From the NCBI GenBank assembly GCA_038049695.1, contig CP142454.1, positions 88,310,501 through 88,374,500 of the forward strand: 64,000 nt of DNA. Direction: 5' to 3'. Positions 1 to 64,000 of the stretch are shown here, one piece after another. Under the pieces are notes generated by a model. It did not search any database, was not told where the DNA came from, and saw only the letters and a program-made list of their open reading frames with translations. Every line of letters begins with the position of its first letter. The first letter of the stretch is position 1. The DNA is from Cinnamomum chago. Taxonomy: Eukaryota; Streptophyta; Magnoliopsida; Laurales; Lauraceae. The translations under genes and the position numbers were made by a program.

Positions 1-3000
1 AACTCCTCTCACTCACTACCTCTCATGAATTAACACAATCCCAAATTTGACATCCCTCCCACTGTCTCTCACCGTAAGATTGAAGCCCTACAAATTATGA
101 TCTTTTCAATATCTATAACCATTGAACTTGAGGGTCGTGTGATGGTTATGTTCCGTTAAGAGGTGCCTCTAATGTAATCTATAATACTCAAAACATCTTT
201 TTAAAATTTTTTAGTAGCCCAGCTAAGCCAGGACCCAAAGAGTGCCTGCTTGGATGTATGGTAATCATAGGAGGACTGTATGATGGATCTCATCATGGAT
301 GAAAACCATCACAACCATCGACCGTTGCTGTGAGTCTAATAGTTTCGTAAGTTTAACTGTTTTTTCAAGTTACATATTTTATGAAATTTAATCCAACGGT
401 AAATATAATTTTTAGAGCGAGTGTAAATTCATAGGGTTATTAAGTGTGAGGGCATTCGATGTGTCATATGAGATGATCTAATAGAGTTGAAATTTTACAT
501 ATTCTATATTCCATTTAGATCTTTCCAATCCGCCATTTCTCCTAACGGCCCCAAGTGGTCCACACAAGGGAGTCCGCATGGAAAAATTCGGACTAGTGTA
601 CAGTCCATATATGCAAGTGTTCTAAAATAAGGAAGGAAACGTGGAAGAGGCTATGAAGGATGCACATGGCTCATGGGCAGATATTATGTTAGCAAAGTAA
701 CAAACAACTACTCTTCCACCACGTGAAAGAAAATACACAATGCTCGGCTCAAAGAGAATCATGGTTTTAAGAACTCACTTTTTGACTCACTCTTATCCAA
801 CTGAGTTGACTCGGATCACTAGGCCATTAAGTTAGGGAAATCAAATGAGTTCGACTGAGTCTTGGCCATAATCATCCACCCAAGTTAAAGTTATTTACTC
901 TGCTGGGTGACCATCTAGATTGAGTCGATTTTACAACTTTTCACCTACAGAGAGAATCTGTGGCTCATTGGGCCAATTTCTTCAATTTGTCCAATGCCCT
1001 TCTTTCCAATGAACTGGATTGTTCATCCGGTGGGACCTGCTACCAATCAGCAATGACAAGCATCTGGGAATAGAGATCCAAATGTGTAGTTAGTATTAAA
1101 GTACAACAAAAGCCCAAACTCCATGAGTTGGGTGGCTGAGAATGGCAAAGATACACTGCTGCTGCTGCTTGTGCCTCTGACTAAAATCTACTGCCATTTC
1201 TCCTTCACAGCCACTGCTAGCTGTCTCTGTCCTTGCAAGCTCCCATGTGACCATCACAGCAAAAGCATCCACAGCTTCAAAAGAGAAGCAAAAAGATATG
1301 AAAGAAACAGGGTCAAAAAGGACAGACAGGCAAACCCATCACTATTGATCAAGGTCTGATCTTGTTGGTTACTCCATTCCAATCTTTAATAGATACAAAA
1401 CATTCAATAAGGGTTTTCATTTCTATAGAATGGGGGTCATGTTCATGTGCCTTTTCACAGCTCACCCCCACCCAAGACACTTACCACACATAATATTCTA
1501 GGAGTCCTCATGAACCTTCCTGATTCTCAGAAATTTCCTCTGGAACTTTACTAAGCCCAACATGTGAAGTAATATATAAACAACAAGTTATGGAAGTTGG
1601 TAATGGGACCTTTTTTTTTTTTTTTTACCTTATATGGATGCTTGAGTATCCAGTTGCAAGTAAAGAAACAAATAGAATATGCTTTTCACAGCTTGATTCT
1701 TTTCTTTAACTTCATTAGAGGGGGAAATCATATTTTTCTTGAAGTAATGATGCAAGATTCATGACCATAATATAAGTGTCATTTGCCTTGCAAGAAAACA
1801 GCAGTACCAATGTAAATTAATCATCTTTGTTTTTCTCACTGTTTCTCATTGGAAGCATCAAAACCACATCTTTATCCTATTTAGATGCCTTGCGTATGTA
1901 CAATGATGTCCTCCCAACACTCTTGCATACAATGTACTTGGTGGAAAAAGAGAGAGAGAGGGAAAGGAATCTATTTTTAATTCCTTATATGCATGCCATA
2001 TGGGTTGGAGAAAAATTAATGTTTTGTGGGGTGATTTTGGACTATTTTGAATGATTGCTGCTTGGGTTTTATTATGATTTTGGTTAGAGACTGATCTGTT
2101 GACTTCATATTTTGGAATGGGATACCCAAGCAAACGGAATCGATAAAACTGAACAAAATGAAATGTGCCCCTCTTTGATTGGAGATGTGGAATGTAGTGC
2201 TTGCCTCATCCTATAGCTTTGCCAATATTCCATAATTGTTTATACACAAACATAGTAGTGTTGCTTGGGTCGGATAAGATGATCTCTGTTCAAATTTGGG
2301 GACAGCTATGCAGATGCTTATCTGAATTGAATTCTGCTTTCCATGATTCAAGTTGCATCCAAACAGTATTTGACCTTGGTATGTTGAGTGCCTTGCTATT
2401 AAGGGCACATCTGATTGCAAAATTTTCTTAGATAAACTAGTTTTTGAAGGATTGGATATTCCAATATTCCACTTCTTCTCACCCATTCTCATGGGTGAGT
2501 ACTGGAGTAATTGCCCCATGGGGAATTTCTGTGACTCTCTTCCTTGATTTTTAAAGGGGAAAAAAGAGGAGAGGGATGAGTCATTAATGGTGAGAGTGCT
2601 AAAGCTGTTGCAAGATTTACTCAGGGAATGGATGTTGCATTTTTTTATGTACTAAATAGATCTCCAGTAATCATCCTTAACCAAAGTTCCCACCTCCTCT
2701 TTTTATGGAAACTAGGACAAAGATGCACAAACATGACCTTTTCTTCTTGTAAAAGGGAATAGTTTTATTCAACAAGGACAAGATTACAAGGAACATCTCC
2801 ACTTACATAACACTTACAAACCCATGTCCTTAATCTACTAGGAATTAACTGCACCAACTGAAGGAAAAGGGGTGTTTACCAACCCAAAAAAATAAAAATA
2901 AAAATGGAAATGGGTTTTCATAAATTGAGGAACTCTTTGCTTACAAGTTGTAGATATTATCTATAGATTTATTCATAGTTAGGTGTTAAAACATAATAAA

Positions 3001-4350
3001 ACTGATAGTAAGAATATGCTAACATAAGAGATATCTAGATTGAGCAAATTTCTCTTAATAAGCATAAATGATTTTATTTTCTAATAAGAAGAGCACATTG
3101 AAATGAAAAGGTTGTTTGATAGGAATAGCTACATAAAATTAGTTTAGATGAAGTTCTTGATGTTGCTTTATCCATCTTGTGATCTGTAAATAACAATTAC
3201 TATTAATACAATCATTTTGGTTGGTTTGTGGGAAATTTATATAGTTTCTCAGATTTATGCAGAATCATTTAATCAAATTAGAAGACCACATGGCCAATAA
3301 GATCTAATAGCACAAAGCTAATATTGTTAAAATTCAATGGTTGAATGTCACCCAGTTGAGATTAAAGCAAAATGAGTGAGAGTTCAAAGGGTTATAGGTG
3401 TTCCTCACATAATAATAATAATAAAATTGACACACCCTAATTTTTCAAAATTAAGTTTTTCAATGAGAACCTATAAAAATCCCAAATACCATAATCTTTG
3501 CTTTGCAATTAGTCGAACTTTCATACTAATCAAGATTCACAACAGGAATTGAAGAAGAACCAGATAAGGTTAAATGAAGTTTCAATGCAGAACACATGAA
3601 CTTGATTGTATAAAGAATTAAAAAAAAAAAAAAAAACCCTACTAACTGCTGGTAATTAACTTCCTAAATTTGGACACAAAGATCTAACTTTTTAAATCCA
3701 AACCAATATTTTACATAACTAATTTTCTATTTTTCTTAAGTCTCTATTAGATGCAATAACACAAAATTGCATTAAAAGTAATCTAAAGAATTACTTCAGT
3801 TTTTTTTTTTTTTTTTGAACCTGAAGATTGATGGCTAGAATGATCTGATCAACATGATTTTAAGCTGTCATCAATCAAGATTTTAATATTTGGTCCTTTG
3901 TAACAATCAAATGCAGATGGAGTAACAAATAATTAAAATGATAGATCGATAACCCAAATTCATTGTAACCGAGTTGATAAATATTAAGTAATCCAAAGTG
4001 GGGCCTCATGATAATATTACAAAATCATCATATATGTAAGCCATTAGTTTATATGATTTAGAATCAGTGACAGTGAGGAAAGAAAGTGCAAAAGTAATGA
4101 GAGAAATACTCAATTGCTAGGGTTTCAGTTGGGCTTGCCTTGCCAAAGTAGGCAATGGTACTTAGATACCCCTAACCCCACTTACATAGACATAGATATA
4201 GATATAGTCACATGCACTAAGCATATATATGTGCAAGCATACACGTGATTTCACATTATTATAGCCATATGTTAATTAAATAAAGATGTGCCCAATAATC
4301 TATAGGACTGCACCAAATTGCCTACATTGCATATTGAGGGATACTTGAGA
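1..4350. other. Intergenic DNA, no gene seen
   Basis: AT-rich sequence with short scattered reading frames, none with a recognisable domain or a convincing exon series. It holds homopolymer runs (T near 1613-1626, A near 3620-3636, T near 3801-3815) and, near 760-930, a degenerate stretch rich in GAGTTGACTC-like words. That type of word recurs near 27170-27250 in the third GLR intron, so it may be a dispersed repeat. I see no RNA gene. Confidence 0.6.
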
Positions 4351-4466
4351 GGGGGTTTTTTTTTTTTTTTTTTTTGGCTAAAGGCAAATTGTATTAGAAA
4401 ATGGGAGGGAGGGGAGAGAGCAAAAGGCTATGCAGCCCAAAAAAGGGGAGCCAAGCAGCCACCAAG

Positions 4467-4839
4467 TGGGGATGTAAATGGGTTCCCAATTCTCTGATTA
4501 CCCAGAGGTTCCGACCCATTAAAAACCGGGTCTGGGTCATTCTTTAGGCCCCGATAAGTAAATGGGTCTGGGCCCGGTCACCTTGGTTCGAACCCATGGA
4601 CTTGAGACCGGACATATTACCTCAATTTTTGAAAATTTCTCCTAAAAAATATGCTTTTTAATATCATTCTCTACTTAGACCCGGATTCATACCCGTCCCA
4701 TATATGGTTCTGGTTCCGGTTCAGGTTCCGAAGCTAAGAAATCGATTCTAAATCTGAATCTGGTTCCATCTTCTCCTTAACGGTTCAGATTTCGGATCCA
4801 CCATGGACCCGGACCAGAACCGACCCGTTTACAACCCTA
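4467..4839 (-). mobile_element. hAT-type MITE, copy 1
   Basis: Ends are TGGGGATGTAAAT and GTTTACAACCCTA, matching in reverse the ends of the copy at 9014-9370. The interior shows many CCGG, GGTTC and GGGTC words in both copies in opposite orientation. Flanking 8-mers CCACCAAG (4459-4466) and CCGCCAAG (4840-4847) agree at 7 of 8 positions, the size of a hAT target duplication. Strand is given relative to copy 2. No coding capacity, so non-autonomous. Confidence 0.75.
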
Positions 4840-4936
4840 CCGCCAAGCTTACAAAGAAAGAGAAAAAGAAGGAAAAGAAAACAGAGCCCCCAGAAACAAA
4901 AATTAGAGGAGAGTAGACAAAAAATTACAGAAAGCT

Positions 4937-5141
4937 CACTACACCAAAAATCGAAAATTGGAACGGAAAAGCGTTCCTAATCCTTCCGTTCCTAATCCGT
5001 TAAAGTGTTCCAATTTCCGTTCCAATTTGGATTAGGAACGGTTGGTACCAAATTGGAACGGAAATTGGAACACTTTAACGGATTAGGAACGGAAGGATTA
5101 GGAACGCTTTTCCGTTCCAATTTCCGATTTTTGGTGTAGTG
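4937..5141. mobile_element. Palindromic CACTA-type MITE, copy 1 (205 bp)
   Basis: Begins CACTACACCAAAAATCG and ends CGATTTTTGGTGTAGTG, with 3-bp duplications GCT at 4934-4936 and 5142-5144, as expected for the CACTA superfamily. It consists of two 94-bp arms (4937-5030 and 5048-5141) around a 17-bp centre, and the arms pair almost throughout. Its vocabulary is GGAACGG and TTCCGTTCC. The same element with the same length recurs at 11423-11627. It has no coding capacity; a transcript would fold into one long hairpin. Confidence 0.9.
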
Positions 5142-5180
5142 GCTTAACAGTTGAGAGCGGGCAATTTGCTAGTTACTTGG

Positions 5181-6079
5181 AATACCAATAGTGCCTGTGT
5201 GGATCTGGATTAGAATAGGCCCTGAGGTTAGGAAGATCCAAAAGCCCAAGAAATTGAGGTCATGGCCCCCATTGTGGAGTCTGGATAAGGGGATAATGCC
5301 GTCTCACCAAATGAGCTCAGTGGACCTCACATCACATGATCAATGGGGTCCATCTTTCATGAATCCCTATGGTTGAATCAGCTGCTCTTCTTAGGCACTT
5401 TTGTGTAGTGTCTGCAGAGTCCTATCCTCTCCTCCAAATCGAAACACAGTTCTGTAAAATTATACAATACTTTTCCCAGTACAAAAGCATCTGCATGGAA
5501 CATGGAAAATATTTTGCACACAGAAAAACATCTTACTGTTCCTATTCATCTCTATGGATAAACATTTTCACAAACGTGGCAAGAAATTTTCTACTTAGTC
5601 TTGGCTACTGTGGAGCTAAGGTCATTGCTATATCCACCATAGACTTTGAATGGATCAGATAAATAACAAAAAACTTCATCAATTGGTGATTAGCATCCTA
5701 TTTTACATACATAGTCCATAAAACATTGAATCACTTGGATATGCGACTACCTAGACTTTGAATGATGATAGTTGTCGATTGAATGATCTGAACTCATGCT
5801 AAATGAGAATTCCAAATTTTTGTAAGAAATTGTTTGTATTTGATGAGAACAATTCTAAAAAAAAATTGAAATCTCTACCACAAATTTCTCTAAGAACTTG
5901 AAACTCTTTTCCAGGATTAGAATCTGAGGAATTTTACATTGGCAGAATTTCTCATAAGAACAACGAAGTTTTGAACTTCAAAATCTTTTCCAACATGCAT
6001 TTCCATGTTCTTACAATCAATTCCAAATCCAATTTTCATTTGCCATGAGAAGCACACATTGAAGTGTTTAAAGTCTCTT
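5181..6079. other. Intergenic DNA upstream of the bZIP gene
   Basis: No gene recognised. Short open frames (5191-5376, 5369-5662) have no family features. The AT-rich stretch runs into the presumed bZIP promoter. Confidence 0.5.
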
Positions 6080-6095
6080 CTCTAAATATAAAAAT

Positions 6096-6140
<45 letters not shown>

Positions 6141-6682
6141 TTCTTTTGATAAAAAAGCAAATTAGCGGTGGAGATGTTGTGGGGTCTGCTGCTCCCGCCA
6201 AAAGCCGCGGTAACATCTGCACGTGGTCACTGATTACGCCAGTTATTAAACTACAAGCGCCTTTCCTGTAAAACCGTTGAGTCCCAACCCCTCCCCAGCT
6301 GTTGCTAGCTGTCCCATTCCCCAATCCAATCCTCCTCCCATGTGACCACCCCCCAAAACCTCAGAAAAAAAAAACACATGGAGAACACCAACACCAACAC
6401 AAACACAAACACCCCATTTCACATTTTCAACACATTCACATTGTAAGGGAAGGAGATGGAAAGAAAGAAATAAACACCCATCTCCATCTCCTTCTCCATC
6501 TCCATCTCCATCTCCATCTCCATCTCCCATAACATGTGATGTAATGTTGTAATTCTAGCTAGTGCCTTCCATTCATTCATCTCTTTGTTGGAAACATTGG
6601 TTTTGTCAATAGGTTTGCTTGTTTTGTTTTGTTTTGGTGTTGTTTTGAGTTGTTTGTTATTTGTAGTTGTCAGCCTTCCTCA
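6080..6682 (+). promoter_or_regulatory. bZIP upstream and 5' leader region with (GA)n and (CATCTC)n
   Basis: A TATA-like AATATAAAAA lies at 6085-6094, followed by an uninterrupted GA run at 6101-6138 and later a CCATCTC hexamer tract at about 6478-6529. CT/GA tracts close to a plant start site are common core-promoter or leader elements (the Y-patch type is established for plants); assigning this role here is inference. An ATG at 6629 is in frame with the bZIP but adds 18 residues unlike the family start, so the leader probably continues to 6682. Confidence 0.45.
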
Positions 6683-8358
6683 ATGGCACAATTACCCCCC
6701 AAAGTCCCAACCATGTCCTCCAATTGGCCCAATTTCCCTCACCAAAGAGCCCCCTCCATGGGCAACATGCTATCCAACACCAACCAGCCTTCATGGGTGG
6801 ATGAATTCCTCGACTTCTCGTCGGCTAAGCGCAGCTCTCACCGGAGGTCGGTGAGCGACTCAATTGCATTCCTCGAAGCGCCGCTCGTCGAGGAATGTCA
6901 TGAGAGCGAAGCCGCCGCCGCCGCCGCTGCCGCCACAGCCTTGGGGCATAGTAACAATGAATTCGACCGGTTGGACGACGAGCAGCTCATGTCTATGTTC
7001 TCCAGTGACATTTCGACGGCGGTGCCCCCGACAGTCTCCACGTCCAACCCCTCAACACCGTCGGATCATAATAGTATCAACGATGAGAAACCGGCACCGT
7101 CCGACCAGCAGATGAGGAATGAATCTGAGGTCCAGAGCTTATGCAAATTAGACACACAAGTCACCAATGCACCTTCAACTCCCGGGGCTGAATCCATCAC
7201 TGACCCAAAGAGGGTCAAGAGGTAATGCCTCCATTCTCATGTTTTGTGATTGATTTTAAGGGAACCATGACTGAATTGTTTTAAATTATATCTAATTCTT
7301 CTCTTCAGGATCTTAGCAAACCGGCAATCTGCGCAAAGATCGCGAGTGAGGAAGCTGCAATACATATCTGAGCTTGAACGCAGCGTCACAACATTGCAGG
7401 TATATCATGGGGTTGAAATTGAGCTAGTTACACTTGTGAGTTTTGTTCAAATAGAAAGATTGAATTCCCAAATTTAGAAAAAAATTTAACTACATTGTGA
7501 TTATAATCTAATTTTCTCTAACTCAAGTACCACCATGTTTACAATTTACATCAATGAAGACGGAAGTATCAGCATTGTCTCCCCGCGTTGCATTTCTTGA
7601 TCACCAACGCTTAGTACTTAATGTGGATAACAGCGCTCTTAAGCAAAGGATCGCCGCTCTTGCTCAAGACAAGATTTTTAAGGATGGTAAGTACTTCATT
7701 AGCATTTGATTTTCTTCATAATTATTATCCGCCTTATCTTCTCAATCTGGGGTTAGGCCAATAGAGTTGTGCTCAGAAACCAACACCACAATATCTATCT
7801 TTTGTACTACAAAGTTAATGTCTTACTGTCTCTTTCTCTTATTAGCAATTAATTTCGTTAACAAACTATTGGGCCTCTTCTTGTCGAAGGGAGAATTTTC
7901 TTGTCATGGTGATACACAAACAATGATTTTTATAGAACTGAAAAAAGGGGATAAATGATATCAAGTACTAAAACAAGTTGCATCAAACACCAATCATAGT
8001 TTTCTGCAGAAGTTGAAAAGACTAGGATGAATTTAGAAGTGTAGCATAATCCAATGACTTGGGATTGATTTGGGGGTTTGGAGTTGCCAACCAACTGCCT
8101 TTAAATGGCCATGGCATCCACATAAATCCCAAGTTAGCTGGAGAAATAAAAGCTATTGTTTTTCCCTGACTGTCTGGCCTTTCAGAGTAGGAATTATGAA
8201 GTAGGTGTGTGACTTTGAAATGTTTGATTTTGACTGAAAATGCAGCCCACCAAGAAGCCCTGAGGAAGGAAATAGAAAGACTTCGGCAAGTTTATCACCA
8301 ACAGCACCTTAAGAAAATGGGCTGCAACAACCCCTCCTCTGAGGAGCTCCTCAACTGA
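6683..8358 (+). CDS. Group E bZIP transcription factor (bZIP34/bZIP61-like), four exons
   Basis: Exons 6683-7221, 7309-7399, 7560-7686 and 8246-8358 join through GT-AG introns with consistent phase to give 289 residues. The start MAQLPPKVP matches the family and is preferred to the in-frame ATG at 6629. [14 protein letters not shown] segment (about 37-50) and RRSVSDS (54-60) precede an alanine run at 77-84. The basic region has the N-x7-R signature (N184, R192; [14 protein letters not shown]), and nine residues separate R192 from the first zipper leucine. Leucines follow at 202, 209, 216, 223, 230 and 237. Proline 218 lies inside the zipper; in Arabidopsis bZIP34/61 a zipper proline disfavours homodimers and promotes pairing with group I or S members, so this is probably an obligate heterodimerising nuclear DNA-binding protein. 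It looks intact. The DNA targets are not deducible here. Confidence 0.95.
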
Positions 8359-9013
8359 GAAGAGGGAGGTGTGCATGAAGTCTGTGGTGTCTCCCACTAA
8401 CCTGCGCCAGTCACGTGGATGCCCCCATTTGTGGGGCCCACCCCAAGTAATTGGGTTGGGGTGTTTTGATGTTGTGGTGGTGGAGTTGGTAGGAGTTGTT
8501 TGTTTATTAGGGGATTTGGGAGGTCTGATTGTATTCTTTTTGTAGTTTATTTGATTCTTTTCTCTCCTTTTATTCTCAATCTCCTTTTCTTTCTCCTGGA
8601 GGCAGAAAATGTTGGTGGGTTGTGTGTTAGGATAAGGGGAAAGAAGGGGTTGTCAGGGGTCTTTGATGTCTGATTGTTGTAACTGTTTCTCTTGAGTTCT
8701 TTCTTGAGCATAATAATGCTCTGTGCATTTGGGTTTCCACCCTCTGTGTCAGGTGAAGATGAGGAAAAAGTAACCTCTAGTCATGTAACTAATTTGGGTT
8801 TTAACCAGTCATTGGGTATTAAAAGGGTTTTTGTTTGGTTCTGTACATACATACAATTTTGAGTCAGGACCACTCTTTTTTTTACAGAGCCCACCAGTCT
8901 TTTGATTTGATGGTGGGTTATTATCAGGTGGACATGTTAGACTTTATGGGAGTGTGTCCCACATTACCACATGCCCAAAATGGGGTCCAATTTTGACAAC
9001 CAAACCCTAAGCC
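8359..9013 (+). other. bZIP 3' untranslated region and downstream spacer
   Basis: T- and G-rich sequence without a reading frame follows the TGA. A run containing CTGTACATACATACAATTTTG near 8840-8860 would suit the end of a plant transcript. No canonical AATAAA is evident, which is usual in plants. Transcript limits are inferred. Confidence 0.4.
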
Positions 9014-9370
9014 TAGGGTTGTAAATGGGTCGGTTCCGGTCCGGATCCATGGTGGACCTGGAACCGGAACCGTTAAGGAAAATGTGGGCCCGGAACTATT
9101 TCGGAACCGGTTTCTTGGTTCTGGATCTGGAATGGGTCTGGATCCAGGTCTGGGTTTAGGTAGAGAATGATATTAAAAAAACATGGTTTTTAGGAAAGAT
9201 TTTCGAAAATTGAGGTAATATGTCGGGTCTTGAGTCCATGGATCCGAACCAACATGGAACCGGACCCGGACCCATTTACTTATCAGGGCCTAAATAAGGA
9301 CCCAGACCCGATTTTTAACGGGTCGGAACCTTCGGGTAATCGAAGTATCGGGTAACTATTTACATCCCTA
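9014..9370 (+). mobile_element. hAT-type MITE, copy 2
   Basis: Ends TAGGGTTGTAAAT and ATTTACATCCCTA are inverted repeats agreeing at 12 of 13 positions. The flanks CCTAAGCC (9006-9013) and TCTAAGCC (9371-9378) agree at 7 of 8, a hAT-length target duplication. The interior is similar, in reverse orientation, to the element at 4467-4839 (shared blocks such as GGTAATATGTC and TAGAGAATGATATTA). Non-coding. Confidence 0.8.
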
Positions 9371-9378
9371 TCTAAGCC

Positions 9379-10093
9379 AAAGGGGCTTTCACATATGGTT
9401 TGGATATTTCTCTTGACAGATTTCTTTGGTATTAAGGATTCTTATTAGTTATACACCATGAGGATTTTCTAAAATCTATTAATATAAATATCCCATGATG
9501 AAAAGGGATTAGTTAAGAATCTGGCTCTTCACTTCACCAATACCTTGATTTCTCCATCGATATCACACAAACAAAGAAGAAGAGTATAGTAAATCTCCAA
9601 ACCAAAGCGGGTTTTGACCCCATGCATGACCTGAAGGATAGAGTAACACTACTAAAGATTAGCAGAAAGTCGATTTAGTATTTTTCTTACCAAGAAAATG
9701 TATGAACTAGGCTCTTGAGTTCCAGTCAATTTGGCATTGAATCCCAAAGGACCTGTTTGTTTGCATAGGATAGAAATGAAGATTTGGGAGTTCATACTAA
9801 AAACAGCTCCGACTATGTATCATACAAGAGGTGAGGGATGAATGATGTAATATTTTACCGATTGAATTAAACAACTAGTTGCTCGATTGGAGGAGAAAGA
9901 GTCATTAATCAAAATCCTATGCTGCTAATTGTGCTAACCAAACAATTAGCAATGTTGGTTTTGGGCCACCGCTAGAACAGCAACTAAAGCAACAGTGGGG
10001 TGATAATTTGATGGTTAAGTTTCTAAAATTCACATGTTTTAAATTCTAACCATTTTTAGATAGAGAAAAGTACAACCGCTATGTATTGAATAT
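9379..10093. other. Intergenic DNA
   Basis: Mixed sequence with no recognisable gene, RNA or terminal repeats. Confidence 0.5.
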
Positions 10094-10440
10094 ATGAAAC
10101 ACATCAGTCCTAAGAATCTGGTAGAATGTGTTCTAAGAAATAGTAGAAATGAGCATTTAGGGGTCACATCAGCAAGGAATAAAATTAGAGAAAGTCATTT
10201 GAGATGGTTTGAGGATATCAAATACATCTCGGCACCGACGGTGTCGGGAAGTAAAAATTTAGTTAGGCAGGTTGATCCCCCAACAAGGAGAAAAGGTAGG
10301 CCAAAGAGGAGATTGATGGATGTAGTGAAAATGGATTTGAAAGAAGTACAACTTATATGTGGATTTGGCTCAATATAAATCAGAATGGAGGAATAAAATT
10401 CATGTAATCAACTCCCACATAATTAGAACAAGATTTTGAT
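10094..10440 (+). pseudogene. LINE-type reverse transcriptase C-terminal remnant
   Basis: The frame 10094-10378 contains IRESHLRWFEDIKYI, then RRKGRPKRRLMDVVKMDLKE, and just past its stop a segment reading SEWRNKIHV. The order R-LRWFGH, RGRPK-W, D-AEWR is the C-terminal tail of many plant LINE reverse transcriptase polyproteins and their many genomic fragments. Usual basic and glycine positions are partly lost, stops occur on both sides and no upstream polymerase core is present, so this is a truncated dead copy. The family assignment rests on motif order only. Confidence 0.6.
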
Positions 10441-11422
10441 AATGATGAGATGAGTTGTGGAGAAGAAAGATAATAGATAGAGATGTAGATGGAACACAAC
10501 TTTTTTGGAATGTGACTTACTTAGATGATCATTTTCCACCAAATGAGAAGTTATTTGATGGCCATTTATGTAGATCTTCCACTCTTCTTTTTCAATTTGA
10601 TTGGATGCTAATTTCAGATAGATGAGTTTCTTGCATTGGCCACAATGACAATGTAGGCTCGCCATAATAAAGTTGACTAGCTATCACGGTATTGGTTAAA
10701 GCTAGCTTCTCACATGCTACTCGACATGGGCACAATTGTGATCTAGCTAGTTGTAGTACGGCTCCATTGTTCAATGAGTCCATAGATTTCTTTAAAGTCG
10801 AGATTATCCTCCCTTGAGCACCCTTTTGTGGGGCCCACCTGTGGCCAGGTGGGGGATCAGAAGATCAGAATGAGACTTAGGGGTATAAAAAAATTAACAA
10901 ACCTAATAGATCATTTAACCCTTTGATCTATGACCCTCAAGTTTAAGAATCTTAGAAAGCATTATTTTCTTGATTTTTTTCAGGCAATGCTTAACATTTG
11001 AATGAGAGTCGAATTTGAACCTGTGTCAATTCACAATGCATCTTCGATTTTAATTGAACCGCGAGTGAGAGAGTTGAATGATTGTTAAATTTGGGCTTAT
11101 ACCAATTCATGGTGGGTGTGCATCTGTGTTTCTAAGGAGGGGTTGGATTGATCGTAGATGGGTCCCACATGCAGTGAGAAATAGGTGCTCACTAGATGGT
11201 GATCATTTGAGGTTTTTTATATGTAAAAGTTAAATAACTATAACTTTATACTAGCATAATAACCCGTGCTCAGCACATGTATGACCAGCATTTATATATT
11301 ATAAAAAATAGCCATAAATCATAAAAGAAAATAAATGAATAAAAGGTTACCAAGAAAGTACCTCTTTACATAATGTAAGAGCTAATGGGATAAGAAGGAA
11401 TGAGAAGAATGGAAGAAGAAAG
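10441..11422. other. Intergenic DNA
   Basis: No gene supported. Short frames on both strands lack domains. AT-rich toward the right edge. Confidence 0.5.
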
Positions 11423-11627
11423 CACTACACCAAAAATCGGAAATTGGAACGGAAAAGCGTTCCTAATCCTCCCGTTCCTAATCCGTTAAACCGTTCCAAT
11501 TTCCGTTCCAATTTGGATTAGGAACGGTTGGTACCAAATTGGAACGGAAATTGGAACGGTTTAACGAATTAGGAACGGGAGGATTAGGAACGCTTTTCCG
11601 TTCCAATTTTCGATTTTTGGTGTAGTG
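11423..11627. mobile_element. Palindromic CACTA-type MITE, copy 2 (205 bp)
   Basis: Same family, length and layout as 4937-5141: arms 11423-11516 and 11534-11627, centre 11517-11533, target duplication AAG at 11420-11422 and 11628-11630. Compared with copy 1 the left arm differs at four positions, three of which have matching complementary changes in the right arm (GT to CC against AC to GG; T to C against A to G). One right-arm change near 11565 is unmatched. Confidence 0.9.
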
Positions 11628-13088
11628 AAGGGAATGTTGGGGTTTTGGATAGAAAGGGAGGTATGTAGAAGTTTCAAAAGTGGAAAAGTGGGGACAGAGG
11701 TGAGTGGTGGTTTCAAAGGTAGTTTGTATGAGATAACTGTGGAGAAAACTGAAAAGATTTAGAATCGTAACTGATGGTAAAAAACCTTTTAACTTAAAAT
11801 ATATTATAATGGTACATTAGCATGAGAAAGTAAAACATTTTAGTAATAGCATGGTCATACTAATGGGATTTCAAGACGTAATTTACTATTTTGGGACATA
11901 TATAACCGTTCCTTAACTGTTCTAGGACATTGTCTAGAAAAGGAATTTTTTTTTGTGGTTGTAGTCTATAAATGGATTTTGGAATGAATATTTTGGAACA
12001 ATTCAAAGGTGTTCTTAAATAATATTTTGGAGTAGTTTTGAAACGTTCCAAAATATTATGACTACCCCTTTTGAAATGGTTTAAAATCGTTTCAAAATCC
12101 ATTAGGAACAGTTCAAAACCATAATTAATTGTGTAGTGCGGATGAAGACTCAAAGCTTGAAATGTATCATATATTTAAGGGGGATTTTCAGAAGAATCAT
12201 AAAGTCTTCTTTTGCAAAAATAAGGCCTAATGTATACTTTTCTTTTCAAGAAATATGACTTAATATCTTGATTATTTTGAAAACAGTTTTAAAAAATTCC
12301 AAAATTCTCTTAAGTGGGTCCTTTTTAAAGCAACCAAATGACTAGCATGTGGAAAAATCTGAAGGGTATGCCACTGTGAGGTTAGTGTGGCAACTCAAGC
12401 CTACTATCAACATAAAATTATAATGCTTTGACCAAAGTCCTATAGCTGTAAAATATATCATGTGGGGTTATGGCCAAGCCGCACATATATGCTTAGGGTT
12501 AGGAGTTGAATGTTTCTGATGTGGGGCAAATGTATTCCCTTATATCGTGGCAGTTCTTTGTGGGTGATAGGCACAATGGATTTCAATTAGATCTGCCACC
12601 TTGGCTTAGGCCCACCAGTTATCACGGGTGATCTTTGATCAAGAGCATTTTGTTTTGTGGATCTGTTTCTCCTGCTAGATTCTCCTATATCTCTATGAAC
12701 CATATATGGCACCCAAATATATAGAGATTGCTTTCTCCATCAAAGCCCAAGGAAATGACGCTTTCAATTAACGCAACATGCATGATTAAGAGATTTGATT
12801 ATGATTATCACCAAAGTTAGCGATTATCGTGTCATTCAGGTTTATGGGCAAATCATGTGGAACCTATCAAGCGCCCACATTCCAAAAGAAAAATCCCATC
12901 ATTGGCCAATTTTTTAGAATGACTAAAATACCCTTGATCATTTTTAGAAAGTAGGAATTTTCCTTTTTCGCACTTCTTCTTCCTCCCGAGTTTTCCTACC
13001 CCTCCTCTTTTTAAGTTTATCGTTATACTTGTCTCTCCAACCTAGCCAATTGCTTGCTGCTCACTAGCCATTTTTGATGAGGAAGAAA
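11628..13088. other. Intergenic DNA with a partial inverted-repeat element
   Basis: Between about 11873 and 12138 there are repeated GTTCC/GGAAC-like words and a right end reading AATTGTGTAGTG, reminiscent of the CACTA-type MITEs, but no matching CACTA left end or target duplication is seen, so it is at most a decayed fragment. The rest is anonymous AT-rich DNA. Confidence 0.4.
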
Positions 13089-13880
13089 GGTTTTTTTTTT
13101 GCTAAATGGCAAATTGGAATTAAGAAGGAAGGGCAAAGCCCCCAAAGCAGAACAGAGGCAGCCAAGCTGCTACAGGGAAAAGCAGAGAAAGAAAGAAGAC
13201 CAAAGGAAAGAAAAGAGGAAGGAGAAGCCAGGATCAGTCCCGGAAAGCAAGAAAAAGAAAGGCTAAATGGGAATTCCCATAGCTACCAGGATGGGGTGGG
13301 GAGACAGCACTTTTGCAGTGAAGAGCATGCCTTTAATTCTATCCTTGAAGATCACTTTGGCTCTCTCCAAGGAGGGAGATATGGAGAGGTGCTTAGAGTT
13401 GTTCCGGAGAGACCACATAATTGAGATAGCTTGGAAGAAAATGGCTGCTGCACAGGTCCTTCCTTGGGGAGCTCCAGCTGAGAAGATAGCCTGCCAAATG
13501 GAAGAAGCAGCGAGGGTAGAAGGAGGAGAGATTCCACTACTGGAGAGCAGCCAATGCCAAAAGGAAGAAGCCATCTCACATGAGAAGAACAGGTGGAGCT
13601 CGTTCTCTTCTTCTTTGAAGCAGTTGAAGCATCTTGAGGCCAAGCTGCACCCTTTTGATTTGGCCCAGCTATCCGTTGGAGTTCTTCTGTGGAGAAGGCG
13701 CCAGCTGAAACAAGCAATTCTAGGCTGAAGGAGAGTATTCCAGACCAGGTTATGCCAAGGGACTTCAGCTGCAGTAGTCCTTATGGAGTTCCAGGCTACC
13801 TTAATGGAGAAAGCTCCTGTGGAACTCTCTGGCCATAAGAGGGAGTCAGGAACATTGCTAGCCTCTGAGGAAGAAAGGTG
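13089..13880 (-). pseudogene. 5'-truncated LINE with zf-RVT domain
   Basis: On the - strand the segment 13263-13760 reads as the end of a LINE polyprotein: NLVWNTLLQPRIACFSWRLL, then CFNCFKEEENELHLFFSCE and MWSLRNNSKH. The spacing of W, F-W-L, C-x2-C, E-H-F-C and W-R-N is that of the zf-RVT (reverse-transcriptase zinc-binding) domain at the C-terminus of plant LINE reverse transcriptases. Downstream on the - strand is an untranslated tail ending in an A run (T run at 13090-13099 on +). The polymerase core is missing: 5' truncation, the usual fate of LINE insertions. Confidence 0.8.
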
Positions 13881-16057
13881 AAGAACAATAAAGGAACAGA
13901 AGGAGAAAAAACAATGATAAGGGCATTTTCATCATTCTAAAAAATTTAAAAAATAAAAGAAAAGACGTGGTCACTGGTGGTTCAATTCATTGGAGAGGGC
14001 CTATTTAAAAGAAATTTGATTAACTTTCTTGAAATAACGTAAACATAAAACCGTATTTAAAAAAAATTTGAAGAAAATTTTAGAATGCTTTTAAAATTTT
14101 TCCTATATTATCCAATTTGGACGAGATTTTTGTTGCACCCAATTCAGATAAATGGCCTGTTCGATCTTAGGAGGGACCCAAAAATTCGTGTATGAATCCT
14201 TTTCTTGACTAGATGAATAATCGGTTCCATAGATTATTAATATCGTTTAAAATAATAATGGACTATGTTAGGGGCATCACTAACACTATAGCACATATTT
14301 CTTTTCCCGTCTTCTTCAAGAGAGCATGCACCAGCGCACATTGAGAGCGATCACCAAAACACTTGGGAAGAGGTCGTCCACACATGTGAGAAAGAGAGTC
14401 CATACATGTGGAAAGAACAACATACCCAAGAATTGATCCCTATTACAATCCGTTGACAAGTCGGGTTACCAACCAATTGAGCGACCCCTCTTGCTCACTG
14501 TAGCACTGATGTTGAAGTCTCCAGTTTTGCTGCTTGAAGGTCACAGCTTGAATTTTGGTCTGCAGCTTGAGAAGGTCACATGTCTAGTTAACTTGGAGGA
14601 TACATATTGATTTTTTAGTCGGACCTGGGGTCAGGTCCAATTTTCGGGTCCCTTACGTTACACGCACCCCATCCGGGACCCAAAAACTGTAGCAGAAGTG
14701 GACTTTAGAAACTTCCAAAATTCTGAGCCCATGGAAGTCTATTTTCAAAACTGTAGCAGCAAACTTTCAAATCACCAGAATACTTAGCCCTTGGAAGCTA
14801 GGTCTTTCAAATCATGTAGCATTTTAGACTGAAGAAATTATAGTCTTTCAAATCATGTAGCATTTTAGACTGAAGAAATTATCAAGACTTAAATCTCTTC
14901 TTCAAGTACCTGTAAGCAGAAGCAAGCTAAAGAAATTTTATTATCCTTCTTAATATGACTTAGAACTCACAAACTTAGGCTCTTGTCTAAGACACAAAAG
15001 ATATGATTATAATATCTAGGGGACACAGTTGAAACATATTGCCATTTCGAGAGCCCCACTTTTATATTAGCCCGAGCTTGGGCCCGGGCTTCGATATTAA
15101 TGGGCCAATTTGTGTGCCTACTGCCTGGACATAATAGCTAGATGGGCCAGGGCTTAAAATCTCATCAGGCTTGAGCTCTGGCTAAGGCCTTACATAAATA
15201 AACGGGCATGGACACAGGCTCAAGTTACTCCAACCTAATCTCAACCCATAGCCACCTTCAAGTTCAACCTAATTCAAGAGAAGGAATCGATATGACCAAG
15301 TCTACTTTGACCTATTTGCAGTTAATTAACCAAAGGCCCAGTTCAACATAAGGTTTGAGGAAAAAACATTCAAAAGTGAAATATATTTTTCCTTGTTTGT
15401 ATCTTATATTTTAGGAAGAAAAGTAATTTTCCTCACTACTTTCACTAAAGTAAGAGAGAGCGGAGAAAGCACCGTTTCCTCCAATAAAATTGACATTTAA
15501 CTACCAGTTAGTTTTCTTATGAATAAAATATTTTTTAACGGCACATTTGTGTGGCCACATTTCCATGGAAAATGCATGGAAAATCTAGCTGGTTTTCTGT
15601 AGTATAAAGTTCTCATTTTTTATGCGGCCACTTTCTGTGAGAAAAAGTGTAAAAATGTTCAATTAATTTTTTCCCAATGATTTTCTCGAAAAGCCTTTCC
15701 TATGGTTGGGTGGGGATCAGTATTATTTTTCCATGGATGTACACAAAGTGCCCTAAAATGATTATCACTTACAAATCTTTCTCCATTCAAATTCAAACAC
15801 AACAATAAATCACCAAGAAGAGTAGTTCTATATAAGGTGATTTCCCACACTTGTCGTCTTCTCATTTCTCCATCCATCAGGGATTCTCCCCCGTCAATTT
15901 CTTGTATTCAATTAGGCCTAAGAGTTTCATTGGAGTATAAATATTAAATCAAAGAACAATTCTTCCTAGGCTGATGGACTGGACCTTATTCCCTAAATCT
16001 AGGGTTTAAATCTGACCTCGACATTTTACGATGGGGATTCACATCAAAGCCCTTCCA
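13881..16057. other. Intergenic DNA
   Basis: No gene recognised. Around 15060-15230 there are repeated GGGCC, GCCCGGGC and AGGCTTGAGC words, similar in style to a stretch at 25800-26060 in the second GLR intron; this may be a dispersed repeat, but I cannot fix its ends. Confidence 0.45.
14802..14883. repeat. 41-bp tandem duplication
   Basis: Two consecutive copies of a 41-base unit starting GTCTTTCAAATCATGTAGCA (14802-14842 and 14843-14883), almost identical. A shorter related start, CTTTCAAATCACC, lies just upstream at 14764. Probably a local slippage or repair duplication. Confidence 0.85.
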
Positions 16058-16290
16058 TCAGTTTTTCTTTTTATTTGGTACCTCAGCCAAAAGGGGCAGG
16101 GGCCCAAGAGAGACCCCCTTACACACACAACCCCCCGAAAGACAGCCCACTATAGTGGAAAAGCAGCCCGCACTAGCAAGAAGAAAGCCCACAGAAGTAG
16201 GAAGGGAGCCCGCATACACGGGAAAAAGAGGCATACCAGAGGTACAGACCCTGGGCATCCAAGTGAGAATTGTCACTCTTTACCACTCAA
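16058..16290 (-). mobile_element. Possible LINE 3'-tail fragment
   Basis: A T-rich start followed by GGTACCTCAGCCAAAAGGGG and a purine-rich tract with AGCCC repeats resembles the tails at 4351 and 13089, but the key words are weaker and no coding part is present. Confidence 0.3.
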
Positions 16291-19038
16291 GTAAGGAGTT
16301 GTTCTCGCCCTTCCTTCAGTTTTGGCATCAACACTGCAACCTAAGGTTGAAAACTGAATTAAGCATTGAGCTAATACACAATCGGTGAAACCGATTTCAA
16401 CACATTGATTAAACGGGTTGAAAATCAAAATTCTAACCCTTGATTAATAGGTAGAGTTGGATTTGGTTTGGTGGTTCATAGTGCAATTAGCAAGGTTCAA
16501 GTCTAAGCAAGGAAAAATACAATTAACACGAATGTGATCCACTTATTAATTGGATTGTAGAGTTCACCCGAACCCTGAATTACCACTACAACAAAAATCA
16601 TTTTTCGCGGCAAATATTCCGCGACGTTTTGAAATTTTTTTCGATGAAATTATTTATTTGGCGACGAATTTTTTTCGTCGGTAAATCATTTACACCATCT
16701 TTTATTAAAAAAAATTTGCGACAAAAATATGTCGTTGCAGAATCCCTTAAAAATAATTCACCACGAAATTATTTCGTCGCGGAATGCATAAAATTTGGGG
16801 CGAGCGATCTAGGTTGGCGGTTCATTTTCGAGAACTATTGGGTGACGAAATGAAAAAACATAACACCCACGTACGCAGACCTCGTCCATTTCTCTCACAC
16901 CGGAACCAAGAAGCAGCACCATCACCTCCTCTCCCTTTCGATCTCGGCCCTCTCTCTCTCCATCTCGCAACCCCCTGCGCAGACCCATCTTAGAGGCAGC
17001 CCCCCTCTCCAGTCTCTCTGCTCTTCATCTCTCTCACGCCCGCGGACCGTCACCCCTTCTTCCTCCATGCGCAGACCGCACCACCACCAGCAGCAGCGCA
17101 GAGCCCAATCATCTCTCCCTCTTCTCCCTCCATGCGCAGAACTCATCCCATTCACAGGTAAGAGCCTCTCTCCCTCCTCTCTCCATCACCATCGCATCCC
17201 TCAGCACTTCCCCTGCACGCCAGCGCACCCTCTCCTCTCATAGAAATCTCCAGATCTCCAAGAAGGATATCTGTTTTTTTTTTATATAATTATTCTGGGT
17301 TTTTCTTTTTGTTGTTTTTGTGGGGTTTTGGATCTGGTTTTTTTTTTTAGGATGAAAGATTGGATTTGGGGGGGTGTTTCTGTGGGTCGGTTCTACTATT
17401 TGTGGGGTTTTGAGGAAAAGGAGTTTGAGTTTTTGTGTATTGGGGATTTGATTTTATTAGAAGATCTGAGTTGGGGTGGTGTGTTTTACGATCGACATCG
17501 GAGAAGAAGAAGCAGAAGCTAGAGCAGCGAGCAGCGGTAAGACCTACTTCGCTGCATTTTTCGATCTTCGCTCTTCGATTTCGATCTTCGATCTTTGAGA
17601 TCTCTCTTCCCCAAAATCCTAATCTTTGTTTGGAGCTTCTAGCAGCTTTGAGGTTTTAGATCTGGTCGATATCGGAGAAGAAGAAGAAGGAGGTCAGACC
17701 TACTTCCCTGCAGTTTTTGATCTTCGACGATCTGCTTAATTTAGGTCACTGTTTGAAATTCTGGAATTATTTCATTTGTATTGGCTATGTGTTCAATTTC
17801 TGAAATTGTTTAAGGATGAGTTTGTGATATGGGTATGGAAACCATCATTATCCGCAAAATAACAGGGAATTAGCACTATCTGTTTGTTTCTGTCTCTTTT
17901 GATCTGTTTAGGAAGAAAGTCATTTTCTGTAGATTATGGAGATCTATTTGGTGTGTATTGTAGTGGCATTTTGTTATTTGTGTTGATTTGTATTAAAGAT
18001 GCATCTTCTTATGATGTTTCCTTTTTTTTTTTCCTCCAATCGTCATGTTCATGTAACTTCATTTGTTCCTCATAAAGATTGGATTTCTCCCTTCTAATGG
18101 AGCTCTTGTAGGAAAGAAACCCTGATGCCTAGATATTCCTGGCTTTGGCAATGAAGAAACTGGAAAAATTTCAAAGGGATATTTACAGGAAGGGAGAAGA
18201 AAAGGCATGTATGTTATTAATTGGCTAGAGAATTGAAGCCAAAGGGGGGAGGAGTGGGAATAACAAGGAATAGGGGCATAAATTGGCATTAGTTAAGTAG
18301 GTGGGGTGGGGATTTGGAGAGGAGGAGGATACCTTTTGGAGAACAACAATTAGCTGAAAATATCAGGTAATCAGGAGGGGTTGAAAAGTGGGGAATGTCT
18401 AAATCAAACAGAAAGACACAACACAAATACAGATTCTTGGAGACCCCTGCTTCGCTAGTTGATCATAAGCCATATTCAACACAGTACCCTTCGAGTCTCT
18501 TTTGAAAAATTTAAACTTGTTCTACTTAATGTTGTGTAAACTTGTTCTACTTAATGTTGTGTGGAAGAAGCTCCTCTTGTTACCTTTTGTCATTGGCATT
18601 GAGTACAGTGTTTGATAGAGATTCATTGCTATTTTAGCCTTATACCTTATTTGGGGTAGGCTCAATGGATTCTAGTGACAATTCAGAGGCTTGATTGCAA
18701 CACATTGACAATTCCCAAGTTCATTGCACAAGCAGCTTATAATTTTGACAATTGTCTTCTTCTTCTTTCCAGTTTTAGAGGGTCCAAGAGAAGTGACAAC
18801 GATAGTTTTGCAGTCTTCAACTGGCTTGGAAGGTTAATACCTTTCTCCCAAATGTTGAAATGTTAATGGAATTTGATTGCATGCTTACTTTCCTATTTTT
18901 CCTTTCCTTATCTGAGCCTGGCAAGAAAATTATACACATTTTGATTGAACATGCTTATTTTAAGAGCAAAATTTTCCTGTTCATGTATTTCTTCTTTGTA
19001 TGCACTGAATGATTCTAATGTAATATTTTTGCTGCTAG

Positions 19039-19283
19039 TAAGCTTTCACCTAAAAAGTGGGGTCTTTCTAAAGGCTCTAGAGCTGTCTTAGTTGCTTTTC
19101 ATGGAGGAGTTTCTTTTCTACTCTCTCAGGGAATAGATATAAGATCTAATGTAGCTGCCATATTGGGGCTCACATGGCTAGACTCAATTTTACTTGGTGG
19201 TAGCTGTCTGGCTCAGATCTCATGTCTTTGGCCTCCTCATAAGCGTCGGATTCTTGTTCATGAAGCAGGGCATCTGTTGACTG
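19039..19283 (+). pseudogene. Captured exon of a VIR3/FtsH-like inactive metalloprotease family protein
   Basis: A 245-nt exon bounded by AG (19037-19038) and GT (19284-19285) reads KLSPKKWGLSKGSRA, then GIDIRSNVAAILGLTWLDS, LLGGSCLAQISCLWPPHKRR and ILVHEAGHLLTG. The HEAGH zinc motif with the preceding W-PP-KRR-LVHEAGHLL block is typical of the plant chloroplast membrane FtsH-like proteins of the Arabidopsis VIRESCENT3 (At1g56180) type. The exon is open throughout and spliceable, but flanking conserved exons were not found, so it is a fragment carried inside CACTA-E. An exon-like piece at about 18772-18831 (RGSKRSDNDSFAVFNWLGR) lies upstream in the same sense and could come from the same gene. 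Confidence 0.75.
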
Positions 19284-21429
19284 GTAATTCTTTTTATAGT
19301 AAAAAGAATGTGGATTTTTTTTATTTTATACTAGAAATGGTGTCTGGGGAATTGCAATTTAATTTTAAGAAGGCATTTTATTTTAATTTTGCTCACTGCC
19401 CCGACCCTCATGTCTTGATTCTGTAAACATGGGTCCCATGCTTCAGTGATACAAACTGTTGATCCCATTAATCAAGCTGTGGACACAGTGTAAGACCTGT
19501 CGCATGAATAATCCAGAATTGAAGATATTAAAAGTCCAATATTTGGCTGTCCTATGTTGAACTTGGGCTTGGATTTCCAAATGAGATTGTTGTTTGAATC
19601 CAGACTACCATCAGGAAGCCCATGATATCATAGGTGCTGATGATTGGAACATGGTTCTCACTTTTACTTTCCTAAGGCCTGAGGATTCCCCCATCGGCTC
19701 ATGAATATCCTCTGTACTTCATCAAGGATTCAAGGTTGAATTATTTCCAAACACAATCTTGTAAGATTGTCTTGTCTAAGGTACCTGCCAAATGATACAT
19801 TGAACTTGCATGTGTGTGTTGGGCATTGTTGTTCTGATTCCATCCTTGTGTGATATCTCTTTGGCTGGCATGAGGATATACAAGAGTCTTTTCAACTTTG
19901 CAATGTTGTTGTAGTACAAGTAATCACTGATAAGCTGGCAGTTGTGATGCTGGTTGGAAGGGTGTTGCGGGGTAAAGGATTGAATTTTGTTTTCTAAGAA
20001 GTTACGGCTCTTTCGGATGGTACAGAGAACTCTGCAACCTGAATGCTTGGAAGTGAGGCACATACATTTATGCTAACTGGGAAAACATGAGCATGAGCAT
20101 GGGATCCAAGGTTGGGAATGGTGGCCATGTAATGGCAGGATTAATGGTCAGGTTCTTAGGTTTTGGTTTCACCTAACTAGAATTTACATATCAGGATTTT
20201 AAGGCCACCTTTGTGTGAACAGGGGATTTTGCGCTTGTAGAGTTTCACTTTTGCAATATAGATGAATTACTTTTTCTTACCTCTCTTGGGTGCATTTGTA
20301 TGATGAGAGGATTATGAGATAAAGAGGAAATTGTTCTAATTTTTAATGTAGCCCACTCTTCCGTTGTTTAGTGCTCTTTGTAGAAAAAAGAGAAAAAATG
20401 AATTGATTTTTTTTTATTGGTATGAACTGATTTCCTTCCGATAGAGTGGATTTTGATTTCTTATAGGAGGGGTAGGAACTCCCATAGAAATAGAAATCGG
20501 CATAGAGCAGAATCCTCACCTTGCATGAACAAATCCTAAGAGTAAATCAAAGTCTTCTCTGTCATGCATGGAAAGTAAAAAAAAAAAAAAAAAACTCTCT
20601 TATCTATGCAAAAAAATGTCAAACCAAGCAACTAAAAAGCAAGCTGAGGAAAAAATTGAGTGATTTTCCTCTCAATTGAAAGACTCCTCTTTTTACAAAA
20701 CCCAGCAATTCAAGCTCTGCTTAAGGGCTTACAATATCATACTATCTTTACAAATCTAGGTTAAGATGCAATTTATCAAGGGGTTATAATTGTTGGGACT
20801 GGAAACAGTGCAGAGAACTGATTTCAAACAGGACACGGCATGGCCGAACTTGGATGAAACTGTGTGATAATTTTGTGGGCTATTTGAACTAGTTACCTTT
20901 TATTCTGTGTAAAATGGGTCGGTAGAGAGGCCATCATTTTCTCTGTGAGTTCTGTTATTAGATCAGAGTAAACTCTCTTGAGGCTTTTTTTTATTTATTT
21001 TTATGTTGTGTTGTTTGGTGTTTGGATTTCTGGGTTCTTCTTACTTTGTGGGCATTGCATCAGTATAACTTCCATTTTACCATGGACATCACGTACTCAT
21101 ATTAACTATTAGGATAGTGATTTAGGTTTGTGATCTTGAATCAAATTGTTTTGCTTCAAGTTCACTTTTATTTTTTAATTTTCCCAGGCTTTTATTTTGT
21201 CTCACTTACTTTGCTTTTGATTCCCATGTTTAATTCCTAACAATTTTTTTTTTTGGTACCACAGGTTGGGACTGGAGATCAATGTAATACAGGCCAATTG
21301 CTTGAACATCTTTTTGTTTTTCATAAGAATATTGTACTTACACTATTTTCGATGCTACATTTCTACTTGAATTAGTAACGATGACGTGGCTAAACTTGTG
21401 GGTTGGATTTAATAGTTATATGTTTCCTA

Positions 21430-21640
21430 ATATGTTGAAGGAGCAGGTTTTGTACATTTTTTATTAGTTAAATGAGCAGACTTTATTATACATTTTATTT
21501 GAGTTGAATGAGTTGGTTTTATTGTACATTTTGTTTTAGTTGAATGGACATGTTTTATTGTACATTTTATTTTTGTTGAATGGGAAGGTTTTATTATACA
21601 TCTTATTTTAGTTGAATGAGCAGGTTTTATTATATTTAGC
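21430..21640 (+). repeat. About 36-bp tandem repeat, 5-6 copies
   Basis: Degenerate units around GGTTTTATTGTACATTTTAT followed by TAGTTGAATGAGCA recur near 21446, 21480, 21516, 21551, 21588 and 21623. It lies inside CACTA-E just before the right subterminal region. The apparent reading frame on the - strand is a by-product of the repeat. Confidence 0.8.
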
Positions 21641-21689
21641 ATAAAGGAGGTTTTTGAGGTGGCATGCAGTTATTTATAAAATAAATATA

Positions 21690-22379
21690 TTATTTTTAGC
21701 GACGAATTTTATTTGTCGCCTAATAGGAATAAATATATCTTTGCATATTATTCCCGACGTATGTAATTTGTCGCCTAAGAGAAATTGTGGCAATGTTAAA
21801 TATCGGGCGGCGAATTAAAGTGGTCGCCTAATGTCTATAAACTATGTGCGACGAAACTAATTCGTCGCCTATTATAACTTATGGCAATTCATGCACTATT
21901 TGGCGACAATATAGTTTTGTTGGTAAAAAGCTATAATTCAGCGACGACTCCATTTTGTTGCCAAATTCCTTTTTCACCATTTCTTAACCATTTTCTCGCA
22001 ATGAATTATGGACATTTGGCGACAAAAAATATCATTTTTGCCGACATAACGTGTTGTCGTAGAAAATTGATATTTGACGACGATAATGTGTTGTTGCAGA
22101 AAATCATTTTAGCGACGATAATGTGTTGTCGTAGAAAATTGATATTTAGCGACGATAATGTGTTGTCGCAGAAAATCATTTTTGCCGACATAATGTGTTG
22201 TCGCAGAAAATTGATATTTAGCAACGATTAATTGTGATCGTCGGCAAAAAAATTCACCGACGCCTAATGGGCGACGAACTGGCGACAAAAATGGTTTCGT
22301 TGCCGAATATATTTTGCGACGATTTTTTGATTTTCTGCGACAAATATTTGCGTCGCGAAAAATGATTTTTGTTATAGTG
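21690..22379. repeat. Subterminal repeat region of CACTA-E
   Basis: Dozens of TTCGTCGC/GCGACGAA-type words in both orientations, including near-tandem units built on GCGACGATAATGTGTTGTCG between 22020 and 22230. The matching left region is 16584-16870. In En/Spm-type elements such short subterminal repeats bind the accessory transposase protein; that role here is inferred by analogy. Confidence 0.8.
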
Positions 22380-24857
22380 TACTGGTTTACGCTGAATTAA
22401 CAAATCAGGTCACAAACTTCCAGCCAAACTTCGGACTACATTATATAAACTAATTGTGAAATTTTCACATTAGCTAGGGGCCTCCTGCACATGGACAGTG
22501 CGGGATTTCAATTCTTACCTTCTATAAAAGTAGTGCCCCTGCATTAAAGGCTCCGATCCAAAATTGCTCTAAGTTAATCAATTTGCACTCCCATTCACAT
22601 GCATGAATTAAAAAAAAAAAATCGCACTTTCAATGAAAACCACCCGATGACCATAAACCCTGGTACTAGCTGCTGAGTTTTACATGGTAAACCCAATGCA
22701 GTCTACTTGCATGGGTAGATTTTCCTTGTGAAGAAGGGGAAAAAGAACTGACTTTCTTTAATAGAAAGGACTTTGATTTCTTAGGAGGGGTAGGATTAAT
22801 GCGGAATTCCTCTCTCGTGAAAATATGAATGTTCTGGGTGCAAAGTCCTCTCCTTGCACAAAGAAGTCCTTAGTTATCTGAAAATAACATTTTACGAGTT
22901 CTAATTACCTTGAGAATTTTAGTCGTATTTTATTTTGCCAAGTTAGAGATAAAAGAGTTACTGGTACTTTAGATTCACAAGTACACTGAAATGATGTAGA
23001 ATCACTCCAATGGGCTCCACGAAATCCGTCTTCCAGAAAATGAATTCGCAACTGCGAGGAAAATGCTCTCTCTCTGATCTCTCTCTCTCTCTGAATGAAT
23101 GAATGAATTCTCAGTGAAGGATATTCCTTTCGGGAACCAAGTTAGTTCATCAGAGACTTCCTTGTCTGGTAGAAATTCTCATTTAAGATTCAATTTTCCA
23201 CGATTCTCTCTAGATATGACGGGTCGGTCGGTGCTCTTGAAAATTTCGGAGAAAATATCTTTACAGCGGCTTGGCTTTAAAATCCCTTTAACTACAAAAT
23301 TAACATCATTCCATATTTGTGATGATTTTGACTTTTCATAGGTTAAAACAATTCTTCCTAGCTCAGCAGTGGTACATTTTCACATTTGTGGTGTTACATT
23401 GACGATTCATGGAGGAAAAAAAATCAGTTTATAGTGTAAAAATATAAAAGTGGTCAATAAATATGGACACAATTCTCTTGCCAGAATAATTGTCTCCTCC
23501 ATGAACACAAACGAATAGGAGATCTAATTTTATGAATGGGTGATACTTAATTAGAAATTCACATCTCTGTGCATCAAAGCTTGTTCATAATCAAAAGGTT
23601 AGTTTTTTGAATGTTTCACTATATATAAAAACTCTGCTAAGTTACATTTAATGTCCTTATATGGAAAAGTTGATCGTGAGAGGAGCCACAACTTACTTTT
23701 AGAGCCATTGTGTATCTGCTCTAGCTGCACATATGAAATACACTAGTATGCTTTGACAAATCATTATTTTCACGGGTAAATAGATACATCCAATGGTTTT
23801 AGATGTTTTGGACATTTCTTTTACAAGATTTCAAAATCTGTGAATATTTAACCTATATAACTATACATCTTAATGCTTAATGTTAATATTAGAATATTGA
23901 ATGGTTCGAATAATGAATTAGAAGCCCACAAAAGTGAAGAAAATCAGAGCTATGAGTTGAGACTTTTACACAAAATACTCAAAAGCTACAAAGTTTAAGA
24001 TAATTAAGCTTTAAGGTCTTAGGGTTTATTAGTTCAATAAACTAACTATGTTTTTTGGATTACAAATATGGGAAGCATGAAATTGAATAAATAAAGTTGG
24101 TTGATGGGGCCCATAAAGAAAATCAACATGTAAGATTGTATTAGCACCTTTTTGCAAGAAGGCATTAATCATATCACTTTCACTATTATAAAGCGGTGAG
24201 GATTTTGGCGTGCAATGACCTTGTTTACACACTATTTTTATACCTTTTTTACACCTTATAGACTAAATTTTAAGAATAAATAATCATTAAACGAGTGAAA
24301 CAACATAGTGAGGATTACCGACGACTAAAAAGCCAAGCTGCTCAAATTAAATGTCTTTCTAGTTTATCGGATATCTCCAAATCTAAATCCAATAAGAGTC
24401 GATTGATCCCTTTTACAAAAAAGAAAAAGGAAAAAAGAAAAAGTTGGTCCCACCACAAAATTAACCATTTCATTGAAATTGTGGAGCTAGCATGACCTAT
24501 ATTTTAGAATTCCGGACTCATTCCATTTACTGTTTGGAATCTAAGAAGGGGTATTTTGAATGTCTTGGGGAAAAAAAAAAAAAGGAAGAAACATATTAGG
24601 CTCATATTGACGAGAGGGAAGTGGCCCAAGTGGGACGAAAGTGCATATTTTCGTATCGCCCTTTCCGCTGACTTTTGTTTTGTCTTATATCTAACTATTT
24701 TATCTCTCCTTTCTTATAAGAAGAGGAGGAAGAAGAAGATTATGATGATGAGAATCCAAACAACAAGAAGGGAAACAAGAAGCTAGAGTAATAGCAGTAG
24801 TGAAAGAAGAAGAGAAGGAGGAGGCAGAATCTCATCTCACAGAAGTAGGAACAGAAA
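22380..24857. other. Intergenic DNA and GLR upstream region
   Basis: No gene supported. A TC tract lies at about 23067-23091 and a block around 22760-22870 resembles one at 20450-20560 (GACTTTGATTTCTTA plus AGGAGGGGTAGGA), perhaps a small MITE family. 24700-24857 is purine-rich (GAAGAAGAGG) and is probably the GLR leader. Confidence 0.45.
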
Positions 24858-27800
24858 ATGTCCCAGTTTCAATCCCTCCTCCTTGTGCTCCTCCTATGGG
24901 GCGCTCTTACAAGTGCAGAACCTTTGAGAATCGGTGTTCCTGTGAATTCTCCATGCCCTAAATACGTGGAGATGAAATGCAACCCAACTTCCAACAAATG
25001 TTTCGATGGTTTCTCCATCCGAGTCTTCAAACTCATACTAAAACGTCTCCAATACAAGAAGCGCTATAAGTTCATTCCATACAATGGTACTTATGACTCC
25101 TTAATCCAGCAAGTCTATTTAAAGGTAAATCCAACTCACCCTTTACTTCATCACATCATATCTTCTTCTTCTTCTTCTTCTTCTTCTTTTTAAATGTCAA
25201 TCTGTAAAGAAGAAGAAAAAAAAAAAAAAAACCAAGAAGAGAAACAGACAATCTCAATCTTGTTCTCCATTTAGTTAGTTGTGAGGTCTCTATGAGAAGA
25301 AGAGAGAAAAATCTGTATCAAAATCTTAATAATAACCAATCATATGTTGTTGATTTTTTTCCTACTTGTGTAAAAGAACTTTGATGCAGCAGTAGGTGAT
25401 ATTTCCATCGTGGCGAATAGGACGCGGTATGTAGACTTTTCTTGGCACTACACGGATATGGGAATGAGGATGGTGGTGTGTGAAGAGCCTAAGGCCGGAA
25501 AGGCTTGGATTTTTGTGAAGCCATTTACAAAGACCATGTGGGCAATGACAGGAGTCATATTTCTGTACAGTGGCCTCATCGTCTGGTTGATGGAGAAGGC
25601 AGGCAATGAAGAGTTGGAAGGCTCCTCCTACAGCAGCCAACTTTGCAGTCTGGTCTGGCTCTCTTTTACCACCCTCTTTCCCATTCATGGTAAGGATTGC
25701 CCTTTAATCATTTCTAGCCATAGCTTCTCATCACTCTTCAAATCATTTCCATATGGATTGGTTTCCATATCTTGTACATGTGTATGTTCTCCACCAGCGC
25801 CGTGAGCCCAACCTAAATAAGCCTGGCCCAACTCTACTTAATTATTGAACTTTGACCCAGCAATGAAAATTGAATCCAACTTCAGGATTTAGGGTCTGGG
25901 TTGACATTTCAGACCCGGCAAATAAATGGATTGGGTCCATCAATTTTAGAAGATCGAGTACCCACACCACCCATAATCAAACCCGCCCCCCGCGGAGATT
26001 GACCCGGCCAGAGCCCACCCAAATCATATCAGGCCCAAGCCAACCCATTTAGTCAATCGGGCCGAGCTTTCTATAACTTGTCTTGAGAAATAAGTCACTG
26101 AGCAAAAATCAATTTATTCAGGCAGGGCTGTTCAGTGCTTTGAGATTTCTATTACTTAATTCAAACCCATCCCAAATGTTATACAGGCCAAGATTTTAAA
26201 TCCAGGCCTATCCTAAGTACTTTACCCAAAGCTCAAACCCCTCTCTCTCTCTCTCTCAATCCATGAGCTTCCAAGAACCAAAAATGGACCCTATTAGCCC
26301 AAAAAAAAAAAACCAAAAGTTGCAAGCGGGCCCCACAAACCAAGCTGGTCATGCTTCATTTTGAATCGCGGTCCTGTGAGTGGGTCTATGCACGGGCCGT
26401 GAGTAAACCACTCAAGGTTTGCCACATCACCGCAGGCAGCCCTTGTCTGGATGCATGACAGGCTGTCCGCGTATATGGCAGGCAGACAGCCGCAGTGACG
26501 TGGCAAACCGTGAATAATTCACTCACATCACCGTGGGATTTTACATCACCAGATCCGGACTCGCTTCTATTTTGGGTAGAGGGAGCTGTTCCATGTCTTG
26601 GTTGTTCCTCTCCCTCTCTCTATCTATATATATCTCACTCACTGTACGTTGTCGTTGGGGCTGGTGGAGCAGGAGAAAAACTCCAGAGCAATTTGTCTAG
26701 AGTGACCATGGTGGTATGATTGTTCGTGGCATTGGTCTTGACCCAGAGCTACACGGCTAACCTCACATCCATGCTCACAGTCAGACAACTAAGGCCGAGT
26801 GTTCTTGATGTCGAGACTCTCAGAAGAAGCTCGGCTATGGTGAGGTGCGACCATGGGTCCTTTGCCAAAAGCTACCTAGAAAATGTCTTGCACTTCAACA
26901 GTTCACACATCCAGACCTACAAGTCAGGAGAAGACTACGCCAACGATCTAAGGACTGGCAAGATCAAGGCTGCGTTCCTTGAACTTCCTTTTATCCAGAT
27001 TTTTCTTGATGCCAACAGGAAGGGTTTTGTTGTCACAGGGCCCACCTTTGAAATCGGTGGATATGGCTTTGTAAGTACTCACCTCACCCCACCTCTCCTT
27101 TCTCATTCCGACTCGGGTCAGATTTGGCCCCTGCAACTAAGCCCCATCAGGTCTGATTCAGGTTAGTGACCGTCCAATTTGAGTGGAGTTTTCAAACCAT
27201 GGGTATTGAGTGAGTCAAATGAGTACATGGCTTAGTGACCATATGTTAGTTTTAAAACCATGGTCCATGTGAGTTCGGATCATCACAATTTAATAACCTA
27301 AATTTTTGGATGACGTGGCGGACTGCTATTGGTCCACTCACGGTGAATGCATACGATAGGTAATTTGGACTCTGGTCCATCTATGTTCAGGACCAAAAAA
27401 AAAAAAAGTAGTTTCATTTGTTTGTAGCACAATAAGCTTGGGACTTGATAACCTTGCCGTTTTGTCTTATGATTTGTTTCATTTCATATAATGACTTCTT
27501 ACCAACTGTGTTTCTTCATATGATATGGATGTTCCTCCTCAGGTATTCTCAAAAGGTTCACCCCTTGCAGAAAAGGTGTCGAGTGAAATTATAGGGTTAA
27601 GAGAAAGCGGTGGGCTTCATAAACTAGAGCAGGAGATGTTGGTCTCTTCTTCTTCTTCTTCTTCGAAGAGTTCAAGTTCTAAGACCGACAGCCAGGACCA
27701 GGACAGTGGCAGGTTGAGCCCAGACGGCTTTTGGGGTCTCTTCATTATCAGTGGGGGAACATCGACACTGGCTTTTTTGCTATTCCAGATCAGTCGATTC

Positions 27801-27992
27801 CATAAGAAATGGCGCCTGAAGAAGCGACATCTGGACGGACCGGTGCCCGAGAATGACCATGTAATCATTCTACACTCATTATCAAAGAGAGAAGCATCTC
27901 CTCACATGGTTAAGGTAAGTTCAGTGCATTATCCTCACCGTTGGCATAATACTATCCAACAGCAGGAGTTTAGAAGAAGCAACACCTTGTAG
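24858..27992 (+). pseudogene. Glutamate-receptor-like (GLR) channel, no amino-terminal domain, in-frame stop in M3
   Basis: Exons 24858-25124, 25377-25689, 26673-27070 and 27543-27992 join with consistent phase (475 codons). Order: signal peptide (SLLLVLLLWGALTSA), ligand-binding lobe S1 from EPLRIGVPV, including DISIVANRTRYVDFSW with the NRTR arginine expected to bind the amino-acid carboxylate, M1 (GVIFLYSGLIVWL), pore loop (SLVWLSFTTLFPIHGEK), M3 with SYTANLTSMLTV, S2 (AAFLELPFIQIFL, GPTFEIGGYGF), a serine-rich linker and M4 (GFWGLFIISGGTSTLAFLLF). Plant GLRs are usually about 900 residues with a roughly 400-residue ATD; none is present and the signal peptide leads straight into S1. Codon 209 (26717-26719) is TGA at the position of a conserved M3 tryptophan. 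All splice sites look sound. If the stop is real, the product ends before M3 and cannot form a channel. Best match in style is clade II GLRs. Confidence 0.9.
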
Positions 27993-28554
27993 AGTAGAGT
28001 GCTCACAACAGATGACCATTTTTCTTGGGTGGGTATAACCTGGTCAGATAATAGGATCTGAAATTCTCTCTTGGTTCACTTGTACATTCACAATTTCCCC
28101 TGCTGCACTCTTGTATTATAATGTAATGTAATCTCCCCTGGCTCTGTCCAAGTGAATGCTGTTGATTTATTGTTTGCAAATGGGTTCCTGATCTCTGCTC
28201 TTGAGTCTTGAAGGGTAGATGAGTCTTGGATTGGCGTTTTAGGCTAGCAAATCAAAGTGCAATATACTACTTTTGCTTGACTTCGTTATATCTTGACTTC
28301 ATTTGATTTGATTCTATCAAATGACAGGAAAGCAGCATCATATTGCCCCTTGGCCTTGAAGCTAATATATATGTTCGGTTTATAATTTTGGACTGGGTCA
28401 GGAACTTCAACACCAACACAAATCGTGGCGAATTTGATCTTTCATGACCTCATCAAACAGATTGAACTCTTCAATTGCAGAATTGAGAAGATTACTCTTA
28501 ATATGCCATCAATTTGAGGAGAACAATTAATTGTTTGCAAATGGATGCTCAATC
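27993..28554 (+). other. GLR 3' region
   Basis: Untranslated sequence after the GLR stop codon, with ATAATGTAATGTAATC near 28117-28132 as a possible polyadenylation region. A consensus donor AAG/GTAAGT at 27915 inside the last exon could allow an alternative C-terminus. Nothing else is recognised before the copia LTR. Confidence 0.4.
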
Positions 28555-28575
28555 TGTTGACCCCACACAGACACT

Positions 28576-28607
<32 letters not shown>

Positions 28608-29263
28608 GGGGGGGGGGGTCAATGTGTCTTAAAAAAATTATATGCAACTACACAACCACAACACAAAAGTTTTTACGTGGTTCACCCTCAGGCTACATTC
28701 ACAGTGCACAAAGAGTGCACTTCCACTATTTTAGCAACACCAACTGCTAGGAGCACCAACCCCTTACAACTTCGCCCGCACCACCGGACAGGAGCACCAA
28801 CCCCTACACTCAAGCACCCACTTGAGCAATTACAAGGATATAAAGAATTTATGACACACACAGGTGCCTTACAATAAAATACCAGCAACACACACAGGTG
28901 TCAAGAAAATATCAATCACGTAGATGATTTCACGGAGATTAGTTCTCAATTAAATTTGCCCTGCAACTCTTGTCAACCACAAACACTAATTTCTAGTCAC
29001 ACCTTTTGCCCACACAAATATAATCTGAAAAAGACTACAAGTAGGAGCATAAATCCACATGAAGTAAAGAGCAAGATAACCATACCACAGATGAGGAACG
29101 GATCAACATATTCTGAAAAACACCTTTGATTAAATAGGGGGGCGGGGCGTCTGTTGAAGATGTTGATGTGAAAGAGAGATGCAATGGCAGCACGTAGTCG
29201 CCTCTAGCTTCTTCTACACAATCAAAGAAATTGCAAAAGATGCCTATATGCACACCGTTTTCT
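28555..29263 (-). repeat. Copia 3' LTR, distal part
   Basis: Left part of the split LTR in + coordinates, the 3' end of the LTR on the element strand. It begins TGTTGACCCC, has a G run, and contains TTTTTACGTGGTTCACCC (28669-28686), a word found in several plant copia LTRs. It ends at the TCT target of CACTA-A. Continuity with 59633-60080 follows from the TCT duplication and from the matching TG...CA ends. Confidence 0.75.
28576..28618. repeat. Poly-G tract (31 G, one T, 11 G)
   Basis: A near-uninterrupted G run inside the LTR. Such a run could fold as G-quadruplex DNA, or could be length-unstable or mis-assembled. The mapped length should not be trusted without long reads. Confidence 0.9.
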
Positions 29264-30353
29264 CACTACTAGAAACTTAAGAATTGGCATTTGAAAAAGC
29301 GGGCGGCCGCTTGTGGCGGTCGCTAGTGATACTTTTAGCGACCGCCACAGGCAGCCGTAATAGCGGTCGCTCCCCACCACTCAAAAACACTTCTTCTTCA
29401 GTTCTTTCCTCCCCAAATGTTTTTCCCATCGCGCGCTCTCCCCTCCCGCGAAACCCTTCAGCCACCTCCCCAAATTTTTTTCCCATCCCGCGAAACCCTT
29501 CAGCCACGCCACCGCATCGGTTCCCCCTCTCCCTCTCTCTATCTCTCTCTCTCTGCACTGTGCCCTCCCACGCCACTGCCGGAGCCCAAAACGGTTATCT
29601 CACTACAAAAAAAATGTCTTAATGAGTCACTTTTAAAGTGTCTTAAAAAGTGGTTTGTGTCGCTTTCCTGATTACTATGCAAGCGTCTTATCTGCCGGCG
29701 TCACTAAAAGTTCGTAAAAGTGTCTCAAGAAATACATTTGTTGTGTCAGTTTCTGTTATCAAAGTGACACAAAAAAATGATTACTTGTGTCACTTTAAAC
29801 CCAAAAGTGACACTGAAATAACTTAAAAGCGTCACAAGAAAGATAACTTTGTTGTCTCCCTTTTCAAAAGCAGTGATCAATATGTTGTTTTCGGACCAAA
29901 AGTGACACAAGTAATCATCAGTTGTGACAGTTTCCATAGAAGCGAGATACCATCCATTTTTTTAAAAATAAAAATACAATATATACATTACTAATAACAT
30001 GCTGCAGTAGGATACACTTTCAAATCACTAAACCTGCCTTACAAAAGATGCAAAAAAATATAGATAGCAACATTCAATAAGAACCATTTTATTAATTGGA
30101 AATTAATCACCATTCACATTAAGGAACGTACTTGCTCGTCCACGCACTAAATCAAACAAACTATTCAAAACATAGCCAATTTGAACCCATCCATAATCCA
30201 AACTGGTTACTGTAAAAGATAAAATTGGATCCAAAGAAGGGAAGAAGTAGTCTTCATTCATGACAGTGAAGAAACAGGTTTGAGGTTATTCATTGCGGCA
30301 ATGCTTTCTCCTCATCAGACCATATTATGTCCTTCCTCATAATCACATTTGCA

Positions 30354-31496
30354 TCAGTGTTGGTGGTAGAGGCTGTTGATGTCATTCCATGACAAGCATT
30401 TGATCTTCTTATGCTGAGGATTGTGGAATTTTGGCTCTTTCGGAATTGTTGGGGTGCTTTAATGACCTTCAACACAACAGGCCAACCACAATACCAAAAT
30501 GTGAGAGGGGGCTTTATTTTCTAATGAAACTTGAAATAAGGATTATGCTGTAGAAAACATGAAAAAACCATTAAGAATATATATCATATGCAACTTTGAA
30601 AAAAATCTCATAATCTTTGGATACTGTATCATAATTCTCACCAGAATATATCATGCTCTTAACGACCAGAAAAAAAAAAAAAAAGAATTCCTTGGTTAAT
30701 CCTCACTCTTGGAAAATGACCATGAACTTCATGAATGCAAATCTCAAATGATTGGAAGGCTGATACTCATTTAAATGACTATTTTCTCATACAGGAGGAG
30801 GGGCCATGCATACCCAATTTTGGATAAATACTATTTGAGTTGTCAAGAGAACATATTCTCAGAATTTTTTTTTTTTTTTACCTTTTGGGGATGAAAGGTC
30901 TTTCAAAATAAGGCATGGGTTGGGCTCTTGGCACTAGCTCTCTTCTCAACCTTCTGATCACTTCCTCTTCTTCCACCTGCAAAGCAAAATCCAAGTATTT
31001 TGATTTTTAAAATACTGATATCAGTTGTAAACAAAGTAATTTCATCTCAAAATCTCCTTATTGAATCCCTCACACTTAAGGCTTCTTTTTAGAGAGGCCT
31101 AGGACAGGGTCTGGCCTATAGGGCCCACCTGGAAGCATTCAAAGCAAAATCCAAGTATTTTGATTTTTAAAATAGTGATAGTTTAATTGTAAACCAAGTA
31201 TTTTTATCTCAGAATTTCCTTATTAAATCCCTCACACTTTTAAGGCTTCTTTTTAGAAAGGCCTAGGACAGGTCTGGCCTATAGGGCCACATGGAAGCAT
31301 CCAAAACAAATTGTTGAGAAGTGAAGTGTAGACGAGGGGAGAGGAGTTAGCGATTTTGAAAGGTCTACCTATGATCTACCAATGAAGAAAAAAGCGAACC
31401 ATCAGATCAGTGTTTGGGAGTGTTGTCTGGAAAAGGTGTGTTCCTAGCTTAAGGACGATCTGGTTATCCCTTAAATTTTCTTTTTTTTTTGTTGGT

Positions 31497-31555
<59 letters not shown>

Positions 31556-32768
31556 ATCTATCAAACCTTTTGCTGTCTCTCTCTTTCCAACCTGTACTGT
31601 TCCATTAGTGTCAACTTTTCAGCAACCTAAAAAATTGAAAAGAAAATCATATTTGCAAATTAGAATAAAAGAGTGATATAATCTTCATATATATATGGTA
31701 TATGCCAGTTAGACAGATGCATGCTGATATTTTCCTAGTTATATCCAATACGTAATAAATCAAGAGAAGCTTACATGGTGGTCAAATTCAGCGTGCTCCA
31801 CTGCACGTACATCACTGTGAAGTATCAAATCAATTGGCCTCGTGCTTTCTTTCACCGGAGGCTTCACCAAGCACTGGGAAAGTATCCCCAAAATGTTAAG
31901 TAATGTTACGTATGCAGGTTAATGGCAATGCTAATAATAATGATGATAGCATAATATACTACTTAAATCATACAACATGCATATATGTTCATGACTGAAA
32001 AAAACTACCTCTTGCTCATGCCTGTATGCATGCATGAGTGACATCAATAATTTAAGAAAAACAGAGTCAGAAAAAGAATAGGGGCCATGCACTTTGGGAT
32101 GCATTACAAAATCCCATGCTCACTTACTAAAATGACAACACTTGCAAGAAATTACTACAATAAATCTGCATTTCTTCTCCCAATCGATAGGATACAAAGC
32201 ATATCACATTTACCAAACCACTTGGTGTTATCCTAGTATTTATAAAGTTCTGCTTCTTTTGTCTCTAAGTTCAAACTAAAATGCCATCACAACTACAAGA
32301 CATTCAAATATGAAAGGCAAGAAAAACCACAGTTGTTATGCTACTATGGAAAAAAAAATGACTACTCCAACACTAAGGGGTGGTTGTATTCTTGGTATTG
32401 AATTCCTAGGATTTCATGGTAAATTAAGGAATTGAATACTAGGATATCAACCTAGTAAATCATATTTCAGGGAAGAGAGGGTCCAATCCACATCTACACC
32501 TTAGTCTTTTTAGATCTTCACCTTCATTCACATTACATATCAAAACATGGTGTGATTGGAATGAGTAACATTCAAAATTCACATCTGACCAACTATCTAC
32601 TGAAATAATAATCAGTTGATTCTCTGGATGAAAAAAGGTGACAGAAAGAAGCTAAGGCCTTGTTACCTCTGGCTCATCAGTTGTCCAGGGGAGTCCTTGT
32701 GCAATTGGTATCCTCTGTTTCTTCTCCTCCATGACCATCTCCTCCACTTTCTTGTGGAACTCTTCTTT
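30354..32768 (-). pseudogene. Captured TPX2-type spindle protein, C-terminal exons
   Basis: Four exons on the - strand: 32676-32768 (EFHKKVEEMVMEEKKQRIPI then AQGLPWTTDEPE), 31775-31873 (LVKPPVKESTRPIDLILHSD then VRAVEHAEFDHH), 30882-30976 (VEEEEVIRRLRRELVPRAQP then MPYFERPFIPK) and 30354-30456 (TPTIPKEPKFHNPQHKKIKC then a stop). These are hallmark blocks of plant TPX2, the spindle-assembly factor that activates Aurora kinase and nucleates microtubules. The third and fourth exons join in phase (AG/C). The usual exon between the second and third, and the whole N-terminal half, are absent. The natural stop is kept and the element 3' end begins about 130 bp further on. Confidence 0.88.
30980..31300. 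repeat. 160-bp tandem duplication in a captured TPX2 intron
   Basis: Units starting CAAAGCAAAATCCAAGTATT at 30980 and 31140 align over about 160 bp with roughly one difference per ten to fifteen bases. Copy 1 abuts the acceptor of the TPX2 exon at 30976. Confidence 0.85.
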
Positions 32769-33186
32769 TTTATAATTAATTGTAAAGATTTCTGAACTCA
32801 AGTCAAAGAGTTAAATTGAAAGACATACCAGAATGTCTATTTGTCTCTCATACTTGCTTCTGATAACTAAGCTCAAGGCTTTATGCAATCCATGTAAGTT
32901 TCCCTTTTTTCGCTTTATAAGAAACTCAAAACTCGAACTCATACACACTCACATTGCACATGTTACCAATCAGCTGACTAATGGTCAGGAACATGTAAAT
33001 TCCTGGTTCTAGAGGGTGCATTTACACTGAATTTTATAGAATCATTGCTAATTATTTTCCAAAACATTAAAATTGTGTTACAAGCATGGCATTCTTAAAA
33101 ATAATCAAAAGAAAAGGGTGTGGCAATTGCAGTTTGACTACTCTCAGATGATGATAATGATGAATTTTTGCTACAAGAAATCATAC

Positions 33187-33325
33187 CTGAATGCTAGTTT
33201 GTCTCAGCTCAATATTGAAGGGAGGTGGTTCTCCACTTATCTGTCCAGTTATATAAACAAGTTCATTTTCTTTAAGATGGCAGGCAGCAATTTGTGCCAA
33301 ATCACCTTCAAAGACCATTGGAATC
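33187..33325 (-). pseudogene. Captured exon of an organellar ssDNA-binding (OSB) protein
   Basis: A 139-nt exon with an acceptor on one side and a GT donor on the other reads IPMVFEGDLAQIAACHLKEN, then ELVYITGQISGEPPPFN and IELRQTSIQ. The MVFEGDLA-IA-HL-E-D-VYV-GQLSG-PPP block is the OB-fold core of plant OSB proteins, which bind single-stranded DNA in mitochondria or plastids. Only this exon is present; flanking conserved OB-fold parts are missing. Confidence 0.75.
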
Positions 33326-33677
33326 CTGGTTTAGAGAGAGAGAGATAGAGGGAAATCCACAAATAAATAGAGATATGAGCAAAAGTAATCAGATAAAGAA
33401 GATGAACGCATTAAGCATCTAAGTTTTCAAGCAATTTAAAGAAGCTTAGGGTGTTCAAATGAGAAGTGGACAAAACAGAGGCCGAGAAAAATGTCCACGG
33501 ATCACATTGGACAATTGCATTTTGAAGAATGATTTAATACAAAATATATATTACTTCTAACACTTCTTTCATCATTGATCTTCAATGCCTCAGTACATAC
33601 ATCTAATAAGACCCAATTGATGTGATGAAGGAACTATCATATTCATTTCTAGCATCACTCAAGTTGATGAGCATTAC

Positions 33678-33762
33678 CTTAGTCCTATCACGCCAACCAA
33701 GCACAAATGGCCGAGAGAGCAAACCCAATTTGCTTGTAGGTTGTTCCTGTGTGGGAGAACTT
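33678..33762 (-). pseudogene. Unidentified 85-nt exon shared with CACTA-A
   Basis: Bounded by CAG and GTAATG, it reads SSPTQEQPTSKLGLLS, then RPFVLGWRDRTK. I do not recognise the parent gene. The same exon and its flanks occur in opposite genomic orientation at 55605-55689 in CACTA-A. This copy lacks the TC tract that precedes the exon there. Confidence 0.6.
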
Positions 33763-33873
33763 CTGTTATTCCTTTCTTATGAAATAGTTAATGAAAGCAA
33801 CATCAGGTAACTGAGCTGAGTTATATCGATCATTATTCTAATAACCGAAATCTAACAAAAATGTACTACTTAC

Positions 33874-34229
33874 CTCTAGAACAGAACCCTTCAATGCAAG
33901 TCTTTCAATTGCAGGCGAACCCTCAATGAACTGGAGAAAATTACTCAGGGCGCATCCAATAATCAAGATACATGTTAGTCAAACGTGGACAACTTCCAAT
34001 TGAAAAATACCCGAAAAATCCATCAATTTCCAAGTAACGAAGATTTGGAGCATCAATGTGAAATGCCGGAGTATCAACGTACAATGCCGGACAAATTTCG
34101 GAACGTAATTTCACCGTCTCTAGAAGAGGGCATTTCGAAATCAGATATGCAATAGCTTCTGCTGATATAAAAACCTCATCAAGATCCAGGGCCAAGAGCT
34201 TATGGAAACCTTTGAATGTTGGGGGTACT
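33874..34229 (-). pseudogene. Captured F-box/FBD-type LRR protein exon with a frameshift
   Basis: From the acceptor side it reads VPPTFKGFHKLLALDLDEVF, ISKCPLLETVKL, HIDAPNLRYLEIDGFFGYF; after a frame change near 33945 it continues NFLQFIEGSPAIERLALKGS to the donor CTAGAG/GTAAGT. F-KGF--L--L-L, S-CPLLE-L-L, NAPNL-YL-I and P-I-RL are the leucine-rich part of plant F-box/LRR proteins (At1g13570 type), substrate adaptors of SCF ubiquitin ligases. The F-box itself is missing. Confidence 0.75.
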
Positions 34230-35565
34230 CTGTGAGTTGATTGCACATGCACGTGCAATGGGGAATTTTGGTCCTATGTTGTTACCTTAGCCATGAGCAT
34301 GCACTTCAATCTTCCTCTTGTCAAAAATATTTACATCATGCTTTTGATTAGTTTGACAAATGCTTTGACAGTGATATGAGATGAAGCTACAGTAAAAAAG
34401 AACTTCAATAAGTATGATGAGCAAAGAAAATGGACCCATCTCTCTTTATACTTTTCTTAAGCAATGATTCTAGAAAAATAACCATGAGTATAGCAACTCC
34501 AATCCATAGAATGATAGTACAAATGCTTTAATTCAAGAGTGCACTGCAAATCAATTGGTTTTGGGCCTCAGTTATACCTTTCTTAGCTATATATAAAAGT
34601 TGAACACATTTCAATCTTGTAGTTCATGACTTTTACATGATATTTTGGATAATTTTCTTTAAAGAGATAAAAAGTGACTTACAGTAGTAACTTTTCCAGC
34701 TAATATGTATGGTTGGACCTAGTCACTTTAATGACTTGACCCATTTTAACACAATATTGCAGTTGTGCCGGGAGGGTGACCATGAGAGGGCTATGAAAGT
34801 AAGTCATGTTAAATGCTGTTGGACCTATAAAATAGAAGTATATTGCTTCTAGTATTTATTTGAGGAGATGATACCTTGCCTCTATTCTACTAGAGTTTTC
34901 TGGGTATCCATACATTGATTGAATTCAATCATTGATATGCTTTCCTGTACTAGTTAAATCTCTAACCTAATATGAGTTAGTTGTACTTGACTGTTTGTTG
35001 ATACCAATGTGGGATGGCAAACAAATCAAGACATGGCCCAAATTTTTGTCAAGAGCCTGTGATTTTTTTTTCTCTTTTTTTGAGAAATGGAGCTTTACCT
35101 TACTTAATTCTACTAGTAGAATTGCCAAACAAGCCTAGGTAAGGTGTCGTTTTTAATTGGCTATATTTATTGCTAGAAGAGAGGGATTTTGGAAAATCAA
35201 AAGTTAGATTTTTTTTTTTTTGGTGTGCACTACAAAAAAAAGGACTTTTAGTCTCGCTTTTAAATTGAGCTTTTGTGTCGCTTTTACAATAAAGTGACAC
35301 AATATAGTCTGATGTGTCACTTTAGAGAAGGAATAAACGAGGAGGAGGTTTGTTGTGTCACTCTGAACTATAACGCGACACACAGCGGTCACTAAAGCCC
35401 TAACACGCCCACCCCACTTTTACTTCCCACGTTTTTTTACACTTTTCCTTCCCACGTTTTTTTTCCCTCTTTTCCCTTTCCCCTTTTCCCCTCCTGCGCT
35501 GCGCTCAATCTGCCCTCCCACTACACTAGCGACGATTCCGCCGGAGCCCACCTACGCCGGAGATC

Positions 35566-35628
35566 TCTCCCTCCCTCCCTCCCTCCCTCTCCCTCTCCCT
35601 CTCCCTCTCCCTCCCTCTCCCTCCCTCT

Positions 35629-35682
<54 letters not shown>

Positions 35683-35756
35683 ACTATGATGCCCTCCCGC
35701 GCGCCGGACTCCCTCCCTCCCTCTCCCTCTCCCTCTCCCTCTCCCTCTCCCTCTCG
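35566..35756 (+). repeat. CT-rich simple repeat in the CACTA-1 leader
   Basis: CCCTCT, CCCT and CT runs broken only by a short GTGCACTATGATGCCCTCCC. Pyrimidine-rich leaders of this sort follow the left end of CACTA-A, CACTA-1, CACTA-2 and CACTA-E alike. Confidence 0.85.
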
Positions 35757-35899
35757 CTCTGCACTGTGCCGCCCTCCCGCACACCGGAGCCGCCACCGGT
35801 TCTCTCTGCCATTAAAACCTCAAAAACGAATAACAACTTCTGAAACAAGCTTCTTTCCTTACACTCTGCATCAAAATCATTTCCAGGTACGTTAATGAT

Positions 35900-38800
35900 C
35901 CATTGATTCCATTCCCACTTTCCAGTTCTTTCCAGATCTTGCATTTTTTTTTTGAAATGTAGTTTAGAGCTTCCAAGTGATCGTCATTGCAATCGATCTA
36001 GTCAAGCGCTTTGATTTTTCTCTCCTTCTTTTCAAAAATCACTTCCAAATATGAGATCTTCTGAGCTGTGATCCTCAATTTTTTTTTAGGATCTTCACTT
36101 TATGACTGGATCTTACATTGTGAATTCGTTTTCTCTATGAAATCGATGGAAGTTTAATTTGGTTTTGTAAATGTGGTCGCATTGGATGGGAATAGCAATG
36201 GTAGATTTTAGGGATGTTTAGATGGCGGTCTCCTTAGAGCTTTTTAAGGATACAAAAGTATTCTACCGAAAAAAGAAAAAAAAACGGATACAAAAGTAAG
36301 AACCTATAGAATAGATCCTACGCACATGAATTTTAGGTTTTCATATCACTGGCACAATGGTGAGTAGGATTTTTCTGATTTGCTCAGTTCTGGATTCTTT
36401 AGTAGTCTTTTGGTGAATAGATGAATTTGAATGCTTTATTTTCCCTTTTTTTTTGTGCCTTTGGTGATGGATTTGATCAGGGAAATTCCGTTCATTTGTT
36501 AAAGCAAAAGGAGACAGCTTGTTCTCTATACCCCTGTCTGTGGATTATTTTATTCTGATAAAGCTAAAATTTGTTCTGGGTTTCTAAAGATAATCATGAC
36601 TCAGGGAGCCTAAATTATGGGTCTCTTCATTATTTTTTCTCAAAATCTCTTGGTTCTTTTTCATGATTTGTGTATATTGTTGATTCTGATTGCAAAGAAT
36701 TGTTTGATGTTCTGTTCTTGACTTTTGTATTATCTCTGTTTTATTTATGGACACTGCATTTCTTCAAGGTTGGATTTTAATCGTTTCATTCAGTTATCTC
36801 TGTTGTTGATTTCTTTGTTTGACATTAAGGCAGCAATTTCTTAACCATGTCTAAGAAAGAGTAACAAATGAAAAAAAAAAAAAAAAAAAACACACCTAAA
36901 CAAGGCTATAAACATTCTGTAAGTAATTGGAAATATTTGGAACTTGAAATTCCTGGAAATTATATTATTGAATTTTCTTTTCGCTTGATATGGATTGTTT
37001 GCTTGTGACCGATGATACCACATGGATCAAAGCTAGTTCTTAAATGGCTTGGACTCTGTCTAGTTTTTCTACCATTTTTTGAACTTGTGTACTAGCCTGG
37101 GTGGCTAGCTAGACCCTAGGAGCAGCTCACATGGGAGTGGACCTTAGCACACATTGGGGAGAAAACCATATGTACATATGAAGGAGATGACTACTTGCAC
37201 ATGTAAAGGAGATGATCTAAAAATTGAAGACAGAGCAATTGGGTGAGCAATTGTGTCACTCTACACAATGGTGTTCCATGGTGGTGGACCTATTCTATTA
37301 ACCTTTTCCCAAAAAATGAACGTAGATGAAACCCTTGTTTAAGAAGGGGGAAAAAACCATCACTTCACCATGCTTGTTTTTTCAAATGTAGAGTTATGTC
37401 AACTGAGTGGTCCATTGTCCACATTTACTCATAGTGTGATGGTAATATTTTTCATTTTAACCTGAGGGTCGTCATGTATGTTGTCAAGTATGTGGACTCC
37501 TTATTTTATCGATCTCTACTCTTTTGTATTTTGTTCCTATCAAATTATCATTCAGAGTAGCAGTCTTCATCCTCTCCATTCTCATTAACATTTCTCCTCT
37601 TGGATGTGTTTACTTACCATCTACTGTCTATTTTATGGGATATCTTTCATTGCATGTTATGATGATATGTTCTGATGCCTGATTCATAGACTCTTATTAC
37701 TGAAACTCTAATATGTTTGTCTGGATCTTTGTTGCTTCATTGTAGTGAGATTTGATTTCTATTCTATAGAATCAAAGTTAGAATTCCACTTATGTTTTGC
37801 TTTCTCTACTTGTTTTACCCAAATGTTTTGGGTTATACTAGTTTGACTTGGCCAACTCAATTGAAAACTCTCTTAACAAAATAGTCTTTTAGAGTTTTAT
37901 ACCATTTTACATCCATGAGCTACATCTTTTCTCTGAAATATTAAATTTCCACCTTCTTAATCAAATAAATTCTTATTGTTTATAGAAAATGTCAATGATC
38001 ACTCAAATTGTGGTTTTGCCACTTACTATTAAATTAGGATCTTTAGGACTTAAAGATTGTAAGCAACCTTAATCTATTACACTGGCATGATCTTTCACTC
38101 TTTCAACTCCTTTGATAAGCTCTCATTCAACAAATTATTGGATCATGTTTGTTGTGCTTCTTTTGGGGTATTTATAGATGAGATAAAAATGAGCAATTCA
38201 ACTTTATTCATTGTTCTCTGTTTCCTGGTCCTTAAGTTTATAGAGAACTCACACACACGCACACGCACACTCGAAGTCAAAAACACCAAGTGGCCATTAC
38301 ACTTCATTAATGTGATTATTGGTTCCACTAAATGGGATGATGACAATGAAAATTGTGGAAGAGGGTACCCTTGAGAGATGATATTGTGATAGACACTCAT
38401 GAAAGGCAGGCATATGAGCAAGGAGATTTAACTGCTTGATTGGTGGTTTAGTGAAACTTGCTGCAATTACTTTTCCAGGCATGTTTGGAACTTGATGTTG
38501 TATGATCAAGTGTAAGTTCCATTAACAGCTTGCACTGGATATAGAATAAAACAGGTTGAGAGTAATTTACCTTTTATCTGCTGTAAACGCGGTGGAAACT
38601 TTTATCTGCACACTTTCACATATTGACTGAACACAAGGAACAATCAATATATTAGATTGTTGTGTAATGTTATCCCAGTACCAGACAGCTTACAGTTTCT
38701 ACAAATGCATGCTAATAGAGATGATCCGCTAGTCCTTTTGCTATACATCTCCCTTATTTTTTGTGCTCCATCAACTATATCATTGATGATTGCGGTTAGA

Positions 38801-40454
38801 CTATTTCAGTTTTCAGACATGTACTTTGGTTATCATGAACAATAGCCTTTGGAAGTTGACCTCATGATGAGCCAATCATATTAACCAGTCTCTAAAATCT
38901 TTCCTATATTATTCAGTGTCTCTAAAATCTCTACTTTCTTTATCCATGTTATGGTGATGGCTCTTTTCAATTGAATATGCAAAATGTCCTAAATTTGGCT
39001 GTGTGTTCTTTGTTATTATCTTATACTGTTTGATGGTTATCTAGACATTGATCGTGTCTCCTTTTATCTTTTCACTTTGGGAGGTGAGAATTTATCAAAG
39101 CTATAGCATTCTCACTGCCTTTTTGTTTTACTATTTTCCTTTTCTATTATGAATTTATCATTTTCTCTTCATCCCTGTTTAAATTTTAAATTAGTCCCTG
39201 TGTTGATTACTCTTCTTTTTTTATCCTGTTGTTTTGTTTGCTAGCACTTCGATCGGACTCACCTGAGGAGTAACTTCAGGAAGACATATAAGAAGGGTCA
39301 TGGCTGCCTTGGGGAACTCAGTTCTATCTGTTTAGTTGTGCTTGATGTTGTCAGGATACTGTCATGGCCTGGAAATTTTTCAGACAATCTTATTTTGAGG
39401 TTGGTAATTAGATAATGACTATTATCACACTGAACTAATTCAACTTCTTTCCTTTCCAACCAAATTTGGATGTTTTGCAAACCTTTGCTTGCATTTAAAT
39501 AGCAGCAGATGGATATGTGCTTTCATTGGAAAACCATTAGTGTATCATACTCTGTATTTTTCTCTCCACCTGAAGGTGCATCATGCTGCCTTCTTCTCCA
39601 ATTCCAATGGCTTAAATGGTAGCAGAACCATGGCCCTATTTGAATTCTATCTTTCTTGTTTGGTTGATGGATTTCAAATTACTAAGGATGGAGGCATAGT
39701 AATAATGTCTTATATTTGCAAATATCAACATCCTGTTCATGAGCATCCTGCTATCTCATCCAATGAGCAACCAACTTATCTCATCCATTGAGCATGTATA
39801 ACAGGAAAAGATATCCCATTAATAAAAGTGAGTGGGATAGAAGACATTTTTAGGTCATCTATATCATCACCACCATCATCCAATCCTCGTAAGCCTCATC
39901 ATATACCATTAGTTTGTTGGTTCTACTTCTGAACTATAGGTCTTGTCTTAATCCCTGTTTGATACTGCCTAAACCGCGCGCGTGTAACCCTATTTTTTAC
40001 AAATCATAGTTCATGCATTTGGTTAATTTTGAGTTGCTTGTCACAATTGTCTTATTGTCTGCCACAATCAATTTTAGGCGGTGTTACAAGTAGCTAAACT
40101 TACAGATCATCTGAGTTACTTAGTGCAGAGTAACCTTGTCCCAAAGGATTCTAGCATTAAAATAGATATAACTTTTGTGACATAACATATGTGGCAGTTA
40201 TTTTGTACTTTGCCATACATAATTACAGGAAAACAAAGCTAATTATATGCAATTAGAGATGCAAGGAAACTGAATGTAGAGCAACTGAATAACTGGACCC
40301 CATAACAAATACAATTTTAATTTTTCATGTTAGAAAAATAATGGGTTCTTTTATATCCATCAGCTGTTTAAAAATGTTGTTCATTTCCCATACAGTTCAG
40401 CCTACAATGGCTCTCTGTTCTGGGCATGTACAGCGCTGTACAGAAAGTTTCTAG
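35900..40454 (+). other. CACTA-1 interior without assigned gene
   Basis: Intron-like AT/T-rich DNA between the leader and the H2A fragment. Two pieces look exon-like but are unassigned: 38657-38845 (hydrophobic, DDPLVLLLYISLIFCAPS) and about 39244-39320 (HFDRTHLRSNFRKTYKKGHG after a TAG acceptor). They may be further captured fragments. Confidence 0.4.
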
Positions 40455-40593
40455 TCTGACCATAGCCCATGGTGGGGTTATTCCCAACATTAACCCAGTC
40501 CTCCTTCCCAAGAAAACTGCTAAAAAAACAGCCAAAGAGCCCAAGTCATCTTCAAAAGCCCCTAAATCTCCTAAGAAAGCTGCAGCTGCTTGA
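40455..40593 (+). pseudogene. Captured last exon of a histone H2A gene (H2A.W-like tail)
   Basis: After an acceptor-like TTTCTAG the frame reads [20 protein letters not shown], then [14 protein letters not shown] and [11 protein letters not shown] with its own stop at 40591-40593. TIAHGGV-PNI-PVLLPKK is the docking end of plant H2A, and the C-terminal KSPKK is typical of the plant H2A.W class that sits in heterochromatin. The histone fold (first two thirds) is absent, so no nucleosome-forming histone can be made. Confidence 0.85.
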
Positions 40594-41846
40594 TATGACT
40601 TCATTTTAAGTCCACTTCTTTACTGTTCTCTCTCTTCAATCCCTTTTGTAATTGTGGATTTACTTTACCTTTGTTGTGTAGACTAGGGGATGGGAGATTT
40701 AAACCATTGGAATTAGCTTTTTTTCTCTTCTTTGTTTTCTTTTTCCTTAGAACTTAATGACAACGGTTTTAACTTGTTAATTTCTAGGTATGTTTCTAAT
40801 GTATTGAGAAAAGGTATGTTTCTAACTAGTTTTTAATTACTTCTGATGTTGGAGTGCATGATTGCACCAATGCATGGCGGTGGAACATGTCAATACCTAT
40901 AAATTGAATGGTTAAAGTGTGACATAATTCTTCACTGGACATGCAGAAAATGCTGTCCGTGTTTTCATAGCTAACCTCGATTTATTGATAACTGAAACAG
41001 ACTTATTTAACAATGCTATTTAGATTTTATGCAAAAGTGTTTTTAAGGCCTGTTTCACTGGGGCGGGACCTACTTTGCTCTGTAACACCTCTCTTTCTTC
41101 CTTTTCTTTTTCATTGAAGAAAATAGTGAGATGGGTGCTTTTGTTTATGGTCATAGATTCACTCAAATGACAGCATTTAGCTTTTGATTGATGGGAGAGC
41201 AAGAATACTCAAATGGGGTTTGTAAAAATCTATGTAGCAGCCTCATTTCCTCAGTGGGGTTTCATGAAATATTGAAATCCTTCTTGTCTAAATCTATGCA
41301 TTTTTACATATTTATGCATTTTTCCAAGAATATTTAAATAGATTTTGTAAAAATCTATGCATTTTTACATATTTAAGTTTTTTTTTTTCCTTCTTGTTGC
41401 TTTTCCCTGAGATCTACCTATGGATATTAATATTAGCATCAGGTTTTTGTTCATTATAAACTGGGATTGGGTTGTTTGATGTTTAAATGCTGATATTTTA
41501 CCTAATTCTTCTATAAAGTTGTAATCCTCAAATCTGTTCTTCTTGGTTAGCTCATAACATGTTAATTACTGATGTAGGGCCTCCTTTTCATCTTGAGTTT
41601 TGAGTTCAAGATCTGGAGTTTATTTTATTTATTTTTTACACGATTTGTGCAGCCATCCATTTGATTCCTCAAAATGGGGACGCATATGCTGGTTCCTCAT
41701 AACAAAAGGGATTTTTGTTGAAGTGATATGCGTTTAAATATTTCAAGGTTGGTGGAGCCCTCAAGATTTATCAATGTGTGACTTGAAAAAATTCGTCGGT
41801 TATTCATCTTTGACTAAGCTTTGTTTCTGTGTGCTAATCAAAACAG

Positions 41847-42030
41847 GGTGATGATAATAGATCTTGATGCTCATCAAGGGAATGGCCATGAAATGGACTT
41901 TGCCCCTGATTGTAGTATCCTTGACCTCTGAGTATGTTGGCAACTTGGCATGATTTGACCTCTATGAATTTCACTAACCACTTTAGTGCTTACAGGAAGA
42001 GTCTATATTCTGGATATTTGTTTCATAATA
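41847..42030 (+). pseudogene. Captured class IV histone deacetylase (HDA2/HDAC11-type) exons
   Basis: Exon starting 41847 after AAACAG reads VMIIDLDAHQGNGHEMDFAP; a second short exon starting 41996 after TTACAG reads GRVYILDIC. D-LDAHQGNG-E-DF and RVYILD are the active-site strand and following strand of class IV deacetylases, where the Asp and His of DLDAH coordinate the catalytic zinc. After RVYILD the similarity stops, so only about 30 conserved residues remain and the domain cannot fold. Confidence 0.82.
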
Positions 42031-42263
42031 TTGAGTTTCTTATTTAAATGTGGTTACTGGTTGCTCTATGTAGATGTTTCATGGAGAATATCATGTGGGA
42101 CATTCTTATAATCTGTTGGTGAATCTAATAGTGTCCTGTTGTTTGTTATGGGAAATGGGATGAACAGAAGCAGAAGATTGCGTTGGCTAAGCAATTGAAT
42201 CTCCGTCCAAGACAAGTGGAAGTATGGTTCCAGAACCGCAGAGCAAGGTGTGTGTATGAATTT

Positions 42264-44462
42264 TGTTAGGAATTTTCTAGATTGCAATTTGATGGATGCA
42301 TATCATTCTAGCATCATTTGATTTACACACTTGCATTGGTTTTAAAGTAAACTTGAAATCTTGATTTATTCATGCATTGTTTTTAAGATCTTGTTTTATG
42401 CATGATTTGTTTTTAAATCTTGGATGCATTTGTTTTAGAAAAGAGTTTTCAAGAAATCAAGCAAGCCTTTGTTTTAAAAGTTTTGAAACTTTTTAGGCTT
42501 TTTATGTCATGTTTTAAAAACCTTTAAAATCTTTAAAACATGTTTTCCAAGCTTGATTTAGTGGCCAAAAGGTCCCCCAAAGAAATAACTTTGAAATGGC
42601 AAAAGTTGGAAATTTTGTCAAAAAGGGGGAGTCCCGGCAGTGTCGCCGGTCGACCGAGAGGCAGGTCTCGGTCGACCGAGACAACTGCAGGCAAAAATTG
42701 CCTGGGAGCACCAACGGTCAGAAATATGACCGTTGTGTGTTCTCGGTCGACCGAGGCCTGTTTGCCGGTCGACCGAGAACTAGCCGTTGGCCACTTTTCC
42801 CTATAAATATGAGTTCTTTCCCTTGCCAAAAGTTGGGAATTTTTAACCCCTCCTTGAGAGGATTTGAGGCATATCAAAAGGGAAAAGAACCAAGGGATGA
42901 AGGGGAAGATTAGGAAAGCTAAAGCTTGGATTAATGAAGTTAAACCACCAAGTAGGCTCTTCCTTTCTTAATCATATGTTTGCATGCTCTTGTTTTATTT
43001 TTGGTAAATCATTTCTAGCATGTTAAACTATGTTTGTGTTGTGTCCTTAACATATTTTATGTTTTGAGTTGATTTATTGTTTTGGATACAACATCACATG
43101 ATTCAATCCAAGTAGTACTTGAATTGGTAAATCAAAGTAGATCATGTTAATGAAAGAACTTTGGTAAATCATATGTAACATGATCCATATACTTGGTTGA
43201 ATCTTTGATTGTTGTTTTCCATCATAAGAACATCTCTCTCAAAACTAACTTATGTTTTGGATTCAACTTCTTTACAAATCATATGTTTTCATGTTTTGTT
43301 TTATCATTGGTAAATCTTTGTAACATGTTAATCTATGATGTGTTGTATCCTTAGCATGTGTTATATTTTGAATAGATCTATTGTTTTGGATACATCACCA
43401 TTGATTCATCAAAGTAGTACTTTATCTTTGGTAAATCTAAGTAGATCATGTTAATGAAATATGTAACATGATTCATATACTTTGTTGAATCATTGGTTGT
43501 TGTTTTTCCATCATAAGAAAATCTCTTTCAAATGTATCTTATGTTTTGGATTCAACATCATTACAAATCATATGTGTATTATTGTTTTTAAAGTATCAAC
43601 TTGCTTTACTTTGATAGGTATATCATTTTCAAGTTGTCTTTATAATTACATATGATTTGTCCCCTTACTTCAATCAAATCTAATTTTATGTTTTGAGCTT
43701 CATTGATGATTTGATTGACATCCCTATGCATCACATGTTTAGAGCTAATCCATTTCATACAACTTGTGTAACTTTGATATCATTAACAAGTTGTTACTTT
43801 TAACATGTGATTGCATTACATCCTCAATCATAAATGTTTTTGAGCTAAAACTTTCAAAAGCCTTAGGCATACATTTATGAGCTTTCATTTTAAAAATGAT
43901 TGAGGACATCACACACACACTTCATTTGTTTTCATCTTTGCATTCATAGTGTGAGTGTGTATTTGTATTTCACTTCCATATCCGCCTATTTTAGAGGCAA
44001 ATGTAATGAGCTAAAATGAATCTCCATCTAGTGTATTAAAGACACAACTTAGTGAGATAACCAACCTATGGTTGAAGAGGTTATTGCTTAGCCTATAAAA
44101 GCATATTGTATAGGTTGATGTTAAGCCTTGAAAAACATCAATGTAAAGGTTATTGCTTAGCCTTGGAAAGCATATTGTAAAGGTTATTGCTTAGCCTATT
44201 GAAAAGCATAAATAGTGGAAATCCGGTGGGGTGTTGGATCACAAGCCGGTAGTGGATGTAGGCATTGAGGCCGAACCACTATAAATCCTTGTGTGATGGT
44301 GCTTGCTTTGTGGTGATTGTTTATATTAGCTTCCGCATATTGTTTGATAATCATCACTTGTGACTAGTTTGTTTTAAAGAAGTTAAAATTGTTAAAATTG
44401 GTCATAAAAGAAGCTCACCCTATTCACCCCCCCTCTAGGGTTCGGATCCCCATGGACTTACA
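42264..44462 (+). repeat. 5' LTR of the hairpin retrotransposon
   Basis: TG...CA ended, 2199 bp, offset 5223 bp from the 3' LTR. The first 500 bp hold the promoter region (palindromes and TATA). 43000-43950 is AT-rich and itself contains hairpins, for example CAAATCATATGT 43564-43575 with 43648-43659, enclosing CAACTTG 43597-43603 with 43630-43636 whose loop contains AGGTATATCATTTT; CAATCAAATC 43671-43680 with 43708-43717; and TCCTCAATCAT 43821-43831 with 43896-43906. TTGGTAAATC words recur five or six times. The open frames at 42533-42913 occur in both LTRs and are not genes. Confidence 0.93.
42646..42809 (+). promoter_or_regulatory. LTR promoter: four GGTCGACC palindromes and a TATA box
   Basis: CGGTCGACCGAG occurs at about 42647-42658, 42669-42680, 42744-42755 and 42766-42777; the second and third are extended to CTCGGTCGACCGAG. 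Between the pairs lies CAACGGTC (42712-42719) facing GACCGTTG (42728-42735) across eight bases. TATAAATA follows at 42802-42809. Paired repeats upstream of a TATA box are the usual site of enhancer boxes in plant LTRs such as Tnt1. The binding factor is unknown. The same set recurs in the 3' LTR 5223 bp further on. Confidence 0.7.
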
Positions 44463-44464
44463 AG

Positions 44465-44475
44465 TGGTATCAGAG
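44465..44475 (+). other. Primer-binding site (initiator tRNA-Met)
   Basis: TGGTATCAGAG begins two bases after the LTR end and is complementary to the 3' end of plant initiator methionine tRNA, the usual primer for plant LTR retrotransposon minus-strand synthesis. Confidence 0.9.
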
Positions 44476-44610
44476 AGGGTTACTCCATTTTAGGGCTTAA
44501 CAACCCGGAGTTGATCCTTGCTAGATTTGAACCCTAGTGTTGTGATTTAATTGCATATCTTTTTAAAGATTTCCACTATGATTGAAAATGATATTTCCCT
44601 AGCCTCATTG

Positions 44611-46893
44611 CACCACTCTTAGTCTTTTTCAAGTTATATCTTTAAGAGTTGGTGAGTCCTCAAAGTGATCTTTCAAGGACAACCTTTTCAAGGCTTTAGG
44701 TGAATTTTCAAAGGTAGACTATTTGAGTAACCTTAGGCCTTGCTCCCCCTAGACCAACCTATTCTTTTTAGTCAAATCTTTTTGTTGGTCTTTGTTACAT
44801 TTGCATTTTGTTGCTTTTTAGTCACATCTTTTAAAATGCAATGTTCCTTTGTGATCATTTGATTTTGTCTTCATGAACTTTTATAGTTATATCTCATGGT
44901 TTTCAAAATCCTTTGATTGCAACCTTTTCATGATGGATTTGCATTTTGATCATATAGTTATATTTCTTGTAGTGCATATCTATTCATGATCAATTGATTG
45001 TGATTACAAATGCTTTCATAGCTAGTTTTTCATGATCAATTGATGTTGGAAAATCATTTGATGTTTGTCATAGTTAGATCCTTTTTGGAAATCAAATGAT
45101 TTGAAGCAACCTTAGTTTTCCATTGATTTACAAGTTATATCTTTTGATATGGAAAATTTGTAAGTGTCTATTGTTTTTACAAATTGAAAACTTTACAATA
45201 GTACACTTCTTGTTTTTCAAAATCACTTGCTCTTAATTCTATAAATGATTCTTTGTTGGAATTTCATACATTGAAGTGATTTGAAAAACTTTGGAAAATG
45301 TTCTAAGCTTTATTAGTTATATTTATAGAAGCATTTTCCTTGAATTTATTTCCTTGTGCCTAATTATGATTGTATCTTTTGAAAGGAAATAATTTTTACA
45401 AACAATTTGCATCTTTGCTCTTTTAGTTATATTTCTTTATGCAAATTGATTTTGATGTCTTACATTGCTTGGTTGGATATGGTTTCATTGATTTGCATTT
45501 TTGTGATTATCTTGGTATATATTCTCATTAATGCATTTTGATGATTGTTTATGTGCTTTATAGTAAAATCTTGTTTTTGAGCTTTTTAAGTACATATGTG
45601 ATTTTATGTGCTAAGTTCATTTGGTATAGACCTCATATCCATTTTCCATTGCATTGTAAGCTTAGTACATTTGCTAAGAGTGGAGATGTTACATGATAGA
45701 TTGATTTCTTTAACTTCATACCTTCTTGTGCTTAAATAGTTATATTCCTTTTTGGATGATTGGTATGAGTTAGATCTTGAATGTTGATTAATCCTCTCTA
45801 TGCAAATGTCATAGTGTTCTATGTATGGTTGTGGTATTTATAATATTTGTTGAAACCATACTAGAACCCAAATCCATCCTCTTTGCCTTCTAGTCATATT
45901 TTTATTGGATGGTTATGATGTTGATTCATGTGTATTTTCTAAGTGTTTTCATTCTTATACATGTTTCAACTTCATAAGTAGTGTTCTTAATCATATGAAA
46001 CTCTTTGAAACCCATTTCTCATATTTCTATATGTTTGATGGATATCTTAGATGTTGAATTCATATGATTTAGACACTTTGGAAATTGCATGCTTTACCAA
46101 GTCATATCTTTTTGCATTGCAATTTCTCTTGTTCATCACTATGCTCTTTAGTTATATCTTTAAAAGTGATGAATATGCATTTATGATGCTTGATGGAACT
46201 TTGTGTTTGCCTCATTCTTGCTCTTTATCATGTTATCAAATTCAATTGATTTCAATTGGTATAATGATTGATTGATTTGATTTCTTGTGAATGTGATAAA
46301 CCTTGTGTGCATTGGATTGAACTTGATAAGTAATATGTTTGTTCCATGTCACACACCATTAGCATCATAATGTTCATGTTGCCACCTCTTTTGCTCTCAT
46401 AGGTATATCTCATGACCACCATGTTTATGTGTTCATAATATTGGTTGGTTATTAGTTGAGGTTGGCTTCATGCTTGAATTTCATTTCACTCATCTTGCAC
46501 TTTAATAGTCATATTTAATGATTGAATGAAATGATTTTCAAAACTTTCATAGCATATGTTCTTCTTAGTTAAATTTTTTGATGCTATGATTAGTAAACCC
46601 CATTGCTTCATGGATAGCTCTAATTTGGATTTTTCCTAATAGGTATATCTTTAAATCCATTTTAGAGTGATTGATTTTATTAAGTCATATCCTTAGATCT
46701 CAATTGGTATTCTTTGTTTTTCCAATTGATATCCATGATTGCTTTTCTCTTTGACCTTGCTTTCTTTTGGCAATTTGATCATATGAGCTTTATAGTTAAA
46801 TGAATCTAATCCTTTCCTTGAAGTTGACCCTCATTGGTAAAACCATCTTCTTCTTGCATCTAATAGTTAAATCTTTGTCAAATGTTTGACAAA
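44611..46893 (+). repeat. Array of about twenty hairpins with unlike stems and a common loop motif
   Basis: Each unit is an inverted repeat whose arms are unique to that unit, around a loop of mostly 20-40 nt holding a TAGTTATATCTTT-like word. Arm pairs: 44611-44620/44644-44654; 44751-44758/44784-44791; 44801-44809/44833-44841; 44861-44867/44904-44910; 44936-44943/44973-44980; 44989-44998/45035-45044; 45051-45062/45091-45102 (12 bp); 45116-45123/45149-45156; 45162-45174/45195-45208; 45213-45228/45274-45288; 45293-45305/45326-45339; 45346-45355/45383-45392; 45403-45412/45439-45448; 45550-45558/45588-45596; 45716-45722/45762-45768; 45874-45879/45907-45912; 46081-46089/46118-46126; 46132-46140/46165-46173; 46481-46492/46523-46534; 46547-46555/46581-46589; 46618-46632/46653-46667; 46696-46707/46722-46733. 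Motifs start near 44631, 44769, 44819, 44884, 44955, 45071, 45132, 45314, 45424, 45561, 45738, 45891, 46099, 46149, 46400, 46506, 46566, 46640, 46682, 46793 and 46864. A few stems (45162, 45213, 46696) lack a clear motif. Confidence 0.88.
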
Positions 46894-47094
46894 AGGAGAG
46901 AATGGATTGAGGGGGAGTGTAAACCTTCATAGGAAGTATTAGTTTTGATCAAATTGACCCTTAGATTGCCTTTGAGCCCTTAGAGACTACTACCTCACAT
47001 GATAGCCTGTTATGTATTTCATTTTCGATTTCATTTGTTAACAGGTGCTACTAAAGGTATTTTCTTTGTTTCATGTGTGTAGGTACCTTTGCAA

Positions 47095-47486
47095 TTTAAT
47101 GGCAAAGGGGGAGAAATTATGCAAGTTCTCAAAAGGGTAAAGAGAATGTCCAAGTTTCCTAAGAAGAGGTTTTGTATGATCTTCTACAAGGGGAGAGAAT
47201 ACATACCTTGCCAAAGGGAGAAAGAGGCATGGTCAAAGGGGGAGAGCTATTAGAAGAAAGAAAGCTTGGAGCTAAAGAAGATGCTTGGCCAAAGAAAGAA
47301 AGAAGAAAGAAAGATTGAAGATTGATCAAGCACCAAGCATCATGAAGAATGAAGAGAAGAAAAGAGCCCAAGCTAAGATAAGCATCCAAGAAGATTTCAA
47401 GCCTTGTCCAGCTGAGGGGGAGCTGAAGACGAAGTGTGTAATTTCAGTGGTGAGTGTGTTTGCCATCAAATTGCAAAGGGGGAGAT
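47095..47486 (+). other. Purine-rich 3' interior with repeated polypurine tract
   Basis: AAAGGGGGAGA occurs near 47103, 47235 and, before the 3' LTR, at 47475-47485; GAGGGGGAGCTG lies near 47415. The last copy directly abuts the LTR and is the plus-strand primer site. The sequence between is AAG/GAA-rich. Its + strand frame (47285-47503) is low-complexity and runs into the LTR, so it is not called as a gene. Confidence 0.75.
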
Positions 47487-49685
47487 TGTTAGGAATTTTC
47501 TAGATTGCAATTTGATGGATGCATATCATTCTAGCATCATTTGATTTACACACTTGCATTGGTTTTAAAGTAAACTTGAAATCTTGATTTATTCATGCAT
47601 TGTTTTTAAGATCTTGTTTTATGCATGATTTGTTTTTAAATCTTGGATGCATTTGTTTTAGAAAAGAGTTTTCAAGAAATCAAGCAAGCCTTTGTTTTAA
47701 AAGTTTTGAAACTTTTTAGGCTTTTTATGTCATGTTTTAAAAACCTTTAAAATCTTTAAAACATGTTTTCCAAGCTTGATTTAGTGGCCAAAAGGTCCCC
47801 CAAAGAAATAACTTTGAAATGGCAAAAGTTGGAAATTTTGTCAAAAAGGGGGAGTCCCGGCAGTGTCGCCGGTCGACCGAGAGGCAGGTCTCGGTCGACC
47901 GAGACAACTGCAGACAAAAATTGCCTGGGAGCACCAACGGTCAGAAATATGACCGTTGTGTGTTCTCGGTCGACCGAGGCCTGTTTGCCGGTCGACCGAG
48001 AACTAGCCGTTGGCCACTTTTCCCTATAAATATGAGTTCTTTCCCTTGCCAAAAGTTGGGAATTTTTAACCCCTCCTTGAGAGGATTTGAGGCATATCAA
48101 AAGGGAAAAGAACCAAGGGATGAAGGGGAAGATTAGGAAAGCTAAAGCTTGGATTAATGAAGTTAAACCACCAAGTAGGCTCTTCCTTTCTTAATCATAT
48201 GTTTGCATGCTCTTGTTTTATTTTTGGTAAATCATTTCTAGCATGTTAAACTATGTTTGTGTTGTGTCCTTAACATATTTTATGTTTTGAGTTGATTTAT
48301 TGTTTTGGATACAACATCACATGATTCAATCCAAGTAGTACTTGAATTGGTAAATCAAAGTAGATCATGTTAATGAAAGAACTTTGGTAAATCATATGTA
48401 ACATGATCCATATACTTGGTTGAATCTTTGATTGTTGTTTTCCATCATAAGAACATCTCTCTCAAAACTAACTTATGTTTTGGATTCAACTTCTTTACAA
48501 ATCATATGTTTTCATGTTTTGTTTTATCATTGGTAAATCTTTGTAACATGTTAATCTATGATGTGTTGTATCCTTAGCATGTGTTATATTTTGAATAGAT
48601 CTATTGTTTTGGATACATCACCATTGATTCATCAAAGTAGTACTTTATCTTTGGTAAATCTAAGTAGATCATGTTAATGAAATATGTAACATGATTCATA
48701 TACTTTGTTGAATCATTGGTTGTTGTTTTTCCATCATAAGAAAATCTCTTTCAAATGTATCTTATGTTTTGGATTCAACATCATTACAAATCATATGTGT
48801 ATTATTGTTTTTAAAGTATCAACTTGCTTTACTTTGATAGGTATATCATTTTCAAGTTGTCTTTATAATTACATATGATTTGTCCCCTTACTTCAATCAA
48901 ATCTAATTTTATGTTTTGAGCTTCATTGATGATTTGATTGACATCCCTATGCATCACATGTTTAGAGCTAATCCATTTCATACAACTTGTGTAACTTTGA
49001 TATCATTAACAAGTTGTTACTTTTAACATGTGATTGCATTACATCCTCAATCATAAATGTTTTTGAGCTAAAACTTTCAAAAGCCTTAGGCATACATTTA
49101 TGAGCTTTCATTTTAAAAATGATTGAGGACATCACACACACACTTCATTTGTTTTCATCTTTGCATTCATAGTGTGAGTGTGTATTTGTATTTCACTTCC
49201 ATATCCGCCTATTTTAGAGGCAAATGTAATGAGCTAAAATGAATCTCCATCTAGTGTATTAAAGACACAACTTAGTGAGATAACCAACCTATGGTTGAAG
49301 AGGTTATTGCTTAGCCTATAAAAGCATATTGTATAGGTTGATGTTAAGCCTTGAAAAACATCAATGTAAAGGTTATTGCTTAGCCTTGGAAAGCATATTG
49401 TAAAGGTTATTGCTTAGCCTATTGAAAAGCATAAATAGTGGAAATCCGGTGGGGTGTTGGATCACAAGCCGGTAGTGGATGTAGGCATTGAGGCCGAACC
49501 ACTATAAATCCTTGTGTGATGGTGCTTGCTTTGTGGTGATTGTTTATATTAGCTTCCGCATATTGTTTGATAATCATCACTTGTGACTAGTTTGTTTTAA
49601 AGAAGTTAAAATTGTTAAAATTGGTCATAAAAGAAGCTCACCCTATTCACCCCCCCTCTAGGGTTCGGATCCCCATGGACTTACA
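47487..49685 (+). repeat. 3' LTR of the hairpin retrotransposon
   Basis: Matches the 5' LTR apart from one difference seen (A at 47914 for G at 42691). Ends TTACA before the AATTT duplication. Confidence 0.93.
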
Positions 49686-51295
49686 AATTTTTCCCTTGTA
49701 ATGTTGTGGTGTAAATGAGAGTAGAAAATAAAAATATTGTTGCTTGTTCTGATCTCTAACATAGCCTTGAAAATTTTGAAAACAGGACAAAGTGGAAGCA
49801 GACAGAGGTGGACTGTGAGTTTCCGAAAAGGTTGTGTGAGAATCTGACTAAGGAGAACAGGAGGCTGCAAAAGGAGGTGCAGGAGATTACTCTGAAGATG
49901 TGGGAGTAAAGTTGGAGAGGCCCGCTGAAGAAACCGTGGTTGAGGTTATGTCGTGACGCTTTGGTTACGAATTTGAAGGTTAATGTAAATAGTTTGGATT
50001 ATGGATGGATTCAAATTGGCTATGTTTTGAATAGTTTGTTTGATTTAGTGCGTGGACGAGCAAGTACGTTCCTTAATGTGAATGGTGATTAATTTTCAAT
50101 TAATGAAATGGTTATTCTTGAATGTTGCTATCTATATTTTTTTGCATCTTTTGTAAGGCAGGTTTAGTGATTTGAAAGTGTATCCATACTGCAGCATGTT
50201 ATTAGTAATGTATATATTGCATTTTTATTTATAAAAAAAAATGGATGGTATCTCGCTTTTACGGAAACTGTCATAACTGATGACTATTTGTGTCACTTTT
50301 GGTCCGAAAACAACATATTGATCACTGCTTTTGAAAAAGGGAGACAACAAAGCTATCTTTCTTGTGACGCTTTTAAGTTATTTCAGTGTCACTTTTGGGT
50401 TTAAAGTGACACAAGTAACCATTTTTTTGTGTCACTTTGATAACAGAAACTGACACAACAAAGGTATTTCTTGAGACGCTTTTACGAACTTTTAGTGACG
50501 CCGGCAGATAAGACGCTTGCATAGTCATCAGAAAAGCGACACAAACCACTTTTTAAGACACTTTAAAAGTGACTCATTAAGACATTTTTTTTGTAGTGGT
50601 GTGTGTGTGTGTGGAACAAGCTCTGTTGTTGAGTTGCAACCATTTTGTTAATACTTGGTCGAACGAGTTTAAGAGTATACTTGCGGCTGTTTTATTTTAT
50701 TTTTAGTTAAGTCTCTAATAGTCTCTGTTTTTTTGTTTTTCATTGCATTTTATTAAAATAAGAGATTATTCTTGTTGATTTACATACGTAGCAAACAACA
50801 TCAGCTAGTTTAATCACTCCCAGTTACACGAACAACAATTCTACACCCACATACAAATGTTCCTGTTTAGAACAGCACTCTGATCTCTCCAAAGATGCAG
50901 AACCTTGTGGCCCTAACACCATTCCAAGAAATCCAAGTCCACACAGCCCACCTTGACAGGTTCTCAAATATCCCCAAATCCAAAGAGAAACAAAACTAAA
51001 AGGCAAAACCAAGATATAATCATATGAAATAACCCCAAAAATGTTGATTCCCATGCCCCCACAATCAACCCAATAAGGTTCATGCGTCCAAAACCCTAGG
51101 TTTCATGCAAGTCTGACTAATCAATCATGAAATCCCTAAAAATGCAATCTTGCCCATAAGATTGAACTATTGACACTTTAATCTCGGTTGTTGCAACTAA
51201 ATTAAACGCAAAAAACACAAAAACAACAAGATCAACCACTCCACAAAAGCTACACTAGAAAAATAAAAAATAAAAAAATCTACTCAAACCCTTAC

Positions 51296-51430
51296 CTGCT
51301 CAATGTCACGGTCGGCATTCCCGTAGCTAACAAGATCTGCCATTCCATGTGCGAGGCCTTCCGAAACGCCACCCGCATAGATCGTAGAGAGATTGCAGTC
51401 ATCACAGATGACAAACTCCTCCTCGGACGA
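51296..51430 (-). pseudogene. Unidentified exon in the CACTA-2 leader
   Basis: On the - strand an open segment ending in the donor CAG/GTAAGG reads EEEFVICDDCNLSTIYAGGV, then SEGLAHGMADLVSYGNADRD and IEQ. It follows the CT-rich leader of CACTA-2 and could be the first coding exon of a captured gene. I do not recognise the family, and its 5' limit is uncertain. Confidence 0.4.
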
Positions 51431-51995
51431 TCATCAATAAGCAGCTTGTCAACGCTCCTCTTCTCCCAAAAAATTTCAAATATTCAAAGAATACAACGAA
51501 CAGCAACAGAGAAGACAACAACGAAGATGTAAAAGCTATGAAAACCACAGATTTCCAGATCTACTGCAAATCTCTGAAAGTAGAAATGGAATGAAATGAA
51601 AGCATACAAAAACCCCAACCAAAAGCTTCCAAGAACCTGAGAGAGAGAGAGAGAGAGAGAGAGACGGCTTCGAACGTAGGCTCCGACGCAGGCTTGCTCC
51701 GGCGGGAGGGGGAAAATGGGTAGAAGCAGAGCACGGGAGAAGGAAGGGGGAAAGAAGGGCGGGAGGGGAAAAGAAAAACAGGGAAGAAAAAGGTGGGTTG
51801 CGTATGGGATTTTTAAGAGTGCATTTTGTGTGTCGCGTTTTAGAAAAAAGTGACACAACAAATCTCCTCCTCGTTTACTCCTCCTCTAAAGTGACACATC
51901 AGACCATACTGTGTCACTTTATTATAAAAGCGACACAAAAGCTCATTTTAAAAGCGAGACTAAAAGTCCTTTTTTTGTAGTGTCTCCCTCCCTCC

Positions 51996-52027
<32 letters not shown>

Positions 52028-52229
52028 CTCTGCACTGCGCCCACGCCATTGTGCCCTCTTGCTCTGCACTGAGAATGGCGTAATCTCTCGCCCGAAGATC
52101 TTGGGGTTCGTCGGAGTCCAGACCGGATTCGCATCTTCGGATCAATGTGCCGTGCTTTGGAGCACGTGGTTCCCTTCCGACATCGACGGTCAGTGAGATC
52201 TTCCAAGGTAATCTTTTCCTCCACATCTG

Positions 52230-55200
52230 TTGCTATTGATGTCTTTTTCTTTTTTTTTTAATTAGTTCTCTATGTGTTGTGTTGTTCTGTGTCTTTTTGT
52301 GATGTGGGTTCTGTGTTTCTGTTGGAACTATGAAAACCCAAACCTGTTCATGTGTGTTTTTGTTGGTAATTGGGGTATGGGGTTCTCTAAATAAATGGGT
52401 TTTTTTGCTGTATGTTAGGAAATCTGTTCTGGGTATGTTTTCATTTGCTGTTTCTAGGCTATTTTTTATTGTGATGAGGATATATTTCAGTTTTTCTGTG
52501 ATCTGTGTTTTGTGTAGGGAAACCCCTTCTGTGGGGTTTTTTTTTGCATTTTCTGTTTCTGGGATGTTTTTTCTTCGTGATGTAAATTTGTTGCAGTTAT
52601 TCTGTGATTTGTGTTGGGTGTTGTGAAATCTCTTCTGAGTGATTTTGCGTTTTTGTGTTTCTGGGCTATTTGTGACTGTTTTCAAGATCTTCCAACTCCC
52701 TAGCGCCCCACTGATTGCCATCGATCAAGGTGGGCCCCACACATCTACGAAGAGTATATACCCATTGGGGTATCACGGGGAAGTCCAGGAATCAGTGTTT
52801 TTTGGGCATTTTTGATTTGATCTCATGGATTCCACTCCTCCTCATGAGACAAACGTCCCTGTTCCCTCCCAATCAGGTTTGTTCATTACAAATGTGTGTT
52901 AGTTTCTCGCTCTGTTTTTTTTTTCTTTTTTTGGTTCTCTTTTTGGACTAGTGAAGCGTGATTGATTTGATGCTTTTTTGTATTATGGGTGTGGGAGTTG
53001 GGTTTTTTTGGGATTGTTGTGTTGATTTTTGGAGGTGGGTTTTCAGTATTAATCTTGAATATGGATGATCTTGGGTGGGGGTTCTTGTTGCTGATTCCTT
53101 GTTATACTTGTTTGGGGCCCTTGTTTTGATTGTTGGGAGTTGGTTTTTTTTTTTTTTTTTTAGGATCATTTGATTGTTTTTAGAGGTGGGTCTGTCCCAT
53201 TTTGGTTTAATTCTATGTGGGTCTTTGTTGATTTCCAGTATAAGTAATCTTGCTTTGGGGTTTGGAGATTTGTTTTGATTAATGGGTTTTTCTTGTCTTA
53301 AAGCTTGGATCCTTTGATTAATGTTGGATTCACTGGTTGTTTTTTTTTTTTGAGTTCTGTTTATCTGTTAATCTTGAATTTCAAAGATTCTGGTGGGGGC
53401 TCATGCTACTATTGAATTGGTTTCTATTGCTGAGCCCTTAATGTTTTGGGGTCTTGAGGTTGGGTTCTGGCATTGGTGGAATGTGTTTTGAATGGTAGGC
53501 TTTCTTTCTTGTTGAATTGGAGTAACTTCTGAGTGTGGGTCTTCCTGCTGATTACCGATTAATCTTGGATCACGTGCTTGAGTTGTCTAATGTCAATATT
53601 GTTTTTTTGTTTCTTTTCTTCCCTTCATAATATTCATGGTACTGTTTGTATGTTGGTGTTTTGCTAGGCTTTGTACCATAAACAGTGTAGCAATGACATT
53701 CTGTTCTTGATTAATCTGTTAAAAAATTATCATGTCTTGGTACCTCCATTAACCTGGTCACTAAATTTACTTCTCATCTCTCTGTTTTAAAGAGTAGTTA
53801 GTGGTCCACATTTGCAAAACATTAGTTGGTAGCAAGACTGTTATCTACTTGGGATGGTTAGTGACTTGCATGTGAGGGTGTAATCATTAGAAATTTGCAA
53901 TGAGACCATTACTATAGAATTAAATACAATGTAGTAGCGCAAAACATGAGACTAATACTTAATTATTTTTCTGCAAAACATGAGACTAATACTAAAAATT
54001 AACCCACAAAACCAATCCATTCTATCATGTTATATTAATGTTGGCATCTGACTGATGGTCTGGACATCGGTAGTTTTTCTTTTTTCGAGTTAAAAAAAAT
54101 CAGCAGTTAATCTAATATTATAGCAGAGACTTGAGATGCCTACCACGTACATAATATCAACAAGTGTAGATCAACCATAATTCCATAAGTTCAACTTCAT
54201 ATCCATTAATGGTACACTATGTAAACTGAAGTTTTGCCATCTTACTGTAAGACTAACATATTGTACAGGAAGTAATCAAACACTATGAAAGAATCAAGGA
54301 ATGTGTGTGTCTTAAAGGATTTTTACATTCCCTTTTCTCTACTATAACTCTAACCCCCTACGACTAGCTCATTGTTTAAAGTTTCAGCCTGTTCATGGTT
54401 AAGCCTTCTCAAATCAAGTTGGTGTAATTTACAAAGTTGACTGTTGTTTGGTATTGTAGTAATTGAGAGAATTGTTAGCAAATGAATCGTAATATAGATG
54501 TGTTTCTGGTAGTACAATATTATGTTATGGGTGTGATGTGAATTTGGTTTGTAGTACAATATTATTAAGTTGATTCCTGTAGGTCTTATGCTATGATGTG
54601 AGAGTTTTTTTTCACAATAGAGATTGTTTCTGAATGGGTTGAGTACTTGTTTCCTTAGGAATAAAAATCACTTATTTGGGGTATTCAAGAACTTGTATGC
54701 TTATGATAAACATTTCTTAGCACATGCTAATTCTAATTGATGTTGGTTTGGAGGTTTCTAGTGGTGTGGCAATGAGGTTTAGGATTTTTGTACAGTCAGC
54801 CAAAGTGGATGGGGGTGTAAGTGATGTTCACCTGATGGGGATCTTTTTCATGTGATTGGGGTTACATGTATGTCATTTCCCTTCTTCTTTTTCTTGAGTG
54901 GGGTCTTTCTGAATGTACCAATTTTTAAGCTAAATGGGTCTTCTTGTTTTGATTTGTTTTGTGCAGTTATGCTTTGATTGTTTTGGGAATAGCATTTTTC
55001 TTAGTAGAATTAAGAATCAATGGATTCTTTTGAAGATCCCTTAGGGTTTGAGACAAGAATGAATGAAAAAGTTTTAACATAAGCATTACGAGTTGATTTT
55101 GGAAATGAGGAGGAATAATCTTTAGATGAAAGACCCCATGTATGTCATTCTTTAAAAAAAAAAAAAGGACCCGGCGCCATTTTTATTATTCTCCAAGGTT

Positions 55201-55604
55201 CAGTTGAAAATGACATGAATAGGCAGGGTATCCACTCCTAGGACAAGTCTCTGTATGTTTTGTAGCGAAAGATCAACCTATGCCAAATTTAGACAACCAA
55301 ATCCCCATCCAAGTCGTATGAGATTTTCTAACCTCAACTTTTAAAACATAATGAGAGAAAAGAACTGCACTATGTCTACCACTTAAGAAAAAAAGTCCCT
55401 TTATTAAATGAAATAGCTTATTTGATTAAAACAGTTGGTTTCCTTTTGCAAAATTGTCTGACATGGTACTTGCATCCATTCTAGTAAATCCAAAGCAATA
55501 TCATTTTGATCATTTTAAACTTATGGGCATCTGATGTTGCTTTCATTAACTATTTCATAAGAAAGGAATAACTCTCTCTCTCTCTCTCTAAACATGTTAC
55601 GCAG
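52230..55604 (+). other. CACTA-A interior, mostly intron-like
   Basis: T-rich sequence after the leader with one short coding start: ATG at 52825 reads MDSTPPHETNVPVPSQS to a donor at 52876/52877. This looks like the first coding exon of a captured gene of unknown family. Nothing else is recognised up to the exon at 55605. Confidence 0.4.
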
Positions 55605-55689
55605 AAGTTCTCCCACACAGGAACAACCTACAAGCAAATTGGGTTTGCTCTCTCGGCCATTTGTGCTTGGTTGGCGTGATAGGACTAAG
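55605..55689 (+). pseudogene. Unidentified 85-nt exon shared with CACTA-2
   Basis: Same exon as 33678-33762 (SSPTQEQPTSKLGLLS, RPFVLGWRDRTK) between an ACGCAG acceptor and GTAATG donor. The shared segment runs from about 55525 to 55745. Here a TC tract and TAAACATGTTACG lie just before the acceptor. Parent gene not recognised. Confidence 0.6.
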
Positions 55690-56172
55690 GTAATGCTCAT
55701 CAACTTGAGTGATGCTAGAAATGAATATGATAGTTCCTTCATCATATCCTATTTGTAGAACTTCTTATCACTCCTTAATTTGAAACCAAACTAGTGGATC
55801 TTTTTGTATAGAGTCTTGCAAAGAAGTTTGATATTCGATTTGTATTGATTTCTCTGCTGGTAGCTTTATTTTCTTATATGCTACAAAAAGTAGCTCATCT
55901 CATCAGATCATTTTTTTTTTGTTTTGTTTTTGTAAACTGTTTTTTTCTCAAGTCATGTTCAGATTCCATTCGTGCAAAAAAAATTGAATTGCTCATTCAA
56001 TCTACACAATTGGATCTTTTCCTCAACTTAGAAAAAAAATGACTTATTCTATTTTCCTACCATCAATTTTACTGTATGCTTTATCCACAGTGGATGATAA
56101 GGTTGTCAGCAACATCTAAGTTTGATTAATGTTATGGAGCCAACAATTACTGTATAAATGTTATAGAAATCA

Positions 56173-56310
56173 TGCAACTAAGCACAGAGCACTCCCAAAG
56201 CTCTTCAAACGTTCTGGGGCCTGCTCATTGAAGAACTCCAACTGACCCACATACATGAACACCTCAGAAGCTCCTATCAATACATATTGGGGTACTATGG
56301 AAAGACAGAG
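56173..56310 (-). pseudogene. Captured NPF (NRT1/PTR) transporter fragment
   Basis: On the - strand it reads SIVPQYVLIGASEVFMYVGQ, then LEFFNEQAPERLKSFGSALC. P-QYVL-GASEVF-YVGQLEFF--QAPD-LKSFGSAL is a near-terminal membrane block of plant NPF nitrate/peptide transporters. About 45 residues only; a stop follows at 56170-56172. It lies opposite to the other CACTA-A cargo. Confidence 0.85.
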
Positions 56311-56631
56311 ACCCCCATGGAGGAACAAAGATAAATGAATGTTGGTTAGAGATAAATGACTTAGATCCGTAGTGAATTTTACCACTTTATGCACGTGCTT
56401 TCGATGATTTTCTATCATTATTGTTGTGTTCGGAGCACAAGCCGATGCCCTACTTAGCTTGGCACTTTAACCAATTAAACTTCTTACACATATCTGACAC
56501 TAAGACAAACTTATTTGCACGTACTGCACATAATTTTTACAAACATTTTTTATGTGTATATTGGATATTTATGTTGGCTACGTTGATAATCATATCTTTT
56601 GTTGTTCTGATGAAAATTCTATCTACTGCAG

Positions 56632-56914
56632 AGACCTTAACTTTAACAACTTGACAAGAGTAATTCTAACAAACTTTGATGGGTTGTCTGCAATGGACTT
56701 TATGCAAGTAATCTGGCATTTCCTATGCTATCTTTTTTCCCCTCTTATTCCCTCACTTTGTTTACATTTGAAAGTTGAAAATCTATAGATTTGCTCATAT
56801 TTTGCAGTGTCCTTCACATTGACAATGATTCTTTTTTCAATAATGAAGGTATCTTACAAACAACATGCTGACCGGGGAAGTACCCAATTGGATCTTGAAA
56901 ACAACAGAAACTTG
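56632..56914 (+). pseudogene. Captured exons of an LRR receptor-like kinase ectodomain
   Basis: Exon 56632-56707 (AG and GT bounded, 76 nt) reads DLNFNNLTRVILTNFDGLSA then MDFMQ; a second piece from 56849 reads YLTNNMLTGEVPNWILKTTE. The pattern LDLSFNNLTG-IP-SF--LS---FMYLTNN-LTGEVP-WIL fits the leucine-rich repeats ahead of the malectin-like domain in plant LRR-VIII receptor kinases, where each repeat tends to sit in its own small exon. Kinase and malectin parts are not present. Confidence 0.7.
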
Positions 56915-58315
56915 TATGTAACCCATTCAGAACTACTACTGAGGCTAGTGTGTTCCCTTGATACATGCATAAACATAATATTTGTGCCTGTGGTTCTTTT
57001 CTTGCAGTGACTAATCTTGGAGCCATTATACAAAATCCCCTCCTTCAAATTGTGCACAAGGGAACTTGTAAGAACACCTGTCATTCAAATTAGAATTGCT
57101 CTATCAATTCTAATTTTGTTATATCATATTTTATGTACATTCGTTTGATAATAGCTCACCAATTTGGCATCTCTCATCAACCTTACCGACTGCATTGATC
57201 ATCAAGATGACAAGCTTAGTCATTGTCATGAGTTCATGTATTTGTTTCAGATCTCTTATCCTTTTGGCAAACAAGTGTTACATATTGACCAGATTGGGAA
57301 TAATGACATCGATAGAGGTCATGTATGATTTTTTTATATGGTCATCAATCTTTAAACATAATTGGCATATATAGTTCCTTTAAATGGCTTTTAAGATAAT
57401 TACTATATACAATTTCCTTTTACGAGTACTCAATACACGTTTCTACTCAATGCATCTCTCTCTACCAACAATGAAAAAGTCAGTTTTCTGAAATTATTAT
57501 GCCTTCAAAGCTGCCCTTTTCACATTCCTGCATTTTCAGGCCTCTCTGTATAAGGAACCGGAGACAAAGGTTGAGGAATGGAGGAGGATATAGATTAGGG
57601 TTGGTAAGTCCTCTCTTTTGTCTAATACTTCAGAGGTTGTTTGGGTGTACTAAAGATACAGGTTGTTCATTGAGCGGACGAGATGCATATGTGATCATTG
57701 GATAATGAAGTTTCTGACTTCCATGTCAGGTGATGCAAAGGGGACTCACCGTGGAGAATGCATGGATGGGATGGTGCACCCATACACTTGTGGAATGATA
57801 TATGGGTATGACAGCCATTTTTTCAGATAATTTGAGTGTGAATTTGACTTTGACAAAATTCTTTAACTTATTTTAATATCGGGTGGTATATATGCATTAG
57901 AAGGCCATCTCAATTTATTTTAAGTTGTGTTTTGCTTTCTTTTCTTCTTGTACTCGTCTTTGCATGTGTTTTGAAAATCAGGTCATAGAAACAGAGATAA
58001 ATGAATTGTTGGTTAAAGGCAAATGACTTATATTCCTAGTGAAATTTACCACTTTGTGCAATTCTTTCATTGGTTTTCTTGTGATACTGTTGTGTTCAGA
58101 GCACAAGCTAATGCCCTGCTTAGCTTTGCACTTAAATCATTTAAACTTGTTACACATATCTGACACTAAAACAAGCATATTTGCATTCACTGCGTATATA
58201 CGTTTTAGATACATTTCTTTTTCTTTGTGTATATTGGTTATTTATATTGGTTATGTTGATAATCATACATTTTGTCATTCTAATGAAAATCTTATCTACT
58301 AGCAGGGACCTTGGC

Positions 58316-58379
58316 GTTACCAATTTGACGAGTAATTCTTACTAACTTTGATGGGTTGTCTGCAATAGACTTTATGCAA
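58316..58379 (+). pseudogene. Second, decayed copy of the LRR exon
   Basis: Resembles 56632-56707 with a frame-breaking difference and a GT donor kept. The surrounding 58020-58390 aligns with 56400-56720 (both contain TTACACATATCTGACACTAA), so about 0.35 kb is directly repeated 1.6 kb apart inside CACTA-A. Confidence 0.6.
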
Positions 58380-58424
58380 GTAATCAGGCTTTTCATATGC
58401 GATGTTTTCCCCCTCTTTATGCAA

Positions 58425-58958
58425 CGTAGGTTTAAGTTAGAACTTGAACTTAAAACTTAGAAAACGAGCATCCGGCCGCCCATAACGAGCAAACGGGCTC
58501 CGTTGCCCGTGAAACTTGACGGGCACGGGCTCGTAGTCATTCATGACTTGCAGGAACTGACGAAACGAGATTCCGGATCCCGGATTTCTCGTACAGTTGA
58601 AACGTAGGTTTAAGTTAGAAATATAATTTAAAACTTAGAAAACGAGCTTCCGGGCGCCCAAAATGAGCAAACGGGCTCCGTTGCCCGTGAAACTTGACGG
58701 ACACGGGCCCCTAGTCATTCATGACTTGCAGGAACTGACGGAACGAGATTCCGAATCCCGGATTGCTCGTATAGTTGAAACGTAGGTTTAAGTTAGAACG
58801 TTAACTTAAAACTTAGAAAACAAGCTTCCAGGCGCTCAAAACAAGCAAACGGGCTCCGTTGCCCGTGAAACTTGACGGGCACGGGCCTCTAGTTATTCAT
58901 GCCTTGCATAAACTGACGGAACAAGATTCCGAATCCCGGATTGCTTGTAATGTTGAAA
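58425..58958. repeat. 178-bp tandem repeat, three copies
   Basis: CGTAGGTTTAAGTTAGAA-type unit starts fall at 58425, 58603 and 58781, with a fourth truncated start at 58959; spacing is 178 bp each time. Units contain CAAACGGGCTCCGTTGCCCG and GTTCCGGATCCCGGAT-like words. GC-rich compared with its surroundings. Lies just inside the right subterminal region of CACTA-A. Confidence 0.92.
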
Positions 58959-59289
58959 CGTTGGTTAAAATTTTAATTTTAATTCTTAATTTTTTTATAT
59001 TTATTATAAATTGCCAATTTTTATACTTATCTATTAATATTTATTTTTCTTTTTCTGTTCAGGTTTGAGAGCATCGGATATACAACGGCACCCTGCACGA
59101 AAAAAAAAAATTCCTGTAATTGTAATGGATATAATTTCTTGAAACTTTTGTAATGTTTTGAATGTAATTAATATAAGACTTTATTTTGTTATTTGTAATT
59201 TTAATTGATGGTAGTAGTTGTATATACTCAGGTACATGTACAGGTACGAAAAAAGGACAAAATTTGAGAAATACGGAATATTTTTTTTA

Positions 59290-59629
59290 AAAAAATTTGT
59301 TATCTTTAGCGGTCGCCACTGGCACTAATAGCGAACGCCAGTGGCGGCCGCTAATACTTAAAAAAAGATTTTAAAAAAATAAAAATTCAAATAAACAATG
59401 TATTAGCTACCGCTTTGGCGGTCGCTAATAGTCCAAATTATTTTTAAAAATTATTTGCGACCGCCTCGTTGCGGCCGCAAAAAGTATTAGCAACCGCCAC
59501 TTTTTGCGACGAAGTTTTCGCGTCTGTCGCGAGTCGGTCGCTGAGCGGTCGCTAAAGAGTATTAGCAACCGCCAGCCCACTTTTAGCGACGGCTTTTGGC
59601 AGTCGCTAAAAGTCAATTTTCTAGTAGTG
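59290..59629. repeat. Right subterminal region of CACTA-A
   Basis: GCGGTCGC, GCGACCGC and GCGGCCGC words in both orientations, ending TTTCTAGTAGTG. The left counterpart is 29264-29372. Presumed transposase-binding repeats. Confidence 0.85.
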
Positions 59630-59632
59630 TCT

Positions 59633-60080
59633 ACTCCTCTCTGTGCTCAATGAAAAACCCCTATTCACCAACGTTTTCTTCCTTCTTTTTTTTGTTCTCT
59701 GTGTGATGAATAAAAAACCTTTTTGCCCTTACACTTTTACTCTTCTCTATGATCAATGAACAACACACTTTCCATACGTTTTTTCTTCTTTTCTATTCAA
59801 TGAAGATTCCTCCTTTGCACACATGTCATCTCCTTCTTATCTTAGACCTTAGATCCTAAAAAGTTGGATCATAGTTTCTATACAAGTGTCCTTTTCCATA
59901 AGTGCATACCCAATAGTTGTGGACCCCACTGATGAGCTTTTATGAAGACTTTTGCATTCCCATTAGATTGGGCCTTTGCACAACTGGGCTGCAAGTGGGT
60001 TGTTGGGCTGACCCACTAAAATTGCCATACTATATTGACAACAATTTCAACTCCAAATCCAAACCCAAGTATGATCAACA
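59633..60080 (-). repeat. Copia 3' LTR, proximal part
   Basis: Right part of the split LTR in + coordinates, the 5' end of the LTR on the element strand, which begins TGTTGATCATACTTGGGTTT. Joins to 28555-29263 across the CACTA-A insertion. Confidence 0.75.
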
Positions 60081-60287
60081 ATCTCCCCCTTTGGAATTGT
60101 TGTCAACCAAAGAAAATTTTCTTCTAAACAAGTGAACTCCCCCTGACACCAAACACCTCTCTACTGTATCTTCAAAGCCTTTAGATACCAACCATTCTCC
60201 CCCTTTGACAACAAGAACAAAGGGCACCCATAGAGAGCAAGATACATAGGAAAAAAAAATTCATGCTCCCCCTATGAACAAGATCTC
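60081..60287 (-). other. Copia polypurine tract and 3' untranslated interior
   Basis: On the - strand CCAAAGGGGGAGAT ends directly at the LTR (60081). Further GGGGGAG words occur opposite 60138, 60196 and 60268, so the polypurine tract is present as several copies, as in the hairpin retrotransposon. Confidence 0.8.
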
Positions 60288-61118
60288 CTATTTCTTTGGA
60301 GCCGCAATAACTCCTAATTTCTTCCGAAGATATTCAAAAACTTCCTTTGGTAGAGGCTTTGTAAAGATATCTGCAACCTGTTCTGAGGTAAGGATATACT
60401 CTAGTTTGACTTCACCATCTGTCACTTTGTCTTTTAAAAAATGGTATCGAATGGCTATGTGCTTTGTCCTTGCATGTTGCACTGGATTTTTGGAAATGTT
60501 GATAGCACTTGTGTTGTCACACATGATAGAAATAGGCTCTATGATCTGGATTCCCAAATCTTTCAGCATCTGTCGCATCCACAACACCTGAGTACAACTA
60601 GTAGATGCAACAATATATTCTGCTTCAGCTGTAGACAGAGAGACTGATTCCTGCTTTTTACTGTGCCATGCTACAAGTTTGTCTCCTAAGTAAAATGCTC
60701 CTCCACTTGTGCTTTTCCTGTCATCAATGCAACTAGCCCAGTCGGCATCAGAATACGCAATCAAAGTAAAGGCCTTTCCTTTAAGATACCACGGTCCATA
60801 TTCCAATGTGCCTCGAAGATATCTGAAAATTCTCTTCACTGCTGTAACATGTGTTTGTTTGGGATCAACTTGAAACCTTGCAACCATGCAAACTGCCTGA
60901 AGAATGTCCGGACGAGTAGCGGTCAAGTAAAGTAGATTCCCGATCATTGAACGGTAGAGAGTATGATCAACTGAGTCGGAATTGTTACCTTTGCTAAGTT
61001 TACAGCTAGTTATCATGGGAGTGCTAACAGGCTTACTGTCCTCCATGTTGAACTCCTTCAACATCTCTTTCACATACTTGATTTGAGACATGAAAAGTCC
61101 TTCCTTCATCTGTTTCAC
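60288..61118 (-). pseudogene. Copia RNase H and end of reverse transcriptase
   Basis: Open frame of 276 codons containing RSMIGNLLYLTATRPDI, the RNase H motifs YSDADWASCIDDRKSTSG and STAEAEYIVAS, and TKHIAIRYHFLKD. These form the copia RNase H domain, which degrades the RNA strand during reverse transcription; the Asp, Glu and Asp residues expected at the active site are visible. It is cut off from the upstream polymerase by a stop at 61119-61121. Confidence 0.92.
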
Positions 61119-62414
61119 CTATAGTCCGAGAAAGAACGATAACTCTCCTATCATAGACATCTCAAACTCAGTTTTCATCCTTTCTGCAAAGTCCTTACAT
61201 TGTTCATCTCGTTTGCCAGCAAAGATGATATCATCCACATATACCACTACAACTACTTGATTACCCTCTGTTGTCTTTACATATAGATTGTTGTCCACTA
61301 CCCCTTTCTTGTATCCAAGCTGTTGTAGGTAAGAGTCCAACCGAGAGTACCATGCCCTAGGTGCCTGTTTTAAGCCATAAAGAGCCTTTTTCAACTTACA
61401 CACCATGTTCAAATCATCACCAATCTGAAACCCATTCGGCTGCTCAATGTACACCTCCTCTTCAAGATTGCCATTTAAAAATGCAGACTTGACATCCATT
61501 TGATATATCTTGAAGTGTTTGTATACTGCCAAAGCAAGAAACATACGGATGGCTTCAAGTCTAGCCACTGGTGCAAAAGTCTCTTCAAAGTCGATTCCCT
61601 CAACTTGTGCATAACCCTTGCAAACCAACCTTGCTTTGTTTCTCACCACCTGTCATTCTTCATTTAACTTGTTCCGAAAAACCCACTTGGTACCAATTAT
61701 GTTCTTGTTTGCAGGTCGTGGTACAAGTTCCCATGTCTGATTCTTCTCAATTTGATCTAACTCCTCATTCATAGCCTTCACCCAACTTTCATCCTTGCTT
61801 GCTTCAATGACATTCCTGGGTTCAATGCTGGATAGGAGAGAATACATACTTGTCATCATCCTTCTTGTCTGAATTCCTGCCTTTTCATCACCAAGAATGT
61901 TGGTTTCCTTGATGCCATGATATTCATGCCATCTGCTATTTTCTCCCTTTTTATCTGAATAATCCTCAGATTCTCCTTCCTTTTTATTATCAGATGGTGC
62001 TATAGTTTCACTGTCATCATTGCCATCCTCATATACTGGAAGTTCCTGCTTACTAGTTTCTGGCTGTTCAACCTGTTCATCAAACTTGACATCAATACTT
62101 TCAACTATTTTGTGAAGTCTTTTGTTATAACATCTGTAGGCCCTGCTTCTAGTTGAGTAACCCATAAAGATGCCTTCATCTGCCTTTTCATCAAACTTGC
62201 CCATGTTCTGCTCAATTCTCGTGATGTAGCATTTACTTCAAAAGACTTTAAAGTGTTTGACAATTGCCTTCCTTCCAAACCATAGTTCATACGGAGTTTT
62301 CTCTTCATGAGGTCTGAGCATACACCTGTTCTGAATGTATACAGCAGTTTGAACTGCTTCTTTCCAATACCTATCAGAGAGCTTGCTTTCGATTAACATG
62401 GTTCTGCCCATCTC
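61119..62414 (-). pseudogene. Copia integrase C-terminus and reverse transcriptase core, with stops
   Basis: Reading on the - strand: ELWFGRKA and GIFMGYSTRSRAYR (integrase end), then [64 protein letters not shown] and the catalytic YVDD within [12 protein letters not shown]. In-frame stops lie at 62238-62240, 61653-61655 and 61119-61121. The frame is otherwise continuous across this interval. The element could not make a complete polymerase. Confidence 0.92.
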
Positions 62415-63141
62415 CTAAACAGTTCTATTCTTTCTTTCTACCACACCATTCTGTTGAGGTGTCCGAGCTGCTGAGAATTGTCTTCTGATGCCATGCTTCT
62501 GACAATACTCTTCAAATTCTTCAGAAATGAATTCACCACCTTTGTCTGATCTTAAACATTTGATCCTCCTTCCAATGTGATTCTCAACCTGTTTTCTGAA
62601 AACTTTGAACATGTCAAGAGCTTCATTTTTTATGTTTCAGAAACATTATCCATGTCATTCTTGAAAAGTCATCAATACATAACATAAAGTATTTATGACC
62701 ATTGATGCTTTGAGTCCTCATAGGACCACACAGATCAGTATGTACTAACTCCAATGGCTTGCTGGTGTGATGTTCTTTTGACTTGAAAGAGGTTCTAGTA
62801 AGTTTTCCTTTTTGACATGCATCACAAACAACAGTTGAAGACTTTCCTATATGAGGAATATCCCTTACTGCCTTCTTGGAATGGATCTTTGATAGGTTAT
62901 CAAAGCTTATATGTCCAAGTCTTCTATGCCATAATCTGCTCTCATCAACTTGTCCAATAGCACATGTTTCCTTGACAGTTTCAGATAGTGTGTAGAGATT
63001 GCCGGATGTCCTTGAGCCAACAGCTACAACTTTGCCATTGCTAGACCTCCTTATCTCAAATCCCTGCTTCTGGAACACCACCTCATGTCCTTGATCACAT
63101 ATCTGACTCACACTCATAAGACTGTGCTTCAGCCCATTCAC
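62415..63141 (-). pseudogene. Copia integrase, with frameshift and stop
   Basis: Contains the zinc-binding HRRLGH...CDACQKGK pair, the core aspartates in HTDLCGPM and SDKGGEF, and the glutamate in NGVVERKNR. A one-base frameshift in an A run near 62620-62630 separates the N-terminal half (62623-63141) from the catalytic remainder (62415-62612). A stop lies at 62415-62417. Confidence 0.92.
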
Positions 63142-63189
63142 AAATAAAACTTCTTTGGAAGTTATCTTCCCATGATTTAGTTGAACTGC

Positions 63190-63459
63190 TCATTTTCCAA
63201 CTATCTTGGCACCATCATTATTTCCAAATTTTACAGAGCCTCCATCATATTGTTCTAGATTCATGAACCTGTCCTTGTCTCCTGACATATGATTTGAGCA
63301 GCCACTGTCAAGTATCCAAGGTGTTGGCTCATTCTGTGCTTTAAGAGTTGTCTGAACAATCAAAGATTCGGCTTTGTTTTTCTTACTCTCTTTCCTTTTC
63401 CACACTTTCTTATACTTCCCTTCTTGTTTTTCTTTTTCATAATGCACCTGTTGCACCAT
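63190..63459 (-). pseudogene. Copia protease
   Basis: WILDSGCSNHMSGDKDRF holds the aspartic protease D-S-G catalytic triad (threonine replaced by serine, common in copia). A lysine-rich segment precedes it. A stop at 63190-63192 separates it from the integrase frame. Confidence 0.9.
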
Positions 63460-63468
63460 GTGAATATT

Positions 63469-64000
63469 TTACTTTTGTTTCAAAGCATTAGCATGATAAT
63501 AGTAATCCTGAAAGATGGTAGTAGGATATTGGTATGCATACACACAGTCCCTGGCTATATCCCCAAAGTTGTGGCAATTGTAGCATTCTAAGGGATTCAT
63601 AATCAGGGCTTCAAATGGGTTCCTACTGACATAATTTCTAGGCCTTTCATTAAATTTACAGGTAGCTATCTTGTGGCCAAAAGTATTACACTTAAAGCAA
63701 TGACCATTAAAGTAAGGAGCAAACCTGTAAAATGATGATTGCCTTTGTAAAGGAGCCGTGAATCTTTGCTGAGATTGATGCGCCATAGATGCTACATGTT
63801 TCTTTGGTTGTTGCACAATTTTAGATTGAGCAGGCTGAGCAATTACTTTTTGAATCTTCTCAACATGTGACCTTTCTTGTTTGGTTGAAGACTCACCCTT
63901 CTCAAAACCCAGACCAAACTTTATATGTGAAGGTCGCTGATTTTTCATAATTTCATTCAACTTGGTTGATCCTTCATATGTCTTCAGTTTCTGATTAGTC
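63469..64000 (-). pseudogene. Copia gag C-terminal part, two zinc knuckles
   Basis: CFKCNTFGHKIATC fits the C-x2-C-x4-H-x4-C nucleocapsid knuckle. A second, CYNCHNFGDIARDC, has aspartate where the histidine belongs, so metal binding there is doubtful. A stop at 63469-63471 separates it from the protease. The gag start lies beyond the window. Confidence 0.85.

Follow-up and report, generated by a model that had tools for sequence, protein, structure and literature searches.

The window analysed here, a 64,000-nt stretch of the Cinnamomum chago genome, contains an LTR retrotransposon at positions 42264-49685, with a long row of hairpins inside its internal domain (Table 1). The two LTRs are 2199 bp each and differ at one of 2199 sites (position 42691), AATTT is present at both flanks of the element, and the internal domain is 3024 bp long. 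No ORF of at least 150 aa occurs within 42264-49685, so gag-pol coding capacity is lacking, and an initial annotation of this DNA had rightly placed the hairpins in an LTR element without genes. Judged by its sequence, the element is a young, LARD-like derivative of a Sirevirus (Ty1/copia), and it is classed as non-autonomous because no gag-pol-sized ORF is present.

Sirevirus hallmarks of the element

Several features support this classification. Each LTR carries four copies of CGGTCGACCG, corresponding to the CGG-CCG boxes of Sireviruses, upstream of the TATA box; CGGTCGACCG is the same consensus as the repeated motif (RM) of the Vitis Sirevirus (Table 3 of PMC2829016). The parts of that account used here describe a conserved TATA position after the boxes, a C-rich integrase signal and an inverted repeat flanking the polypurine tract (PPT) in Sireviruses. 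In the present element, 29 bp separate the end of the C-rich integrase signal (CACCCCCCC) from the end of the LTR. The 5' junction follows the Sirevirus pattern of CA/A(T or G)TGG and TATCAGAGC, reading CA/AGTGG TATCAGAGA, with A as the final base where the published ninemer has C. At the other end of the internal domain, a terminal AGGGGGAG is followed by AT/TG (47485-47488) and preceded by four upstream copies, and the inverted repeat at the PPT junction is a perfect one of 14 bp whose left arm borders the PPT. As in LARDs, the LTRs, primer-binding site (PBS) and PPT are retained around a multi-kb internal domain without coding capacity, and the RNA structure predicted for that domain appears to be conserved among copies. 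Scans of viral contigs for the PBS and PPT junctions returned 0 matches, and the four Rfam matches (E 0.42-0.93) all fell below the gathering score.

Other repeats were seen in the window and in the genome. A second, different Sirevirus-like remnant lies on the minus strand at 60083-64000, with PPT octamers at 60083, 60137, 60197 and 60266 and with pol pieces (RVT_2, SH3, GAG-pre-integrase) in separate frames. A fold-back element of 205 nt, its 94-nt arms separated by 17 nt, is present in two copies that are 96% alike (4937-5141 and 11423-11627). Elsewhere in the genome, the internal domain occurs in head-to-tail tandem runs with a spacing of about 5.1-5.3 kb (G000:C10:6674601-6729627, G000:C8:50218617-50266596 and G000:C8:42230381-42248345; 11, 10 and 4 units, respectively, among the matches listed), as LTR-internal units turned satellite-like.

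Table 1. Features of the LTR element and of its hairpins, in window coordinates
Feature	Position	Strand	Evidence
5' LTR, TG...CA	42264..44462	+	1 mismatch vs 3' LTR; AATTT flanks
Four CGGTCGACCG palindromes (42647, 42669, 42744, 42766), Sirevirus repeated-motif boxes	42647..42775	+	Sequence
TATA box TATAAATA, directly after RM cluster	42802..42809	+	Sequence
Eight LTR loop words: AGGCATATC (42867); TGGTAAATC (43002, 43125, 43162, 43308, 43429); TGTTATATT (43359); AGGTATATC (43616)	42867..43624	+	
LTR hairpin, 10-bp perfect stem, TGGTAAATC in loop	43140..43185	+	Folding z -2.41
LTR hairpin, 7-bp stem, AGGTATATC in loop	43597..43636	+	Folding z -2.54
LTR hairpins without canonical word (43670-43718, 43759-43794, 43828-43880, 43915-43960)	43670..43960	+	
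PolyC-rich integrase signal close to LTR end	44415..44440	+	Sequence
PBS junction: TATCAGAG (Met tRNA type) after an AGTGG spacer	44463..44475	+	Sequence
Motif hairpin 1	44615..44649	+	Perfect-arm search, folding
Motif hairpin 2	44751..44791	+	Perfect-arm search, folding
Motif hairpin 3	44801..44841	+	Perfect-arm search, folding
Motif hairpin 4	44861..44910	+	Perfect-arm search, folding
Motif hairpin 5	44946..44993	+	Perfect-arm search, folding
Motif hairpin 6, 12-bp perfect stem (45051-45062/45091-45102)	45051..45102	+	Perfect-arm search, folding
Motif hairpin 7	45116..45156	+	Perfect-arm search, folding
Motif hairpin 8	45293..45339	+	Perfect-arm search, folding
Hairpin 9, degenerate loop word TGATTGTATCTTT	45346..45392	+	Perfect-arm search, folding
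Motif hairpin 10, 10-bp stem (45403-45412/45439-45448)	45403..45448	+	Perfect-arm search, folding
Motif hairpin 11, 7-bp stem, loop long and variable	45716..45768	+	Perfect-arm search, folding
Hairpin without canonical word	45823..45861	+	Perfect-arm search, folding
Motif hairpin 12, 6-bp stem	45874..45912	+	Stem score, folding
Motif hairpin 13	46081..46126	+	Perfect-arm search, folding
Motif hairpin 14, exact TAGTTATATCTTT (arms 46132-46140/46165-46173)	46130..46175	+	Perfect-arm search, stem score, folding
Motif hairpin 15, stem long and interrupted	46474..46541	+	Folding
Motif hairpin 16 (46547-46555/46581-46589)	46547..46589	+	Perfect-arm search, folding
Motif hairpin 17	46618..46667	+	Stem score; folding z -4.30
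Final loop word AGTTAAATC, lacking a perfect stem of at least 7	46865..46873	+	Word and stem searches
Five PPT octamers AGGGGGAG (46910, 47106, 47237, 47415, terminal 47477)	46910..47484	+	AT precedes 3' LTR
Inverted repeat spanning terminal PPT/3' LTR junction (47463-47476 with 47505-47518)	47463..47518	+	Read by eye
3' LTR; loop words repeated at +5223	47487..49685	+	LTR alignment, sequence

Hairpins in excess of chance around a shared loop word

The range 44464-46900 was searched for hairpins whose arms are perfect over at least 7 bp and whose loops span 14-40 nt. This array holds 29 of them, against 6.6±2.5 (maximum 11) in 30 dinucleotide shuffles, and the 5' LTR holds 15, against 6.3±2.1 (maximum 11). 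The row had been suggested to exceed chance, and these counts bear that out; the stems given as examples (45051/45091, 45403/45439, 46132/46165 and 46547/46581) are all present. Aligned genome copies fully cover 28 of the 29 array hairpins; 17 of these enclose the loop word, two of the 17 being overlapping pairings of one hairpin (46478/46481), and 11 are without it.

A degenerate form of the word, [AT]G[TG][TC]AnAT[CT], was composed after inspection of the sense-strand units, and it occurs in 44464-46900 at 21 sites on the sense strand and none on the antisense strand (1.54±1.22, maximum 6, in 300 shuffles). The LTR has eight on the plus strand and none on the minus strand (shuffles 1.36±1.11). 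Word sites for the measurement of stems were taken as the 22 positions with at most 3 mismatches to TAGTTATATCTTT. Their mean stem score is 9.23, as against 7.1 elsewhere in the array and 6.19±0.29 (maximum 7.08) after the flanks had been shuffled 200 times; shuffled sequence of equal composition thus lacks motif-centred stems of this kind, as had been anticipated. Thirteen of the 22 sites score at least 9, compared with 5% on average in the flank shuffles; the other nine score below 9, and four of these are clearly weak (45767, 46682, 46400 and 46328). Of 23 units, 17 have a loop of 20-30 nt; in 14 the word begins 8-12 nt past the 5' arm, and in 11 the 3' arm starts 3-7 nt past the word. Within imperfect stems of the array (44464-46900), T-T is the most frequent mismatch (16 of 30), and across copies several A-T pairs, often terminal in their stem, become T-T.

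The intended stem was predicted in each of 20 hand-chosen units (18 from the array and two from the LTR), with z scores from -1.10 to -4.30. Sliding-window folding gave mean z scores of -1.26 (sense) and -1.03 (antisense) for the array and of -1.82/-1.95 (sense/antisense) for the 5' LTR; the mean for the remaining window was -0.2 to -0.4, with single 2-kb tiles reaching -1.18 (58001-60000). Folding of the copy alignment (34 of 43 copies) gave mean z scores of -2.45 sense and -2.35 antisense relative to column shuffles in which dinucleotides were not kept.

Conservation of stems among genome copies

Copies of the internal domain were collected from the same 1.06-Gb genome (14 contigs), yielding 61 aligned sequences, of which 56 are non-redundant, with the window's own copy included. 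They are a sample near three queries, being the best 40 of 6761-6881 candidates per search, and the number of candidates is not a copy number; their identity to the window is about 88-98%. Smaller sets were also used, one of 43 sequences reduced to 38 and one of 25, for which the partial copies L037-L039 and identical copies were dropped (leaving 29), followed by four more near-identical copies. An allele was counted as shared when common to at least five copies in the 56-copy set, or to four in the 38-copy set.

In the 56-copy set, the 17 word-bearing stems carry 10 shared alleles over 277 sites and the 11 other stems 12 over 141. The loop core carries 22 over 188, other loop positions 69 over 293 and the sequence between hairpins 208 over 1384, which brings the non-stem total to 299 over 1865. 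The rate in word stems is therefore 0.036 per site as against 0.160 outside stems, about a quarter of background, and the stems do not decay freely among family copies. Singletons, which are probably to a large extent post-insertion changes, are less unevenly distributed (85 over 418 stem sites and 572 over 1865 others). The odds ratio of shared alleles versus singletons, taken over all stems, is 0.50 (p=0.0044), and in the 38-copy set it is 0.42 (p=0.0026). When the map of word stems was shifted circularly along the alignment of 25 copies, no shift reached an equally low rate; for the map of the other stems, 0.26% did.

Among copies, conservation is highest in the stem sequence, and the loop core exceeds the sequence between hairpins by only a small margin. 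The initial annotation had held that sequence is kept in the loop and only pairing in the stem, which describes the relation between units of the array and fails for the relation between copies. The positions of the core AGTyAwATY that vary most among units, 4 and 6, vary among copies as well: over 22 units they carry 9 and 7 shared alleles, respectively, compared with 4 at position 9 and 0-3 at each of positions 1, 2, 3, 5, 7 and 8. The most variable loop positions among copies are those immediately preceding the word. Word and pairing both look constrained, each in its own way.

The stems were chosen in one copy, and inverted repeats 201-1600 nt apart served as a control for this ascertainment. 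Overall they lie close to background, with 0.116-0.156 shared alleles per site once local stems are excluded, compared with 0.053 for local repeats, and with arms of at least 8 the values are 0.122 and 0.030. With longer arms the distant repeats come nearer to the local values (at least 9: 0.067 for 19 repeats vs 0.032; at least 10: 0.051 for 7 repeats vs 0.012), which counts against a stem-specific constraint. Between 44611 and 46893, repeats 101-200 nt apart are low like the local ones (22 repeats, 0.057 per site with local stem sites left out), and this class might reflect longer-range pairing.

Strong compensatory change in the stems, which the wording of the initial annotation had implied, is not supported by the 56 closely alike copies: in their 17 word-bearing stems, just four base pairs occur with more than a single Watson-Crick type, all four sit at stem ends or adjoin them, and elsewhere the stems retain their sequence. 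These pairs are 44620/44644 (AA28 AT21 TA6), 46547/46589 (TA33 TT17 AT5), 46081/46126 (GA23 GC16 AA10 TA3 and others) and 45346/45392 (TA46, CG1 and others). As a whole, the stem data support selection on structure, with compensatory change scarce.

Loop words and hairpins of the LTR

Five of the eight LTR words are copies of TGGTAAATC, some of them within an internal duplication of about 300 bp. All eight lie downstream of the TATA box only and are therefore probably part of the transcript, whose start we infer to be slightly downstream of that box. The first copy of the duplication (43140-43185) has the loop word, unlike the second (43428-43472), in which a 9-bp stem (43445-43472) is kept around a loop of just 10 nt and the word is absent.

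The signal of stem constraint in the LTR is weaker than that in the internal domain. In 23 copies, the 15 perfect LTR stems have 10 shared alleles over 237 sites vs 99 over 1242 (p=0.042), a comparison that omits L042 and L043 as well as the poorly aligned L047 (69% identity) and L059 (83%). With L047 and L059 included and L042 and L043 omitted, stems were not depleted (34/212 vs 188/1271), and a comparison of seven sequences showed little difference (17/196 vs 134/1304). No allele common to at least two of the 23 copies falls in the stems of the LTR hairpins within 43670..43960.

Interpretation

The word occurs on the sense strand only and, in the LTR, only after the TATA box, which favours RNA as the level at which the hairpins would act, and we consider it likely that they are selected there. 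Most of the internal domain (44615-46893) would then fold, in the RNA of the element, into a succession of short hairpins, many with loops mostly of 20-30 nt around AGTyAwATY, and hairpins with related words would extend into the LTR after the TATA box. That the loops share a word under position-specific constraint speaks for a ligand able to read them. The putative ligand is the Gag of an autonomous Sirevirus; Sirevirus Gag is described as having an RNA-binding zinc knuckle in the portion of PMC2829016 used here. Each hairpin would present its loop to this protein, the array would act as a multivalent packaging signal, and an RNA encoding no protein could compete for the particles of its helper. 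That the LARD-like RNA is a string of selected hairpins offering repeated Gag-binding sites of a helper is a tentative reading, to which we give slightly less than an even chance. A stronger version, in which the element lives as a parasitic RNA and its genome has turned into a multivalent packaging signal, with some 17-20 internal and several leader hairpins displaying one loop word and out-competing helper RNA for Gag particles, is possible, and we are inclined to doubt it; if true, it would help to explain the apparently high copy number of a gene-less element. Against Gag binding to RNA count the near-equal folding of the antisense strand, the lack of G-U excess, the few pairs with two-sided change, the small lead of the loop core over inter-hairpin sequence in conservation, the low values of the longer-armed distant repeats and of the 101-200 nt class, the nine of 22 word sites scoring below 9 and the 11 of 28 perfect-arm hairpins without the word.

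The constraint data do not specify a ligand, and RNA hairpins might instead be selected for dimerisation, stability, a translation-silent spacer, a host RNA protein or the steering of small RNAs. In Ty1, kissing hairpins are important to both transposition and the stability of the RNA, according to the part of PMC5454406 used here, and palindrome-cluster regions of maize Sireviruses attract small RNAs in the corresponding part of PMC10760457. A mere spacer, however, would not need a shared loop word with position-specific constraint, and kissing between identical loops would be weak, as just ATAT of the word is self-complementary. Overall we judge such a role outside Gag binding somewhat unlikely.

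An action on DNA would involve cruciform or single-strand cDNA structures, or double-stranded protein sites serving heterochromatin, reverse transcription or integration. It would agree with stems that are nearly all Watson-Crick: G-U shows no excess over A-C in the stems (26 vs 68 of 7905 cells in 56 copies, 41 of the 68 A-C cells coming from one edge pair). The antisense strand folds comparably well (18/18 array units, z -1.21 to -4.31). The stems by themselves do not settle the choice between RNA and DNA. The words speak against DNA, being confined to the sense strand (21:0 in the array and 8:0 in the LTR, with a word composed from sense units) and, in the LTR, to the sequence after the TATA box, and we regard this alternative as improbable.

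Still less probable is a mutational origin, in which template switching during reverse transcription or replication makes and repairs perfect hairpins at a pause word and no function is served. Perfect stems can arise and persist through template switching, as stated in the part of PMC8794818 used here, and the stems of the array are both perfect and mutually unlike; such a process nevertheless predicts changing stems, and the stems observed keep their sequence, at the low rate of shared alleles given above. Chance pairing in a region that is AT-rich and T-skewed, or the remnant of a simple tandem repeat, has next to no likelihood, given that dinucleotide shuffles fall far short and that copies show stem constraint; for chance in T-rich DNA, the shuffles of stem counts, stem scores and word counts rule it out.

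Comparison with known systems

Integron attC sites retain their structure across sites that differ in sequence, whereas in this plant element the loop word is the shared part, and the likeness to attC that had been proposed for the array found no support beyond shape. Another resemblance is to the dispersed packaging signals of RNA viruses and hepatitis B virus (HBV), in which there are likewise many stem-loops with a common loop word, and the present element has multiple stem-loops with a shared loop word too. The excerpted accounts describe HBV stem-loops with RGAG in their loops (PMC7612645) and multiple sites with capsid affinity in the enterovirus genome (PMC7793301); affinity for the capsid protein is reported in those systems and predicted for this plant retrotransposon. 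Hairpins of Ty1 RNA are required for helper-driven transposition of mini-Ty1, and in the part of that account used here (PMC5454406) the 5' packaging domain features two specific pseudoknot hairpins near the 5' end, unlike a row of hairpins with like loops.

Sireviruses, including that of Vitis, share with the element the PPT octamer, the multiple PPTs, the AT/TG junction, the PPT inverted repeat, the CGG-CCG boxes, the TATA box after them, the PBS junction and the C-rich integrase signal, as far as the consulted sections of PMC2829016 go; they differ in that the hairpin array here replaces gag-pol. The same sections describe palindromic LTR boxes and a PPT inverted repeat and mention no such array. 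None of the titles and abstract openings covered by the literature search described a retrotransposon with an array of hairpins that share a loop word. To our knowledge, the recruitment of a helper by protein-less retrotransposons is poorly defined, and a hairpin that recurs under constraint and displays a defined word in its loop would be a concrete candidate recruitment signal that can be tested in vitro.

The nearest relatives in organization are LARDs, which, like the present element, have LTRs around an internal domain without encoded proteins. The LARD Sukkula is Ty3/gypsy-like, whereas the present element bears the hallmarks of a Sirevirus (Ty1/copia). RNA secondary structures of the internal domain in LARDs such as Sukkula are called well conserved in PMC7215508, an account whose portion used here makes no mention of unlike hairpins set in a row and sharing a loop word. 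A Sirevirus-type LARD with unlike stems and one loop word has no counterpart in the titles and abstract openings covered, and it would illustrate that a non-coding internal domain can be selected for the shape of its RNA, to an extent measurable from genome copies alone.
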